A program made the translations under genes and the position numbers. From assembly GCF_016887565.1 (NCBI RefSeq), contig NZ_CP069396.1, forward strand, positions 5,190,001 to 5,254,000: a DNA stretch of 64,000 bases. Direction: 5' to 3'. Of this stretch, positions 1 through 64,000 are shown one piece after another (the stretch's first letter is position 1; the number at the start of each line of letters is the position of its first letter). This DNA is from Archangium violaceum. Its GTDB lineage: Bacteria; Myxococcota; Myxococcia; Myxococcales; Myxococcaceae. The notes under the pieces were generated by a model. The model was not told the origin of the DNA and did not search any database. It saw nothing but the letters and a program-made list of their open reading frames with translations.

Positions 1-366
1 CGGGGGCTCGTCGTTGACGTTGTCCAGGCCCGCGAGCAGCAGCAGGTACTCGAAGGCATCCGCCTGCCTGGCCCCGCTGGCCACCGCGCGCACGGCCATC
101 TCAGCCGGGCTCACCATGGCCACCTCCGTGCTCCGAGCGCGCTCACCCCGACGACGGTGGAGCCGCGCGGGCTCGCTCTGGCCCGTGGACGCGGTTGGGG
201 AGTCGCCGCGCAGCTCGCCTGCCAATGTGGGGTCGTGCACACCTCGAGGGGTGTGCTTCAGGTGTGCACCGCCTCCCGCTGGAGGCGTCACCGTGGCGCA
301 GCCCGTAGCCAGCAGGACGCCGCAAAACAGCAAAGCGGCCCGGTTGCGCGCCGTCTCAGCGGGCAT
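1..366 (-). CDS. SitA-like lipoprotein, N-terminal part (cut by window edge)
   Basis: This is the first 122 codons of a lipoprotein running off the left edge. The start at 366 overlaps the end of the upstream gene by 11 nt. The N-terminus has a hydrophobic stretch ending in a lipobox (LLATGC), so it should be lipidated and membrane anchored. The segment MVSPAEMAVRAVASGA and the following EYLLLLAGLDN are nearly the same as in the complete lipoprotein at 9377-10921, which carries a nuclease-like C-terminus and is followed by an immunity candidate. By analogy this is the conserved delivery half of a polymorphic toxin. Its own toxin domain and immunity gene would lie outside the window. The family assignment is inference; the lipoprotein signal and the similarity are seen directly. 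Confidence 0.7.
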   Translation of the reverse strand, partial: MPAETARNRAALLFCGVLLATGCATVTPPAGGGAHLKHTPRGVHDPTLAGELRGDSPTASTGQSEPARLHRRRGERARSTEVAMVSPAEMAVRAVASGARQADAFEYLLLLAGLDNVNDEPP

Positions 367-1575
367 GGTCCACCCCCAGGCCAGCGGAAGCGAAGGCGCC
401 TGGGCGCAGCGTCCCGTCCGGCGCCGCAAACAGCAGCGTGCCGCCCTGGCCCACGGCGTACAGCCACCCGCCGAAGCGCCAGCGCACCTCGCCCGAGTAC
501 AGGAAGCGCGCCTGCGGCTTGCCCACTCCGGCGGCCAGAGCGTTGACGGCCACCTCCACGCGCCGCTCGGCGAGCTGCACCGCGAGCCGCCCGTCCACGT
601 CCACGCGCCCCCAGGTAAACGCCTCCGCCCCCAGGGAGAGGTGCAGGTGGCGTTGCCGCAGCCCGCCTAGCCGCACCGCGTCCCACCCCACCACGGCCTC
701 GCCATACACCGAGAAGCCATTGGGGAAGGGCGCCTCCACGACGGGCAACCCGGAAGGGCCCGCCGCGCGCAAGCGCGCCAGCTCGTAGTCGGGGCCGAAG
801 AAGCCCTGGCGGAAGCCTCCGCGCTGCCCTCGCACCTCCAGCCGCAGCCGCGCATCCAGCGAGGGTGTCACCGCATCCGCGCCCACGCCAGCCACCGCGC
901 CCCAGGCACCGCCCACGCCCGGACGCCCACCCCAACCCGCCAGCACGTGCAGCTCGTAGCCTGGGCGCACCAACACCACCGCCGTTCCATCCAGGTGTGC
1001 CAGCATCACCTGGGGCGAGTGGCCTCCGGCCCGCCCCCAGTCGTGTACCGCGGACAGCGCCAGTGTGTAGCGCCCAGGCTGCTCTTGTGGGCCCATGAAG
1101 AGGTGTGCCAGGTCGAGCGCTACCTCCGCGCCGATGAGGCGCGCGCCCAGCACGTCCGAGGAAAACGCCTCCGCGTAGACTGGCCCGAGCGTGCCGGTGA
1201 GAAAGGCTCCAGCCGGGTGGTAGTCCGGATTGGCGCGGTTGGAGTACCGCCGCACCAAGTGCCCGGAAAGGAGGCTGTAGCTGTCAAGAGCGCCAGCCCA
1301 CAACCCCGCCGGGGAAGAGTCCGAGCCCAGCTTGAGGGCTCGTACCAACTGGCCCCAGTCCGAGAGGCTGTCCCAGTCCTCGCGACGCACCAACCCGGCC
1401 CCTGGAGTTCCTCCACCCACCCGCAGGCGTACCGGAGCGCCCAGGTTGACGCCGAGCTCCTCGCCTCCGTCCAGCACCAGCATGGGTGTCAGTTGGGCGT
1501 AGCTCTCCAGCCCTTCCGCCCCGCCGCTCGGCAACAGCGCCAGCCCGGAGGCCTCCACGCGCGTGAGGTAGTGCC
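1..1575. repeat. Left copy of duplicated barrel/lipoprotein gene pair
   Basis: This stretch aligns with about 10562-12130 in the same orientation, covering the N-terminal part of the lipoprotein gene and nearly all of the barrel gene. Both copies keep the same 11-nt overlap between the two genes. Judged by eye the coding identity is high, with scattered, mostly third-position differences, which suggests an old tandem duplication or repeated cassette acquisition. No exact identity was calculated. Confidence 0.8.
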
Positions 1576-1684
1576 ATCCTCCCGCCAGGACCGCCGGGAG
1601 CGGTGGCTCCATGGCTCCAGCAGGCGCGTCATCAGGCCGTTCCGCCTGGGAGAGCAGCAGCAGCACCAGCAGTGTAGGCGTCAT
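356..1684 (-). CDS. SitB-like secreted beta-barrel-type protein
   Basis: This 442-residue protein has a short signal peptide (TLLVLLLLSQA). I chose the start at 1684 because GGAGG lies six bases upstream; an upstream ATG at 1705 has no such site. The mature part is rich in short alternating strands with many Gly, Arg, Tyr and Trp and ends LGVDHAR, as expected of an outer-membrane barrel. It precedes and overlaps the SitA-like lipoprotein gene. That order matches the SitB-SitA-SitI toxin operons of Myxococcus as I remember them, where SitB is an accessory protein. A close paralogue lies at 10911-12227. The barrel fold and the Sit link are inferences; a signal-bearing envelope protein is a safer statement. 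Confidence 0.6.
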   Translation of the reverse strand: MTPTLLVLLLLSQAERPDDAPAGAMEPPLPAVLAGGWHYLTRVEASGLALLPSGGAEGLESYAQLTPMLVLDGGEELGVNLGAPVRLRVGGGTPGAGLVRREDWDSLSDWGQLVRALKLGSDSSPAGLWAGALDSYSLLSGHLVRRYSNRANPDYHPAGAFLTGTLGPVYAEAFSSDVLGARLIGAEVALDLAHLFMGPQEQPGRYTLALSAVHDWGRAGGHSPQVMLAHLDGTAVVLVRPGYELHVLAGWGGRPGVGGAWGAVAGVGADAVTPSLDARLRLEVRGQRGGFRQGFFGPDYELARLRAAGPSGLPVVEAPFPNGFSVYGEAVVGWDAVRLGGLRQRHLHLSLGAEAFTWGRVDVDGRLAVQLAERRVEVAVNALAAGVGKPQARFLYSGEVRWRFGGWLYAVGQGGTLLFAAPDGTLRPGAFASAGLGVDHAR

Positions 1685-2183
1685 GAGGGCCTCCGGTGGA
1701 GACATCCCATGGTACCAGGAGCGTCCTCCTAAACCGGAGAGTCACGACAGAACAGTCAACAAATGACTTGAGGAGTCGGCGTGCCATGCCAACCTCATAG
1801 GCTAGGTGGGGCGGTCCGGCAACCGTCGTCAGACAGCTCCTGTGCGTCCTCCTGGCTTCTGCCTGGGCAACCGCGCCGTTCCGAGGCTTGGCGCTCCGAA
1901 AGGCTGCTGCACGGCGCTAGGCACGCTGGCGCTCCGGCTGTTGCCGTGCATGGGGGTTGCCGAGCAGGTTGGAGGAGGGGGACGTGGGCACGGATGGGCA
2001 CCCAAGGTGATGGAGAGGCGCCCGGGCGGCACCTGGTGGTCGAACTCACCGGCCTTCCGCTTCAGAGCATGGGCCCCTGGAACGTATGGATGGGGGGCAC
2101 TCCCGAGCATGCGGACCGCTTTGTCGCCTTCGGATTCCTACGTCGTTCTCCCCGTCCTTGGAGGCTGGGAGTACCCTGGCGAA
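1685..2183. other. Divergent intergenic region, no gene recognised
   Basis: About 500 bases separate the left SitB-like gene from the rightward HEAAH gene. Open frames run through it, including an in-frame upstream extension of the HEAAH gene, but their translations look like GC-rich noise rather than protein. Promoters for both genes probably lie here. I see no convincing -35/-10 pair, hairpin or repeat. Confidence 0.4.
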
Positions 2184-3053
2184 GTGACTGACGCGCAGCC
2201 CACCATCACAGACGAGGTCGAGCGCTACCTCCGCACTGGCCACACCGACCCGCATCTCACCGCGTGGCCGGGAGGTTTCCTCGAGCGTGCCCGGCGAGCT
2301 CACGACGACCTGCGAGACGCGCTCGTCCGAGAGGTGAGGCGTCTCGCGGCTGGCCGCGCGCCTCGCCCGCTGCCGGAGACAGACACCGTCGCACTCACTC
2401 GCCGGAAGGTGGAGCCGATGGCCCGAGGCCTCTTTCCAAGAGTGGAGCAGGACGCCGTGCTGGCGATGCTCGAGAAGTCCGTCGTGTTCCTCACGAGCGA
2501 TAACATCGAGAAACTGCTGCGCGAGAACGCCTACGACAGCTCGGCCTGGGACTTGGCGAACCTCTACCTCGCGAGCCTTGGCGTGGAGCTGTTAGGGGAG
2601 GATGCGCCGCTCATCGTCGGGCTGAGCGAGGCGACGAGCTGCTACGTGTCCGCGGAATACTTCACCGAGAACGCGCCCTTCGCTGACTTCATCGTCCACG
2701 AGGCCGCGCACATCTTCCACAACTGCAAGCGCCGCACGGTGGGCCTCCCCGAGACCCGCTGGCGGGAGTGGCTGCTCGACATCGAGTTCCGCAAGCGCGA
2801 GACGTTCGCGTACTCGTGCGAGGCGTACTCGCGCGTGCTCGAGCGAGCGTCGACGGCATCCGAGCGGCGGCATCTCGCTGCCGAGTTTGGCGCGACGGTG
2901 CGAATCTCCGACGAGCGCGTGGATGCGGCCGAGGTGGTGGAAATCGTCCGCGAAGCGGCGGCAGCCCGGAACGGCTGGAAGGTCATCCGCGGGCGGTGCG
3001 CTTCCAACCAGCGATCGATCTCAAGCCTCTCGCTGTTGAGCGCGACGCGATGA
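2184..3053 (+). CDS. Hypothetical protein with HEAAH zinc-protease-like motif
   Basis: This 289-residue protein was read from a GTG start just before TDAQPTITDEVERYL, where protein-like composition begins; the open frame continues upstream to 1806 with poor composition. The motif HEAAH at about residues 172-176 fits the HExxH zinc site of gluzincin-type metallopeptidases. A glutamate about 37 residues later (YSCEAYS, near 213) could be the third ligand. There is no signal peptide or membrane segment, so it is probably cytoplasmic. It lies next to toxin-like genes and is followed 40 bases later by an IS21 end. I do not recognise the family. Protease activity is a motif-based guess. Confidence 0.65.
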   Translation: MTDAQPTITDEVERYLRTGHTDPHLTAWPGGFLERARRAHDDLRDALVREVRRLAAGRAPRPLPETDTVALTRRKVEPMARGLFPRVEQDAVLAMLEKSVVFLTSDNIEKLLRENAYDSSAWDLANLYLASLGVELLGEDAPLIVGLSEATSCYVSAEYFTENAPFADFIVHEAAHIFHNCKRRTVGLPETRWREWLLDIEFRKRETFAYSCEAYSRVLERASTASERRHLAAEFGATVRISDERVDAAEVVEIVREAAAARNGWKVIRGRCASNQRSISSLSLLSATR

Positions 3054-3099
3054 AGCAGGTGCACGATTCATCCGCAGGCCCTCCTGCTCTGCGTGCGTA

Positions 3100-3161
3100 T
3101 TCCGGCGAAGTGGAACACTCGTTCCGGGCGAAGTGGAACACCCGTTCCGGCCATGTGGAAC
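3100..3161. repeat. Left terminal repeats of outer IS21 (three copies)
   Basis: There are three copies of a 17-18 bp unit, at 3100-3116, 3122-3139 and 3145-3161, each starting TTCCGG and ending GTGGAAC. Multiple terminal repeats like these are the binding sites for the IstA transposase in IS21-type elements. Confidence 0.8.
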
Positions 3162-3191
3162 AGTCGGAGCGTCAGCGACGCTGGCCGGGGT

Positions 3192-3965
3192 TCACTTCGC
3201 CCCCTTCTTGGACCGGGTCAAATTCCTTTCCGGGTCGCGCACCGAGTCGCCCGAGAGCTTGAGCCGATGGGCGTTGTGCACCAGCCGGTCGAGGATGGCG
3301 TCGGCCAGGGTGGCCTCACCAATCACCGCGTGCCAGTCCTTGGGGTCGAGTTGGCTCGTCACCACGGTTGCGCCGGAGCCATACCTGTCCTCCAATACCT
3401 CCAGCAGCTCCTTGCGCTCGCTGGCCCCCAGGGGCTCCAGGCCGAAGTCGTCCAGAATCAGCACCTGGGCCTTGGCGAGCCTGCGCAGCAGGTGCGGGTA
3501 GGTGCCGTCGGCGCGAGCCTGCGCCAGCTCGTCGAAGAGACGCGAGGTGCGGCGGTACACCACGCCGTAGCCATCACGGCACGCCTTCTGTCCGAGCGCG
3601 CACGCCAGGAAGCTCTTGCCCACGCCGGTGGGGCCCGTCACCAGCACGTTCTGAGCCTGCGCCACCCAGCGCGAGGTGGATAGCTCCATTACCTGGGCCT
3701 TCGTCAGCCCGCGCGCCAGGCTGTAGTCGATGTCCTCCAGGCACGCCGTCTGGCGCAGCCGCGCGTTGCGCAGGCGCGAGGTGAGCTTCTTGTTCTCCCG
3801 GTGCACCCATTCGGCGTCCGCCAGCAAGCCTACCAGCTCCGTCGGGCCCATCTGTGTGTCCGCTGGCCGCTCCATCCAGGTGCGCAGGTAGTTGGCCATG
3901 CCGTACAGCTTCATCGCGTTGAGCTTCTCCAGCGTCTGCTCCGTCAGCTGCGCGCGTCGGCCCAT
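3192..3965 (-). CDS. istB: IstB-type transposition helper ATPase (outer IS21)
   Basis: This is an AAA+/DnaA-like ATPase that assists IstA in target selection. Counting from the GTG at 3974 there are 260 residues, with Walker A GPTGVGKS at 114-121 and Walker B VLILDDFG at 171-178. The conserved start LTEQTLEKLNAMKLYGMANYL and the arginine-rich RRTSRLFDEL segment fit IstB. An ATG at 3965 gives MGRRAQLTEQ. The left terminal repeats of the inner IS21 begin right at this start codon, so the native 5' end and ribosome site may be lost. Its partner istA is at 6852-8393. The ATPase motifs look intact, but expression and function are doubtful. Confidence 0.9.
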   Translation of the reverse strand: MGRRAQLTEQTLEKLNAMKLYGMANYLRTWMERPADTQMGPTELVGLLADAEWVHRENKKLTSRLRNARLRQTACLEDIDYSLARGLTKAQVMELSTSRWVAQAQNVLVTGPTGVGKSFLACALGQKACRDGYGVVYRRTSRLFDELAQARADGTYPHLLRRLAKAQVLILDDFGLEPLGASERKELLEVLEDRYGSGATVVTSQLDPKDWHAVIGEATLADAILDRLVHNAHRLKLSGDSVRDPERNLTRSKKGAK

Positions 3966-4190
3966 CGTGATCACCAGGATCGGAGCATCGTGATCAGCGA
4001 GATCGGAGCATCGTGATCACCGGGATCGGCCATCGTGCTCAGCGGGCCAAGGTGCCCGAGGACTACGCTGGAGGTCAGGTGGTTCGCCCTACGGGGCCCG
4101 TCGGCTGGTAGCAACCGGACGCGGGAGGGCGGGCGAGCCGAGCGAGCACGCTGGACGGCATTCGTCGACGGCCCTCCGCGAGGAGGGCCG

Positions 4191-5735
4191 ATGGCCACGG
4201 AGCGACTGTCCATGCGTCACATACGAGAAGTGCTACGGCAGAAGTGGGAGCAGAAGAGAAGCCACCGGGAGGTGGCCAGCAGCCTGGGAATCAGCGCGGG
4301 GGCGGTGGGGAGCGTGCTGGCGCGCGCTGCGGCGGCGAAGCTGAGCTGGGAGCAGGTGGAGCAGATGCGGGAGGAGGAGCTGGAGGAGCGGCTGTATGGC
4401 GCCGTGCCGAAGCCCACGGCCCAGAGGCCCCTGCCCGACCCGGTGTACATCCACACGGAGAGAAAGAAGCCCGGCGTCACGCTGGAGCTGTTGCACCTGG
4501 AGTACCTGGAGAAACACCCGGAGGGGTACCGCTACACGCAGTTCTGCGAGTACTACCGGCAGTGGTTGGCCAAACACCGGCTCACCATGAGGCAGGAGCA
4601 CCGGGCGGGAGAAAAGCTCTTCGTCGACTACTCGGGAAACAAGCCGCACCTGGTGGACGAGACAACGGGCGAGCGCGTGGAGGTGGAGCTGTTCGTGGCG
4701 GTGCTGGGGGCCTCCAACTACACGTACGCGGAGGCCACGCGCACGCAGCGAGGGCCGGACTTCATCGCCAGTCACCAGCGCTGCTTCGTGTACCTCGGTG
4801 GCGTGCCGGGAGCGCTGGTGCCTGACCAGCTCAAGAGCGGGGTGACGCGCGCGTGCCGCTACGAGCCGGGAGTGCAGCGCACGTACGAGGAATTCGCGCG
4901 GCACTGCGGCACGGTGGTGCTGCCAGCGCGCCCGCGCTCGCCCCGGGACAAGGCGAAGGTGGAGGTGGGCGTGCTGGTGGTGCAGCGCTGGCTACTGGCG
5001 CGGCTGCGCCACCACACCTTCTTCTCGCTGGAGGCGCTCAACGAGCGCATTGGCGAGCTGCTGGAGGACCTCAATAACCGAAAAATGAGGCTGTACGACG
5101 CGAGCCGGAGAGAGCTCTTCGAGCGGCTGGACAAACCGGCGCTGCGGCCGCTACCGGCCGAGGCTTTCACCTACGGCGAGTGGAAGCAGGTGCGAGTCAA
5201 CATCGACTACCACGTGCAGGTGCACCATCACTTCTACTCGGTGCCGTACGCGCTGGTGCACCAGGTGCTGGAGGCGCGAGTGACGGCCACCACGGTGGAG
5301 CTGTACCAGCGCGGCGAGCGCGTGGCGAGTCACGTGCGTAGCGACGAGCGGGGCCGGCACACCACGCAGCCGGAGCACATGCCCAAGGCGCACCAGAAGC
5401 ACCTGGAGTGGACGCCCTCGCGGCTGGTGCACTGGGCGGGCACCATCGGCCCCAACACCCAGAAGCTGGTGGAGAGCATCCTGCGCGAGCGTCCTCACCC
5501 GGAGCTGGGTTACCGCTCCTGCCTGGGGATACTGCGGCTGGCCAGGCGCTACGGCAACGAGCGGCTGGAGGCGGCGTGCACGCGAGCCCTGGCCGTGAGC
5601 GCCCGCTCCTTCCGGCACGTGGACTCCATTCTCCAGAATGGGCTGGACCGGCTCGCCCCACCAACGGACGAAGCGCAACCGGAGCTCGCCGCGCAGACGC
5701 ACGAGAACGTGCGCGGCAGCGACTACTACCACTGA
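4191..5735 (+). CDS. istA: IstA-type DDE transposase (inner IS21)
   Basis: This 514-residue transposase starts at the ATG at 4191 (MATERLSMRHIREVL), placed by a strong GAGGAGGG about 10 bases upstream; the open frame extends back to 4035 without supporting sequence. An N-terminal helix-turn-helix (SHREVASSLGISAGAV) is followed by an integrase-like catalytic core. Acidic residues lie in FVDYSGN, VPDQLKSGV and RDKAKVEVGV, as expected for a DDE site. It ends NVRGSDYYH, almost the same as the outer IstA. The gene is intact and followed by its istB 127 bases downstream. Confidence 0.93.
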   Translation: MATERLSMRHIREVLRQKWEQKRSHREVASSLGISAGAVGSVLARAAAAKLSWEQVEQMREEELEERLYGAVPKPTAQRPLPDPVYIHTERKKPGVTLELLHLEYLEKHPEGYRYTQFCEYYRQWLAKHRLTMRQEHRAGEKLFVDYSGNKPHLVDETTGERVEVELFVAVLGASNYTYAEATRTQRGPDFIASHQRCFVYLGGVPGALVPDQLKSGVTRACRYEPGVQRTYEEFARHCGTVVLPARPRSPRDKAKVEVGVLVVQRWLLARLRHHTFFSLEALNERIGELLEDLNNRKMRLYDASRRELFERLDKPALRPLPAEAFTYGEWKQVRVNIDYHVQVHHHFYSVPYALVHQVLEARVTATTVELYQRGERVASHVRSDERGRHTTQPEHMPKAHQKHLEWTPSRLVHWAGTIGPNTQKLVESILRERPHPELGYRSCLGILRLARRYGNERLEAACTRALAVSARSFRHVDSILQNGLDRLAPPTDEAQPELAAQTHENVRGSDYYH

Positions 5736-5862
5736 CCCTCACGCTACCCACGAGCCTCGTGCGTGAGGGGCGCGCCGTCGCACTGCGTGCGCCGGCGCGC
5801 GACGACGAAGCTCTCCAACACCGCGGCACCCAAGCAGGTGCCACACACCCGAGGACAAGCAC

Positions 5863-6603
5863 ATGCTGAACGAACCGACGATGCAGAAGCTGCACTCCCT
5901 GAAGCTCTCCGCCCTGGCGGCCGAGTGGGAACGGCAGCAGAAGGACCCCGAGCTGGCGAAGCTGTCCTTCGATGAGCGGCTGGGGATGTTGGTGGACGCC
6001 GAGTGGCTGCACCGGGAGAACGCGCGTACGGCGCGCTGCCTGCGCGAGGCGAAGCTGCGGCTGAGCAGCGCGAGCCTGGAGGACCTCGACTACGCGCCCA
6101 AGCGCGAGCTGGACAAGAGTCTGGTGCGCCAGCTGGGCTCGTGCCGCTGGGTGGCCGAGCACCAGAACGTGGTGATTACGGGAGCCACGGGGACCGGCAA
6201 GACGTACCTGGCCTGCGCACTGGCGGAGGCTGCGTGCCGCAAGGGCTACAAGGCGCTCTACCGCAGAGCGCCCCGGCTCTTCGACGAGCTGACGCTGGCA
6301 CACGCGGATGGCTCGTACGCGCGGGTGCTGGCGCGTCTGGCCAAGGTGGACGTGCTGGTCATCGACGACTGGGGGCTGGCTCCACTCAAGGAGCAGGAGC
6401 GCCGGGACATGCTCGAGATTCTCGAGGACAGGTACGGCAACCGCAGCACCCTCATGACCAGCCAGCTGCCCACCACGAAGTGGCACGACCACCTGGGGGA
6501 CCCGACGGTAGCCGACGCTATTTGCGACAGGGTGCTACATAACTCCCATCGGGTCGTGTTAAAGGGCCCCTCCCGCAGGAAGGAGGAGTCTGCGGAGAAG
6601 TAG
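5863..6603 (+). CDS. istB: IstB-type transposition helper ATPase (inner IS21)
   Basis: This 246-residue AAA+ helper has the N-terminal pattern MQKLHSLKLSALAAEW, Walker A GATGTGKT and Walker B VLVIDDWG. It binds ATP and, in the IS21 family, stimulates IstA and directs strand transfer. The gene lies downstream of istA in the same orientation. Right terminal repeats of the element begin about 25 bases after its stop. It is intact and clearly different in sequence from the IstB at 3192-3965, so the two elements belong to different IS21 subgroups. Confidence 0.92.
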   Translation: MLNEPTMQKLHSLKLSALAAEWERQQKDPELAKLSFDERLGMLVDAEWLHRENARTARCLREAKLRLSSASLEDLDYAPKRELDKSLVRQLGSCRWVAEHQNVVITGATGTGKTYLACALAEAACRKGYKALYRRAPRLFDELTLAHADGSYARVLARLAKVDVLVIDDWGLAPLKEQERRDMLEILEDRYGNRSTLMTSQLPTTKWHDHLGDPTVADAICDRVLHNSHRVVLKGPSRRKEESAEK

Positions 6604-6627
6604 GTCCCCGGTCAGCGTCGCTTCGCT

Positions 6628-6697
6628 CCGATCACGATGACCGATCCAGGTGATCACGATCGACCGATCTGGGTGATCACGATGGCCGGAATACGCA
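6628..6697. repeat. Right terminal repeats of inner IS21
   Basis: Three copies of an ATCACGAT-type unit (near 6631-6639, 6651-6660 and 6674-6684) repeat at about 23 bp and mirror the four units at 3963-4040. The remaining 6698-6851 is the former istA-istB spacer of the outer element and holds no gene. Confidence 0.75.
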
Positions 6698-6851
6698 GTC
6701 AGCATCGTCTCGTCTCTTCGTTGGGGGTTGTCGGGTGTTGAGCCGCCGGAGCGCGCCCGAAGGGCGCGCGCAGGCGTCCTGCGTGGTTGCGGGCCGCGAG
6801 GGCCAGCACCGCGGAGGGTTGTCCGCGCACCGTGGCCGGGCGCGGGAGGCT

Positions 6852-8393
6852 TCAGTGGTAGTAGTCGGCGCCGCGCACGTTCTCGTGCTGGGGCAGCGCT
6901 CCCTTGTCCTCGTGCACCGCCTGCGCGTCCTCGAGGTGGTGCTGGAGGATGGCGGCCACGGACTTGTAGCTGTAGGCGCGGTGGCGCAGCGCCCGCGCGC
7001 ACGCCTTCTCCACGCGCTGCTGTCCGCGGCGCTCAGCCAGGCGGATGACGCCCAGGGCGGAGCGGAAGCCCTGCTCGGGATGGGGCCGGCGCTTCATCAA
7101 CTCCTCCACCAGCCTCGCCGTGCTGGGGCCCACCGTGGCGGCCCAGGAGAGGATTCGGCTCGGCGTCCACTGCGCATGCGCGCGGTGGCTGGCCGGCATG
7201 TGCTCGGCCAGTGTGGTGAAGCGTCCGCGTTCCTCACTGCGCACGTGGCTGGCCACGCGCCGGCCGCCCAGCAGCACCTCCACGCACGACTGCGTGTAGC
7301 GCACCTCCACCTGCTGCCCCACCAGCCCGTAGGGCACGCTGTAGCAGTGCCCCTCCAACTCCACGTGGTAGTCCACGTTGACGCGCGCCTTCTTCCAGTG
7401 CGCCAGCTCGTAGGGCTTGTCCGGCAGCGGTTTGAGCGCCGCCTTCTCCACCTCCTCGAAGAGTTGCCGGCGGCTCTTGCCCAGCTTGCGCATGGGCCGC
7501 GTGTTCAGCTTCTCCAGCAGCACCGCCACTGCCTCACGCACCTCGGACAGCGACGTGAAGCGCCGGTTGCGCAGCGTCGCCAGAATCCACCTCTCGGCCA
7601 GCAGCACCCCGTTCTCCACCTTCGCCTTGTCCCTCGGCTTGCGTGGCCGCGCCGGCACCACCGCGAAGCCGTAGTGCCTGGCCATGTCCGCGTAGCTGGG
7701 GTTGATGTCCGGCTCGTACCGGTTGGCTCGCGTGACTGCCGCCTTCAGGTTGTCGGGCACCGCCATCTCCGGCACTCCTCCGAAGTACGCGAACGCGCCC
7801 TGGTTGCACCCCACCCACGTGGCGATGTCCTCACTGAAGACGGGCTCCGCGTACGTGTAGTTGCTGGCCCCCAGCACCGCCAGGTACAGCTTCGCCATCC
7901 GCGCCTCTCCGCTCACCACGTCGTGGACTTGCAGCCCGTCTCCGCTGAAGTCCATGAAGCACTTCTCCCCGGCCCGGTGCTCCTGGCGCATGGTGACGCT
8001 CACGCTCTTCGCCCACCGCGCGTAGCGCTCGCAGAACTGGCTGTACTGGTAGCCCTCCGGGTTGCCCTCCCGGTACTCCTGCCACAACAGTAACTTGGTA
8101 ACGCCCTTCCTCCTGAGCTCCGCGTGCACGTGCGCCCAGTCCGGCTCGGGCCGGCTCGCCACCACCTTGCCCTCCTCCGCGAACAGCAGCGCCGTGAGTG
8201 CCGCGTCGTCGTCCAGCTCCGGCGGCAGCGGCCAGCTCGTCAGCTTCGCCGCCTGCGCCCGGTACAGGTAGCGATTCACCGTGCCCACCCCGATTCCCAG
8301 GCTCCGGGCAATCTCCCGCACCGACAGCTTCAGCTCCAACCTCTGTCTCAACAACTCTCTCAGCTTGCGCATGGACAGCCTCTCTGCCGCCAT
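6852..8393 (-). CDS. istA: IstA-type DDE transposase (outer IS21)
   Basis: This 513-residue transposase starts at the ATG at 8393 (MAAERLSMRKLRELL), preceded by a near-perfect ribosome site, AAGGAGG, six bases away; the longer open frame to 8540 only reads through the terminal repeats. A helix-turn-helix (SVREIARSLGIGVGTV) precedes a DDE core with acidic residues in FMDFSGD, VPDNLKAAV and RDKAKVENGV. The C-terminus NVRGADYYH matches the inner IstA. The coding sequence is intact, but its istB is cut off by the inserted second IS21. Confidence 0.93.
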   Translation of the reverse strand: MAAERLSMRKLRELLRQRLELKLSVREIARSLGIGVGTVNRYLYRAQAAKLTSWPLPPELDDDAALTALLFAEEGKVVASRPEPDWAHVHAELRRKGVTKLLLWQEYREGNPEGYQYSQFCERYARWAKSVSVTMRQEHRAGEKCFMDFSGDGLQVHDVVSGEARMAKLYLAVLGASNYTYAEPVFSEDIATWVGCNQGAFAYFGGVPEMAVPDNLKAAVTRANRYEPDINPSYADMARHYGFAVVPARPRKPRDKAKVENGVLLAERWILATLRNRRFTSLSEVREAVAVLLEKLNTRPMRKLGKSRRQLFEEVEKAALKPLPDKPYELAHWKKARVNVDYHVELEGHCYSVPYGLVGQQVEVRYTQSCVEVLLGGRRVASHVRSEERGRFTTLAEHMPASHRAHAQWTPSRILSWAATVGPSTARLVEELMKRRPHPEQGFRSALGVIRLAERRGQQRVEKACARALRHRAYSYKSVAAILQHHLEDAQAVHEDKGALPQHENVRGADYYH

Positions 8394-8487
8394 CAAGTCC
8401 TCCTTGGGGGAGGTCAGAGGCGGCGGCTCGTCCAGCACCGTCAACGCTCCACTGTGTCGCCCATCCCGCTGCCTACCTTCCGGGTGT

Positions 8488-8593
8488 GTTCCACTTGCCC
8501 GGAATCGGTGTTCCACATGGCCGGAATGGGCGTTCCACATGCTCCGGAATCAGTGTTCCACTTGCTCCGGAATCGGTGTTCCACATGGTCCGG
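8488..8593. repeat. Right terminal repeats of outer IS21 (five copies)
   Basis: There are five units of GTTCCAC.TG..CCGGAA, at 8488-8504, 8510-8526, 8532-8549, 8555-8572 and 8578-8593 (the last lacks the final AA). They are inverted relative to the three at 3100-3161. They lie upstream of the outer istA and may also overlap its promoter. Confidence 0.8.
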
Positions 8594-8601
8594 TGCACGC
8601 A

Positions 8602-8844
8602 TCGGCGCCCTGGACGGCTGCCGGCGCGGTGCTCCGGGGACCGAAGGGCGAAGTGTTCAAGCCGGTGCTGCTCTGGCAACCGAGCCCCATTCTCCCCGCC
8701 GCGCCGGGAGAGGCGAGCAACCGAGGGCGCGTCGTGGTGGAGGTGCTGGCTATGGAGAGGGAGGCCCGGGGGACGTACACCCTCATCCTGTGGGATGCTG
8801 GGCGCCAACGCACCGTCACCCTCGGTAACGTGACGTTCCTGTAG
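8602..8844 (+). pseudogene. C-terminal stump of a DUF2381-family protein
   Basis: About 80 codons remain, with the typical ending of the myxobacterial DUF2381 family: GAVLRGPKGEV, then a proline-rich link, then GTYTLILWDAGRQRTVTLGNVTF and stop. Complete members are about 300 residues with a signal peptide. Here the reading frame enters directly from the right end of the outer IS21, so everything upstream is missing. I did not find the missing N-terminal part on the left side of the insertion, so a deletion accompanied or followed it. The stump has no start of its own and is not expected to be functional. Confidence 0.7.
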
Positions 8845-8929
8845 GGGAGCAGAACCACAGCTCCCCTGGTCCTCGTTCACGCTGGCAGTTCGCGGAATAG
8901 AGCTGAGACACGGCTCTCGCGAATCGCCC

Positions 8930-9376
8930 TCATCGAAAGGCGCGAGCGAACGCCTCTAGGGCAGAGGTGAGATCTTCCAGAGCTGGATCACTGTGAGGGA
9001 GCATGTTCTCCGGCTGCTGAAAGAACGTTTCAGCGCCGGAGAGAACAGCCCGGCACAGGGTCGTGGCATTCACTTCGCCGAGAGGGCTCGCTCCGCATTG
9101 GATGGCGATACGTTCCCCCTTCGCCTTCCGGAAGCGCACGGAGAACGACGAGTCGGCTCCAACGAAGGTGTATTCGCTTCGCCTCTCCAGCAGGAACCGA
9201 CGCAGTCCATCGAGAAGCTCCACGATGGCGATGGCGAGCATCATGGCTTGATCAGGTGTCCTGCCCCGCGAGCTACAGATGCCTTTTTCGCTCACGAACG
9301 TCATGTGCCCCAGGTCAAAGCCCGAGCGTGTGGAGGTCCTCGGTCCATCGGCCCACTCACATTTGAACTGGAACAT
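8930..9376 (-). CDS. Probable immunity protein of the SitA-like toxin
   Basis: This soluble 148-residue protein (MFQFKCEWADGP) has no signal peptide or membrane segment. Its start codon directly abuts the stop codon of the toxin-like lipoprotein at 9377, with no spacer, so the two are translationally linked. Base composition is visibly lower in GC than the neighbouring genes, a common sign of a recently acquired variable cassette. Position, size and composition fit an immunity protein (SitI role) that would bind and neutralise the nuclease-like domain. I do not recognise the fold from sequence; the role is inferred from context only. Confidence 0.6.
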   Translation of the reverse strand: MFQFKCEWADGPRTSTRSGFDLGHMTFVSEKGICSSRGRTPDQAMMLAIAIVELLDGLRRFLLERRSEYTFVGADSSFSVRFRKAKGERIAIQCGASPLGEVNATTLCRAVLSGAETFFQQPENMLPHSDPALEDLTSALEAFARAFR

Positions 9377-10921
9377 CTATCCACCCCTGACTGGGAACAT
9401 CGTAATGACACGGTTGGCGTCGTCCGAATCAACGATGACCCGCACCAAGTCTCTCACACCGTTGATCTTTACCTTCATCTGGAAGACCTGGATACGCCTG
9501 CCAGGTTCCGAGATGCGGTTTCCATTTTTGACGATGTCCTTCGCTGCTTCCAGGAGTTGTGCGCGAGAGGTTCCCGGTGCGAAGAAGTCGCCCGGCCCGG
9601 TTGGATGAGTGCCGGTGATGTGCCTTGCTTCGATATGCTGCCAGCCCTCCTGAGGGTTGCCATCCTCGATCCGAGGCTCCGCCCTGTTGGGTGACCTCGC
9701 GGGCCTGGAGGGGCCCGCACCAGTCGCGCTCTGTCCCTGGCTGGCCATGTGGAGGATGGCGATGGTGCCCACGCCCACCTCCAGCGTGGTCGTCACCGTG
9801 CCCGCCGACACCGCCACCGTCCTTACCGCCAGCAGGCCCTCGGCCGAGAGGGACAGCACCGGCATGGTGACCTCCAGCCCACCCAACGTCCGCGTCAGCG
9901 TGCTGGCCGTGCCCCCCGCCGTGCCCAAGGTGAGGATGAGGTTCGTCGCCAGTTTCGAGACCGCCTTCACCTGCTCGCCCCGAGTCATGTACCGGAAGCG
10001 CTCGAGGTACTCCGGCGAGGAGGCGATGAGGGCCGCGACTCCCGCCGGGAGGTGTCGCAGCGAAGCGATGCTGTCCGACGGGTGGGAGAGCAGCTGGCCC
10101 ATGGCGTGGTACAGGTCGACGAAAGCTTCCTCCGCGCCATCCAGCGAGCGGCCAATGTAGTCGGCGTCGTCGTACACCTCAGCCAGTGGGGGCCCTTCCA
10201 GGAGGGGGCGCAGTTGCGCATCCGCCTGCCGGAAGACCCACCCGCTGACGGTGTAGAAGCGGCCCAGTTCGAAGGAGCCAGCGCGAAAGGCTTCCTCCTT
10301 CCATTCCACCGGGCCCACCTTCTGCTGCGTGCGTCCGTTGAGCGTCCAGGCCAGGTAGCCATCCGGCCGCAGCACGGCCACGCTCTTGAAGCGCTCCACG
10401 CGGCGCAGCAACTCCTCGCGGGAGACATCCCCTCCCTCCAGCACCTCACGCAGCAGGTGGCAGACGGCCATTCGTGGCGGGAACGATCCCAACGTCACGG
10501 GCTTGTTCATCAGCACCGTCAGCACCCGGGCCGCCTCCTGGGGCGTGAGGGGAGCGCCTCGCGGGGGCAGGTCGTTGAAGTTGTCCAGACCCGCGAGTGC
10601 CAGTAGGTACTCGAAGGCGTCAACCTGCACGGCGCCACTGGCCACCGCGCGCACGGCCATCTCGGCTGGGCTCACCATGGCCACCTCCGTGCCCTGCACG
10701 CGCTCACCCCGTCGGCGGAGCAGCCGAGCGGGTGCATTCGAGCCCGTGGCCGCATACTGGGCGTCATCACGCACCGCGCCCGCCAACCCAGAGGAGGCAC
10801 GCGGGTTGCGGTCCAGAAGCATGCCGCGTCCCGCTGGTGGCGTCACCGTGATGCAGCCGGTGGACAGCACGACAGCCCCGAGCACCAGGGCCACCCACTT
10901 CCGCGCCAGCTCAGCGGGCAT
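9377..10921 (-). CDS. SitA-like polymorphic toxin lipoprotein
   Basis: This 514-residue protein starts MPAELARKWVAL, with the lipobox VVLSTGC near residues 18-23. It is conserved with the truncated protein at 1-366 as far as that one extends. A middle region (residues about 320-390) is hydrophobic and small-residue rich (LATNLILTLGTAGG and following), possibly for membrane entry. After a Pro/Arg linker the last 100 or so residues form a separate domain with HIEARHI and RIQVFQMKVKINGVRDLVRVIV. This looks like a small RNase of the Barnase-EndoU-ColicinE5/D-RelE type. The gene overlaps the SitB-like gene by 11 nt and abuts the immunity candidate. In Myxococcus such lipoprotein toxins are transferred between kin by TraAB outer-membrane exchange. 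The lipoprotein is seen; the toxin role is inferred. Confidence 0.7.
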   Translation of the reverse strand: MPAELARKWVALVLGAVVLSTGCITVTPPAGRGMLLDRNPRASSGLAGAVRDDAQYAATGSNAPARLLRRRGERVQGTEVAMVSPAEMAVRAVASGAVQVDAFEYLLALAGLDNFNDLPPRGAPLTPQEAARVLTVLMNKPVTLGSFPPRMAVCHLLREVLEGGDVSREELLRRVERFKSVAVLRPDGYLAWTLNGRTQQKVGPVEWKEEAFRAGSFELGRFYTVSGWVFRQADAQLRPLLEGPPLAEVYDDADYIGRSLDGAEEAFVDLYHAMGQLLSHPSDSIASLRHLPAGVAALIASSPEYLERFRYMTRGEQVKAVSKLATNLILTLGTAGGTASTLTRTLGGLEVTMPVLSLSAEGLLAVRTVAVSAGTVTTTLEVGVGTIAILHMASQGQSATGAGPSRPARSPNRAEPRIEDGNPQEGWQHIEARHITGTHPTGPGDFFAPGTSRAQLLEAAKDIVKNGNRISEPGRRIQVFQMKVKINGVRDLVRVIVDSDDANRVITMFPVRGG

Positions 10922-12130
10922 GGTCCACCCCCAGGCCCAGGGACGCGAAGGCGCCCGGGCGCAGCGCTCCGCCCGGTGTCGGGAACAGCAACGTGCCGCC
11001 CTGGCCCACCGCGTACAGCCACCCGCCAAAGCGCCAACGCACCTCGCCCGAATACAGGTAGCGCGCCTCTGGCCTGCCCACTCCGGTGGCGAGCGCGCTG
11101 ACGGCCACCTCCACGCGCCGCTCGGCCAGCTGCGCCGCGAGCCGCCCGTCCACGTCCACGCGTCCCCAGGTAAACGCCTCCACCGCCAGGGAGAGGTGCA
11201 GGTGTCGTTGCCGCAACCCGCCAAGTCGCACCGCATCCCACCCCACCACCGCCTCGCCGTACACCGAGAAGCCGTCGGGAAAGGGCGCCTCCACGACTGG
11301 CAATCCGGAAGGGCCCGCTGCGCGGAAGCGCGCCAGCTCGTAGTCCGGGCCGAAGAGGCCCTGGCGAAAGCCTCCGCGCTGCCCTCGCACCTCGAGCCGC
11401 AGCCGTGCGTCCAACGTGGGCGTCACCGCATCCGCACCCACGCCGGCCACCGCGCCCCAGGCCCCGCCCACACCCGGACGCCCACCCCAGCCGGCCAGCA
11501 CGTGCAGCTCGTAGTCCGGGCGCACCACCACCACCGCCGTTCCATCCAGGTGCGCCAGCGTCACGTGGGGAGAGTGGCCTCCGGCCCGCCCCCAGTCGTG
11601 CACCGCGGACAACGCCAGCGTGTAGCGCCCCGGTTGCTCCTGCGGGCCCGTGAAGAGGTGTGCCAGGTCGAGCGCTACCTCCGCGCCCATGAGGCGCGCA
11701 CCCAGCACGTCCGAGGAAAACGCCTCCGCGTACAAGGGCCCCAGCGTGCCGGTGAGAAAGGCTCCAGCCGGGTGGTAGTCCGGATTGTTGCGGTTCGAGT
11801 ACCGCCGTACCAGGTGCCCGGAAAGGAGGCTGTAGCTGTCGAGGGCGCCCGCCCACAGCCCCACCGGGGAGGCGTCCGAGCCCAGCTTGAGCGCACGCAC
11901 CAGCTGGCCCCAGTCCGAGAGGCTGTCCCAGTCCTCGCGGCGCACCAACCCGCCGCCCTGAACTCCGCCCCCCAGCCGCAGCCGCACCGGAGCGCCCAGG
12001 TTGACGCCGCGCTCCTCGCCGCCGTCCAGCACCAGCATGGGGGTCAGTTGGACATAGCGCTCCACGCCGCCCGTCCCGCCACCCGGCAGCAGCGCCAACC
12101 CGGTGGCCTCCAGGCGCGCCAGGTAGTGCA
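10562..12130. repeat. Right copy of duplicated barrel/lipoprotein gene pair
   Basis: This matches 1-1575 in the same orientation. Similarity of the barrel gene runs up to about 12130 (HYL at the start of its mature part) and then stops. Beyond about 12160 the sequence is a fragment of an unrelated solute-binding protein gene. Confidence 0.8.
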
Positions 12131-12227
12131 GGCGCCCAGCCGAAGAAGCCGATAGCAACAGGAGGCTGCCAGCGTCTTCGTCAAATTCCTCCTGAGCTCG
12201 GAGATCCAGCAGCGGGCCTACGATCAT
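10911..12227 (-). CDS. SitB-like protein, 5' end replaced (possible pseudogene)
   Basis: The body of this protein is very close to the barrel-type protein at 356-1684 (for example ATGLALLPGGG, QLTPMLVLDGGEE, the ending LGVDHAR). It should assist the adjacent lipoprotein toxin. The N-terminus is different: upstream of LLLLSASSAGRLHYL the frame enters antisense to a solute-binding-protein fragment. The natural start and half of the signal peptide are therefore missing. An ATG at 12227 keeps the frame open (MIVGPLLDLRAQEEF), but this leader is charged and not a signal peptide. Unless another start is used, the product is probably not exported. The break is next to transposon debris. Confidence 0.6.
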   Translation of the reverse strand: MIVGPLLDLRAQEEFDEDAGSLLLLSASSAGRLHYLARLEATGLALLPGGGTGGVERYVQLTPMLVLDGGEERGVNLGAPVRLRLGGGVQGGGLVRREDWDSLSDWGQLVRALKLGSDASPVGLWAGALDSYSLLSGHLVRRYSNRNNPDYHPAGAFLTGTLGPLYAEAFSSDVLGARLMGAEVALDLAHLFTGPQEQPGRYTLALSAVHDWGRAGGHSPHVTLAHLDGTAVVVVRPDYELHVLAGWGGRPGVGGAWGAVAGVGADAVTPTLDARLRLEVRGQRGGFRQGLFGPDYELARFRAAGPSGLPVVEAPFPDGFSVYGEAVVGWDAVRLGGLRQRHLHLSLAVEAFTWGRVDVDGRLAAQLAERRVEVAVSALATGVGRPEARYLYSGEVRWRFGGWLYAVGQGGTLLFPTPGGALRPGAFASLGLGVDHAR

Positions 12228-12446
12228 GGCTTCCGCCCGGCGCAACCCTCCGTGCGGCCCTCGCCGGAGCAAGCGGAACGGATGCAAGGTCTGGCGCGGA
12301 TCGGCTTCAAGGAGAATCCCGCCTCCGCACCTTTGGTGGTGACGCCGGCTGTCGCGCGCGTCCTGCTGGATAACTGGGCGCTGGATTCCTCCACTGCGAC
12401 AAACGCAGCCTCAGCCCCTCCCGTGGCATCCCAGCCCGGGCCCTGA
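12162..12446 (+). pseudogene. Remnant of a periplasmic solute-binding protein gene
   Basis: The frame encodes FVKFLLSSEIQQRAYDHGFR and then PEQAERMQGLARIGFKENP before a stop at 12446. This pattern (a FLLS.EIQ helix followed by HGFRPA) is typical of the C-terminal end of ABC-type or VWA-linked solute-binding proteins. No start or upstream domain remains, because the left side joins the broken SitB-like gene at about 12160. It is a deletion scar, not a functional gene. Family recognition is from the short motif only. Confidence 0.5.
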
Positions 12447-12498
12447 TGGGGCGCTTCGTCCCGGCACTGTTCGCCGTTGTCGACGAGCGCCAAGACGG

Positions 12499-12730
12499 CC
12501 GCAGCTGAGCCTGCCCCAGGTGGCCAAGGAGCTGGACTTGACCGAGTCAGCGTGAAGTTCGAGCTCATCGACGCGCAGAAGGCCCATTTCTCCGTGGACT
12601 TCATGTGCCAACAGCTGGGCGTGTCGCGCTCGGGCCACTACGCCTGGAAGGGGCGCACGGAGGCCGAGCGGCAAAGGCGGATCGCGAGCTGGCCCAGGTG
12701 GTGGCGGCGGTGGGCTTGCCCCGGTTACGT
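12499..12730 (+). pseudogene. IS3-family transposase remnant (orfA end, orfB start)
   Basis: Frame one gives SLPQVAKELDLTESA and a stop at 12552, the helix-turn-helix of an IS3 OrfA. A GTG at 12549 overlaps that stop and starts KFELIDAQKAHFSVDFMCQQ and then LGVSRSGHYAW, the typical N-terminus of OrfB. The rest of both genes is missing: OrfA has lost its start and its leucine-zipper part, and OrfB ends where the ISL3 element begins. The DDE domain is absent, so it cannot transpose. Confidence 0.75.
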
Positions 12731-14499
12731 GGCTCTCCCGCACTTTGTGTGATCCGCGAGCGAGGAAGCAGGCAAGGACGGCAACAGGCAGGTGGGGCGA
12801 GTACGACTGGGGATGAAAGAGTCGTATTCGATTCCTGGTTGTCGGGTGGAGCGGGTGGTGCGAAGCGGCTCCACGCAAACCGTCCTCGTGGTGCGCACGG
12901 AGCGTCGAGGCGCTCCGTGCCCTTCCTGCAAGCAACATAGCGACGCGCAGCACAGCACCTACGTCCGTCGGCCAGCCGACGTGCCCTCCGCGGGGCGTGC
13001 GGTTCAGCTCGAGCTGCACGTGCGCCGTTTCTCCTGTCGCAATGCGAGGTGCGAGCGGCGCACGTTCGCCGAGCGCCTGCCCCGCCTTCTGGCCCCGAGT
13101 GCCCGGCGCACGCGCCGGCTCGCCCGTGCGCAGTGCGCCGTGGGCATGACGGCCGGGGCCGAGGGCGGAGCCAGGCTTCTCAAGCCCCTGGCCATGCCGA
13201 CGAGTCCCGACACGCTCCTGCGGTTGATGCACCGCGCCCCGCTGCCCGCGCAGATACCGCCTCAGGCAGTGGGGGTGGATGATTGGGCCTCGCGCAAAGG
13301 GCGCACCTACGGCTCCATCCTGGTCGATTTGAAGAAGCACCGCGTTGTTGACTTGCTGCCCGATCGGTCGGCTTCCACTCTGGCCGCATGGCTGCGTCGG
13401 CACTCGGGTGTCGAAGTCATCGCCCGTGACCGCTCGAGCGAGTATGCACGCGCAGTCGCGGAAGGGGCTCCCCATGCTCAACAGGTCGCGGACCGCTGGC
13501 ACCTGCTGCTCAACGGGCGGCAGATGGTGGAGCGTTGGCTGACGGGAGCGCATGCGCGTCTGCGTGCGCTGCCCGAAGTGCCGAGCGCGGATACCGCCCC
13601 CGTGCGCCGTCACGCCAGTTTCCCACGCACTCACAGCGAGGCGCGTGCTCGTGAGGAGAGCCGGGCACGACGTCTCGCCGTGTACCAGGCCGTGCGCCGC
13701 CGCCACATGGCCGGGGAGCCTCTGCTGAGAATCAGCAACACCCTGCGGCTGGCGCGGGGGACGGTGCGCAAGTACGCCTTGGCGACGAGCTTTCCAGAGC
13801 GCGCAGCGCGTGTGCCCGGTCCGAGCATTCTCGACCCTTACCTGGAGTATCTCGTCCAGCGGCACACCGCCGGTTGCGAGAACGCATTGGCCTTGTGGCG
13901 GGAGATTCGCGCCCGGGGCTTCAAGGGCACATCGCGGCAGGTCCATCGCTGGCTGCAGACGCGACGCACGACGGTGGCACATTCGACGCCTCGCATACGC
14001 CGCGGCAATGACTCGAGCCCGAATCTCTCGCCCCCTGGTGGCGCGCTCCCCTCGCCCAAGCAGCTGGCGTGGATGTGCGTTCAACCGAAGGACGCGCTCA
14101 CACCCACTGAGGTGACCACGCTGGCGCGCATCGAGCAGGACACGGAGGCCGCGCGAGTCGTGACACTGGTGCATCGCTTCGGGGAAATCGTGCGCGAGCG
14201 GAGCGTCACACGAGGAGCCAAGCCCATCAACACCTGCAGCACCTTCGAGCAGTGGCTGGGTGAGGCGCGCACCTGCGGCGTGCGCGCGGTGGAGACCTTC
14301 GCGCAGGGACTCGAGCAGGACGGTGATGCCGTTCGGGCCGCGCTGACCACACCGTGGAGCAATGCCCAATCCGAGGGGCAGATAACGAAGCTCAAACTCC
14401 TCAAGCGCCAGATGTACGGTCGCGCCAGCTTCGACTTGCTGCGCCGTCGCGTGCTGCTCGCCGCGTGAGCGCGTCGATCACACAAACTGCGGGAGAGCC
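12731..14499. mobile_element. ISL3-family insertion sequence, complete
   Basis: This 1,769-bp element is bounded by 24-bp inverted repeats with one mismatch, at 12731-12754 and 14476-14499, starting GGCTCTCCCGCA. GGCTCT tips are typical of the ISL3 family. It contains one long transposase gene. No 8-bp target duplication is visible. The inverted symmetry continues imperfectly outside the tips, with GCYTGCCCCG on both sides. Confidence 0.85.
12792..14468 (+). CDS. ISL3-family transposase
   Basis: This 558-residue transposase starts at the GTG at 12792; an ATG at 12813 (MKESYSIPGCRVERVV) is an equally good start. An N-terminal zinc-finger-like part (CPSC, then CRNARCERRTF) and a helix-turn-helix region lead to the ISL3 DDE core, with aspartates in VGVDDWASRKG and VIARDRSSEYA and the late glutamate in SNAQSEGQITKLK. 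It catalyses cut-and-paste movement of the element. The frame is uninterrupted and the inverted repeats flank it closely, so the element may still be active. The gene is inserted into IS3 debris. Confidence 0.92.
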   Translation: MGRVRLGMKESYSIPGCRVERVVRSGSTQTVLVVRTERRGAPCPSCKQHSDAQHSTYVRRPADVPSAGRAVQLELHVRRFSCRNARCERRTFAERLPRLLAPSARRTRRLARAQCAVGMTAGAEGGARLLKPLAMPTSPDTLLRLMHRAPLPAQIPPQAVGVDDWASRKGRTYGSILVDLKKHRVVDLLPDRSASTLAAWLRRHSGVEVIARDRSSEYARAVAEGAPHAQQVADRWHLLLNGRQMVERWLTGAHARLRALPEVPSADTAPVRRHASFPRTHSEARAREESRARRLAVYQAVRRRHMAGEPLLRISNTLRLARGTVRKYALATSFPERAARVPGPSILDPYLEYLVQRHTAGCENALALWREIRARGFKGTSRQVHRWLQTRRTTVAHSTPRIRRGNDSSPNLSPPGGALPSPKQLAWMCVQPKDALTPTEVTTLARIEQDTEAARVVTLVHRFGEIVRERSVTRGAKPINTCSTFEQWLGEARTCGVRAVETFAQGLEQDGDAVRAALTTPWSNAQSEGQITKLKLLKRQMYGRASFDLLRRRVLLAA

Positions 14500-14983
14500 A
14501 CAAAATCGGGGCAGGCTCAAGACCACGCTGACGCTCAACGTCACAGCGGAGTCGATGGCTGGTCCCGGATCTCCACCCTCCTGAACTGGCCAATGAGGGG
14601 GGTGATGCGGCGCGTCAGCGGTCTTGAACTGGGCGACCCCGCATGGCCGCGCTGTGCTTTGGGTCGTAGCGGGGTAACAGCGCCAGAACCACGCACGTCC
14701 AGCACCGCGGGCCAGCTTGGCTGCTCCAAATCGCCACATCCTGCCCCTCGCACGTCGTCGGCCCCGGTATCTTGGCAAGATGCACCGGCCTATTTCCTGG
14801 AAGCACAGGGCTCGTGCGGCAACTCCACTTCCCGGCACGCCCCTCTGAGGGACGTAAGAGGAGGGGATGCAACGACAGGGACGTAACAGGGACGTAATCA
14901 AACGGACGCCCCCGAACGCGGGCGAACACTTGAATCCGACGACTCACCAGCCGCAAGCGCCCGGTTTCAGAGGGAAAAAGGGT
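14500..14983. other. Gene-free stretch between ISL3 element and tRNA-Sec
   Basis: No convincing gene is seen in about 480 bases; the open frames lack protein-like composition. It contains two perfect tandem 11-bp copies of CAGGGACGTAA at 14876-14897 and a third GGGACGTAA at 14849-14857, on the 3' side of the tRNA-Sec gene. This could be the trace of an integrated element. Confidence 0.4.
14876..14897. repeat. Tandem 11-bp repeat CAGGGACGTAA x2
   Basis: There are two adjacent identical copies and a third partial copy at 14849-14857. They lie about 90 bases from the 3' end of the tRNA-Sec gene, a position where integrases or their accessory factors often bind. Their function is unknown. Confidence 0.6.
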
Positions 14984-15079
14984 CGGTAGGACAGAGGAAT
15001 CGAACCTCCCAGGGACATGTCTCCATGCCCCCCACCGGTTTTGAAGACCGGGCCGGCCACCAGGTCCGGAGGTCCTACC
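14984..15079 (-). tRNA. selC: tRNA-Sec (anticodon TCA)
   Basis: The minus strand folds into a selenocysteine tRNA. An 8-bp acceptor stem GGTAGGAC/GTCCTACC (longer than in normal tRNAs) comes with an anticodon stem-loop CCGGT-CTTCAAA-ACCGG with TCA at 15042-15044, a long extra arm (GGGGGCATGGAGACATGTCCC) and a T-arm GAGG-TTCGATT-CCTC. G at 14984 is the discriminator base; CCA is not encoded. It is charged with serine, converted to selenocysteine by SelA and delivered to UGA codons by SelB. No selenoprotein or sel gene is in this window. The 96-nt length is typical. Confidence 0.93.
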
Positions 15080-15125
15080 ACTCGCGATTACTGCCGGGCC
15101 CCGCCTCCCGCGTCAACGTCGCGCT

Positions 15126-16202
15126 TCAGTCCAGCCCGCGCTCCCACAGGTCGTCCTCGTCGAGCCCCATCAGGTGACCCACCTCGTGCATCACCGTGAT
15201 GCCGATCTGCTCGATGAGCTCCTCCCGCGTCTTCGCGAAGCGCTCCAGGTTCTTCTGGTACAGCACGATCGACGCCGGGTACGGATCGAATCCCCCCAGG
15301 ATGCTGTTCCGCTCTCCCACCGGCGAGCCCCGGAACACCCCTAGGATGCACGGCGACAGCGGCGGCGACTCCCCCAGCAGATCCTCGTCCTTCGGAATCT
15401 CCTCCACCGCGATCGTCACGTTGTCCAGGTACTCCTTCACGTGCCCGGGCAGCGCCTTCACCGCGTCCTCCACCGCCTTGTCGAAGGCCTCCTCGCCCAG
15501 CTCCACCGGCGGGGGGAACTCCTCCGGCGCCAGCGTCTGCGCCTTCCCGAACCGCTTGCGCGCCTCCTTCCCCTCTCCCCGCCGCTCCGCCAGCAGCCCC
15601 AGGTAATGATGCGCCCACGGCTCGTCCGCCGCGTCCCGCAGCACCTCCTCGAACGCCGCCTGCGCCTCCGGGAACCGGCACAGCTCGAACAGCGCGATGG
15701 CCCGCTCCAGCCTCGCCTCCATTGACCTCGGCATGTGCCCCAGCGCCGCCTCCAGGCTCGCCAGCGCCTGCACACACTCGCCCACCTGGTTCAGCCCCGT
15801 GCCCTCCAGCAGGAGGAACTCGAAGAGCAGCTCCACGTCGCCCGCCCGCTGGGCCATCTTCCGGCCCCGGGCGCACAGGGAGAGGCCCTCCTCCACCGCC
15901 TCGCGCTCGTCTCCCGCCCGCCCCACCAGGCACTCGGCCGCCCCGAGCAGCAGCTCCAGATCGTCCGGCGACACCTTCAGGGCCCGCCCGTAGGCCTCCA
16001 CGGCCTCCTCCAACTGCCCCAGCTCCACCAGGGCCGCCGCACGCCAGTGCAGGGCCTCCGGGAGCTCGGGCGCCTCGGCCAGCAGCGTCTCCGCCCCGGC
16101 CAGGGCCTCCTCGAAGGCTCCTTCCTCGAATGCCGCCGCCACCCCGTCGAGCCGTACCTCCACGTCCGACGGCGCCGCCTGTTTCGACGTACGCTTCCCC
16201 AT
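15126..16202 (-). CDS. TPR protein with C-terminal zinc metallopeptidase domain
   Basis: This 358-residue protein starts at the ATG giving MGKRTSKQ. About 230 residues form TPR-like helical repeats (ALHWRAAALVELGQLEEAVE and AHHYLGLLAERRGEGKEARK are clear units). The C-terminus has a DUF1025-type zincin fold: LDNVTIAVEEIP, then ILGVFRG, then a zinc motif HEVGHLMGLDEDDL with a downstream Asp. Such small metallopeptidases are common in bacteria; the substrate is unknown. There is no signal peptide. The gene is followed by the tRNA-Sec gene, and a response-regulator gene diverges upstream. Confidence 0.8.
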   Translation of the reverse strand: MGKRTSKQAAPSDVEVRLDGVAAAFEEGAFEEALAGAETLLAEAPELPEALHWRAAALVELGQLEEAVEAYGRALKVSPDDLELLLGAAECLVGRAGDEREAVEEGLSLCARGRKMAQRAGDVELLFEFLLLEGTGLNQVGECVQALASLEAALGHMPRSMEARLERAIALFELCRFPEAQAAFEEVLRDAADEPWAHHYLGLLAERRGEGKEARKRFGKAQTLAPEEFPPPVELGEEAFDKAVEDAVKALPGHVKEYLDNVTIAVEEIPKDEDLLGESPPLSPCILGVFRGSPVGERNSILGGFDPYPASIVLYQKNLERFAKTREELIEQIGITVMHEVGHLMGLDEDDLWERGLD

Positions 16203-16293
16203 GCGCGGCCACATACGAACCCCTTCCGCGCGTTGTCAACGTGCGGAGCGGCTGTTACGTTCCGCGCCCCCTGTCTCCCGCTCGTAAGGGTCC

Positions 16294-16650
16294 GTGAACA
16301 TTCTGGTCGTGGACGATGACGTCGAGCTGTGCACGCTGCTCTCTCGGTTCCTGGAGAAGCACGGGTACACCGTCTATTCGGCGGCAGACGCCTTGCAGGC
16401 TCTCGACATCCTCGAGCGCCACGAGGTGGGCCTCGTCATCAGCGACTACCGGATGCCCCACATGGACGGCATCCAGTTCACCGCCATGCTCAAGGCCGAC
16501 CCCCGTCACCAGAACACCTCCGTCATCCTCATGACGGGCAATGCCGACGGCAACGTCCAGGACAAGGGCCTGCGCAAGGGCGTGGCCATGACCCTCGAGA
16601 AGCCCCTGGACTTCAATCAGCTTCTCAACCTGGTGCGCTTCGCCGAGTAG
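16294..16650 (+). CDS. Single-domain response regulator (CheY-like)
   Basis: This 118-residue receiver domain has no output domain. It begins at GTG (MNILVVDDDVELC). The acidic pocket DDD at 7-9, the phosphorylation site Asp51 in VISDYRMPHMDG, the conserved Thr in ILMTGNAD and the Lys in LEKPLDF are all present. It should receive phosphate from a histidine kinase and act by protein contact. No kinase gene is adjacent; the nearest is the hybrid kinase at 18556-20145. It precedes groEL by about 150 bases but is separated from it by the groEL promoter. Confidence 0.88.
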   Translation: MNILVVDDDVELCTLLSRFLEKHGYTVYSAADALQALDILERHEVGLVISDYRMPHMDGIQFTAMLKADPRHQNTSVILMTGNADGNVQDKGLRKGVAMTLEKPLDFNQLLNLVRFAE

Positions 16651-16700
16651 TCCACCCGGCGTCCGGGCCGTCCGCTCCCCCACAGCCCCCGCCTTCCGTG

Positions 16701-16728
16701 TTGACAAGCCCGGCCCGGCTCTTATTTT
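16701..16728 (+). promoter_or_regulatory. Sigma-70-type promoter of groEL
   Basis: A perfect -35 box TTGACA at 16701-16706 and a -10-like TATTTT at 16723-16728 are 16 bases apart. The -10 box overlaps the left arm of the CIRCE operator, so repressor binding would block polymerase. Confidence 0.65.
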
Positions 16729-16753
16729 GGCGCTCGCCTAGGCCGAGTGCTAA
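16727..16753 (+). promoter_or_regulatory. CIRCE operator (HrcA binding site)
   Basis: The left arm TTGGCGCTC (7 of 9 to consensus) and the perfect right arm GAGTGCTAA are separated by exactly nine bases, matching the CIRCE inverted repeat. HrcA bound here represses chaperonin genes until heat shock. It lies 54 bases upstream of the groEL start. Confidence 0.85.
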
Positions 16754-16807
16754 CCCCGGCACCCCCGGCCTGCGTAGTTCATTCTTCAATCTTTTCAGGA
16801 GGTTACG

Positions 16808-18448
<1,641 letters not shown>

Positions 18449-18476
18449 GCCGCTCTGAATCGTTGGGTTGATGCTT

Positions 18477-18525
18477 CGGCCCCGGGTGCCTTCCTCGTGG
18501 AGGTGCTCGGGGCCGTGGTGTTTTT
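18477..18525 (+). terminator. Rho-independent terminator after groEL
   Basis: An 8-bp stem, CGGCCCCG (18477-18484) with CGGGGCCG (18508-18515), is followed by five T residues at 18521-18525. It lies about 30 bases after the groEL stop, between convergent genes. Confidence 0.75.
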
Positions 18526-18552
18526 AGGGGGTGGAACCCCAGGGAGGGGAGA

Positions 18553-18591
18553 CCCTCACCCCGGCCCTCTCCCAGAGGGAGAGGGTGAGGG
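18553..18591. repeat. REP-like palindrome, copy 1
   Basis: A GC-rich palindrome (CCCTCACCCCGGCCCTCTCC, a short loop, then GAGAGGGTGAGGG) is nearly identical to 40811-40844. Both copies lie between convergent genes. The stop codon of the kinase gene on the minus strand falls inside this copy. Confidence 0.8.
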
Positions 18592-20145
18592 GGCGTGGCA
18601 CAGGATTCGCGAGAGCTCGTGGCTGAGCTCGTGTGCCTCCAGCTCCCTCGCCAGGCACCCCGAGGCGCCCGCTCGCAGGGCCTCCAGCACTGTTTCCTGC
18701 GAGAGGTACTCGGCGAGCACCACGAAGGGCGCTCCCCGGGATTGCTTCCGGGCCAGCTCCAGCGCCTGCCTCCCGTAGGCGGTGCCCAGGTCCCAGCTCA
18801 CCACCACCGCCGCCGGAGGTTCCGCCGTGGGCTCCTCGGAGGCCGTGGTCAGCACCCGCGCCTCCAATCCCAGCTGGGCGAGCGCCTCGGTCGCCCGCCT
18901 CGCCGAGGCGGGGCTGTCATCGAGCACGTCCACGCGGCTGCTCCCCGGGCGCAAGCCCTGCCGGGTGGGGGGCGCATGGGTGAGGGCCTCGCGCAGCTTC
19001 GTCCGCACCTCGCGGATGTCGTCGAAGGGCTTGAGCAGATAGTCCAGCAGTCCCAGCTCCAGCGCCTGCTGCGCCGTCACCAACGAGGGGTAGCCCGTCA
19101 TCAGGATGACGCGCGAGTTGGGATCCAACCGCCGCGCCCGCTGCGCCAGCTCCAGTCCCGACAGGCCCGGCAGGTTCTTGTCCGTGACGATGAGATCCAC
19201 CGGCTCGCGCTCGAGGTACGCCAGTGCCTCCTCGGCGTTGGCGGCCTCGAGCACCTCGCACTCCCGGCTCATCAAATCCTTGAAGACGCTGCGGATGATC
19301 TCCTCGTCGTCCACCACCAGCAGGCGGCGGCGTGAGGGGGCCGGAGTGGGGGAGGGGGAGACCGGCGCGCGGGCCACGGTGGCCGGGACGGCGTCCGGAG
19401 CGGGGAAGAGGACTCGGAAGACGGTGGTGGGCGGCGGCTGATCCGGCAGCACCGAGGCCGGGACGAGCTCCAGCTGCGCGTGGTGCTCCTGCGCGATGCG
19501 CTTGCACACCGCCAGCCCCAGTCCGGTGCCGCGCTTGCTGCCCGTCACGTAGGGCTCGAAGAGCCGGTGGCGCACGGCCTCGGGTATTCCCGGGCCCCAG
19601 TCCGCCACGTACATCACCGGCGAGCGCCCCTCGCGTCCCAGCACCACCTTCACCAGCCCCCGCCCCGTCGCCGCGTCGCGCGCGTTGTTGAGCAGGTTGA
19701 GCGTGAGCTGCTCCAACAGCCGGCCGTTGCCCTGCACCTCGAGCGGTGCATCGGGCGCCTCCAGCTGCAGCGAGATGCGCGACGAGTCCGGGTTGAGCGC
19801 GAAGGCGCGTGCCGCCGCCTGCACGTGCGTCACCAGCGGCACGCGCTGCTGCGGCGCGGGGCGCTCGCTGGCCAGCCGGGTGAAGTCGGAGATGATCTGC
19901 TCCATCCGCTCCACCTGCGCCAGCATCTGCCGCAGCGGGCCTCGGGTGCCGATCTCCTCGGTGAGCAGCTGGGTGTAGGCCTTCACGCCCAACAGCGGCT
20001 GGCGCAGCTCGTGGAGCACCTCGGCCGCGAGCTGGGTGGTGATGGCGCTGCTCCGTTGCAGCTCCGCGGCGGCTGCCTTCGCCGCCGGCAGGTCTCCCGC
20101 TTCCAAGGCCTGGAGCAGGAGCGCGAGCGGGGCCGGGATGTCCAT
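18556..20145 (-). CDS. Hybrid sensor histidine kinase with receiver domains
   Basis: This soluble 529-residue protein has a HisKA domain with phospho-His45 in VLHELRQPL, then a HATPase domain (NLLNNARDA at 150-158, DWGPGIP, RGTGLGLAV). A proline linker leads to a receiver domain with phospho-Asp322 (IVTDKNLPGLSG). The last 130 residues resemble a second receiver that has lost its acidic pocket (RVDVLDDSPASARR) and aspartate (VVVSWDLG). There is no transmembrane segment, so it senses a cytoplasmic or protein signal. The last residues (HAPSPSPSGRGPG) are encoded by the REP-like palindrome, which supplies the stop codon. It diverges from encC with about 140 bases between. Confidence 0.88.
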   Translation of the reverse strand: MDIPAPLALLLQALEAGDLPAAKAAAAELQRSSAITTQLAAEVLHELRQPLLGVKAYTQLLTEEIGTRGPLRQMLAQVERMEQIISDFTRLASERPAPQQRVPLVTHVQAAARAFALNPDSSRISLQLEAPDAPLEVQGNGRLLEQLTLNLLNNARDAATGRGLVKVVLGREGRSPVMYVADWGPGIPEAVRHRLFEPYVTGSKRGTGLGLAVCKRIAQEHHAQLELVPASVLPDQPPPTTVFRVLFPAPDAVPATVARAPVSPSPTPAPSRRRLLVVDDEEIIRSVFKDLMSRECEVLEAANAEEALAYLEREPVDLIVTDKNLPGLSGLELAQRARRLDPNSRVILMTGYPSLVTAQQALELGLLDYLLKPFDDIREVRTKLREALTHAPPTRQGLRPGSSRVDVLDDSPASARRATEALAQLGLEARVLTTASEEPTAEPPAAVVVSWDLGTAYGRQALELARKQSRGAPFVVLAEYLSQETVLEALRAGASGCLARELEAHELSHELSRILCHAPSPSPSGRGPG

Positions 20146-20286
20146 GGTTCATCAGCATGGCCGAGCCACCCGCCCGGCCGCAACGCGAGCCGCTGGATTC
20201 CGTTGACCGATGACCCCGGGACACGGATGCTTCCGGGCTCCTACACGGTCCGCTCATACTGGCCGTACGTCCTCGGAGAGCTCTCC

Positions 20287-20682
20287 ATGCCGCAGACCAA
20301 TCCGTTCCACTCGGTGGTGCCCAGGAAGTTGACGGACTCGGAGCTGGCCCGTGCCATCCGTCTGGACATGGAGGCGGAGCTGGACGCCATCAACCTCTAC
20401 GCCGCCCACATCGAGGCCACCGACAACGAGGCGGCCAAGGCCATCCTCCAGCACGTCATGGACGAGGAGCGCGAGCACGCCGCCCTCTTCTGGCAGCTCA
20501 TCGCCTCGTTGGATCCCGCCCAGGCCGAGCACATCAAGGTCATGTCGGAGAAGTTCCGGCTCATCGTCTCCGGTGCCTCGCACGAGGCCGTGGAGGCGGC
20601 GGGCGAGGGGGGCGAGGGCCGCTCGTCGGCGGACTCCACCGGTCTGGACAAGCGGCTGACGGTGGGCTCGCTGCGGCGCTGA
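20287..20682 (+). CDS. encC: Encapsulin cargo ferritin-like protein EncC
   Basis: This 131-residue protein starts at the ATG in MPQTNPFHSVVPRKL. A ferritin-like helical core (EAELDAINLYAAHIEATDN and DEEREHAALFWQLI) carries the Glu and Glu-x-x-His residues of the diiron ferroxidase site. The C-terminus ends exactly with LTVGSLRR, the targeting peptide that docks cargo inside the myxobacterial EncA encapsulin shell. The protein should oxidise iron for storage within the nanocompartment. No shell gene is in the window, as in M. xanthus, where encC is unlinked to encA. Start and tail are clear; the choice of EncC rather than EncB is based on size and on nearby romR and groEL. Confidence 0.88.
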   Translation: MPQTNPFHSVVPRKLTDSELARAIRLDMEAELDAINLYAAHIEATDNEAAKAILQHVMDEEREHAALFWQLIASLDPAQAEHIKVMSEKFRLIVSGASHEAVEAAGEGGEGRSSADSTGLDKRLTVGSLRR

Positions 20683-20692
20683 GCCCCGGCGC

Positions 20693-22069
20693 TCAGCCCC
20701 CGGTGGGCTGGCTGTGGCGGGCCTCGGGGGTGGCCTCCAGATCCCTCGCCGCCATGTAGACGACGTTCCGGGTGCCCTTCTTTCCCCGGTACATGGCCCG
20801 GTCGGCCAGGTCCAACAGCGTGGCCTTGTCCCGGGTGTGCTCGGGGAAGCTGGCCACGCCGATGCAGGTGGAGAGCGACATCGACTGTCCCTCGCGCGCC
20901 AGGAAGCGGTGGTTCTCCACCGTGCGCCGGATGCGCTCGGCCACCTTCAACGCGCCACCCGAGTCCGTGCCTCGCAGCAGCACCACGTACTCGTCCCCGC
21001 CGTAGCGCACCGCCACGTCGTGGTCTCGCACGCAGCCCTTGAGCACGCGCGCCATCTCCACCAGCACCTGCGAGCCCACCAGGTGCCCGTGCGTGTCGTT
21101 GATGGTCTTGAAGTAGTCCAGGTCCAGGAACAGGAGGCTGAAGACCCCCTGCGTCTGCTGGGCGCTCTTCAGCTCGCGATCCAGCACCAGGTGCAGGTAG
21201 CGGGTGTTGAAGAGGTGGGTGAGATCGTCCAGGTAGGCCAGGTCCTCCACCTCGGCGATGCGGCCCAGGTTGCGCAGGGCGAGCGCCAGACAGCGCGCGA
21301 GGAAGCTGGTGGCCTCGGCGATGCCCTCGGGCGGCGAGCCGGGGAAGAGGAGCACGGCGTGTCCGAGCAGCGCTTCCCCGTCCAGCGCGGGCACCACGAG
21401 GGCTCGCGGCCAGGGGCCCGGCACCTCCTCCAAAACTCGCGTCTCCCGGGACGTCCCGAGGTGCGGTGTCAGGAAGGGGACCAGGGACGCCCGGAGCGCG
21501 CCGGCCACGCCCTGATCGCCCAGCTGCCGCGGACGACCCCCGCTGTCGTGCTCGAACAGCATCACCGCGCCGGCCGAGCCCATGGCCAGGAACGACGCGC
21601 AGGCGGTGTCCGCCAACCGGCTCCGATCGAGCGTGGTGGAGATGCGCTGTCCTGTCTCCAACAGGGACACGTACCGGCGCAGCGCGGCGTTCTCCCGCAG
21701 CAGCTCGCGCGTGGCGAGCGCCCGCTGCACCGCGTGCTGGAGCACCTCCGGCGCCACCGGCTTGACGAGGTACTCGGCGGCCCCGCTCTTGATGGCGCGC
21801 ACCGCCGGGTCCACCTTGTCCAGGCCGGTGATGACCACCACCTCGATGCCCGGGTGGTGCTCCTTCGTGTGGCGCAGCACTTCCATCCCGTCACCGTTGG
21901 GGAGGATGAGATCCGTCACCACGGTGTCGTAGCGGCCGTCGGCCAGCGCCGTCCTGGCCTCCTGGATGGTGGAGACGGCGGTGACCTCGTGCCCCACGGC
22001 GCGCAGGTAGTCGCCGTAGAGGGTCTGGGCCAGCTTCTCGTCATCCAACAGGAGGATGCGCGCCATCAC
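20693..22069 (-). CDS. Response regulator diguanylate cyclase (REC-GAF-GGDEF)
   Basis: This 458-residue cytoplasmic protein has a receiver domain with acidic pocket DDE and phospho-Asp53 (VVTDLILPNGDG), a GAF-like middle region (about 135-270) and a C-terminal GGDEF domain. The active site RYGGDEY is intact (357-361), so it should make c-di-GMP from two GTP. The inhibitory I-site RDHD lies exactly five residues before the GGDEY motif, which predicts product feedback. It converges with encC with a gap of 10 bases and diverges from the CheW-like gene before romR. Its upstream kinase is not identified. Confidence 0.92.
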   Translation of the reverse strand: MMARILLLDDEKLAQTLYGDYLRAVGHEVTAVSTIQEARTALADGRYDTVVTDLILPNGDGMEVLRHTKEHHPGIEVVVITGLDKVDPAVRAIKSGAAEYLVKPVAPEVLQHAVQRALATRELLRENAALRRYVSLLETGQRISTTLDRSRLADTACASFLAMGSAGAVMLFEHDSGGRPRQLGDQGVAGALRASLVPFLTPHLGTSRETRVLEEVPGPWPRALVVPALDGEALLGHAVLLFPGSPPEGIAEATSFLARCLALALRNLGRIAEVEDLAYLDDLTHLFNTRYLHLVLDRELKSAQQTQGVFSLLFLDLDYFKTINDTHGHLVGSQVLVEMARVLKGCVRDHDVAVRYGGDEYVVLLRGTDSGGALKVAERIRRTVENHRFLAREGQSMSLSTCIGVASFPEHTRDKATLLDLADRAMYRGKKGTRNVVYMAARDLEATPEARHSQPTGG

Positions 22070-22112
22070 GAAGGGCTTAGCACCAAGCTTCGGGGGCTGC
22101 TAGCCTGCCCCC

Positions 22113-22925
22113 GTGCCTCCCTATGAAAGCGGACGCCGGCTCTGTCTGCTGATGGAAGCGGGCGAGACGCGCTTCTCCGTCGAGGCCACCTCCATCATGG
22201 AGGTCGCCGCGCCGGGCCCCGATGAGACCAGCCTGCGTGGAGTGCTGGAGGTGAAGGATCTGTCCGTGCTGCTCGGCGGCGATCCGGAGCCGGGCCCGGG
22301 CATGGTCGTCGTGTTCGACGTGAGCCCCACACTGGCGGTGCGCGTGCGCTCCATCGTCGAGGTGGTGGACGCGGCCCAGGCTCCCCACTTCCTGTTGCCC
22401 TCGGGGCTGGGGGACACGCTGGCCGCGCTCAGCCGCAGCGCCGTGCTGCACAAGGAGAAGCTCTACCTGGAGCTCACCGCCGAGGCGCTGCCCCACGAGC
22501 CGGGCACCGTGCACCCCCCACCCGAGCACCCGGTGCACCTGGTCCGGGGCTCGCCCGACCGCTCGCTCGTCTTCGAATCACAGGGGCGGTTGTTCGGCCT
22601 CCCGCTGCCCCTGGTGTCCCAGGTGGTGGTGCGCGGGCCGTCCTTCAGCGCCCTGCCGGGCAAGGGAGGCGCGGTCGCGGGCGTCTACCCCCATGCGCAG
22701 GCGCTCTGGCCCATCTACTCCGCTCCGGCGCTGCTGGGCGCTCCGGCCACCCCGGAGGGCTTCCTCGTCCTCGTCGACCTGCCGGGCCGGACCCTCGGAC
22801 TGTGCGCCTCGCGCGTGCTGGGCCTCCATCCCCGCTTCGAGCCCGCCGAGGAGCCGGGGGAGTTCCTCGCCCCGGGATTGCCAACTCCCGTGCTCTTTCT
22901 GGACCTGAAGCACATGTTTTCTTGA
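22113..22925 (+). CDS. CheW-like scaffold protein with two CheW-type domains
   Basis: This 270-residue soluble protein has two halves that each resemble a CheW SH3-like barrel: residues about 10-130 (LCLLMEAGETRFSVEATSIM, LRGVLEVKDLSVLL) and about 150-270 (SLVFESQGRLFGLPLPLVSQ, FLDLKHMFS). CheW proteins connect receptors with CheA kinases. Here no cheA or receptor gene is adjacent; instead romR follows 125 bases downstream in the same direction. A role in the polarity or motility network is suggested by that neighbour only. The match is divergent, so domain calls are moderate. Confidence 0.65.
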   Translation: MPPYESGRRLCLLMEAGETRFSVEATSIMEVAAPGPDETSLRGVLEVKDLSVLLGGDPEPGPGMVVVFDVSPTLAVRVRSIVEVVDAAQAPHFLLPSGLGDTLAALSRSAVLHKEKLYLELTAEALPHEPGTVHPPPEHPVHLVRGSPDRSLVFESQGRLFGLPLPLVSQVVVRGPSFSALPGKGGAVAGVYPHAQALWPIYSAPALLGAPATPEGFLVLVDLPGRTLGLCASRVLGLHPRFEPAEEPGEFLAPGLPTPVLFLDLKHMFS

Positions 22926-23050
22926 GCTTCCGCTTGTTTTCTTGAAGGCCCGGGTGGCGAACCGTAAGCTGCCCGGCCTGACACTGGGACCCAGGGTCCC
23001 GATTTCTCAACGAATTCCAGGGGGTTTGCAGCCCCCGAGGCCCGAAACCG

Positions 23051-24376
23051 ATGCCCAAGAATCTGCTGGTCGCCGATGACTCGCTCACCATCCGCAAGGT
23101 GATCGGGATGATCTTCGCGACCGAGGACTTTCAGGTCACCGCGGTCGACAACGGGCTGGACGCCATCACGCGCTCCCGCGAGCTGCGCCCGGATGTGGTG
23201 CTCGCGGACGTGATGATGCCGGGCAAGAACGGCTACGAGGTCTGCGAGGCGCTCAAGAATGATCCGGCCACGCAGGGCATCCCCGTGCTGTTGCTCGCCG
23301 GCACCTTCGAGGCCTTCGACGAGGCTCGGGCGCGTGCGTCCAGGGCGGACGACCACATCACCAAGCCTTTCGAGAGCCAGGTGCTCCTGGACAAGGTGAA
23401 GGCGCTGGTGGGGCAGAAGTCCAACACCATGCCCGCCTCCGCCGCCACCCAGGTGACGGCTCCTTCCGCCGCTCCCGCCCAGCCGCAGCGTCCCGCGGGT
23501 CCTCCGGGGCCCGGCGCGCCCCGTCCGCCGGGGCCGGGTGTACCGCCGGGACCGGGCGCTCCGGGCATGGCGCGTCCGCCGGGGCCGGGAATGCCGCCGG
23601 GGCCGGGCGCTCCGGGCATGCGTCCGCCGGGGCCGGGAATGCCTCCGGGGCCGGGTGCTCCGGGCATGCGTCCACCGGGGCCGGGAATGCCTCCGGGACC
23701 GGGCGCTCCTCCGGGCATGGCGCGTCCGCCGGGGCCGGGAATGCCGCCGGGACCGGGTGCTCCGGGCATGCGTCCGCCGGGGCCGGGAATGCCTCCGGGG
23801 CCGGGTGCTCCGGGCATGCGTCCGCCGGGGCCGGGAATGCCTCCGGGACCGGGGGCTCCTCCGGGAATGGCGCGTCCGGGTATGCCGGGGCCGGGGATGC
23901 CGCCGGGGCCGGGTGCTCCGGGCATGGCGCGTCCGGGGATGCCGGGGCCGGGTGCTCCCGCTCCGGGTGGGCCGGGTGGCCTGCCTCGCCCGCCGGGTGC
24001 CACGCCGCTGCCCGGGACCGCGCCCGCCGTGTCGGCTCGGGGCAAGGATCCGTTCGGCCTCGGTGCTCCCGCGGCCCAGCCCGCTCCCGTCGAGGAGGTG
24101 ACCCCCGAGGCGAACGGCCTCGAGGATCTCTCGCTCGATGAGCCCGTGGAGGAGGTCGCGCCGGCTCCGGTGCGCACTCCGGCCCCCGTTGCCGTGGAGG
24201 CCCGTCGTCCCGCCCCCGCCGCCGATGGGGGCGAGGCGCAGCTGCGCGAGGCCCTCTCGAAGGCCTCTCGCGAGGTCATCGAGAAGATCGCCTGGGAGGT
24301 CGTGCCCCAGCTGGCCGAGACGATCATCCGCGAGGAGCTGGAGCGGTTGATCAAGGACCGCGAGACGAAGCACTGA
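23051..24376 (+). CDS. romR: RomR, polarity response regulator
   Basis: This 441-residue protein has the RomR three-part layout. The N-terminal receiver (1-120) has acidic pocket ADD and phospho-Asp53 in [13 protein letters not shown] long linker (about 140-330) is rich in Pro, Gly and Met with repeats such as [15 protein letters not shown]. The conserved C-terminal segment has the helix [20 protein letters not shown] ending [10 protein letters not shown]. In M. xanthus RomR localises to the cell poles and, with RomX, helps activate MglA for gliding and pilus-based motility. No DNA-binding domain is present, as expected. The repeat length probably differs between species. The CheW-like gene lies upstream in the same orientation. 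Confidence 0.9.
23525..23960 (+). repeat. Tandem repeats coding the Pro-Gly-Met linker of RomR
   Basis: Degenerate 45-51 bp units coding [15 protein letters not shown](A)R repeat about eight times. The DNA is nearly identical between units (CCGGGGCCGGGAATGCC recurs), so the number of units is likely to vary between strains by slippage or recombination. Confidence 0.8.
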
Positions 24377-24410
24377 GCGCGAATCGTCGTCATCCGTCTT
24401 CTTCACCCCG

Positions 24411-24459
24411 ACCGGCCCTCGTCGGGCCGGTCCTCCGCCACCGGCCCGCGTGGGCCGGT
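24411..24459 (+). terminator. Two tandem hairpins between romR and valS
   Basis: Hairpin one (24411-24431) and hairpin two (24440-24459) have the same arms ACCGGCCC/GGGCCGGT with loops of four to five bases. There is no long T tract. The second ends 11 bases before the valS start and could affect its translation as well as stop romR transcription. Confidence 0.55.
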
Positions 24460-24470
24460 TCTCATTTCCA

Positions 24471-27400
24471 ATGAGCGATACGACCGAACTTCCGAAGGCC
24501 TATGACCCCAAAGAGGTCGAGGCGCGCTGGTACTCCCACTGGCTGGAGCGCGACTACTTCCGCGCCGACGCCACCTCCGACAAGCCGGCCTTCAGCATCG
24601 TGTTGCCGCCGCCCAACGTCACGGGCAGCCTGCACCTGGGCCACGCGCTCACCGCCACCATCCAGGACATCCTCATCCGGTGGAAGCGCATGAGCGGCTT
24701 CAACGCCCTCTGGGTCCCGGGCACGGATCACGCCGGCATCGCCACGCAGATGGTGGTGGAGCGCGAACTCAAGGAGAAGGAGAAGAAGACGCGCCACGAC
24801 CTGGGCCGCGAGAAGTTCCTCGAGCGCGTCTGGGAGTGGAAGAACAAGTACGGCAACCGCATCCGCGAGCAGCACAAGGTGCTCGGCGCCAGCCTGGACT
24901 GGAGCCGCGAGCGCTTCACCATGGATCCGGGCGTCTCCTCCGCCGTGCGCGAGGTCTTCGTGCGCCTGCACGAGGAGGGCCTCATCTACCGGGCCCAGAA
25001 GCTCATCAACTGGTGCCCCTCGTGCCACACCGCGCTCAGCGACCTGGAGGTCGAGCACGAGGAGAAGCAGGGCTCGCTCTGGCACATCCACTACCCGGTG
25101 AAGGGCAGCGACCGGAAGCTCACCGTCGCCACCACCCGTCCGGAGACGATGCTCGGCGACACCGCCGTGGCCATCCACCCCGACGACGAGCGCTACAAGG
25201 GGCTCGCCGGCCAGAGCGTGGTGCTGCCGCTCACCGGCCGCGAAATCCCCATCATCGCCGACGCGGAGCTGGTGGATCCGGCCTTCGGGACTGGCGTGGT
25301 GAAGGTGACGCCGGCCCATGACTTCAACGACTACCAGACGGGTCTGCGCCACCACCTGCCCATGCTCAGCGTCCTGGACGAGGCCGCGCGCGTGAACAAG
25401 GAGGGTGGGGCGTACGCGGGCATGGACCGGTTCGCCGCGCGCAAGCAGATCCTCGAGGACCTCACGGCCCAGGGCCTGCTGGAGAAGGAGGAGCCGCACA
25501 AGCTGTCCGTCGGCGGCTGCCAGCGCTGCACCACCGTGGTGGAGCCGCGCCTGTCTCCGCAGTGGTTCGTGAAGATCGAGCCCCTGGCCCGTCCCGCCAT
25601 CGAGGCGGTGGAGCAGGGCCGCACGAAGTTCGTCCCGGAGAGCTGGACGAACACGTACTTCCACTGGATGCGCAACATCCACGACTGGACCATCAGCCGC
25701 CAGCTGTGGTGGGGCCACCAGATTCCCGCCTGGTACTGCGCCGACTGCAGCCCGCGCCTGGAGGCCACCGGCGGCATCGACTACTCGCGCGCCGAGCCCA
25801 TCGTCGCGCGCACCGCGCCGGCCCAGTGCCCCAAGTGCCAGGGCTCGCGCCTGGAGCAGGACCCGGACGTGCTCGACACGTGGTTCTCCTCGGGTCTGTG
25901 GCCCTTCAGCACCCTGGGCTTCCCCGAGCAGACGGGCGAGCTGAAGACCTTCTACCCGAACTCCGTCATGGAGACGGGCCACGACATCCTCTTCTTCTGG
26001 GTCGCCCGGATGATGATGATGGGCCTGCACTTCATGAAGGACGTGCCCTTCCGCACCGTCTACCTGCACGCGATGGTGCGCGACGAGAAGGGCGAGAAGA
26101 TGTCCAAGACGAAGGGGAACGTGATCGATCCCCTCGACATCATCCAGGGCGCCCCGGCCGACCAGCTCGCCAAGAACCTGCGCAACAAGTTCCCCCAGGG
26201 CATGCCCGCCCACGGCGCGGACGCGCTGCGCTTCACCCTGGCCGCCCTCACCCAGCAGGGCCGCGACATCAAGCTCTCGCTGGACCGCGTGGCCGGCTAC
26301 AAGGCCTTCGCCAACAAGCTGTGGAACGCCAGTCGCTTCGCCCTGATGAACATGGGCGACTTCCAGCTCGGCACGGGCTCCATCAAGGACCGCGAGCTCA
26401 CCCTGGCGGACCGGTGGATCCTCTCGCGGCTGCAGCGCGCCACCGTGGAGACCCGCAAGGCGCTGGAGGGCTACAACTTCGGCGAGGCCGCCTCCACGCT
26501 CTACCAGTTCCTCTGGGCCGAGTTCTGCGACTGGTACATCGAGCTGGCCAAGGGCGCGCTCTACGGTGAGGACCCGAAGGCCAAGGACAACACCCGCGCG
26601 GTGCTCGTGTTCTGCCTGGACCGCATCCTGCGGCTGCTCCACCCGTTCATGCCCTTCATCACCGAGGAGATCTGGCAGAAGCTGCCCATGTCGCGGCCGG
26701 CCGAGTCCATCATGATCTCCCCGTTCCCCGAGCCGGATGCGGCGCTCGAGGACGCCGCCGCCGAGGCGGAGATGGGGCCGGTCATCGCGGCCATCGAGGG
26801 TCTGCGCAACATCCGTGGCGAGAGCAACCTGCCGCCCTCGGCCCGCATCACCGCGTACGTGCAGAGCCCGGACGCGCGCACCCGCGAGCTGCTCGAGCGG
26901 TGGCGTGGCTACCTGATGCCGCTGGCCGGCCTGGGCGAGCTGCGCGTCACGGCCCCCGGACCCAAGCCGGCCCAGTCCGCGGCCTTCGTGGGACCGCAGA
27001 TGGAGGTCTTCGTCCCGCTGGCGGGCCTCATCGACGTGGACGCCGAGCGCGAGCGCCTGCGCAAGGAGATCACCCGCTCCGAGCAGGAAGTGGGCGGCAT
27101 CAAGCGCAAGCTGGACAACCCCAACTTCGTGGCCAAGGCGCCCCCGGACGTGGTGGAGAAGGACCGGGCCCGCGTCGAGGAGCTGGAGGCGCGCATCTCC
27201 AAGCTGCAGGACAGCCTGACCCGGCTCGCTCCGGAGAGCGCCACGCCCGAGGCCCGGCCCGAGGAGACGCCGGTCGCGGACGGGGAGCCTGCCCCGGCCG
27301 CCAGGCCCAGGGCCAACAAGGCGGACGCCGATGGCGAGGTCGTCAAGGCCGAGTCGGGTACCACCGACGGCGAGATCGTCGAGTCCAACGTCGTCGAGAT

Positions 27401-28022
27401 CGAGGAAGACGACGAGGACGAGGATGCCGACGAGGACGTCCACGAGGTCGGGTCCGGTGAGATCGAGGAAGACGACGAGGACGAGGATGCCGACGAGGAC
27501 GTCCACGAGGTCGGGTCCAGCGAGAGCGAGGAGGAGCAGGCTCCGGCGAAGCCCGTGCGGAAGGGCGGCATCGCCAGGAACGCGGTGAAGGCCCAGGCGG
27601 CACCCGAGGTCAAGGCCACGACCCGCGAGGCCACCGCGAAGAAGGCGGCTCCGGTCGCCAAGGCGGCTCCGGTCGTGAAGGCCGCGGCCACGAAGGCGGC
27701 TCCAGCCAAGAAGGCAGCGGCGGCCAAGAAGGCTCCCGCGAAGAAGGCGGCTCCAGCCAAGAAGGCTCCCGCGAAGAAGGCGGCTCCGGCCAAGAAGGCT
27801 CCCGCGAAGAAGGCCCCCGTGAAGAAGGCGGCGGCGAAGAAGGCTCCCGCGAAGAAGGCGGCGAAGAAGGCCCCCGCGAAGAAGGCTCCGGCCAGGAAGA
27901 CCGTGGCCAAGGCCAAGGTGCCTGCTCGGGGCTCGGCCAAGGCCAAGGGGAAGCCAGCGGCTCGCGAGCCCTCCGCCCGGAAGAAGTCGGCGGCGTCTCG
28001 TGTAGCCAAGGCCCGGCGCTGA
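24471..28022 (+). CDS. valS: Valyl-tRNA synthetase with long acidic and Lys/Ala-rich tail
   Basis: This 1,183-residue protein charges tRNA-Val with valine. The class I signatures are HLGH in [13 protein letters not shown] and KMSKT in [14 protein letters not shown]. The editing domain, anticodon-binding domain and C-terminal coiled coil ([13 protein letters not shown] through [12 protein letters not shown]) end near residue 920, the usual length. About 260 extra residues follow: an acidic block in which [20 protein letters not shown] occurs twice, then some 150 residues of [14 protein letters not shown]-type repeats like histone H1 tails. The frame is continuous, so this is a real extension. 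I chose ATG 24471 ([13 protein letters not shown]); no clear ribosome site is visible. Confidence 0.95.
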
Positions 28023-28045
28023 CCTCACTCGGAGACGCGACTCAC

Positions 28046-28888
28046 ATGGACGCCTTCCTGGATCGCCTCATCTCGCTCGCCCTCGAGGAAGACCTCGGGG
28101 CAGCGGGCGATGTCACCACCGAATCCCTCGTCCCCGTGGACGCCCAGGGCACCGCCGAGCTGCTCGTCAAGGAGCGGCTCGTCCTCGCCGGGTTGGACGC
28201 CTTCGTCCGCGTCTTCCTGCGCGTGGATCCGGACGTCCATGTGGAGCTCCTCGCTCGCGACGGGCAGGAGCTTCAGCCCAAGACGGTGGTGGCCCGGGTG
28301 CGCGGCCGCATGCGCGCGCTCCTCACCGCCGAGCGCACCGCCCTCAACATCATCCAGCGCACCTCGGGCATGGCCACCCTGTCCCATCAGGTCATGTCCG
28401 CGGTGCGCGGTACCAAGCTGCGCATCCTCGACACGCGGAAGACCGCCCCCGGCATGCGCTCCCTGTCCAAGCAGGCCGTGAAGGCCGGTGGAGCCTTCAA
28501 CCACCGCTTCGGCCTCTTCGATGGCGTCCTCATCAAGGACAACCACATCGCGGCCGTCGGCGGCTCCGTCCGCGAGGCGCTCCGCCGCGCTCGCACCAAC
28601 GCGCCCCAGCTCGTGAAGATCGAGATCGAGGTCACCAACCTCGATCAGCTCGCCGAGGCGCTCGAGGAGGGCGCCGACGTGGTGATGCTCGACAACATGG
28701 ACGACGAGCAGATCCGCCGCGCCGTGGAGCTGACCGCCGGCCGCATCCCCCTCGAGGTCTCCGGCGGCATCACCCTGGAGCGCCTGCCCCGCCTGGCGAA
28801 GCTCGGCGTGGACTTCGTGTCCATGGGCGCGCTCACGCACTCGGCGCGCGCCATGGACCTGTCCCTGGAGATCGTCCAGGCGAAGTAG
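28046..28888 (+). CDS. nadC: Nicotinate-nucleotide pyrophosphorylase (carboxylating)
   Basis: This 280-residue enzyme converts quinolinate and PRPP to nicotinate mononucleotide, CO2 and PPi in de novo NAD synthesis. Family signatures are ERTALNIIQRTSGMAT, the active-site region LDTRKTAPGMR, HRFGLFDGVLIKDNHI, EVTNLDQL and EVSGGITLERL. It starts 23 bases after valS and has a GGAG ribosome site, so it may be co-transcribed with valS. nadA and nadB are not in the window. Length is typical. Confidence 0.95.
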   Translation: MDAFLDRLISLALEEDLGAAGDVTTESLVPVDAQGTAELLVKERLVLAGLDAFVRVFLRVDPDVHVELLARDGQELQPKTVVARVRGRMRALLTAERTALNIIQRTSGMATLSHQVMSAVRGTKLRILDTRKTAPGMRSLSKQAVKAGGAFNHRFGLFDGVLIKDNHIAAVGGSVREALRRARTNAPQLVKIEIEVTNLDQLAEALEEGADVVMLDNMDDEQIRRAVELTAGRIPLEVSGGITLERLPRLAKLGVDFVSMGALTHSARAMDLSLEIVQAK

Positions 28889-28897
28889 CCCGGCCGC

Positions 28898-30514
28898 TCA
28901 GCGGCTGGGGGCGAGGGCCTCGTAACGGGGTTTGCCCTCGGCGGAGGCGGGGAGGTTCATCTCCAGCACCGCCGCCACCGTGGGCGCCACGTCCGTGGTG
29001 CTGATCTCCTGCGGATACGTGCCCGGCTTCACCCCCCTGCCCGCCAGGACGAGGGGCACCAGCTGGTCGTACGCGTACGGCGTCCCGTGGTTGGTGCCGA
29101 CGGTGTCGGCGCTGATGACGTGGAAGGGCTTCACCACGAAGAGCACGTCACCGCTGCGCCCCGCGTAGTAGCCGCGCCGCAGCGGCTCCATCAGCCCCGC
29201 CACGTCCGGTGCCGTGTACAGGTCGTCCCTCGCCACCGCCAGGGAGATGGCCGGCTGCTTCGCCAGCCAGGCCGCCGCGGCCCGCCGCACCGCCGCTCCG
29301 TCCACCTTGCCGCCTTCCAGGGTCTTGCCCCCCAGGTACGCGTCCAGCTCCTCGATGGTGGCGGTGACGTCCCCGCCGAACTGCGCCCGCAGCGCCTCGG
29401 TCAGCCCCTTGGAGAGGGCCTTCGGGTCCACTCGTTCCGAGCCCACTCCCTGAGCGGCCCAGTGCTCGGGTACCGCCGCGCCACCGTGGTCGGCCGAGAG
29501 CACCACGAGGAGATTGGCCCGGCCTCCCGCTGCCTTCTCGGCCAGGGCCACCAGGTCGCCCACCGCCTTGTCCAGCCGGTACATCGTGTCCTGCATCTCC
29601 CACGAGTTGGGGCCGTACTGGTGGAAGACGCGATCCGTGGCGCTGAAGCTCACCGCGAGCAGGTCCGGCACCTCGTCCTTGCCCAGGCCCTCGCCGTCGA
29701 TGGCGGCCCGCGCGGCCTTCACCACCAGGTCCAATGACAGGGGGGAGATGGCGAAGGCGGTGTATGCCTCGGGTCCGGAGGAGGTGAGGCCTCCTTTGAG
29801 CGGATGCGGGAAGGTGCGCCCCAGCCCGTAGTACTCGCCCTCGTAGGGGCGATCATCCTCGCCCACGTACTCGGTGCGGGGCAGCAGCGGCTCCCACGTC
29901 TTGCCGAAGAAGGCCTCGGGCGGGTTGGCCGCGTTGAAGGTCTTGAGCCAGCCGGGCAGCTCCTTGGTGTACCAGGTGCCCGTGACGAACTTCCCCACCG
30001 TCTCGTCGTACCAGTAGGCCTGACCGAGCCTGCCGGCCAGGGGGATCGCCGAGCGCGCCTTTCCCGAGATCGCGAGGGCCTTGCCCTGCTCCTGGGTGGT
30101 CAGCCGCAGCCTGTCCGCGAGCGTCTCCGCCATGAGGTTGGCCGGGCTCACGTCTTCCAGGGAGAGGGGGGCCTCCAGCACCGGATGCGCGGCGTCCGGG
30201 AAGACGCGCTCGGGCTTGCCCGTGGCCCGGTCGATGATCCGGTTGTCCACGATGCCGTGGCGCCAGGGGTTGGCGCCGGTGGACAACGTGGCGTGGCCCG
30301 GCGCGGTGCGCGGCTTGGCGTACTGGTAGCGCGCATAAGGATAGAACGCACCCGAGTCGATGAGCTGCCGCAGTCCGCCCTTGAGGCGCGGCTTGGTGCG
30401 CAGCAACAGGTCCGAGCCCATCGCGTCCACGGTGATGAAGAGCGTCAGCCGGGGCGGCTTCGCCAGGGCGGGGAGGGCGGTGAGCAGCAACAGGAGGGTG
30501 AGGGCGCGGAGCAT
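28898..30514 (-). CDS. Secreted alkaline-phosphatase-superfamily phosphodiesterase
   Basis: This 538-residue protein has a signal peptide (LTLLLLLTALPALAKPP), so it is periplasmic or exported. The fold is that of the alkaline phosphatase/nucleotide pyrophosphatase group: a metal Asp in FITVDAMGSD, the nucleophile Thr in APGHATLSTGANP, SADHGGAAVPEHW and the late His in TNHGTPYAYDQLVPLVL. It resembles PafA-type phosphatases. The substrate cannot be read from sequence. The gene converges with nadC (gap 9 bases) and diverges from the thioesterase gene. Confidence 0.88.
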   Translation of the reverse strand: MLRALTLLLLLTALPALAKPPRLTLFITVDAMGSDLLLRTKPRLKGGLRQLIDSGAFYPYARYQYAKPRTAPGHATLSTGANPWRHGIVDNRIIDRATGKPERVFPDAAHPVLEAPLSLEDVSPANLMAETLADRLRLTTQEQGKALAISGKARSAIPLAGRLGQAYWYDETVGKFVTGTWYTKELPGWLKTFNAANPPEAFFGKTWEPLLPRTEYVGEDDRPYEGEYYGLGRTFPHPLKGGLTSSGPEAYTAFAISPLSLDLVVKAARAAIDGEGLGKDEVPDLLAVSFSATDRVFHQYGPNSWEMQDTMYRLDKAVGDLVALAEKAAGGRANLLVVLSADHGGAAVPEHWAAQGVGSERVDPKALSKGLTEALRAQFGGDVTATIEELDAYLGGKTLEGGKVDGAAVRRAAAAWLAKQPAISLAVARDDLYTAPDVAGLMEPLRRGYYAGRSGDVLFVVKPFHVISADTVGTNHGTPYAYDQLVPLVLAGRGVKPGTYPQEISTTDVAPTVAAVLEMNLPASAEGKPRYEALAPSR

Positions 30515-30609
30515 GGGCGCGATCCTCTACGGCTCGTGCTCAGAAGCAACCAACTCCCTCGCACCATGCTTTCCGGTCGGACACTCCCCTGTTACGGTCG
30601 AAACGACCC

Positions 30610-31011
30610 ATGGTCGAGGCACGACTTCGAGTGATCTACGGCGACACGGACCAGATGGGTGTCGTGTATTACGCCAATTATTTCCGCTACTTCGAGTTCG
30701 CCCGGAGCGAGTACTTCCGTTCGCGCGGGGGCAGCTACCGCGAGTTGGAGCGCGAGGGACTGATGCTGCCCGTGGTAGAGGCCACCGCGTCCTACAAGTC
30801 GCCCGCCCGCTACGAGGACGTGCTGCTCGTGCGCACCCGCGTGAGCGAGCTCAAGCGGGTGTCGCTTACCTTTTCCTACGAGATCTTCCGTGAGGGAGGC
30901 TCGGACACCCCCCTGTGCACCGGGCGCACCGTGCACGCCTGCGTGAGCCGCGAAGGCCGGCCCACCCGACTGCCGGAAGCGGTCGTCCGCCTGTTGCACG
31001 AAGCGCCCTGA
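30610..31011 (+). CDS. Acyl-CoA thioesterase, YbgC/FadM hotdog family
   Basis: This 133-residue single-hotdog protein has the catalytic Asp region YGDTDQMGVVYYANYFRYFE, typical of 4-hydroxybenzoyl-CoA thioesterase/YbgC enzymes. It should hydrolyse an acyl-CoA in the cytoplasm. It lies 40 bases upstream of glpX in the same direction. It is not next to tol-pal genes, where YbgC often occurs, so the physiological substrate is open. Confidence 0.88.
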   Translation: MVEARLRVIYGDTDQMGVVYYANYFRYFEFARSEYFRSRGGSYRELEREGLMLPVVEATASYKSPARYEDVLLVRTRVSELKRVSLTFSYEIFREGGSDTPLCTGRTVHACVSREGRPTRLPEAVVRLLHEAP

Positions 31012-31051
31012 GTTCCCACTTCTTCATTTTGTTCCAAGGAGAAACCCGACA

Positions 31052-32017
31052 ATGGATCGCAACCTGGCAATGGAGGCCGTGCGCGTCACCGAGATGGCGG
31101 CCATCGCCTCCGCCCGGCTCATGGGCCGCGGCAACAAGAACGAGTCGGATCAGGCCGCCGTGGATGCCATGCGCAAGGCCTTCGACGCGCTGCAGATCAA
31201 CGGCACGGTGGTCATCGGCGAGGGCGAGCGCGACGAGGCCCCCATGCTCTACATCGGCGAGAAGGTGGGCCGGCGCAACGAGGGCGATCCCGAGGTGGAC
31301 ATCGCGTTGGATCCCCTCGAGGGCACCAACCTGTGCGCCTACGGCCGCCCGGGCAGCATCGCCGTGGTCGCCATGGCCGAGAAGGGCAAGCTGCTCAACG
31401 CCCCGGACACCTACATGGAGAAGATCGCCGTGGGGCCCCGCGCCAAGGGCGCCATCGACCTGCGCCGCTCTCCCACCGAGAACCTCCACGCCATCGCGGA
31501 GAAGATGAAGGTCTACGTCTCGGATCTCACGGTCATCATCCTTGACCGCGAGCGGCACGCGGACCTCATCAAGGAGGTGCGGGCCGCGGGCGCGCGCATC
31601 CGCCTCATCGATGACGGGGACGTGGCCGGCGGCATCGCCACCTGCTTCGAGGACACCGGCGTGGACGTGCTGATGGGCGTCGGCGGTGCCCCCGAGGGCG
31701 TCATCGCCGCCGCGGCCATCCGCTCGGTGGGCGGTGACATGCAGGGCCGCCTGGTGCCGCGCAACAACGAGGAGATCGAGCGCGCCAAACGCATGGGCAT
31801 CTCCGACATCTCGAAGATCTACACGGCCGAGGAGCTGGCCGGCGGCGAGGTGATGTTCGCCGCCTCCGGCGTCACCAGCGGCGACTTCCTGCGCGGCGTG
31901 CGCTTCTTCGGCACCGGCTGCGAGACGCACTCGGTGGTGATGCGCAGCAAGACCGGCACGGTGCGTTTCATCCAATCCCGTCACAAGTTCGACAAGAAAC
32001 CGGGTTACAACTTCTAG
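31052..32017 (+). CDS. glpX: Fructose-1,6-bisphosphatase, class II (GlpX)
   Basis: This 321-residue enzyme hydrolyses fructose 1,6-bisphosphate to fructose 6-phosphate in gluconeogenesis. Metal and phosphate motifs are GEGERDEAPMLYIGEKVG, the lithium-sensitive phosphatase signature ALDPLEGTN, and LIDDGDVAGGI. A good AAGGAG site precedes the ATG. The gene is followed by an SRPBCC protein 27 bases downstream, which may be in the same operon. Length matches GlpX. Confidence 0.95.
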   Translation: MDRNLAMEAVRVTEMAAIASARLMGRGNKNESDQAAVDAMRKAFDALQINGTVVIGEGERDEAPMLYIGEKVGRRNEGDPEVDIALDPLEGTNLCAYGRPGSIAVVAMAEKGKLLNAPDTYMEKIAVGPRAKGAIDLRRSPTENLHAIAEKMKVYVSDLTVIILDRERHADLIKEVRAAGARIRLIDDGDVAGGIATCFEDTGVDVLMGVGGAPEGVIAAAAIRSVGGDMQGRLVPRNNEEIERAKRMGISDISKIYTAEELAGGEVMFAASGVTSGDFLRGVRFFGTGCETHSVVMRSKTGTVRFIQSRHKFDKKPGYNF

Positions 32018-32044
32018 TCACACCCCTTCGCGGAGACACGCACC

Positions 32045-32470
32045 ATGGCTGGCGCTACTCGCTCCATCATCATCAACGCCCCCCCGGAGAAGCTCTTCGA
32101 CATCATCGCCAACTATGACCGCTACGGGGAGTTCCTCCCCGAGGTGAAGAAGATCTGGACCTCGGACCGCCAGGGCAACCAGGTGAAGGTCCACTACGAG
32201 GTCAACGTGGTGAAGACGATCCGCTACACCCTCCTCGTCAAGGAGGAGCGGCCCACGCGCATGTCCTGGTCCTTCGTCGAAGGTGAGGTGATGAAGGACA
32301 ACAAGGGCAGCTGGGTGCTCGAGCCCGACGGCGAGGGCCGCACCAAGGCCACCTACACGGTGGAGATGGCCCTGGGGCCGCTGGTGCCCAAGGCCATCAT
32401 CAACGGCCTGGTGGATCAGTCGCTGCCCAAGATGCTGGAGGCCTTCAAGCGCCGGGCCGAGGGGACCTGA
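32045..32470 (+). CDS. SRPBCC (START-like) family protein
   Basis: This 141-residue protein has the coenzyme-Q-binding/RatA-type START fold pattern: RSIIINAPPEKLFDIIANYD, then EFLPEVKKI, an alternating strand core and a long last helix KAIINGLVDQSLPKMLEAFK. These small hydrophobic-cavity proteins bind lipids or quinones. It follows glpX closely. The specific ligand is unknown. A GC-rich hairpin starts about 30 bases after its stop. Confidence 0.85.
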   Translation: MAGATRSIIINAPPEKLFDIIANYDRYGEFLPEVKKIWTSDRQGNQVKVHYEVNVVKTIRYTLLVKEERPTRMSWSFVEGEVMKDNKGSWVLEPDGEGRTKATYTVEMALGPLVPKAIINGLVDQSLPKMLEAFKRRAEGT

Positions 32471-32865
32471 GCTCCACGGCGCACCGCGTCGTCACGACTC
32501 GTCCCCCGGGCGGACCGGGGGGCAGGCGGGAGAGCGAGCCACGGCCTGTCCCACCCATCACTCCGGATGCCCCGGAAGCTCCATCCAGTTGGACCGCTTG
32601 CGGGGAACCGTGGCTCGATTACAATCCAGTCAACGTTCTCGGCGTCTGGTGGTTCGAGGCCATTTGATTTACTGGACATTTCCGCCAGGTCCAGCTGTCG
32701 GGTGGCGGACGGGCAAGCATGCGGGGGTGCTGGCACGTACTCATCAGGAAACCGAGGCCCTTACTTTGCATCTTAGGTACTCAGATGCCGACGGGGTCGC
32801 GGGAAACCAGGAGCGGGATGGCGGGCGTACATCGGGGTACGTAGGCTGACGGAGAAACCGAACCC
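32471..32865. other. Intergenic leader with several hairpins
   Basis: This gene-free stretch of about 400 bases starts with a probable terminator (CCCCCGG/CCGGGGG at 32503-32521). The part just upstream of the 59-residue gene has two small inverted repeats: GCATCT/AGATGC (32768-32788) and CGTAC/GTACG (32825-32840). They could be operator sites or leader structure. No known riboswitch was recognised. Confidence 0.45.
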
Positions 32866-33045
32866 ATGCTCGACGCCTTCATCATCGAGGAAATCAAGCG
32901 CCGGGAAAGGAACCGGGAGGAGCGGGAGCGCCCCGCGCTCGAGATCCCCCTTCCGGTTCCAGAGGAGCGCCCCAGGCGCCGCACGGACGCGGACGACGAC
33001 GAGAAGCCCCAGCGAGGGGTCATCATCATCGATCTTCTCGGCTGA
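32866..33045 (+). CDS. Small charged hypothetical protein, 59 residues
   Basis: MLDAFIIEEIKRRERNREER is followed by a Pro/Glu/Arg-rich middle, an acidic run (DADDDEKP) and the hydrophobic end RGVIIIDLLG. I recall similar short proteins ending in VIIIDL from other myxobacteria, which supports a real gene despite its size. It has no signal peptide or membrane segment. The function is unknown. The structured 5' leader suggests regulated expression. Confidence 0.6.
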   Translation: MLDAFIIEEIKRRERNREERERPALEIPLPVPEERPRRRTDADDDEKPQRGVIIIDLLG

Positions 33046-35598
<2,553 letters not shown>

Positions 35599-35620
35599 CG
35601 AGAGGAACGGAGAGAGAGCC

Positions 35621-36415
35621 GTGGCCGACAAGAAACCCCGCATCCTGGTCTCCAACGACGACGGCTACTTCTCCGAGGGCCTGCGCAACCTGGTGGAAGC
35701 GGTGACCCCGTTGGGGGAGGTGTGGGTGGTGGCGCCGGACCGCGAGCAGAGCGCGGCCTCGCACGCCATCTCCCTGCACCGCCCCCTGCGCATCACCGAG
35801 GTGCGTGAGCGCTGGTTCGCCGTGGATGGAACCCCGGCGGACAGCGCTTATCTGGCGATCCATCACCTCATGAAGGATGATCGCCCGCGGATCATGGTGT
35901 CCGGCATCAACCACGGGGCCAACCTGGCCGACGACGTCAACTACTCGGGCACGGTGGCCGCCGCCCGCGAGGCCGCGCTGCTGGGCATTCCGTCCATTGC
36001 CTTCAGCCTGGTGTCTCGCGCGCCGTTCGACTTCCAGCACGCGGCGCGCTTTGCCCGCTCGCTGGTGGCGGCGGCGCTCGCCCAGCCCCAGCTGCCGCCC
36101 CGGATGCTGCTCAGCGTCAACGTCCCCCGGGGCGAGCCCACGGGGTACGCCATCACCCGGCTGGGCCGGCACTCGTACGGGTACGACGTGGTGGAGAAGG
36201 AGGATCCGCGCGGTCGCAAGTACTACTGGATCGGTGGCAGCTCCTACGCGCACGAGGACGTCCCCGGCAGTGACTGCAACGCGGTGCACCTGGAGCGCCG
36301 CATCTCGGTGACGCCGCTCAACTTCGAGCTCACCGACACGCAAGCCATGACGGCGCTGGCGGGTTGGAACCTCGAGGGCTTCCCGCGCTCCGACGTGGGC
36401 AGGGGAGGCGACTGA
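35621..36415 (+). CDS. surE: 5'/3'-nucleotidase SurE
   Basis: This 264-residue metal-dependent phosphatase of nucleoside monophosphates is used in stress survival. Motif ILVSNDDGYFSEGL holds the metal-binding Asp pair; DREQSAASHAIS, SGINHGANLADDVNYSGTVA and the dimer region are conserved. The start is GTG with GGAGAGAG upstream. It is followed at once by a LysM-M23 lipoprotein, recalling the surE-nlpD order of enterobacteria. Confidence 0.95.
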   Translation: MADKKPRILVSNDDGYFSEGLRNLVEAVTPLGEVWVVAPDREQSAASHAISLHRPLRITEVRERWFAVDGTPADSAYLAIHHLMKDDRPRIMVSGINHGANLADDVNYSGTVAAAREAALLGIPSIAFSLVSRAPFDFQHAARFARSLVAAALAQPQLPPRMLLSVNVPRGEPTGYAITRLGRHSYGYDVVEKEDPRGRKYYWIGGSSYAHEDVPGSDCNAVHLERRISVTPLNFELTDTQAMTALAGWNLEGFPRSDVGRGGD

Positions 36416-36417
36416 GG

Positions 36418-37332
36418 TTGGCGGTGGCGGACGCCAGGTGGGTGCGGCCGGCGCTGTTCGCGCTGCTCGCGCTCCTCGGCACCACCGGCTGCTCGCTGGT
36501 GTCGAAGTCCGTCACCCCTTCACCCTCCGCGTCCGTCTCCGAGCAGTCCCCGTTGGGCCTCGGCGAGCTGCGCGAGCCCCACCCGGAGCTGGAGCTCATC
36601 CCCGTCTCCGTCTCCGTCCAGCGGACGGTGGCCGTCCGGCACACGGTGGCCCCGGGCGAGACGATGTACCGGATCTCCAGGAACTACGGCGTCTCCGTGG
36701 AGGAGCTGTCCAGGGCGAACGGCATCAATGACCCGCGCACCTTGTCCGTGGGGCAGGAGCTGGTCATTCCCGGAATCGAGAAGCTGGTGCCGGTGGCCAC
36801 CGAGTCCTCTCCCACTCCGGAGCCGGGCAGGGGCAACGAGCGCCCGGTGCCGGGGAAGAAGTCTCCCGTGGTGGTGACGGCTCCGGGATCGCGTTCGGAG
36901 CCCCGGCCCGTGTCCCGTCCCGCGCCGGCCCGCCCGGTGCCGGAGACGAAGGGGATGCTGGATTGGCCCCTGCGCGGGGTGCTGTACGCCCGTTTCGGGA
37001 AGAAGGGGCGCGAGCCGCACGATGGGATTGATCTCGCCGTGCCCGTGGGTACACCGGTGAAGACGGCCCAGGAGGGCGAGGTGCTGTACGCGGGCGAGCA
37101 GCGCGGCTACGGGCTCATCGTCATCGTCCAGCACTCGGAGCGCCTCATCACGCTCTACGCGCACAACCGCGACCTGCGCGTGAAGAGCGGCCAGAAGGTG
37201 CGGCGCGGTCAGGTCATCGCCACCGTGGGCGAGTCCGGCAAGACGAGTGGTCCGCAGCTGCACTTCGAGGTGCGCGTCGACGGCAAGCCGGCGGATCCGC
37301 TCGATTACCTGGGGCCGCTGCCGTCGTCGTAG
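36418..37332 (+). CDS. NlpD-like lipoprotein with LysM and M23 domains
   Basis: This protein of about 304 residues starts at TTG 36418 or GTG 36424, directly after surE. A signal peptide with lipobox LGTTGC is followed by a LysM domain (HTVAPGETMYRISRNYGVSVE, a peptidoglycan anchor), a Pro/Ser linker and an M23/LytM domain (HDGIDLAVPVGTP, YAHNRDL, GPQLHFEVRVDG). In active endopeptidases the last motif is HLH; here it is QLH, so one catalytic His is absent. This suggests an NlpD/EnvC-type activator of cell-wall amidases rather than an enzyme. The activator role is inference. Confidence 0.85.
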   Translation: MAVADARWVRPALFALLALLGTTGCSLVSKSVTPSPSASVSEQSPLGLGELREPHPELELIPVSVSVQRTVAVRHTVAPGETMYRISRNYGVSVEELSRANGINDPRTLSVGQELVIPGIEKLVPVATESSPTPEPGRGNERPVPGKKSPVVVTAPGSRSEPRPVSRPAPARPVPETKGMLDWPLRGVLYARFGKKGREPHDGIDLAVPVGTPVKTAQEGEVLYAGEQRGYGLIVIVQHSERLITLYAHNRDLRVKSGQKVRRGQVIATVGESGKTSGPQLHFEVRVDGKPADPLDYLGPLPSS

Positions 37333-37370
37333 AATGCGGGTCCTGGCGGCTTGTTGCCCGGGGGGCCTGT

Positions 37371-37601
37371 ATGCGTGCGAGGCGTGTACTTGAAGTCGCG
37401 TTGCTGATGCTGGTCCTTGGAACCGGGTGCCCGGAGTTCCACAAGAAGGGCGGCTTCATCGACCGGGCCGCGGCGAAGGACATCGCCGAGAATACAGGGG
37501 TCGCCAGACCGCCCTTGTGTGCCGACGGCAGTCAGGCTGAGTGGAGCTGTGACGAATCCTCCGAGGATTCCGAGGAGGATTGCGGTTGGAGATGTCCGTG
37601 A
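37371..37601 (+). CDS. Small putative lipoprotein, 76 residues
   Basis: MRARRVLEVALLMLVLGTGC is a short signal peptide with a lipobox at its end. The mature part is about 57 residues, with charged helix-like sequence and four more cysteines (PLCADG, WSCDES, EDCGWRCP). It overlaps the next gene by about 10 bases, so the two are probably translated together. No family is recognised. Confidence 0.6.
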   Translation: MRARRVLEVALLMLVLGTGCPEFHKKGGFIDRAAAKDIAENTGVARPPLCADGSQAEWSCDESSEDSEEDCGWRCP

Positions 37602-38473
37602 AGTCGCGGGTGATGATCGGCGCTGCCGCCGGTCTGCTCCTGTTGCTTCCGCTCGCCCTCCTCTCGAGTGTCCGTCTGTACTCGCAGCGCTGGAGCCAAG
37701 GGGTCGATGGGGTGGAATTCAGTCCCGTGCTCTCCCAGGAACGACGCGTTGGGTTGAGTACCTTCGAGCGGCGTTGCGGGAAGCGCGAGGACTGCGAGCC
37801 ACCCCTGGAATGCCTGGCCTTCTTCACGGGCTTCGAGAGCTACTGCCTCGATAGTGACTGTCTGACGGATCGGCATTGCAAGGAGGGCTTTACCTGTCGG
37901 GCCCTGAAGCCCCTGGGGGGAGGCGCTCTGGTTCGACGCTGCACCCCGGCGGGTTCTCTCGGGGAGGGGGAGCCTTGCATGGCAAGCTCCCAGGAGAAGT
38001 CGGTGGTTTGTGAGCGAGGGCTGATCTGCAACGGGTATTGCGGTCGTCCGTGCCAGATGGATGAACCCGAGAACTGCCCGGAAGGATTCTTCTGCGCCAG
38101 AGGCAAGAACGGTACATCCTGCCTCCCCACCTGTGAGGGGAAGGCGTGCCCGGAAGGCAAGCAGTGCGTCCGATACGACTCGGGCATGTCCGTATGCGCC
38201 CACGTCCGCGGCGAGAATTGCCAGGACATGCCGTGTCCTCGGGGCCAGCGATGCAACAAGAGCTACTCTCCCAACCACAAGGACTGGGTCTCCATGGAGT
38301 GCGTCACCCCTTGTGGTGAGGAGGCTCCTTCTTGCCCGGATGGATTCTTCTGTCAGCGAGGCGAGTGCCGTCGGCCGTGTGAGCCCGATGCGGCGGACAC
38401 GTGTGGCCCTCGCGAGCGGTGTTCCTTCGACCCGGTGCGAAGAGCCGGGTTCTGCCAACTGAGATTTCAGTGA
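37592..38473 (+). CDS. Cysteine-rich exported protein
   Basis: This protein of about 293 residues reads from ATG 37592 (MSVKSRVMIGAAAG); a TTG at 37580 is also possible. A single hydrophobic segment (AAAGLLLLLPLALLSSVRLY) acts as signal or N-terminal anchor. The remainder has over 25 cysteines in repeated patterns (C..REDCEPPLEC, C.EGFFC, CPEGKQC, CPDGFFCQRGEC) like EGF- or Dickkopf-type disulphide modules. Such proteins are common on the myxobacterial surface. It overlaps a small lipoprotein gene upstream. The function is unknown. Confidence 0.75.
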   Translation: MSVKSRVMIGAAAGLLLLLPLALLSSVRLYSQRWSQGVDGVEFSPVLSQERRVGLSTFERRCGKREDCEPPLECLAFFTGFESYCLDSDCLTDRHCKEGFTCRALKPLGGGALVRRCTPAGSLGEGEPCMASSQEKSVVCERGLICNGYCGRPCQMDEPENCPEGFFCARGKNGTSCLPTCEGKACPEGKQCVRYDSGMSVCAHVRGENCQDMPCPRGQRCNKSYSPNHKDWVSMECVTPCGEEAPSCPDGFFCQRGECRRPCEPDAADTCGPRERCSFDPVRRAGFCQLRFQ

Positions 38474-38574
38474 GCCGTGCTGCCCGGTCGTGGACCGGGC
38501 GAGCGGCTTTCCCGTCCCTTCCCCCGGCTGTCTCCGATCCACGGCTGGCCGTCTGGTACTAGAGTGTCGGCCCC

Positions 38575-39615
38575 GTGAGTCGCCTCCTGCCGCTACTCCT
38601 CGCCCTCTCGCTCGTTCCGGCCGCCCGGGCGCAGTCGTCTTCCGAGGCCCCGGAGGGCGTGACGCCCGCGGCGGAGACACCCGCTCCGCTCATCGTCGTC
38701 GCCATCCTCCCCCTGCAGGCCAATGAAGACGCCCGCGACGAGGCCCCGGGCCTGACCGCGCTCCTCGTGAGCCGGCTCTCCGAGTCTTCTCGCCTCGCCG
38801 TGTCCTCCGCGTCGGATCGGGAGGCCGTGCGCACCGCCGGAACCTGCTCCGTGAGCCCGTGTCCGGAGGCCGCCCCAGGCTCCCCCGGCTCCAGCAAGGC
38901 GCGCTACGTCATCACCGGCCGGATCGATGGCTTCGGTTCCCGCTACCTCCTCACCACCAGCCTCGTGGACTCGGAGAGCGGGCGCGCGCTGAGCCGGCCC
39001 CGCGTCGAGGTGGCCGCCCGGGATGCCTTGCCCCGCGCCGCTGTGTCGATCGCGGATCAGCTCCTCGCCACACTCGTTCCGGAGGCCTCGCAACGGTCTG
39101 ACCCGATGGTTGCCTCCGCCTCGAAGGTTCCCGGGACGGGCTCGTTCCTCCTCGGCCTGCGCTTCAACAACAGCCTCATCTCCGACTTCTCCACCTTCAA
39201 TCCCGGCGGCGACGTGGAGATCGGCTTCCAGTTCCATCCCGAGTGGATCGTCTTCGGCCAGGTGGGCTTCTCCTACGTTCGTTCCGAGCAGGAGGGCCTC
39301 AAGGGCGGCCTCAACGTCCTCCCCAGCGTGCTCGGCATGCGCCACTACCACAACGTCGAGCGCTCCTTCCGCCCGTACTGGGGCTTCGGCCTCGGCATCC
39401 AGCTCTCCTTCGGCGAGTACGGCATCTTCCAGCAGACCGGGCCGCTCCCCACCGTCATCGGCTTCGCCGGCTTCGAGTACCTCATCGCCGGCCACCTCGG
39501 CCTTCAGCTCGAGGCCTCCACCAACATCGCCCAGGCCACCCTCGGTCTCACCGATGGCGGCCTCGGCAGTGGTCTCAACCTCGACCTCAACGCCGGCATC
39601 GCCTGGCACTTCTGA
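38575..39615 (+). CDS. Outer-membrane beta-barrel protein with N-terminal soluble domain
   Basis: This 346-residue protein has a signal peptide (LLPLLLALSLVPAARAQ). Residues 40-170 resemble the periplasmic part of proteins that compute a regulator-like score (VVAILPLQANEDARDEAPGL, YVITGRIDGFGSRYLLTTSL). The C-terminal 170 residues are amphipathic strands ending in aromatic NAGIAWHF, typical for insertion by the BAM complex. It is followed 17 bases later by a TPR lipoprotein gene, which may be a partner. The exact function is unknown. Confidence 0.75.
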   Translation: MSRLLPLLLALSLVPAARAQSSSEAPEGVTPAAETPAPLIVVAILPLQANEDARDEAPGLTALLVSRLSESSRLAVSSASDREAVRTAGTCSVSPCPEAAPGSPGSSKARYVITGRIDGFGSRYLLTTSLVDSESGRALSRPRVEVAARDALPRAAVSIADQLLATLVPEASQRSDPMVASASKVPGTGSFLLGLRFNNSLISDFSTFNPGGDVEIGFQFHPEWIVFGQVGFSYVRSEQEGLKGGLNVLPSVLGMRHYHNVERSFRPYWGFGLGIQLSFGEYGIFQQTGPLPTVIGFAGFEYLIAGHLGLQLEASTNIAQATLGLTDGGLGSGLNLDLNAGIAWHF

Positions 39616-39632
39616 GCCTGGAGTCTCCGCAC

Positions 39633-40769
39633 ATGAACCCGCGCTGGCGTGTCCTGCCCCTCCTCGTCCTCCTCGCCGCCGGTTGTGAGGACCGCCCCTC
39701 GCCTCCCGGGCCCAAAGAGCAGGCCGAGGGCTATTACATCAAGGGCACCTCCGAGTACCTCCAGGGTCAGTTCGACGCGGCCATCCTCTCCTTCAACACC
39801 ATGAAGGAGCTCTCCCCGGAGGATCCCCGCCTGCCCGCCGCCTACGGCGAGGTCTACCTCTCCATGGGCCGCTTCAACGACGCCGCCGCCCAGTTCGAGC
39901 TCGCCCTCAAGCGCGACCCCAAGCGCTCCACCAACTGGAGCCGCATGGGCTTCATCCACGCCCAGCTCGGCCGCCTCGACGAGGCCGAGAGCGCCCTGCG
40001 CAAGGCCCTCGCCCTCTATCCCCGCGACTACAACGCCCTCGAGCAGCTCGCGGAGATCCACCTCAAGCGCGGCGACAAGGACTCCGCCGTGAGGCACTTC
40101 GCCCTCGCCGCCGAGCACTGCCCCGAGGCCAGCAAGGCTCCCCTCGTGCTGCGCGCCGTCGAGGTCCTCACCAACGACGGGCGTCACTCCGATGCCCTCG
40201 CCGTGCTCGGGGACTGGGTGGGCAAGGGCGTGCGTTCTCCCGAGCTGCTCTCCGCGCTCGGTGATGAGCAGGTCCGCGCCGGTCAGCTCGTCCCCGCCGC
40301 GGCCTCCTATCGCGAGGCCGCCAGCAACTCGCCCAAGGATCCCACCCTGTGGGAGCTCGTCGGGGAGATCTACACGAAGCTCGACAAGCCCGCCGATGCC
40401 CTCGCCGCCTACCGCGAGTCCCTCCGCGTGAAGGACCGCGCCATCGTCCATGTGGCCATCGCTCGTCTTCAGCTGGCTCGCAACGAGCGCCAGGCCGCCG
40501 AGGAGGAGCTGGGCAAGGCCCTCGAGGCTGTCTCGGGCTCCGATGTCCGTGAGCTCACCGAGCTGTCCGACCTGCTCTCCACCTTCGGGCGCAAGCCGGA
40601 TGCGCTGCGCATCCTCATCAACCTCAGCGCCGAGCCGGACCACTCCAAGGACCTGAACCTGCAGCTGCGCACCGCGGGACTAGCCCGCGAGCTCAAGGAC
40701 GAGGCCACTGTCCGCACGGTGTGTGACCGCATCGCGAACAGCGGGGTGAAGCTCAAGAAGTGCCCTTGA
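39633..40769 (+). CDS. TPR-repeat lipoprotein
   Basis: This 378-residue protein starts MNPRWRVLPLLVLLAAGC, a lipoprotein signal. The mature part contains about nine TPR-like repeats (YYIKGTSEYLQGQFDAAILS, AYGEVYLSMGRFNDAAAQFE, NWSRMGFIHAQLGRLDEAES are the first). TPR lipoproteins serve as scaffolds for envelope assemblies such as BAM or pilus secretin systems. It follows the barrel gene in the same direction. The specific partner is not known. Confidence 0.82.
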   Translation: MNPRWRVLPLLVLLAAGCEDRPSPPGPKEQAEGYYIKGTSEYLQGQFDAAILSFNTMKELSPEDPRLPAAYGEVYLSMGRFNDAAAQFELALKRDPKRSTNWSRMGFIHAQLGRLDEAESALRKALALYPRDYNALEQLAEIHLKRGDKDSAVRHFALAAEHCPEASKAPLVLRAVEVLTNDGRHSDALAVLGDWVGKGVRSPELLSALGDEQVRAGQLVPAAASYREAASNSPKDPTLWELVGEIYTKLDKPADALAAYRESLRVKDRAIVHVAIARLQLARNERQAAEEELGKALEAVSGSDVRELTELSDLLSTFGRKPDALRILINLSAEPDHSKDLNLQLRTAGLARELKDEATVRTVCDRIANSGVKLKKCP

Positions 40770-40810
40770 AAGCAGGGGGCCACGGGGTTTGACCCCCGGA
40801 GGCCCCTATA

Positions 40811-40844
40811 CCCTCACCCCGGCCCTCTCCCAGAGGGAGAGGGG
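40811..40844. repeat. REP-like palindrome, copy 2
   Basis: Same sequence as 18553-18591, again between two convergent genes (TPR lipoprotein and lexA). It probably ends transcription from both sides. Confidence 0.8.
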
Positions 40845-40845
40845 G

Positions 40846-41508
40846 TCAGATCTTCCCGCCGGGCAGCTTGCGGTACACGCCTACCACCTGGCCCAGGATC
40901 ATCGTCGAGCGGAACTCCGCCTTGCTCACGTAGATGGGCTGCATCGTGGCGTTCGCCGGCTGGAACCGGATTCGCTCTCCCTCCGGGTAGTAGCGCTTCA
41001 CCGTGGCCTCGTCCTCGATGAGCGCCACCACGATGTCTCCGGCCTGCGCCTGCGGCGTCTTCCGCACGAAGAGGTAGTCCCCGTCGAAGATGCCGTCGTC
41101 GATCATCGAGTTGCCCTTCACCCGGAGTGCGAAGACCTCGCGCCCCTGGCCGCCCAGCAGGAAGCTGTCGATGCGGACCGAGTCCTCCACGTTCTCCTGA
41201 GCCAGCAGGGGAGCGCCCGCCGCTACCTTGCCCAGCAGCGGTACCTCCACCATCCCCGACTCCTTCCTCACCCCCAGACCCAGCAGCAGCCTCGCCCGCT
41301 TGGTCGGCACCAGCGAGCGGCTCTGCTGCTCGCCCCGGTTGAGGTACCCCTTGCGCTCGAGTGCCTTGAGGTGATCGTTCACCCCGTTGGTCGAGCGGAT
41401 ATCCATCTCCTCGCCAATCTCCCGGATCGTCGGAGGGAAGCCCCTCGACTCCGTCTCCTTGACGATGAAGGCCAGGATTTCCCGCTGGCGTTCCGTCAGC
41501 TCTTCCAT
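40846..41508 (-). CDS. lexA: LexA SOS repressor
   Basis: This 220-residue protein has an N-terminal winged helix-turn-helix ([31 protein letters not shown]) and a C-terminal self-cleaving serine protease domain. The cleavage site is Ala97-Gly98 in KVAAGAPLL; the catalytic dyad is Ser134 (GNSMIDDG) and Lys171 (EATVKRYY). RecA filaments trigger autocleavage and SOS induction. I chose the start at 41508, the canonical N-terminus. A LexA box lies upstream, so the gene is autoregulated. Confidence 0.96.
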
Positions 41509-41571
41509 GCCTCGCTCCCTCGTCTGGTGGGCAACCCACCGGCGCAACAGGCTTTCAGTACCGTCATGCTC

Positions 41572-41588
41572 CCTGAACATACGTATAG
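41572..41588. promoter_or_regulatory. LexA box (Myxococcus type)
   Basis: Read on the minus strand the 17-mer is CTATACGTATGTTCAGG. It fits the M. xanthus LexA-box consensus CTRHAMRYBYGTTCAGS at 16 of 17 positions. It is 64 bases upstream of lexA and also upstream of the divergent hybrid kinase gene. Confidence 0.8.
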
Positions 41589-41690
41589 AGTCAATTCGTT
41601 CAAGGCTGAGCACGCACAATCCGTGTGGGTCCGCCGTGGCCCAACAGACCCTGGGGTCTCCTCCCGTCTGCGCGTAGACTTCCGGACATC

Positions 41691-46891
<5,201 letters not shown>

Positions 46892-46903
46892 TTTCCAGGC
46901 CCC

Positions 46904-47887
46904 ATGGACGCCCCCCGCTCCCCCCGGCGCACCGTTCGCTTCCTGATCGCGCTCGCCGCCATCCTGGCGGCGCTGCCCCTGGGCTATTTCCTCTTCCTCC
47001 ACGAGCCTCCTCCGGCCGCCGCTCCTCCGCCCGCGCCCGTCGTGGAGCGGGAGGCTCCGCCGCCCCAACAGCGGCCCCCGGAGGCGCAGCGCGTGCTGAA
47101 GCTGGAGGAGATCCACGGCACGGTGGAGGTGCGCCGCGGCAATGGGGAGTGGCACGCGGTCCGCCCCGGCGAGTCCCTGCACCCCTCGGACGCGGTGCGC
47201 ACCCTAGAGGGCTCCTACGCGGTGCTCGTCAACGGCGAGACGGTGGAGGTCCGCATGGAGGCCGGCACCGAGGTGTCCATCGAGGCGCTCACCGACACCC
47301 TCTCCCGCCTCATGCTCGCCAACGGTATGACGACGACCCGCGTCAAGCCCGGCACCCGGCAGACCTTCGAGGTGCGGGCCGCCGGCAGTGACGCCGTGGC
47401 CCGGACCGAGGGCGGTCGCTTCACCATGAGCAACAACGGCGCGGGCACCGTCGCCGTGGGCACCCAGGAGGGCGAGGTCGCCTTCATCGGCCAGGGCAAG
47501 GTCGTCATCGTCCGCGCCGGTCAGCAGTCCATCGTCCGCCCCGGCCGCGGGCCCTCGGATCCCACCCCCATCCCCACCAGCCTCCTGCTCAAGATGAACT
47601 GGCCCGCCCGCCCCACGCTCACCAGGCGCCAGATGGTCGTCTCCGGGCAGACCGAGCCCGGCAGCCATGTGGACGTCGAGGGACGCATCATCCCCACGGA
47701 CGAAGAGGGTCGCTTCTCCCAGACCGTCCCCCTCGGGGAGGGTCGCAACACCGTGCGGGTCCACGCCCGCTCCGTGGGGGGCCTGCGCCAGGAGCTGAAA
47801 CACGAGCTGAACGTGGATACGACCCCTCCCAGCCGGGTCACCGTCGACCCGGGGATGTGGAATGACCCACGTCCGGACAGCCAATGA
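46904..47887 (+). CDS. FecR-domain membrane-anchored protein
   Basis: This 327-residue protein has one N-terminal hydrophobic segment (FLIALAAILAALPLGYFLFL) and a proline-rich linker, then a FecR-type domain (EIHGTVEVRRGNGEWHAVRP, GESLHPSDAVRTLEGSYAVL, IVRAGQQSIVRPG). The C-terminal part (WPARPTLTRRQMVVSGQTEP and after) looks like an Ig-like or carboxypeptidase-regulatory beta domain. FecR-like domains in myxobacteria are often surface or signalling modules without a sigma factor nearby; none is seen here. It starts 12 bases after the kinase gene and may be in its operon. Confidence 0.8.
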   Translation: MDAPRSPRRTVRFLIALAAILAALPLGYFLFLHEPPPAAAPPPAPVVEREAPPPQQRPPEAQRVLKLEEIHGTVEVRRGNGEWHAVRPGESLHPSDAVRTLEGSYAVLVNGETVEVRMEAGTEVSIEALTDTLSRLMLANGMTTTRVKPGTRQTFEVRAAGSDAVARTEGGRFTMSNNGAGTVAVGTQEGEVAFIGQGKVVIVRAGQQSIVRPGRGPSDPTPIPTSLLLKMNWPARPTLTRRQMVVSGQTEPGSHVDVEGRIIPTDEEGRFSQTVPLGEGRNTVRVHARSVGGLRQELKHELNVDTTPPSRVTVDPGMWNDPRPDSQ

Positions 47888-47971
47888 TAGCAGGCTGACA
47901 GACGAGCGGCGGGGCAACGGGTGGCCGGGCCCGCGAATTGCACGGTCTCAGGTGCTGAGAGTCGTCCTTGT

Positions 47972-48047
47972 ACAAGGGCAATCCCGGGCGAAAGCCCAGG
48001 TGCGCAAAGCCGTGGGGCCCGAGGGATGGCCGGCCATGGCTGCCGTG
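47972..48047 (+). promoter_or_regulatory. Probable c-di-GMP-I (GEMM) riboswitch
   Basis: The conserved order of the GEMM-I aptamer is visible. AAGGGCAAT is followed by a hairpin with arms GGGC/GCCC and a GAAA tetraloop (47986-47997), then GCGCAAAGCC, then a second helix region with GGATGGCC and GGCTGCC. The G in the AGGG block expected to contact c-di-GMP is kept, which favours c-di-GMP over cGAMP. It is about 100 bases upstream of the next gene. A hairpin with arms CGGGAA.ACCC/GGGT.TTCCCG (about 48087-48121) could be the expression platform. Confidence 0.75.
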
Positions 48048-48147
48048 GGAGGTGGCGCGGGTTGGCGCCTGGGGGGCTGAGCTCGGGAAAACCCTTTGTC
48101 GTGAGGATGGGTCTTCCCGCCCGAAGTACCACCGGAGGTCAGCCACG

Positions 48148-49887
48148 ATGCTGCGGACGCCCATCCTGCTTGTGTGCCTGCTGCCCGCGCTGGCCCTTGG
48201 CCAGACCGTCGGGGCGCCGTTGCACGGCAAATCGCTGGTCATCGACAACGGACCTGGAGACCAGACGGACCCCCACGTGAGCGGTCCGGTGGTGGCCTAC
48301 ACGCAGCGGCTGAGCATCAGCAGCAGTGAGATCCGCTACCGCGACGTCCTCACGGGCCAGGCTGGGGTGATCCCCAACGAGGGAGGATTCGACTCCAGCG
48401 CCGACGTCAGCGGAGACACGGTGGTCTTCACCCGCACCACCGGCGGCAACCGCGTCTACCGCTTCAATGTTCGCAAGGGGGAGACGGCGGAGGAGCTCGC
48501 CCCCCGCACGGGAGCGGACCGGCGCGCCGTCGCCATCGGCAAGCAGACGGTGGCGTGGCAGGAGCTGGGCTACACCGCTGGCTCCAGGCCGGCGGAGATC
48601 TTCGCCTACCGCATGGACTCGCCGGCGGCGCTCACCCTGCTGACGGATGACCTGCGCCTGGACAGGACGCCCGCCGTCAGCGCGGATGGGTCGGCGGTGG
48701 TCTGGGTGAAGTGCGCCACCAGCAGCGACGGGTGCGACGTCTGGTCGGCTCGCGCGGTCGAGGGGGGCTACGAGGTCACTCAGCTCACGGGGACGGAGGG
48801 CGAGGAGTCCACGCCCGACAGCAACGGCGAGGTGGCGGTGTACGCCATCTCGCGCACCGTCAATGGTGTGTTGGAGTCGGACATCGCCTGGCAGCCGGTG
48901 GGGGGCGGCCAGGCCCGGGTCCTCCCGCTGCCGGGAACGGACTCCAACCCCAACATCAGCGGCCCGCTGATCGCCTTCGAGCAGAAGGATTCCTCCGGCA
49001 CGACCTCCAATGTCGACGTCATGCTGTACGACCTGCGCACGCAGACGTACTACCGCCTCACCGACACGCCGGAGAGCGAGACGCTCAGCGACATCAGCGT
49101 GGAGCCGGGGGGTCTGGTGCGCGTGGTGTGGGCGGTGCGGCAGGACGGCGAGCTCAACGTCTACGCCTACGTATTCCGCCTGCCGACGGACTGCGCGTCG
49201 ACACCGACCATCGAGAATCCGGCCGCCGTGTGCTCCCTGCCCGGGGCCCGGCCGCTGCTGGGCACCCTTCAGGTGACCCGACCCTCGGGGGCCTCGGAAG
49301 TGGTCTCCCTCCAGCTCGAGGCCCGGGGCACCGGCGTGCTGTGCGTGGACAACGGCTACAAGGGGACGCCGGCCACCGCGGGCTGGGTGTGGCTCGGCCC
49401 GGGGCTGCACGTGGGACCCGAGTCCTTCGGGCTCGAGGTGCCGGGCGTGGCCAAGGCGGTGCCGCTGCAGGGCGGCTTCAAGCTGTCCGCCCGGGCCGAT
49501 GGCGTGACCGGCAGTGCCTTCCAGGTGCGCGTCTACGGTGAGCCGTCGTGCGATGTCGGGCTGGGGGACGATTCGACCAAGGAGGGGGGGGAGCTGCGCT
49601 ACGGCCAGCTCGTGCCCTCCGTGCCCCTGGGCTCCGGTGGGGCGAAGGGACGTCTGCCGCGCACCTTCGTGCCGAGCGGGTACGAGGGGCTGGCGAAGGC
49701 GTCGGGCAGTGGCTCCGGCACGGGCGGCTCGGGGCTGGTGGAGGGCGGCGAGGCTCCGCTGAAGCCGTTCCCGGGCTGTGGCGTGGGGGGCGGCCCGGTG
49801 TCCCTGCTGGGCGTGTGGCTGCTGGCCGCGGTGTCGTTCCGTGACAGGACCGCCCGGACTCGGGCCCGTGCCACCGGGCGTCGATAG
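48148..49887 (+). CDS. Secreted beta-propeller-like protein with MYXO-CTERM-type tail
   Basis: This 579-residue protein starts MLRTPILLVCLLPALALGQT (signal peptide). Residues 25-350 contain repeated blades of the TolB/WD40-like type (VSGPVVAYTQRL, VSGDTVVFTR, ISGPLIAFEQKDSSG), and a beta-rich region follows. The C-terminus has a Gly/Ser linker, then PGCGVGG, a hydrophobic stretch and a run of Arg. This is the layout of a MYXO-CTERM sorting signal, where Cys is lipid-modified for surface display. The gene lies under the predicted c-di-GMP riboswitch and starts a group of four surface genes. Confidence 0.75.
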   Translation: MLRTPILLVCLLPALALGQTVGAPLHGKSLVIDNGPGDQTDPHVSGPVVAYTQRLSISSSEIRYRDVLTGQAGVIPNEGGFDSSADVSGDTVVFTRTTGGNRVYRFNVRKGETAEELAPRTGADRRAVAIGKQTVAWQELGYTAGSRPAEIFAYRMDSPAALTLLTDDLRLDRTPAVSADGSAVVWVKCATSSDGCDVWSARAVEGGYEVTQLTGTEGEESTPDSNGEVAVYAISRTVNGVLESDIAWQPVGGGQARVLPLPGTDSNPNISGPLIAFEQKDSSGTTSNVDVMLYDLRTQTYYRLTDTPESETLSDISVEPGGLVRVVWAVRQDGELNVYAYVFRLPTDCASTPTIENPAAVCSLPGARPLLGTLQVTRPSGASEVVSLQLEARGTGVLCVDNGYKGTPATAGWVWLGPGLHVGPESFGLEVPGVAKAVPLQGGFKLSARADGVTGSAFQVRVYGEPSCDVGLGDDSTKEGGELRYGQLVPSVPLGSGGAKGRLPRTFVPSGYEGLAKASGSGSGTGGSGLVEGGEAPLKPFPGCGVGGGPVSLLGVWLLAAVSFRDRTARTRARATGRR

Positions 49888-49940
49888 AATTTCGGGCACG
49901 GCATGCTCGCTGGTAATTTACCGACCCTCTGAACCTCCTA

Positions 49941-51854
49941 TTGCCAGCGCTGCTGCTGGTCGCCACCGCGGCCTCGGCGGACACGCTTGACATCCTGGGC
50001 CCCTCCGCGGCCGTGCCACCCGAGGGCTTCTCCATCGCCCTGGTGCGCCGGGATGCCACCGGTGTGCCCGTGTCCGCGGAGGGGCTCTCCGTGTCCGCGA
50101 GCGGGGCTCGGCTCACCCCCGGGCCCGAGCAGCCGCCGTTGCGCACGTTCCTGGTCATCCCCGAGCCGGGCGCGCGGGAGGTGCGGGTCAGCGCCGCGGG
50201 AGCGGGGCTCGGGGCCGAGGCCCGGTACGTGCTGGGGCCGCCGGTCACCCAGGTGTCGCTCGAGTTGGATCCTCCCGCGCCGGTGAAGGGGCGGGACAAG
50301 GAGGCTCGGCTCACGGTGCGGATGCTCGGCGCGGACGGCTCGCCGGAAGACTCCGGGGCGCCCCCCGTGTTGCGGGCCAACGTGGGCCGGGTGGAGGGGC
50401 TCGCGCGTACCGGGCCCGGTACCTGGCGGGCCCGCTATGTGCTGCCGGACACGCGCTACCCGGAGGTGGCCATCCTGGTGGCCCTCTCGGCGTGGCCCCA
50501 CCCGCAGTCCATCCATGGGGCCTACGGCAAGGTGCTGGTGCCGCTGGCCACCTCGGTGGAATTGCCGGGCCGTACCGAGCCGAACGCGCAGCTCTCCGTC
50601 ACCATCGCCGGCGCGACCTTCGGGCCGGTGAAGGCGGCACCGGACGGGCGTTTCCGGGTTCCCGTCATCGTTCCCCCCGGCCACCGCTTCGGCCAGGCGC
50701 GCGCGGTGGACGCGGCGGGCAACGTGCGGCGCTCGCGGATGGATCTGGCGCTGCCTGCCACCGACGGGCTGGCGTGCGTGCTCAACCCGCAGCGGCTCCC
50801 GGCGGATGGTGTCTCCCGGGCTCGCATGCTGTGCGCCACCAGTGATGCCTTCGGCCAGCCGGTGCTGGATGCGCGGGTGTCGGCCACGGCCCGTCATGGT
50901 GCTTTGCGCGGCCCCACGCGCGCCGAGGGCGGTCTGTTCGAGTGGATCTACACCGCTCCGAAGATGCAGCCCTCGGAGCCGGATCGCTTGGTGGCCCAGT
51001 GGCCGGAGCGCGGGGCCAGCTCGCGCGAGGAGCTGTCGCTGCAACTCGTGCAGGGGCCCGTGGCGAGCGTCTCCCTGTCCCTGCCCGAGCCGATGGTGCA
51101 CCTGGGCTCGACGGTGGCCGTCACCCTCACCGCGCGGGACGCCCTGGGCCAGCCGAGGCCCGGGGCCCTGGCGGAGGTGGAGTCGTCGGTGGGCACGTTC
51201 GGCCCGGTGCGCGAGGAGGCTCCGGGGGTCCTCACCAGCACCTGGACACTGCCGCCCGAGGGCCCGTCGGGTGAGACGGTGGTGAGAGCGGGGGCGTATG
51301 GCCCCGCCGGCACGGAACCGGCGCGCTTGAGCATCTGGGTGCAGCGGAGCGAGCTGTACGTGGGCGTGACGGACCTGGTGGGCCTGCCGGTACCGGCGCA
51401 AACCTTGCGCGTGGGCGACGAGGAGTGGGTGACGGGGGCGGGAGGCGCGGTGGCGATCGGTTCCTTTCGCCCGGGCCGGGTGGAGGTGGTGCATGGCCAG
51501 TGGCCCGGCCTGCGGCAGACGGTCTACGTGGTGGCCGAGGGCGGGCCGGTGTTCCCGCTGGGGCGGGCGCTCGCACCGGCCACGGCGGAGCGGGCGGTGC
51601 GACTGGCGCCCTCCGTGCCGGTGAACGTGCGGCTGAAGGTGGAGGGCTCGCGCGTCACGTTCTGGGTGGAGGACGCCTCGGGCCGGCTGCTGGAGGGGCG
51701 GAAGGTCCACATCGCGCTGTCCGCGGGCGAGCGGAGTGAGGTGGCGGAGAAGGAGGGCCGCGGCAGCTTCGTCGTGAAGCATGAGGGGCCGGTGAGCGTG
51801 TCCGTGGCGGACGTGGCCACCGGCGTCACCGCGCTCGCCGAGGTGCGGCCGTGA
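49941..51854 (+). CDS. Secreted Ig-like repeat protein
   Basis: This 637-residue protein starts at TTG (PALLLVATAASADTLD), a short signal peptide. It consists of several beta-sandwich segments of the bacterial Ig/invasin type (VTQVSLELDPPAPVKGRDKE, LNPQRLPADGVSRARMLC, VASVSLSLPEPMVHLGSTVA, then VTLTARDALGQPRPGALAEV). No transmembrane anchor or enzyme motif is seen. The next gene starts at GTG 51851, overlapping its stop, so the product probably functions together with the large barrel protein, perhaps as an exposed adhesin or assembly factor. Confidence 0.7.
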   Translation: MPALLLVATAASADTLDILGPSAAVPPEGFSIALVRRDATGVPVSAEGLSVSASGARLTPGPEQPPLRTFLVIPEPGAREVRVSAAGAGLGAEARYVLGPPVTQVSLELDPPAPVKGRDKEARLTVRMLGADGSPEDSGAPPVLRANVGRVEGLARTGPGTWRARYVLPDTRYPEVAILVALSAWPHPQSIHGAYGKVLVPLATSVELPGRTEPNAQLSVTIAGATFGPVKAAPDGRFRVPVIVPPGHRFGQARAVDAAGNVRRSRMDLALPATDGLACVLNPQRLPADGVSRARMLCATSDAFGQPVLDARVSATARHGALRGPTRAEGGLFEWIYTAPKMQPSEPDRLVAQWPERGASSREELSLQLVQGPVASVSLSLPEPMVHLGSTVAVTLTARDALGQPRPGALAEVESSVGTFGPVREEAPGVLTSTWTLPPEGPSGETVVRAGAYGPAGTEPARLSIWVQRSELYVGVTDLVGLPVPAQTLRVGDEEWVTGAGGAVAIGSFRPGRVEVVHGQWPGLRQTVYVVAEGGPVFPLGRALAPATAERAVRLAPSVPVNVRLKVEGSRVTFWVEDASGRLLEGRKVHIALSAGERSEVAEKEGRGSFVVKHEGPVSVSVADVATGVTALAEVRP

Positions 51855-54800
51855 AGGCGGCCGGGTGGGGGGTGTGCCTGCTGCTGCTGCTGCTCCCGGA
51901 CATCGCGCGGGCGCAGCTGGCGCGGGTGGAGCCACCGGAGCTGGGCGCGGCCATCGTCGGACGCGTGTGCCGGGACCTGGACGGGGATGGGCGCTGCGCT
52001 CCCGAGGAGCCGGGGCTGCCCGACGTCCGGTTGGTGCTGGCCACCGGCCGCGAGGTGCGCACGGACGCCCGGGGCCGCTACCACTTCGCGGAGGTGGACG
52101 CGCGCGGTCCCGACGTGACGGGCGGCGTGCACCTGCGGCCGGGCCGGCAACGGCTGCGGTTGGATGCGCGGACGCTGCCTCCGGACAGCGAGGCCGCTCC
52201 CGAGGCCGTCACGGTGGAGGTGCCCTGGGCCGCCATGGTGCTCCAGGACTTCGCGGTGCGCACGAAGGCCGAGCCCACCACTCCGCTGTCACGCTCCTAT
52301 GAGGTGTCGCCCCCCTCGGCGGCGGTGGTCCCGGGCGGAGTGGACTTCCTCGTGGCCGGGAAGGCCTCGCCGGGGGACGTGGTGACGGTGGGGAGCATTC
52401 CGGCGGAGGTGGACGCGGAGGGTTCCTGGCGCGTGCGCGTCCGGCTCGAGCCCGGGGAGAACGTGCTGCCCATCTCCGCCCTCGGGACCGGGAACACCCT
52501 GCGCCTCTTCCGCCAGCGCATCGACGTGGTGTCGCGCGAAGGGAGCCTGCTCGTCATCCCCCGCGAGCCCGAGCCCGTGGGAGCGTTCCGGTTGCCGGGC
52601 GAGCGTGGGAAGCCCGTGGCCAGCGGCACCTCCTCGCTGCTCGCCGAGTTCCCCGCGGGCACGCGCATCCGCGCGCCCCGGGGCGAGGTGACGGTGGGGC
52701 CGGAGGGGACCGCGCTGGTGCCGCTGGTGCTCGTGCCGATCCACAACCCGGTGGACCTGGTGGTGCTGCGTCCCGGCGAGCCGGCGCGGACGGTGATGCT
52801 GACGTTGCTGGCGGAGCCGCGGCCTTTCGCGGTGGGCCTGCTGGACGTGGAGGCCACGCTGTCGCCCGTCACCGGGGACTTCCGGCTGCGAGGGCGGGGC
52901 GCTGCCCATGGCGAGGCACGCCTGGGCCCCTTCTCCCTGACCGGCGAGCTGGACTTGCGAGACACCGACGTGGACACCCTGCGCGAGCGGCCGCTGGCGG
53001 ACTGGCTGCGTGTCCGCCTTCCCCGGTTGGATCGGGCGCCGGATCCGGATCTGGCCATTCCCGAGTGGGGGGACACGTCCGTGGGCCTCACGCCGAACCC
53101 CGCCGAGAGCCGCCTGCGGCTGGAGGTGCGCCATGAGAAGTTCGGCCGGGTGGGTCTGGGGACGTACCGGGCGCTGGAGGCGGAAGGGGAGGTGGGCCGC
53201 TACCACCGGCCGTTGTTCGGTCCCTTCGCGGAGCTGGCCGCGAATCTGGGGCAGCTGCGCGCGGGAGTGAATGCCTTCGCCGGAGGGCTGGCGGATCCCA
53301 CGCGGTCGCTCTCCGCCGTGCCCGCGTACGAGGAGCTGCGCACCACGGGCGGCAGCCTCTACTACCTGGGCTCGGGGTCGGTGGCGGAGGGCTCGGAGCT
53401 GCTGCGCGTGGAGCTGCGCGACGGCGTCACCGGCCTGCCGTTCGCCGAGCGGCACCTGGTGCGAGGCAGGGACTACGACATCGACTACACGGCGGGCCGC
53501 ATCCTGCTCGCGCGCCCGCTGTCCCTCATCGCCGGACAGGCGCTGCTGCGCACGGATCCCCTGACGGCGGCACCGGAGCCCGTCCTCTGCGCGCAGTACG
53601 CCGTGCTGACGGTGGCCTCCCCGACCGACACCGCCGGAGGCGAGGCCTGGGCGGAGTGGGGGCGCAACCGGGTGTCCCTGTCCGCCGTGCGCGAGCAGCG
53701 CGAGGGGCGCCCCTACGTGCTCCTCTCCGGGCACGCGTTCGCCAGGCTGGGCGGCTATTCGCTGTGGGCCGAGGTGGCCCGGAGCCAGGGCTCGGCGGTG
53801 CTGCCGGAGCTGTTCGGGGTGTCGGACGACGGAGGCCTCACCTGGCTCCGGCCGGACGAGGAGTGGGCACCGCAGGGAGGAGATGCCCTGGGGCTGCGCC
53901 TGCGCGGGCCGGGACTCTTCGGCAGGGGCGGCGTGGACGCGGCCTTCCGCCGGCGCACGGCGGGCTACTCCGATGGAACGCACACGGACACCCGGTCCTT
54001 CCGTCAGCTCTCCCTGCGCGCGGTGCAGCCGCTGGGCGCCTTGCACCTGAAGCTGCTGGCGGATGACCGGCTCTCGGCGGATCCGCGGTGGCCCTTCGCG
54101 GATGTGTCGCTGGGGGCGCGCACGCTGGGCGTGGGTGTGGACTACGAGAGGGGGGAGTGGGGCGTGGGCGTGGAGCTGCGTGACGCCAGCCTGCGGGCCC
54201 GCGACGCGACCGGCGAGGGTCCATTGCTCGAGGGAGGAAGGACGTCGGCGGGGATCCACGGGCACTACTCGGTGAACGAGTGGCTGCGCGTGTCGGCCGG
54301 CCACCGGCAGGCGCTGGTGCTGCGCGGCGAGGGCCCGGGCCGGGTGGATGACTCCTTCACCTCGGCGGGCGTGGACGTGGGGGTGCGTAACGATGCCATG
54401 GTGGGCGTGCGCGGCGGCTGGGGACCCGAGCTGGGACCGCTGGCCTGGGTGCAGGGCACGTGGCGCCGGGGCGAGGACGTCTACTACGGCAGCTACTCGG
54501 TGGACGTGGATGGGCCGGACTTCGGCGCCGGCCGCGCGGTGAGCGGGGCGCACACGGACCTGTCGCACGGGACGAGCCTCTTCGTGGAGGATGTTGCCGC
54601 GCATGACGCCACCGCGGTGCGTCTGGCGAGGGCGGTGGGCTTTCGGCAGACCCTCTTCGGCGCGCTGAACGTGAGCGCGCGCTACGAGCGGGGTGTGCGC
54701 TCTCCCCTGGACGTGCCGGACCCGCTGCGGCGCGACGTGGCGAGCCTCTCCGGGCAGCTCGTCCTGGAGCGCTTCCGGGCCGACGGGCGCGTGGAGCTGG

Positions 54801-55447
54801 GCTTCGCGCGGGGCGTGCCGGTGCGCGGCTCGACGGAGCCGATGGATCGCATCCAGGCGGTGATGGTGCTCGCGGCGGAGGCGGTGCTGCGCGAGGACCT
54901 GACGATCTCCGGGCGGATGAACTACAGCCGCTCGTATCAGCGGGAGACGCGGCAGGCGGAGGCACGGCTGCTCGAGGGCTATGCGGCACTGGCCTGGAGG
55001 CCGGGGCCGTTCCTGCTGGTGGCGCGCTACGGGCTGACGCGCGAGCTGCTGCCCGGCGAGCGCGCCGCCTTCGGGGAGCGAGCCCAGCAGATCATTTCAC
55101 TGCTACCGGCGGTGCGTCTGGGGGATCGCTTCGCGCTGGCGGCGGGGCTGCATGTGGGGCGGAGCAACCGGGGCGATGTTGCGATATGGGTAGTGACCAG
55201 CTCGCTGCGTCCTTCGGTGCGAGTGGTGGACGGGGTGGAGGTGGCGGTGGAGGCGGCGCTGCGTTCGGTGGCGCCCGAGGGCGACGATGCGTTGGGTTCT
55301 CTACGTGGCGAGGTGGCGTACCGGGTGAACGAGCGGTTGCGTGTGGCCGCTGGCTATACGCTGCTGGGGTTCACCGGGACGGGCTTGACGGAGGAGGCAC
55401 GCGATGGTTCCGACAGGCTCTATCTTCGGGCGGAGCTGGCGTACTAG
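51851..55447 (+). CDS. Large outer-membrane barrel protein with SdrD/CarboxypepD-like domain
   Basis: This 1,198-residue protein has a signal peptide (VCLLLLLLPDIARAQ). Near residues 35-115 lies an SdrD-B-like domain with a calcium-type loop (CRDLDGDGRCAPEEPGLPDV). Ig-like modules follow. From about residue 340 there are dozens of amphipathic strands with motifs such as RGRDYDIDYTAGRILLARPL, ending SDRLYLRAELAY, so a large beta-barrel inserts in the outer membrane. The start overlaps the preceding gene (GTGA) and the stop lies within the next gene. It may be a translocation or display pore for the neighbouring secreted proteins; that role is inferred. Confidence 0.75.
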   Translation: MKAAGWGVCLLLLLLPDIARAQLARVEPPELGAAIVGRVCRDLDGDGRCAPEEPGLPDVRLVLATGREVRTDARGRYHFAEVDARGPDVTGGVHLRPGRQRLRLDARTLPPDSEAAPEAVTVEVPWAAMVLQDFAVRTKAEPTTPLSRSYEVSPPSAAVVPGGVDFLVAGKASPGDVVTVGSIPAEVDAEGSWRVRVRLEPGENVLPISALGTGNTLRLFRQRIDVVSREGSLLVIPREPEPVGAFRLPGERGKPVASGTSSLLAEFPAGTRIRAPRGEVTVGPEGTALVPLVLVPIHNPVDLVVLRPGEPARTVMLTLLAEPRPFAVGLLDVEATLSPVTGDFRLRGRGAAHGEARLGPFSLTGELDLRDTDVDTLRERPLADWLRVRLPRLDRAPDPDLAIPEWGDTSVGLTPNPAESRLRLEVRHEKFGRVGLGTYRALEAEGEVGRYHRPLFGPFAELAANLGQLRAGVNAFAGGLADPTRSLSAVPAYEELRTTGGSLYYLGSGSVAEGSELLRVELRDGVTGLPFAERHLVRGRDYDIDYTAGRILLARPLSLIAGQALLRTDPLTAAPEPVLCAQYAVLTVASPTDTAGGEAWAEWGRNRVSLSAVREQREGRPYVLLSGHAFARLGGYSLWAEVARSQGSAVLPELFGVSDDGGLTWLRPDEEWAPQGGDALGLRLRGPGLFGRGGVDAAFRRRTAGYSDGTHTDTRSFRQLSLRAVQPLGALHLKLLADDRLSADPRWPFADVSLGARTLGVGVDYERGEWGVGVELRDASLRARDATGEGPLLEGGRTSAGIHGHYSVNEWLRVSAGHRQALVLRGEGPGRVDDSFTSAGVDVGVRNDAMVGVRGGWGPELGPLAWVQGTWRRGEDVYYGSYSVDVDGPDFGAGRAVSGAHTDLSHGTSLFVEDVAAHDATAVRLARAVGFRQTLFGALNVSARYERGVRSPLDVPDPLRRDVASLSGQLVLERFRADGRVELGFARGVPVRGSTEPMDRIQAVMVLAAEAVLREDLTISGRMNYSRSYQRETRQAEARLLEGYAALAWRPGPFLLVARYGLTRELLPGERAAFGERAQQIISLLPAVRLGDRFALAAGLHVGRSNRGDVAIWVVTSSLRPSVRVVDGVEVAVEAALRSVAPEGDDALGSLRGEVAYRVNERLRVAAGYTLLGFTGTGLTEEARDGSDRLYLRAELAY

Positions 55448-58400
55448 CGGCGGGTGGGGCGCGCGCCTGCGGCTCCTGGCCGCGGGGTGGGTGGCCTGCC
55501 TGGTGGTGCTGGTCTCCGCGAGGGCGCATGCCGAGTGGCACGCGGGCCCCTCGCTGAGCGGGACACCCAACCACGTGTTGGACGTGTGGGGGCCCGGGAA
55601 GTTCTCGGTGGGCTATGGACTGGGCGCGTACCTGTTCCTGGACGAGCAGCCCCCGCGCCAGCTCACGTTGAACGTGAGCTCCCCATCGGTGGGCACCTAC
55701 TACCAGGAGTTCACGGGCTGCCTCGTCACGTTCTTCAGCGATTCGCGAGGCGAGCGTCGAAGCATCCGATGGGACGACACGTACGGGTGCGCGGTGGGGC
55801 GTGATACGGCCTTGCTGCCGGGGACCGCACCGCTCGTCCTCCGGGTGAAACACACGGAAGGGGTCGCCGTCGCGGTCGCCTATGACGATTCCGCGAACGG
55901 CGGCGTCTTCATGTCGGACTCCAGCATCTACGACAACAAGCCGCTCACCCTGATGCACGGAGTGCAGGACTACCTCGTCGGCTCTCTCGGAGTGGTGCGG
56001 GTGGGCGGCAGGACCTACGCGCTCGTGAGCTCCAACAGCAACCAGGCACAGGTCTACTGGGTCGACAGCGACAAGCGCAGCACGAATCAGCTCCAGAACG
56101 TGTTGCCCACGGTGGGGATCGCGCAGGCCATCGAGCTGTTCGCCGCCGGCAGCCCGGAGCTTCCCCATGCCGTGGTCGGCACGCAGTCCGCGATCCTTCA
56201 GGGTCCGCTCCGGAACATCGACACCCCTCTGCCCACCAGTGACATCCGGCCGGTGTGGAGGTTCGACGCGGGGGGCCTGGGGGTGACCGGCGTGTCCATG
56301 AACGTGGATGCGGCGAACACGGACGCCTACGGTCATGGGTTCGGGATGGCCGTGGTGGGGCTGCCGGGGGGTCGCTACGCGGTGGCGAGCCCGGTGCCCA
56401 TGCCCGATGCCACGCGGGCGGGCACCCGCTGGATGTTCAGGGAAGACATTCCAGAAGGCATGAAGCTGGCCCCCTTGAGTCAGGTCGCCTGTACGGGCGC
56501 GAACTACTGCGTCGTCACCGCCTCCAAGGCCAACACGGGCAATCTCTTCATCTACACCAATGCCGCGCGCCCCCAGTTCCCGGCGGGCGCCATCGTGGAA
56601 CTCGACGAGGGCCAGAGCGGCCAGTTCTCCTTCGCGGCGACCGACCCGGATGGAGATCCGGTGCTGACGCTGGCCGCCACGCCGACCCAGGGTGGGGCGC
56701 AGTGGTCCGCGCGGCAGGTGGACGTGGGAGCCGCTGGTGGCGCCTGGGTGCCGGGGGATCCCGTCGTGATGAACGTCACCGCGGGCAACGTCTGCGATTA
56801 TGAGCAGGTGGGCTCCCTGGAGCTCCGCGCCTCGGATGGCTGGGCGGAGCATGACGTCACCCGGGGCATCCCGGTGTTCGTGAGGCACACGCGGCCTCCG
56901 GACGCGCCCGAGGTGAGCTTCTCCAAGACGGAGCTGCGCGCGGGTGAGCAGGAGCCCCTCGTTGTCCGGGTCCGCGAGCCATACGCGGGCTGCCCGCTCT
57001 CCGGATTCCACTGGAGCGCGCGGCCGATGCCCTCGGGGCTGGTGGGCCCCTCGTTGACGCAGGATGGGAGCAGCGCCGCCACGCTCACCGCTCCGCCCAC
57101 GCTCTGCTCGGCGGATGGCGCGGACTTTCCCTTCCAGCTGATGGTCGAGGACAACAAGGGGCTGACCAGCTCCGTCCCGAGGGTGTTCCAGGTGCACGTG
57201 GCGCCCTGGGGCAAGCCGAACGCGGTCTTCGGGGCGAGCGATGGGGGCGTCATCATCGCCGGTCAGTCGCGGGAGCTCTCGCCTGGCGGGAAGACGCACG
57301 AATGTCTGGGCACGAGCGGCTTCCCGGGCGTGGAGACCACCTGGCGCGTGACGTCCGACAGGGAGCTCTCCGAGGGGGGCATCTCGCTGCAGGACGCCGA
57401 CGGCAACCCGGTGGCGCTGGGGGCCGAGGTGCGATCGCCCAGGCTGACGGCGAAGACGACGGATTGCGTCGATACGACCCACCTCACGTTCACGGCCGTC
57501 AACCACCTGAAGGGGACGAGTGACATCACCGGGCCGGCCTCGGAGCAGCGCGTGACGGTCGAGACCTCGCTGGCACCGTTCGACTCGGGCAAGCTCGAGC
57601 TCGGGGTCCACGAGGTGTCGGAACCCTCGGGCGATCTGCGGGTGGATGTGGGCTCGAACCTCAACTGCCCCGCGCGCCGGGGCCTGCGCGCCGACCTCCA
57701 GGTCTCCCAACCGGGCGCGGGTGGGCGCTCGGTATCCGGACAGGTGCCCATCCAGGGCTCGTGGACGGTCTCCCTGGGAGAGCAGTGCCTGGGTGGACGC
57801 CTGCAATTGAAGGCCTCGATGGCGGACGACGCGGGCAGCCGCTCCCCCGAGACGGTGACGGAGCTGGTGGCTCCCCCGGTACGTGCGGGAGTGGAGCCCC
57901 TGCCAGCGGGCACGGCCCTGGTGGCCGCGTGCGGCCAGCAGGCGAGCACCACGCTGACGCCCACCTTCCCCAAGGGCTTCTGCCAGTCGCCGGCCCTCAC
58001 CTGGCGTCAGGTGTCTGGCCCCGAGTCCACGCAGAGCACGAATCCCGATGGCACCGTGTCGGTGTCCACGAAGGAGACCGGGTTCGACACGCTGGTGGGC
58101 AGGCCCGTGGTGATGGAGGTGACGGCGAGCGCGGGCCCGGAGAGCCAGACCACGGTCCAGCACACGCTGCCCATCACCGTGGAGCCCTTCGTGAAGGTGC
58201 AGCGCCGCGCCGAGGTACCAGCCGCCTCGGACACGGGGCTCGTCGGTGTCTCCGTCGATCTCACCAACACCACCGGGTGCGACGTGAATGACGTGAGCTA
58301 CGAGGAGCGTCTGGAGGGGCTGACGTACGTGGAGGGGAGCGCGCAGGTCCAGGGCCAGGACGCGGGGATGGAGGTCTCCTGGAACGAGGGGGTGCTCTCC

Positions 58401-58643
58401 GTGAAGGGCCTGTCGCTCGCGGGAAATGGCACCCGGAGGCTCACCTACGTGGCGCGCCCGCACCTGGTGGGCTCGCGCCGCATGGAGGGTGTGGCCCGGT
58501 TGCGCGACGTGCCCATCTCCATCAGCGACAAGCCCGGACCGCGGGTGGACGTCTCCGGCTGTGGCTGCACCAGCTCGGGTTCCGGCCCGGTGGTGTTGGT
58601 GCTCGGGGCCCTGGTGGCGGCCATGCGGCGCCGCCGCCGGTGA
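55404..58643 (+). CDS. Surface protein with MYXO-CTERM sorting domain
   Basis: This 1,079-residue protein starts MVPTGSIFGRSWRTSGG; the signal segment is at 21-43 (RLLAAGWVACLVVLVSARAHA). The start overlaps the previous gene by 44 bases. The body is beta-rich with Ig/cadherin-like units (ELDEGQSGQFSFAATDPDGD is typical of such domains) and a DUF11-like repeat near the end (VSVDLTNTTGCDVNDVSYEE). The C-terminus CGCTSSGSGPVVLVLGALVA and then AMRRRRR is a clear MYXO-CTERM: Cys pair, transmembrane helix, Arg cluster. It should be processed and exposed on the cell surface. Confidence 0.85.
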   Translation: MVPTGSIFGRSWRTSGGWGARLRLLAAGWVACLVVLVSARAHAEWHAGPSLSGTPNHVLDVWGPGKFSVGYGLGAYLFLDEQPPRQLTLNVSSPSVGTYYQEFTGCLVTFFSDSRGERRSIRWDDTYGCAVGRDTALLPGTAPLVLRVKHTEGVAVAVAYDDSANGGVFMSDSSIYDNKPLTLMHGVQDYLVGSLGVVRVGGRTYALVSSNSNQAQVYWVDSDKRSTNQLQNVLPTVGIAQAIELFAAGSPELPHAVVGTQSAILQGPLRNIDTPLPTSDIRPVWRFDAGGLGVTGVSMNVDAANTDAYGHGFGMAVVGLPGGRYAVASPVPMPDATRAGTRWMFREDIPEGMKLAPLSQVACTGANYCVVTASKANTGNLFIYTNAARPQFPAGAIVELDEGQSGQFSFAATDPDGDPVLTLAATPTQGGAQWSARQVDVGAAGGAWVPGDPVVMNVTAGNVCDYEQVGSLELRASDGWAEHDVTRGIPVFVRHTRPPDAPEVSFSKTELRAGEQEPLVVRVREPYAGCPLSGFHWSARPMPSGLVGPSLTQDGSSAATLTAPPTLCSADGADFPFQLMVEDNKGLTSSVPRVFQVHVAPWGKPNAVFGASDGGVIIAGQSRELSPGGKTHECLGTSGFPGVETTWRVTSDRELSEGGISLQDADGNPVALGAEVRSPRLTAKTTDCVDTTHLTFTAVNHLKGTSDITGPASEQRVTVETSLAPFDSGKLELGVHEVSEPSGDLRVDVGSNLNCPARRGLRADLQVSQPGAGGRSVSGQVPIQGSWTVSLGEQCLGGRLQLKASMADDAGSRSPETVTELVAPPVRAGVEPLPAGTALVAACGQQASTTLTPTFPKGFCQSPALTWRQVSGPESTQSTNPDGTVSVSTKETGFDTLVGRPVVMEVTASAGPESQTTVQHTLPITVEPFVKVQRRAEVPAASDTGLVGVSVDLTNTTGCDVNDVSYEERLEGLTYVEGSAQVQGQDAGMEVSWNEGVLSVKGLSLAGNGTRRLTYVARPHLVGSRRMEGVARLRDVPISISDKPGPRVDVSGCGCTSSGSGPVVLVLGALVAAMRRRRR

Positions 58644-58655
58644 GGCCCGGGGTGT

Positions 58656-60635
58656 CTACAGGCCGAAGGTGATGCGGCGGCTGTTGCTCGGCTCCTCGCG
58701 CCGCTCCTCCAGCACGCCGATCAACTCCAGCCCCCGCAGCGTGGCGAGCACGTCGCGCTCGGGAAGCTCGGTGATGGTGAGCAGATCCTCCACCGTCTTG
58801 GTGCCGTCGGCGTAGGCCAGCAGCAGGGCCTGCTGTCCCTTGAGCTTCAGCTCGTGGAGGCCGTAGGCCGGGGCCGCGGAGGGGAAGAGCCGGCGCGAGC
58901 GAGGCATCTGCTGGCGCAGCGTCACCAGGGGCTCCGAGCGGAGGATTCCCTCCAGGATGAGGTCCCCGGGGAACACCGACAGCTTCACCAGCCCCGCGCG
59001 AGGGGGCTGCAGCGGGCTGAAACCGTAGGCGCCCTCGGTCCAGGAGAAGGTGGACCAGAGGATCTCCTTCACCTGCTCCTCGATGAGCTGCTGGCGCTTC
59101 TTCGCGTCCAGCAGGCCCAGGCGGCTCATCGCCTCGCTGGAGCGGAGGTTCTGCTCGCGGGCGAGGGTGGCCACCTCCGCGAGCCTCTCCTCTGGAATCA
59201 CGCCCCGGCGCGCGCAGAAGCGGAGGAAGCGCTCGTGGGCGAGGTTGGACGCCGCGTACACCGGGCGGCCCGCGCCGAAGTAGATGACCTTGAGCAGGGA
59301 GCCCTGCCGGAGCTTGAGCTCTCCGCTGTGGCGGGCCTCGTAGTAGGCGTTGAGCAGCCGGGGAACGCTGGTGTTCTTCAGGTCCCCCGAGAGCGACCAC
59401 TCGGGCAGGGGACGGCGGCGGGTGCCGGGCGTGGAGGAGGGCTTGTTCCACACCTTCTCGCGCTCGCCGAAGGGCAGGGCGATCCCAGGCTCGGGCTCCG
59501 AGTCGTCGCGGGTCGTCTCCCCGCTGTTCGTGGCCTCGGGCGTGGGAGCCTCCTCGACGGGGGAGAGCGCGTCGAGCGCCTGGGTTTCCTCGGAGGTGAT
59601 GGCGGGTGCTGGCGTCTCCTCGGCCGCCGCGAGTGCATCCAGCGCCCGGAGCTCCTCGGGGGTGATCTCCGAGACCGGGGTCGCGTCGACGGGCCGGAGC
59701 GAGTCGAGGGCCGCGAGCTCCTCGGGGTCAGTCGCGGGAGCCGGCGGGGCTTCTTCGACGGGCCGGAGCGAGTCGAGGGCCGCGAGCTCCTCGGGGTCAG
59801 TCGCGGGAGCCGGCGGGGCTTCTTCGACGGGCTGGAGCTCCTCGGGGGCTGGCGCCGGCTCCTCGTCGGAGGACGCGAGCTCCTCCATGGCCCCGATCTC
59901 ATCGAGATCCTCCGTCTTGAGGGTGACGGGCGTGGCGTTCTCGGCGGCGGCGGGCTCCTGCTCGGGCGGGACAGGCTCCTGAGGGGGCGCCTCGAATTCG
60001 ATGGGCGCCGTCTCGATGGGGACCTGCACCACGAGGGCTGGCGGCGGGGCCGCGCGCCGCGGTGGCTCCCTCACCTCCTCGATGAGCCCCTGCACCACGG
60101 GAGCCTGCTGCTCGGGAGGGAGGGCGAAGACGGGCTCGTCCTCGCTGGAGTCGTCGGAGGTGAAGCCGGGCTCGTCCTCGGCGGAGTCGAAGAGGGGCTC
60201 GTCGTCCAGGAGCGAAGCATCCTCGAAGACCACGACCTCGTCGTCGTCCTCGGCCGGGGGCGGAGCCAGCGGGCGGGTGAGACCGCACAGCTGCTCGACG
60301 GACTCCAGGAGCTGGAGGAGCTCGAAGGGCTTCTCGAAGAAGGCGCGGGCGCCGTGGACCTCGATGGCCTCGCGGGCGAAGCGGTCCCCCTTGAAGACGC
60401 CGCTGACGGCGACGGCGGGGATGGCGTGGTCCCGGAGCGCGGAGAGCACGGCGCTGCCGCGCATGTCGGGCAGCAGCAGGTCCACCACCGCGGCGTGGAA
60501 GGCGGCTGGGCGCAGGAGGGCCAGCGCGGCTTCGCCGGTATGAACGGCCGTGGCCTCATGACCGCGGCTTTCGGCCGCGGCAACCATGAGGGAGGCCAGT
60601 TCGGGGTGGTCCTCGACGATCAGCAGTCGCGCCAT
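58656..60635 (-). CDS. Receiver-DUF4388 protein
   Basis: This 659-residue protein starts at MARLLIVEDHPELAS. Its receiver domain has Asp residues ED and phospho-Asp in VVDLLLPDMRG. A long acidic, Pro- and Ala-rich middle (about 130-400) includes two identical 23-residue repeats (EEAPPAPATDPEELAALDSL is the core). A C-terminal DUF4388/PATAN region begins SGDLKNTSVPRLLNAYYEAR. PATAN domains occur in delta-proteobacterial regulators and mediate protein contacts. There is no DNA-binding or enzymatic domain. It converges with the MYXO-CTERM gene. Confidence 0.82.
   Translation of the reverse strand: MARLLIVEDHPELASLMVAAAESRGHEATAVHTGEAALALLRPAAFHAAVVDLLLPDMRGSAVLSALRDHAIPAVAVSGVFKGDRFAREAIEVHGARAFFEKPFELLQLLESVEQLCGLTRPLAPPPAEDDDEVVVFEDASLLDDEPLFDSAEDEPGFTSDDSSEDEPVFALPPEQQAPVVQGLIEEVREPPRRAAPPPALVVQVPIETAPIEFEAPPQEPVPPEQEPAAAENATPVTLKTEDLDEIGAMEELASSDEEPAPAPEELQPVEEAPPAPATDPEELAALDSLRPVEEAPPAPATDPEELAALDSLRPVDATPVSEITPEELRALDALAAAEETPAPAITSEETQALDALSPVEEAPTPEATNSGETTRDDSEPEPGIALPFGEREKVWNKPSSTPGTRRRPLPEWSLSGDLKNTSVPRLLNAYYEARHSGELKLRQGSLLKVIYFGAGRPVYAASNLAHERFLRFCARRGVIPEERLAEVATLAREQNLRSSEAMSRLGLLDAKKRQQLIEEQVKEILWSTFSWTEGAYGFSPLQPPRAGLVKLSVFPGDLILEGILRSEPLVTLRQQMPRSRRLFPSAAPAYGLHELKLKGQQALLLAYADGTKTVEDLLTITELPERDVLATLRGLELIGVLEERREEPSNSRRITFGL
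59691..59828. repeat. Two exact 69-bp tandem copies
   Basis: 59691-59759 and 59760-59828 are identical to the base and code for a 23-residue unit in the acidic linker of the receiver-DUF4388 protein. Perfect identity indicates a recent in-frame duplication. Confidence 0.9.
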
Positions 60636-60664
60636 GGGGGCCGGACACCATACCATTCCATTCC

Positions 60665-61051
60665 ATGGACGTTCATGGCTTCCACCATCTGGCCATCCAG
60701 GTTCGGGACGTAGAGAGAGTCACCGCTTTCTACCGGGATGTGCTGGGCTTCTCTGAGCTCAAACGGCACCACCGAGCGGACGGCTCGTTACGCAGTGTGT
60801 GGGTCGGGGTACCGGGCGGGGGCTTCCTCGCCCTGGAAGAGGTCTCGGGCGAGCCCGAGCCAGGTCCCTTCCAGAACGAGCGGCCGGGCCTCTTCCTGTT
60901 GGCCTTCCGCATCCCCAAGGAGGAGCGGGCGCGGGCGGTGGAGGGCTTCGCCCGGGCGGGGGTGCCCCTGGAGAAGGAGACGAAGTGGTCGGTGTATGTC
61001 CGGGATCCCGAGGGAAACCGGGTGGCGCTCAGCCACCATCCCGAGGATTGA
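60665..61051 (+). CDS. VOC (glyoxalase/dioxygenase-fold) protein
   Basis: This 128-residue protein has the vicinal-oxygen-chelate pattern HHLAIQVRDVERVTAFYRDV (metal His), a middle Glu (FLALEEV) and WSVYVRDPEGNRVALSHH near the end. Members are metal-dependent lyases, isomerases, dioxygenases or resistance proteins. The metal triad seems present, but the substrate cannot be deduced. It diverges from the receiver-DUF4388 gene with a gap of 29 bases. Confidence 0.85.
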   Translation: MDVHGFHHLAIQVRDVERVTAFYRDVLGFSELKRHHRADGSLRSVWVGVPGGGFLALEEVSGEPEPGPFQNERPGLFLLAFRIPKEERARAVEGFARAGVPLEKETKWSVYVRDPEGNRVALSHHPED

Positions 61052-61121
61052 CCGGGCGAGGGCAGGGGGCGCAGGGGCGCCTTGCGGAAGGCGGCGGGGG
61101 GCGGCTACAAGCCGTGCCGTC

Positions 61122-62525
61122 ATGCGACTGGGCGAATTGCTCCTTCAAGAAAAGCTCATCACTCCCCAGGCGCTGGAGGAGGCGCTCGAGTCGCAGGTCG
61201 TCCATGGAGGGCGGCTCGGGACGAACCTCGTGGAGCTGGGGCTGGTGTCCGAGCAGGACCTGGCCCGGGTGCTGGGCAAGCAGCACAACGTGGCGTTCGC
61301 CTCGGGGGAGATGATTCCGGACCCCCGTGCGCTGGAGCTGGTGGACCTGAGCCAGGCGGACGAGCGGGACTTCATGCCGATGCGCGTGGACTCCACGCGG
61401 ATGAGCGTGGCGGTCATCAACCCCCAGGACATCCAGACGTTGGACGCGCTGGCGTTCAAGACGGGCAAGCGCGTGGTGCCGGTGGTCATCCCCGAGTTCC
61501 GGATGAACCAGCTGCAGCGGCGCTACGCGAAGGCGTTCCGGGCGATGCGGGCCATCGACATGAACGCCGTGCGGCCCACGCGCGAGCAGCAGGAGGCGGA
61601 GAAGGCGGCCTCGAAGGTCGAGGACCTGATCAGCGAGGAGGAGTTCCAATCGCTCTACGCCCAGGCGCTCACCGGAGGGGCCAGGCCCCTGGGGGAGGAG
61701 CCGGTCCTGGAGCTCGTCGAGATGGTGGCGGAGGAGGAGGAGGTTCCCGCCCCCATCCTCACGGAGTACCAGCCCGAGGCGCCGGCGCCCGCGATGGAGG
61801 AGGAGCCGGAGCTGCTGCTCGAGCAGGTCGTCGAGCCGGTCCCGGAACCGGTCATCGAGCCGCCCGTGGCCCAGCCCCTCGAGCCCCTCCCGGAGCTGCT
61901 CCTCCCCGAGACGCCGCTGCCGGAGCCGGTCGCGCCCCCGGTGCCGCCGAGCATTCCTCCGGTCACGCTGCCGCCGCCCAAGGCCGCGCCGGTGCGGCCC
62001 CGGGCGAAGGCGCCGGTGGTGCGCGAGCCGCTGCCCACGCCGCTCACCTTCGCCGAGGCCCAGGCGGAGCTGTCGCGCAGCTCGGACCGCGAGCAGGTGG
62101 CGACGACGGTGCTGCGCTTCGCGTTGGGCAAGTGGAAGCGCAGCCTGCTGCTGAGCGTGCACGGCAGCCTGGTGACGGGCTGGCGGGGGATGGGCAAGGG
62201 GGTGCGCGAGGCCGCGGTGAAGCGCATCGGTATCGGCCTGCAGGGGCCGAGCACCTTCCGACTGGTGCGCGACACGCGCGCGCACTACGTGGGGCCGGTG
62301 AAGCGGGACGCGGCGTCGGGCTTCTTCTACAAGCTGCTGGGAGGGGACTACCCGACGACGGCCGTCATCCTCCCGCTGCTGGTGCGCGGCAAGCTGGTGC
62401 ACATGCTGTACGTGGACAACGGACCCGGCCAGCTCACCCCGCCGGACGTGGGTGAGCTGCTCATCCTCTCGCAGAGCGTGGGCCGCTCGTACGAGGCGAT
62501 GATCCGCCGCCGCAAGAGTGCCTGA
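61122..62525 (+). CDS. MshEN-domain protein, predicted c-di-GMP effector
   Basis: This 467-residue protein starts MRLGELLLQEKLITPQALEE. The first 53 residues are two 24-residue units of the MshEN c-di-GMP motif (RLG.....G/K-L-(I/V)....L...L..Q), separated by exactly five residues (VVHGG). This is the site described for MshE and other GspE-type ATPases. Residues to about 140 complete a GspE N-terminal domain (VVPVVIPEFRMNQLQRRYAK), but there is no ATPase domain. A long Pro/Glu linker leads to a GAF-like C-terminal domain (LVRGKLVHMLYVDNGPGQLT). The protein probably transmits c-di-GMP levels to a partner. Confidence 0.85.
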   Translation: MRLGELLLQEKLITPQALEEALESQVVHGGRLGTNLVELGLVSEQDLARVLGKQHNVAFASGEMIPDPRALELVDLSQADERDFMPMRVDSTRMSVAVINPQDIQTLDALAFKTGKRVVPVVIPEFRMNQLQRRYAKAFRAMRAIDMNAVRPTREQQEAEKAASKVEDLISEEEFQSLYAQALTGGARPLGEEPVLELVEMVAEEEEVPAPILTEYQPEAPAPAMEEEPELLLEQVVEPVPEPVIEPPVAQPLEPLPELLLPETPLPEPVAPPVPPSIPPVTLPPPKAAPVRPRAKAPVVREPLPTPLTFAEAQAELSRSSDREQVATTVLRFALGKWKRSLLLSVHGSLVTGWRGMGKGVREAAVKRIGIGLQGPSTFRLVRDTRAHYVGPVKRDAASGFFYKLLGGDYPTTAVILPLLVRGKLVHMLYVDNGPGQLTPPDVGELLILSQSVGRSYEAMIRRRKSA

Positions 62526-62550
62526 GCCGGAGCCCGTGGGGGCCCGGCTC
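62524..62550. terminator. Bidirectional terminator hairpin
   Basis: GAGCCGG (62524-62530) pairs with CCGGCTC (62544-62550) between convergent genes and overlaps the stop codon of the MshEN gene. No T tract is present, so its strength is uncertain. Confidence 0.55.
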
Positions 62551-62558
62551 GGGGGGAC

Positions 62559-63485
62559 TCAGCGCTTGCGAGGCGCCGTGGGCTTCTTCTTGGGCTCGGA
62601 CTTCTTCTTCGTCGGCCTGTCGTCGTCGTCGTCGGGCAGGGCCGGACCCGAGGCCAGGTCGAACTCGTAGGTTCCGCCGAGCAGCAGGCGGAACTGGTAG
62701 ATGTCCGAGAGGTCCGGCGTCACCGAGATGCCGGCCACCGCCTCCAGCACCAGGCCCGGGAACACCTCGCGGCGCACCACGGGGATGATCTCCACCTGGT
62801 TGGCGTTGTTCGTCCACGCCGGGGTGATGACGGGCTCGAAGTAGCGGCGGCCGATGACCTCCAGGCCCACCAGGGTGGCGTTGTTGATGTTGTAGGTACC
62901 GGCCACGCCCAGCTGCACGGCGTCGGGGACGTCGAAGTCCGGCAGGTTGCCGCGATCCCTCGTCCCATGGTGGAGGTAGCTCGCGTTGAGCATGAAGCGC
63001 AGGTCCCTGCTCACCCGCAGCTCGCCGATGAGCGTGCCCTCGAAGTCCCACGTCCCGTCGGACAGGCTCGGGGGGATGGCGTCCTGGTCGCTCGGCCCGG
63101 TGGGGAAGGTGACGCGCCCGTAGGCACCGAGGGAGAAGGGACTGGTCTCCAGGAACGTCCACTGCACGCCGAGCGGGATGTCACCGAAGGCCAGCTGGAA
63201 GCCGTTCTCGCCGGGGTTGCCGAGCCCGAGAACCTCGAAATAGACGTTGGCCTCCACGTTGTCGAGGATGCCCCAGCGGATGCTGGGGGAGACCTGGTGG
63301 TAGGGCAGGGACTTGTCGGAGTCGAGGGCGAAGAAGCCCTGGTAGCGCAGGCCGAGCTCCATGTTGCCGCTCCGCGTGGTCGATGCGGTGCGGGTCACCA
63401 TGGCGCGGTAGGGCTTGGCCCACGTGGTGGGTGACAGGAGGCATACAACGACGGCGAGAGCGAAGGTCGAATGCCGAGCGTTCAT
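62559..63485 (-). CDS. Outer-membrane transporter-like barrel protein
   Basis: This 308-residue protein starts at ATG 63485 (MNARHSTFALAVVVCLLSPT), giving a signal peptide that ends near TTWAKPY. The mature part is built of amphipathic strands (TTRSGNMELGLRYQGFFALD, VQWTFLETSPFSLGAYGRVT, FRLLLGGTYEFDL), resembling the MetA-pathway phenol-degradation/transporter barrel group. A C-terminal tail DDDDDRPTKKKSEPKKKPTA is unusual after a barrel and is probably periplasmic. It converges with the MshEN gene. The function is unknown. Confidence 0.75.
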   Translation of the reverse strand: MNARHSTFALAVVVCLLSPTTWAKPYRAMVTRTASTTRSGNMELGLRYQGFFALDSDKSLPYHQVSPSIRWGILDNVEANVYFEVLGLGNPGENGFQLAFGDIPLGVQWTFLETSPFSLGAYGRVTFPTGPSDQDAIPPSLSDGTWDFEGTLIGELRVSRDLRFMLNASYLHHGTRDRGNLPDFDVPDAVQLGVAGTYNINNATLVGLEVIGRRYFEPVITPAWTNNANQVEIIPVVRREVFPGLVLEAVAGISVTPDLSDIYQFRLLLGGTYEFDLASGPALPDDDDDRPTKKKSEPKKKPTAPRKR

Positions 63486-63676
63486 GCGGCGGGACCTTAT
63501 CTCGCCTACCCGGCTCCTTATTTGGGGAAAATCCTGCTCCCCGCGCACAATCCCCCCCGGACGAGTCGCGAGCCCCATCCTCGCGACTGTCTCCACACTC
63601 GGCCATGGCGAAATTTCCATCTTTCGAGACATCTCCGTCCACCCTCAACCCGCCCGAGAATCGTCGACAGGACTCC

Positions 63677-64000
63677 ATGTCCCATGTGGGCCGTCACTGG
63701 CTGCTGGAGCGATTGGACTCCATGCTCTCGGAGCCCCTGCGGAATTCAGCGCCCACGGACCTCATCCGTCACCGGATCATGGTGGGTGCTGCCTGCTTCC
63801 TGACGCTGATCAACGTGGTGTTCGTGCTGCGTTCCATCTCCACGAACGCCCTCCCGCTCGGGAGCATCATCGCCGGCCTGGGCTACCTGGGGACGCTGTT
63901 GCTGGCACGCGGGGCTCGCACTCCCTCCCTACCGGCCATGGTGCTGTTGGTGACCCTGGGTATCGGGCACGTGTCCTCCGTCTTCGTGAACCCGAATCCC
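63677..64000 (+). CDS. N-terminal membrane part of an unidentified protein (cut by window edge)
   Basis: The first 108 codons start at ATG 63677 (MSHVGRHWLLERLDSMLSEP). After a short cytoplasmic segment with an IRHRIM motif come at least three hydrophobic helices (MVGAACFLTLINVVFVLRSI, LGSIIAGLGYLGTLLLARGA, LPAMVLLVTLGIGHVSSVFV). This resembles the multi-helix N-terminal sensor of membrane histidine kinases common in this group, but the catalytic part is outside the window. That identification is a guess. Confidence 0.6.
   Translation, partial: MSHVGRHWLLERLDSMLSEPLRNSAPTDLIRHRIMVGAACFLTLINVVFVLRSISTNALPLGSIIAGLGYLGTLLLARGARTPSLPAMVLLVTLGIGHVSSVFVNPNP

Follow-up and report, generated by a model that had tools for sequence, protein, structure and literature searches.

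The window, that is, the whole analysed stretch of 64,000 nucleotides, carries on its forward strand a conserved group of four genes, preceded by a FecR-type neighbour, a promoter-like element and a leader with its own ribosome-binding site:

46904..47887, + strand, FecR / glucodextranase-B protein, conserved upstream neighbour, ending about 40 nt before the promoter
47927..47942, + strand, sigma-54-like promoter GGGCCCGCGAATTGCA, score 0.88, 0 of 300 shuffles as high
48134..48139, + strand, ribosome-binding site GGAGGT, at -14 to -9 of the ATG at 48148
48148..49887, + strand, TolB-like beta-propeller protein, first operon gene, with an N-terminal hydrophobic signal
49941..51854, + strand, Ig-like (invasin D3 / Big_1) protein, start codon uncertain
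51851..55447, + strand, 1198-aa predicted outer-membrane beta-barrel protein (structure model)
55404..58643, + strand, MYXO-CTERM protein (TIGR03901), last gene of the conserved group

The preliminary description had placed a sorted propeller protein, an Ig protein, a huge outer-membrane barrel and a MYXO-CTERM protein behind the leader, and the gene products largely agree with it. The first protein is a propeller with a TolB-like fold, its structure model (mean pLDDT 78) matching TolB best (Foldseek E 4e-10, TM 0.32 by query), in agreement with a weak TIGR02800 match; the word "sorted" was not confirmed, since no sorting-signal model matched, although by eye the C-terminus, comprising a Cys, a hydrophobic stretch and an Arg-rich end, resembles a sorting signal. 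The second is an invasin-D3 Ig protein, and the third, at 1198 residues, is predicted to form a beta-barrel beginning at about residue 320 (mean pLDDT 78). The latter is assigned to no specific barrel family, given that Foldseek TM scores by query of 0.10-0.21 in the rows listed amount to general resemblance, and the VIA search returned Z scores of 11.5-12.4 common to porins, ushers and others. The fourth protein matched TIGR03901 at 20.7 bits (cut-off 20). Taken from the N-terminal signals, the barrel and the MYXO-CTERM match, a surface location of the assembly appears likely.

Two further features of the window were recorded. A hybrid histidine kinase (41625-45023, + strand), encoded two genes upstream of FecR, combines three receiver domains with a degenerate GGDEF domain (AGDDF) at its C-terminus, and could sense c-di-GMP instead of acting as a cyclase. 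A tRNA-Sec gene lies at 14985-15079 (- strand, 73.2 bits), so that the organism probably makes selenoproteins.

Promoter and translation start

The promoter element was scored against a sigma-54 consensus, and the predicted leader start lies about 11 nt beyond it. The other four scored loci of the window genus have a sigma-54-like element 24-25 nt before the aptamer as delimited by the Rfam match (scores 0.76-0.81, p 0.017-0.057), as does genus g20 at the same place (0.76, p 0.053). In g19, g4 and others, upstream sequences read by eye show TTGAC-17/18-TAGACT-like (sigma-70-like) elements there instead, and the promoter scan returned hits of this type in L138, L027, L135 and L048. With a promoter of either type just upstream, RNA synthesis would start immediately ahead of the aptamer. 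Comparison of g1 and g20 with g19, g4, g42 and g43 suggests that the promoter changed from sigma-70-like to sigma-54-like in the lineage of the window. A longer TTG frame of the first gene, running through the leader, was considered and rejected as superfluous given the ATG at 48148 with its GGAGGT.

Identification and anatomy of the aptamer

A covariance-model search identified a c-di-GMP-I (GEMM-I, RF01051) match at 47967-48047 on the + strand, scoring 36.6 bits where the gathering score is 35, with E 0.0016 in the 64-kb window and 7.9e-5 genome-wide; no second match at E <= 10 was found anywhere in the 13.2 Mb genome. The aptamer had initially been recognised from an AGGGCAA block, a GAAA-capped hairpin and GCGCAAAGCC, all of which are present within 47926-48147, and the search against the Rfam GEMM-I family that had been proposed as its check thus came out in its favour, with a score above the family cut-off. 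The 100 nt from the Rfam match to the ATG contain GGAGGT, placing the aptamer in the 5' leader of the gene, and a GEMM-I class riboswitch ahead of a surface-protein operon is well supported. The preliminary reading, by which c-di-GMP would directly set expression of a cell-surface assembly, is partly supported as a whole; the atypical P3, the leader element and the probable OFF direction described below go beyond it. The parts of the aptamer are as follows:

47965..47979, + strand, aptamer 5' strand: P1 5' side 47965-47971, J1/2 with G19-G20 at 47976-47977, G21-C22 at 47978-47979
47983..48000, + strand, P2 hairpin, GAAA loop at 47990-47993
48008..48041, + strand, compact P3 of 12 pairs, with a GG bulge and an 8-nt loop at 48020-48027
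48045..48049, + strand, P1 3' strand GUGGG, pairing with the 5' strand mostly through G-U pairs

The ligand-contact residues G20, A47 and C92 (Vc2 numbers, positions named in the available text of PMC11218506) are present as G 47977, the A in GCAAAG and C 48043, in a register counted by hand from the alignment to the Rfam model. Across 20 aligned rows of relatives, no variation is seen in AAGGGCAAU (G20 included), in the GAAA loop or in GCGCAAAG. The P2 loop is thus GAAA in 20/20 rows, and four of the seven P2 pairs have changed on both sides. P1 has G-U pairs at three adjoining positions in 16-19 of the 20 rows, and two pairs at the base of P3 are broken in 7/20 and 10/20 rows, g19 accounting for six in either case. 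P3 is short, and the consensus tetraloop receptor was found in neither the Rfam alignment nor the 20-row alignment, the receptor positions being gaps in the former and absent from the latter; several positions of the 8-nt P3 loop are nearly invariant, and P3 may hold a receptor of another kind.

With type 1 GEMM-I (RF01051; Vc2, Cd1, Bc1) the locus shares the three-helix aptamer with its GGGCAA / GAAA / GCGCAAAGCC core, the G20, A47 and C92 positions and the placement in the 5' leader of an envelope gene. It differs in that type 1 combines a GNRA loop with a receptor, whereas the window keeps GAAA without a consensus receptor in P3, and in the three conserved G-U pairs of P1 in its lineage. 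Type 2 is defined by a GYRA loop and no receptor (PMC11218506, available text); the window resembles it in lacking the consensus receptor but has GAAA rather than GYRA. The combination of a GAAA loop with no consensus receptor therefore fits neither subtype exactly, and the window aptamer is a known riboswitch class in variant form.

Conservation, linkage and natural losses

Within the order, 145 genomes were covered by the Rfam search, which at E <= 0.1 found matches in 54 of them (18 above the cut-off), one in each except G084, which has six. A propeller homologue lies directly 3' on the same strand at 49 of the 59 aptamer loci, corresponding to 49 of the 54 matching genomes; of the other ten loci, G084 contributes five as additional copies, and G013, G014, G019, G026 and G039 contribute one each. 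The six GEMM-I aptamers of G084 (L002, L031-L035) comprise two with A20 and four with G20, and five are not ahead of a propeller gene. A lineage model, R1, was built from the 20 rows of relatives, which as training rows match it by construction; at E < 1e-8 it recovered the locus once each in 53/145 genomes, missing G087 and G039, both listed by the Rfam model. The propeller-first arrangement was also found through R1 in G090 and G139, neither of which the Rfam search had listed.

Reading of 9.7 to 14 kb in 20 genomes showed propeller, Ig, barrel and MYXO-CTERM homologues in that order in 17; of the remaining three, one, at a contig end, had the first three genes and two had none. Some of the 49 syntenic loci have little upstream sequence; a FecR homologue was seen there in 37. 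Genus g19, probably Myxococcus, has the aptamer in 27/27 genomes, 22 of them under the Rfam cut-off, so that annotation at that cut-off would miss these 22. Relatives retrieved with the propeller protein include L060, an Archangium sp. MAG contig. Five loci were fetched from f11, outside the class of the window: L153, L154 and L156 repeat the succession FecR, aptamer, propeller, so that the linkage may predate the order, while in L155 the aptamer was not located by motif and L157 gave no propeller hit. P1 looks stronger and canonical in L153, L154 and L156.

Losses have also occurred. G045, of the same genus as the window, keeps the operon (barrel 89% identical) and a near-identical leader, from which about 90 nt at 47949-48041, corresponding to the aptamer, are missing; its X region, described below, differs. 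Seven g5 genomes (of 16 in the search), G080 (g7) and G083 (g8) have neither aptamer nor propeller gene at the locus, and their operon starts with the Ig gene. By eye, the propeller is kept without an aptamer in the other four g7 genomes read, in G042 (g2) and in G021 (f3), and what is left of the aptamer in the four g6 genomes examined has decayed. The switch is thus dispensable, being missing or decayed in these relatives.

These data bear on whether the window aptamer is a chance match in GC-rich sequence or a degenerate relic. The Rfam score, only 1.6 bits above the cut-off, would suit either. For chance, we see practically no room: among 20 aligned relatives the 28 proposed pairs are formed in 91.9% of cells, compared with 28.9-42.5% when the partner is slid by 1-3 columns, and nine pairs show compensatory changes, with 22 cells altered on both sides, values matched by shuffles in 3/500 and 0/500 cases, respectively, for a structure drawn partly from the very sequences tested, which favours it. 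Pairing and position are kept in about 50 genomes, and the chance match is refuted by these comparative data; the GEMM-I aptamer at 47967-48047 is real, since the lineage model recovers the locus across the order and the helix pairs are lost on sliding. A riboswitch relic no longer functional in the species of the window is very improbable. The decay seen by eye in g6 and the absence from g7 genomes and G045 speak for it; against it stand the 101 bits scored in the lineage model, of which the window is a training row, the compensatory changes in the helices and the retention of the aptamer within the window genus, where four of five further genomes have it.

A leader segment complementary to the aptamer 5' strand

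When the leaders were compared by reading, a segment about 25-60 nt past the aptamer, here termed X, was found in many lineages to complement the aptamer 5' strand, including G20-C22. The paired sequences differ in letters by lineage, as in CUGAUCAGGGCAC with GUGCCCUGAUCGG in L017, CCUGUACAAGGG with UCCUUGUGCGGG in L055 and UUCAGGGCA with UGCCCUGAG in L004, and positions 14-17 vary between lineages along with their partners, from A-U to C-G at 17 and from C-G to U-A at 16. In the window the segment is:

48092..48111, + strand, anti-aptamer segment X, 16 pairs, -17.5 kcal/mol, 1.7% of 300 zone shuffles as low

Duplex tests covered 53 of the 59 aptamer loci (L002, L031, L033, L034, L035 and L059 were left out). 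For the accessibility, energy, 3'-strand/hairpin swap and 11-genus swap tests, X was taken as the best duplex; L001 and L023 are exceptions, with X set by eye at the conserved position. The two-state energies, the 3'-strand/hairpin swap and the 11-genus swap additionally left out L011, L025, L006 and L018, which by reading have no usable X; dropping these four favours X, and the 53-locus swap test kept them all. In the swap tests, cognate duplexes were compared with partners exchanged between genera. Over 53 loci in 15 genera, cognate duplexes averaged -19.9 kcal/mol versus -17.7 kcal/mol for swapped ones (p <= 0.009 across 200 draws, each taking a single locus per genus). Over 49 loci in 11 genera the median p was 0.006 for the whole leader (0 to 0.093) and 0.002, with a maximum of 0.019, for positions 24-70 (the zone) alone, whereas the 11-genus test gave no signal for the aptamer 3' strand (median p 0.51), P2 (0.78) or the leader outside the zone (0.78). 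The definition of X makes the X-masked control of this test partly circular; the position-based control is not. X covaries with the aptamer 5' strand across genera, and the 3' strand and P2 do not.

Single leaders are less uniform. When each leader is compared with its own dinucleotide shuffles, 23 of the 53 loci pass at <= 10/200 and 30 fail, the window among them: over its whole leader the best 5'-strand duplex lies elsewhere than X and is no better than chance (92/200 shuffles). The 1.7% obtained for the window holds for the zone where relatives carry X, which was picked after inspecting those relatives. Within the zone, X is no better than chance in L023 (p 0.34), and L037 gave p 0.06. The zone registers of L028 and L030, shifted by a bulge or a wrong first match, were not used, and the zone figure for L013 was set aside, as the zone cuts its X; over the whole leader, 15/200 shuffles were as good as the L013 duplex. 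The 5'-strand figures for other-family loci count the P1 3' strand in the target and have no bearing on X. In f3, the loci L004, L013 and L015 carry a related aptamer whose P2 loop is not of the GNRA type; it has the same sort of 5'-strand complement, weaker in L013, and the conserved gene behind it (at least 438 aa, MSVKHDK...) is unrelated.

An alternative partner, the P1 3' strand with the 5' arm of the hairpin enclosing X, gave good pairing singly in g4, g9, g13, g16 and g31 and was rejected after failing the swap test (median p 0.74). Cd1 and pilM, as described in the available text of PMC9262584, are alike in that the aptamer competes with a downstream fold and P1 serves as the switching helix; there the downstream strands take the aptamer 3' strand, whereas in the present leaders it is the 5' strand, with its ligand-binding J1/2, that covaries. 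Within the literature searched, the leader element X is in this respect new, and unlike the 3'-strand switches of that text.

Direction of the switch

The reading that we favour, and to which we would assign about an even chance, is that a GEMM-I cyclic-dinucleotide riboswitch would act through X as a ligand-OFF switch on the four-gene surface operon. Transcription would start just before the aptamer. With no ligand, X would pair with the unpaired J1/2 strand (AAGG) and then displace the weak, G-U-rich P1 and the G21-C22 pairs; with X occupied, no downstream hairpin would form (in g3, the ribosome site would stay uncovered) and the operon would be expressed. With ligand bound, G20 and its neighbours would be held in the pocket and X left free, a hairpin or a block of the ribosome site would form, and expression would fall. 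We infer both this order of events and the OFF direction.

The structures available for such an output vary among leaders. In the window, X is enclosed by a hairpin:

48085..48118, + strand, hairpin GGGAA...UUCCC / ACCC...GGGU enclosing X, no U-tract behind it

X also lies within a hairpin in g19, g4, g31 and others. By eye, U-tracts follow the leader hairpin in L023, L027 and L032, as well as in the f8 genomes G138 and G139. Consensus scanning, restricted to uninterrupted stems with loops of 3-8, confirmed a U-tract terminator in G139 alone; the leaders of the window, of L048 (g19) and of L027 yielded no intrinsic terminator, and none was called at the by-eye hairpin of L138. By eye, the competition that can be read in the f8 leaders is with the P1 3' strand, which likewise points to OFF. 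All six g3 loci have X paired with the SD/start region (fraction 0.25-0.67). Pairing of X with the 5' strand would prevent both the X hairpin and this ribosome-site pairing in g3. A simple ribosome-site model for all genera was rejected on inconsistent accessibility shifts: the SD/start region is more open with X held in only 6 of 11 genera, and the window's own ribosome site shows no clear accessibility change between states. For the window's own leader the OFF output step is weakly supported.

Forced two-state folding gave genus means that lie close together, -85.4 with aptamer and platform apart and -84.8 with the 5' strand bound to X, the gap in single loci ranging from -19.1 to +11.4 kcal/mol. 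In g9, g13 and g24, which have the clearest U-tracts, the X-bound state is 7.6-11.4 kcal/mol less stable, so that the hairpin could win there without ligand, and these energy differences lower our confidence in the OFF model.

Weighing direction and ligand

The natural ligand of the window aptamer is probably c-di-GMP, to judge from G20. G occupies position 20 in 48 of the 49 syntenic aptamers, the window included, and A20, the hallmark of GEMM-Ib (cGAMP), was not found in the window aptamer, which has G there; the orthologous aptamers of both f8 genomes, G138 (L018) and G139, have A20. The GEMM-Ib cGAMP riboswitches of Geobacter share the fold, and the two f8 orthologues stand at the same operon with A20, but the window and nearly all its relatives have G20 where the Geobacter riboswitches have A20.

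c-di-GMP commonly raises surface adhesion genes, and a genuine GEMM-I c-di-GMP riboswitch could instead be built as an ON switch, with ligand freeing the ribosome site or averting premature termination. The window has no visible terminator, and by eye the freed 3' arm of its hairpin could pair with the ribosome site; the greater computed stability of the hairpin state without ligand in the U-tract genera g9, g13 and g24 points the same way. For known members of the class, the available text of PMC9262584 gives OFF, the direction favoured here, for Cd1 (transcriptional, C. difficile) and Vc2 and presents pilM (G. metallireducens) as a cGAMP ON switch of the same class, and the review PMC12564702, in the part available, classes Vc2 as activating. 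In the readable outputs, however, namely the g3 block and the U-tract hairpins of L023, L027, L032, G138 and G139, aptamer formation frees an OFF structure (partly by eye), and we regard the ON direction as rather unlikely.

Somewhat less probable again is that the natural ligand is 3',3'-cGAMP, or that both dinucleotides serve; cGAMP is nonetheless a serious alternative, above all in f8, where the operon's aptamer has A20 in both genomes. A20 is more widely linked to cGAMP preference. A REC-GGDEF protein in the window (20693-22069, - strand), 26 kb from the riboswitch, has Ser at the Hypr position and GGD, the Hypr signature (Ser for Asp plus GGD) being that of PMC6456294 (available text). 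Of 22 GGDEF matches in the genome the pattern could not read nine; Ser/GGD occurs in 2 of the 13 distinct domains that it could read, the second copy lying elsewhere in the genome (L090). M. xanthus produces cGAMP in vivo (PMC8844925), and position 20 is a selectivity factor, not a hard filter (PMC9262584), according to the portions available of both papers. Against cGAMP weigh the near-universal G among the syntenic aptamers and the association of cGAMP preference with A20, as for G20A-GEMM-I in the available text of PMC6274999. Returning to the favoured OFF switch, a joint reading in which the platform would invade the ligand-binding 5' strand, with unpaired contact residues as toehold, and in which c-di-GMP and cGAMP would have been swapped at position 20 within one family, is put forward tentatively and as rather unlikely in its entirety. 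Were the 5'-strand invasion true, ligand and leader would vie for identical nucleotides in a myxobacterial GEMM-I lineage.

Significance

In myxobacteria, c-di-GMP and cGAMP serve in both motility and development. By title or abstract, the literature searched yielded no RNA receptor for either dinucleotide in myxobacteria, and the word riboswitch is absent from the available text of the M. xanthus cGAMP paper (PMC8844925). The locus is a direct candidate for an RNA receptor with a named output, one surface-protein operon. The aptamer-less sister genome, the genomes without aptamer and first gene, and the two A20 genomes constitute natural experiments on the direction of the switch and on its ligand.
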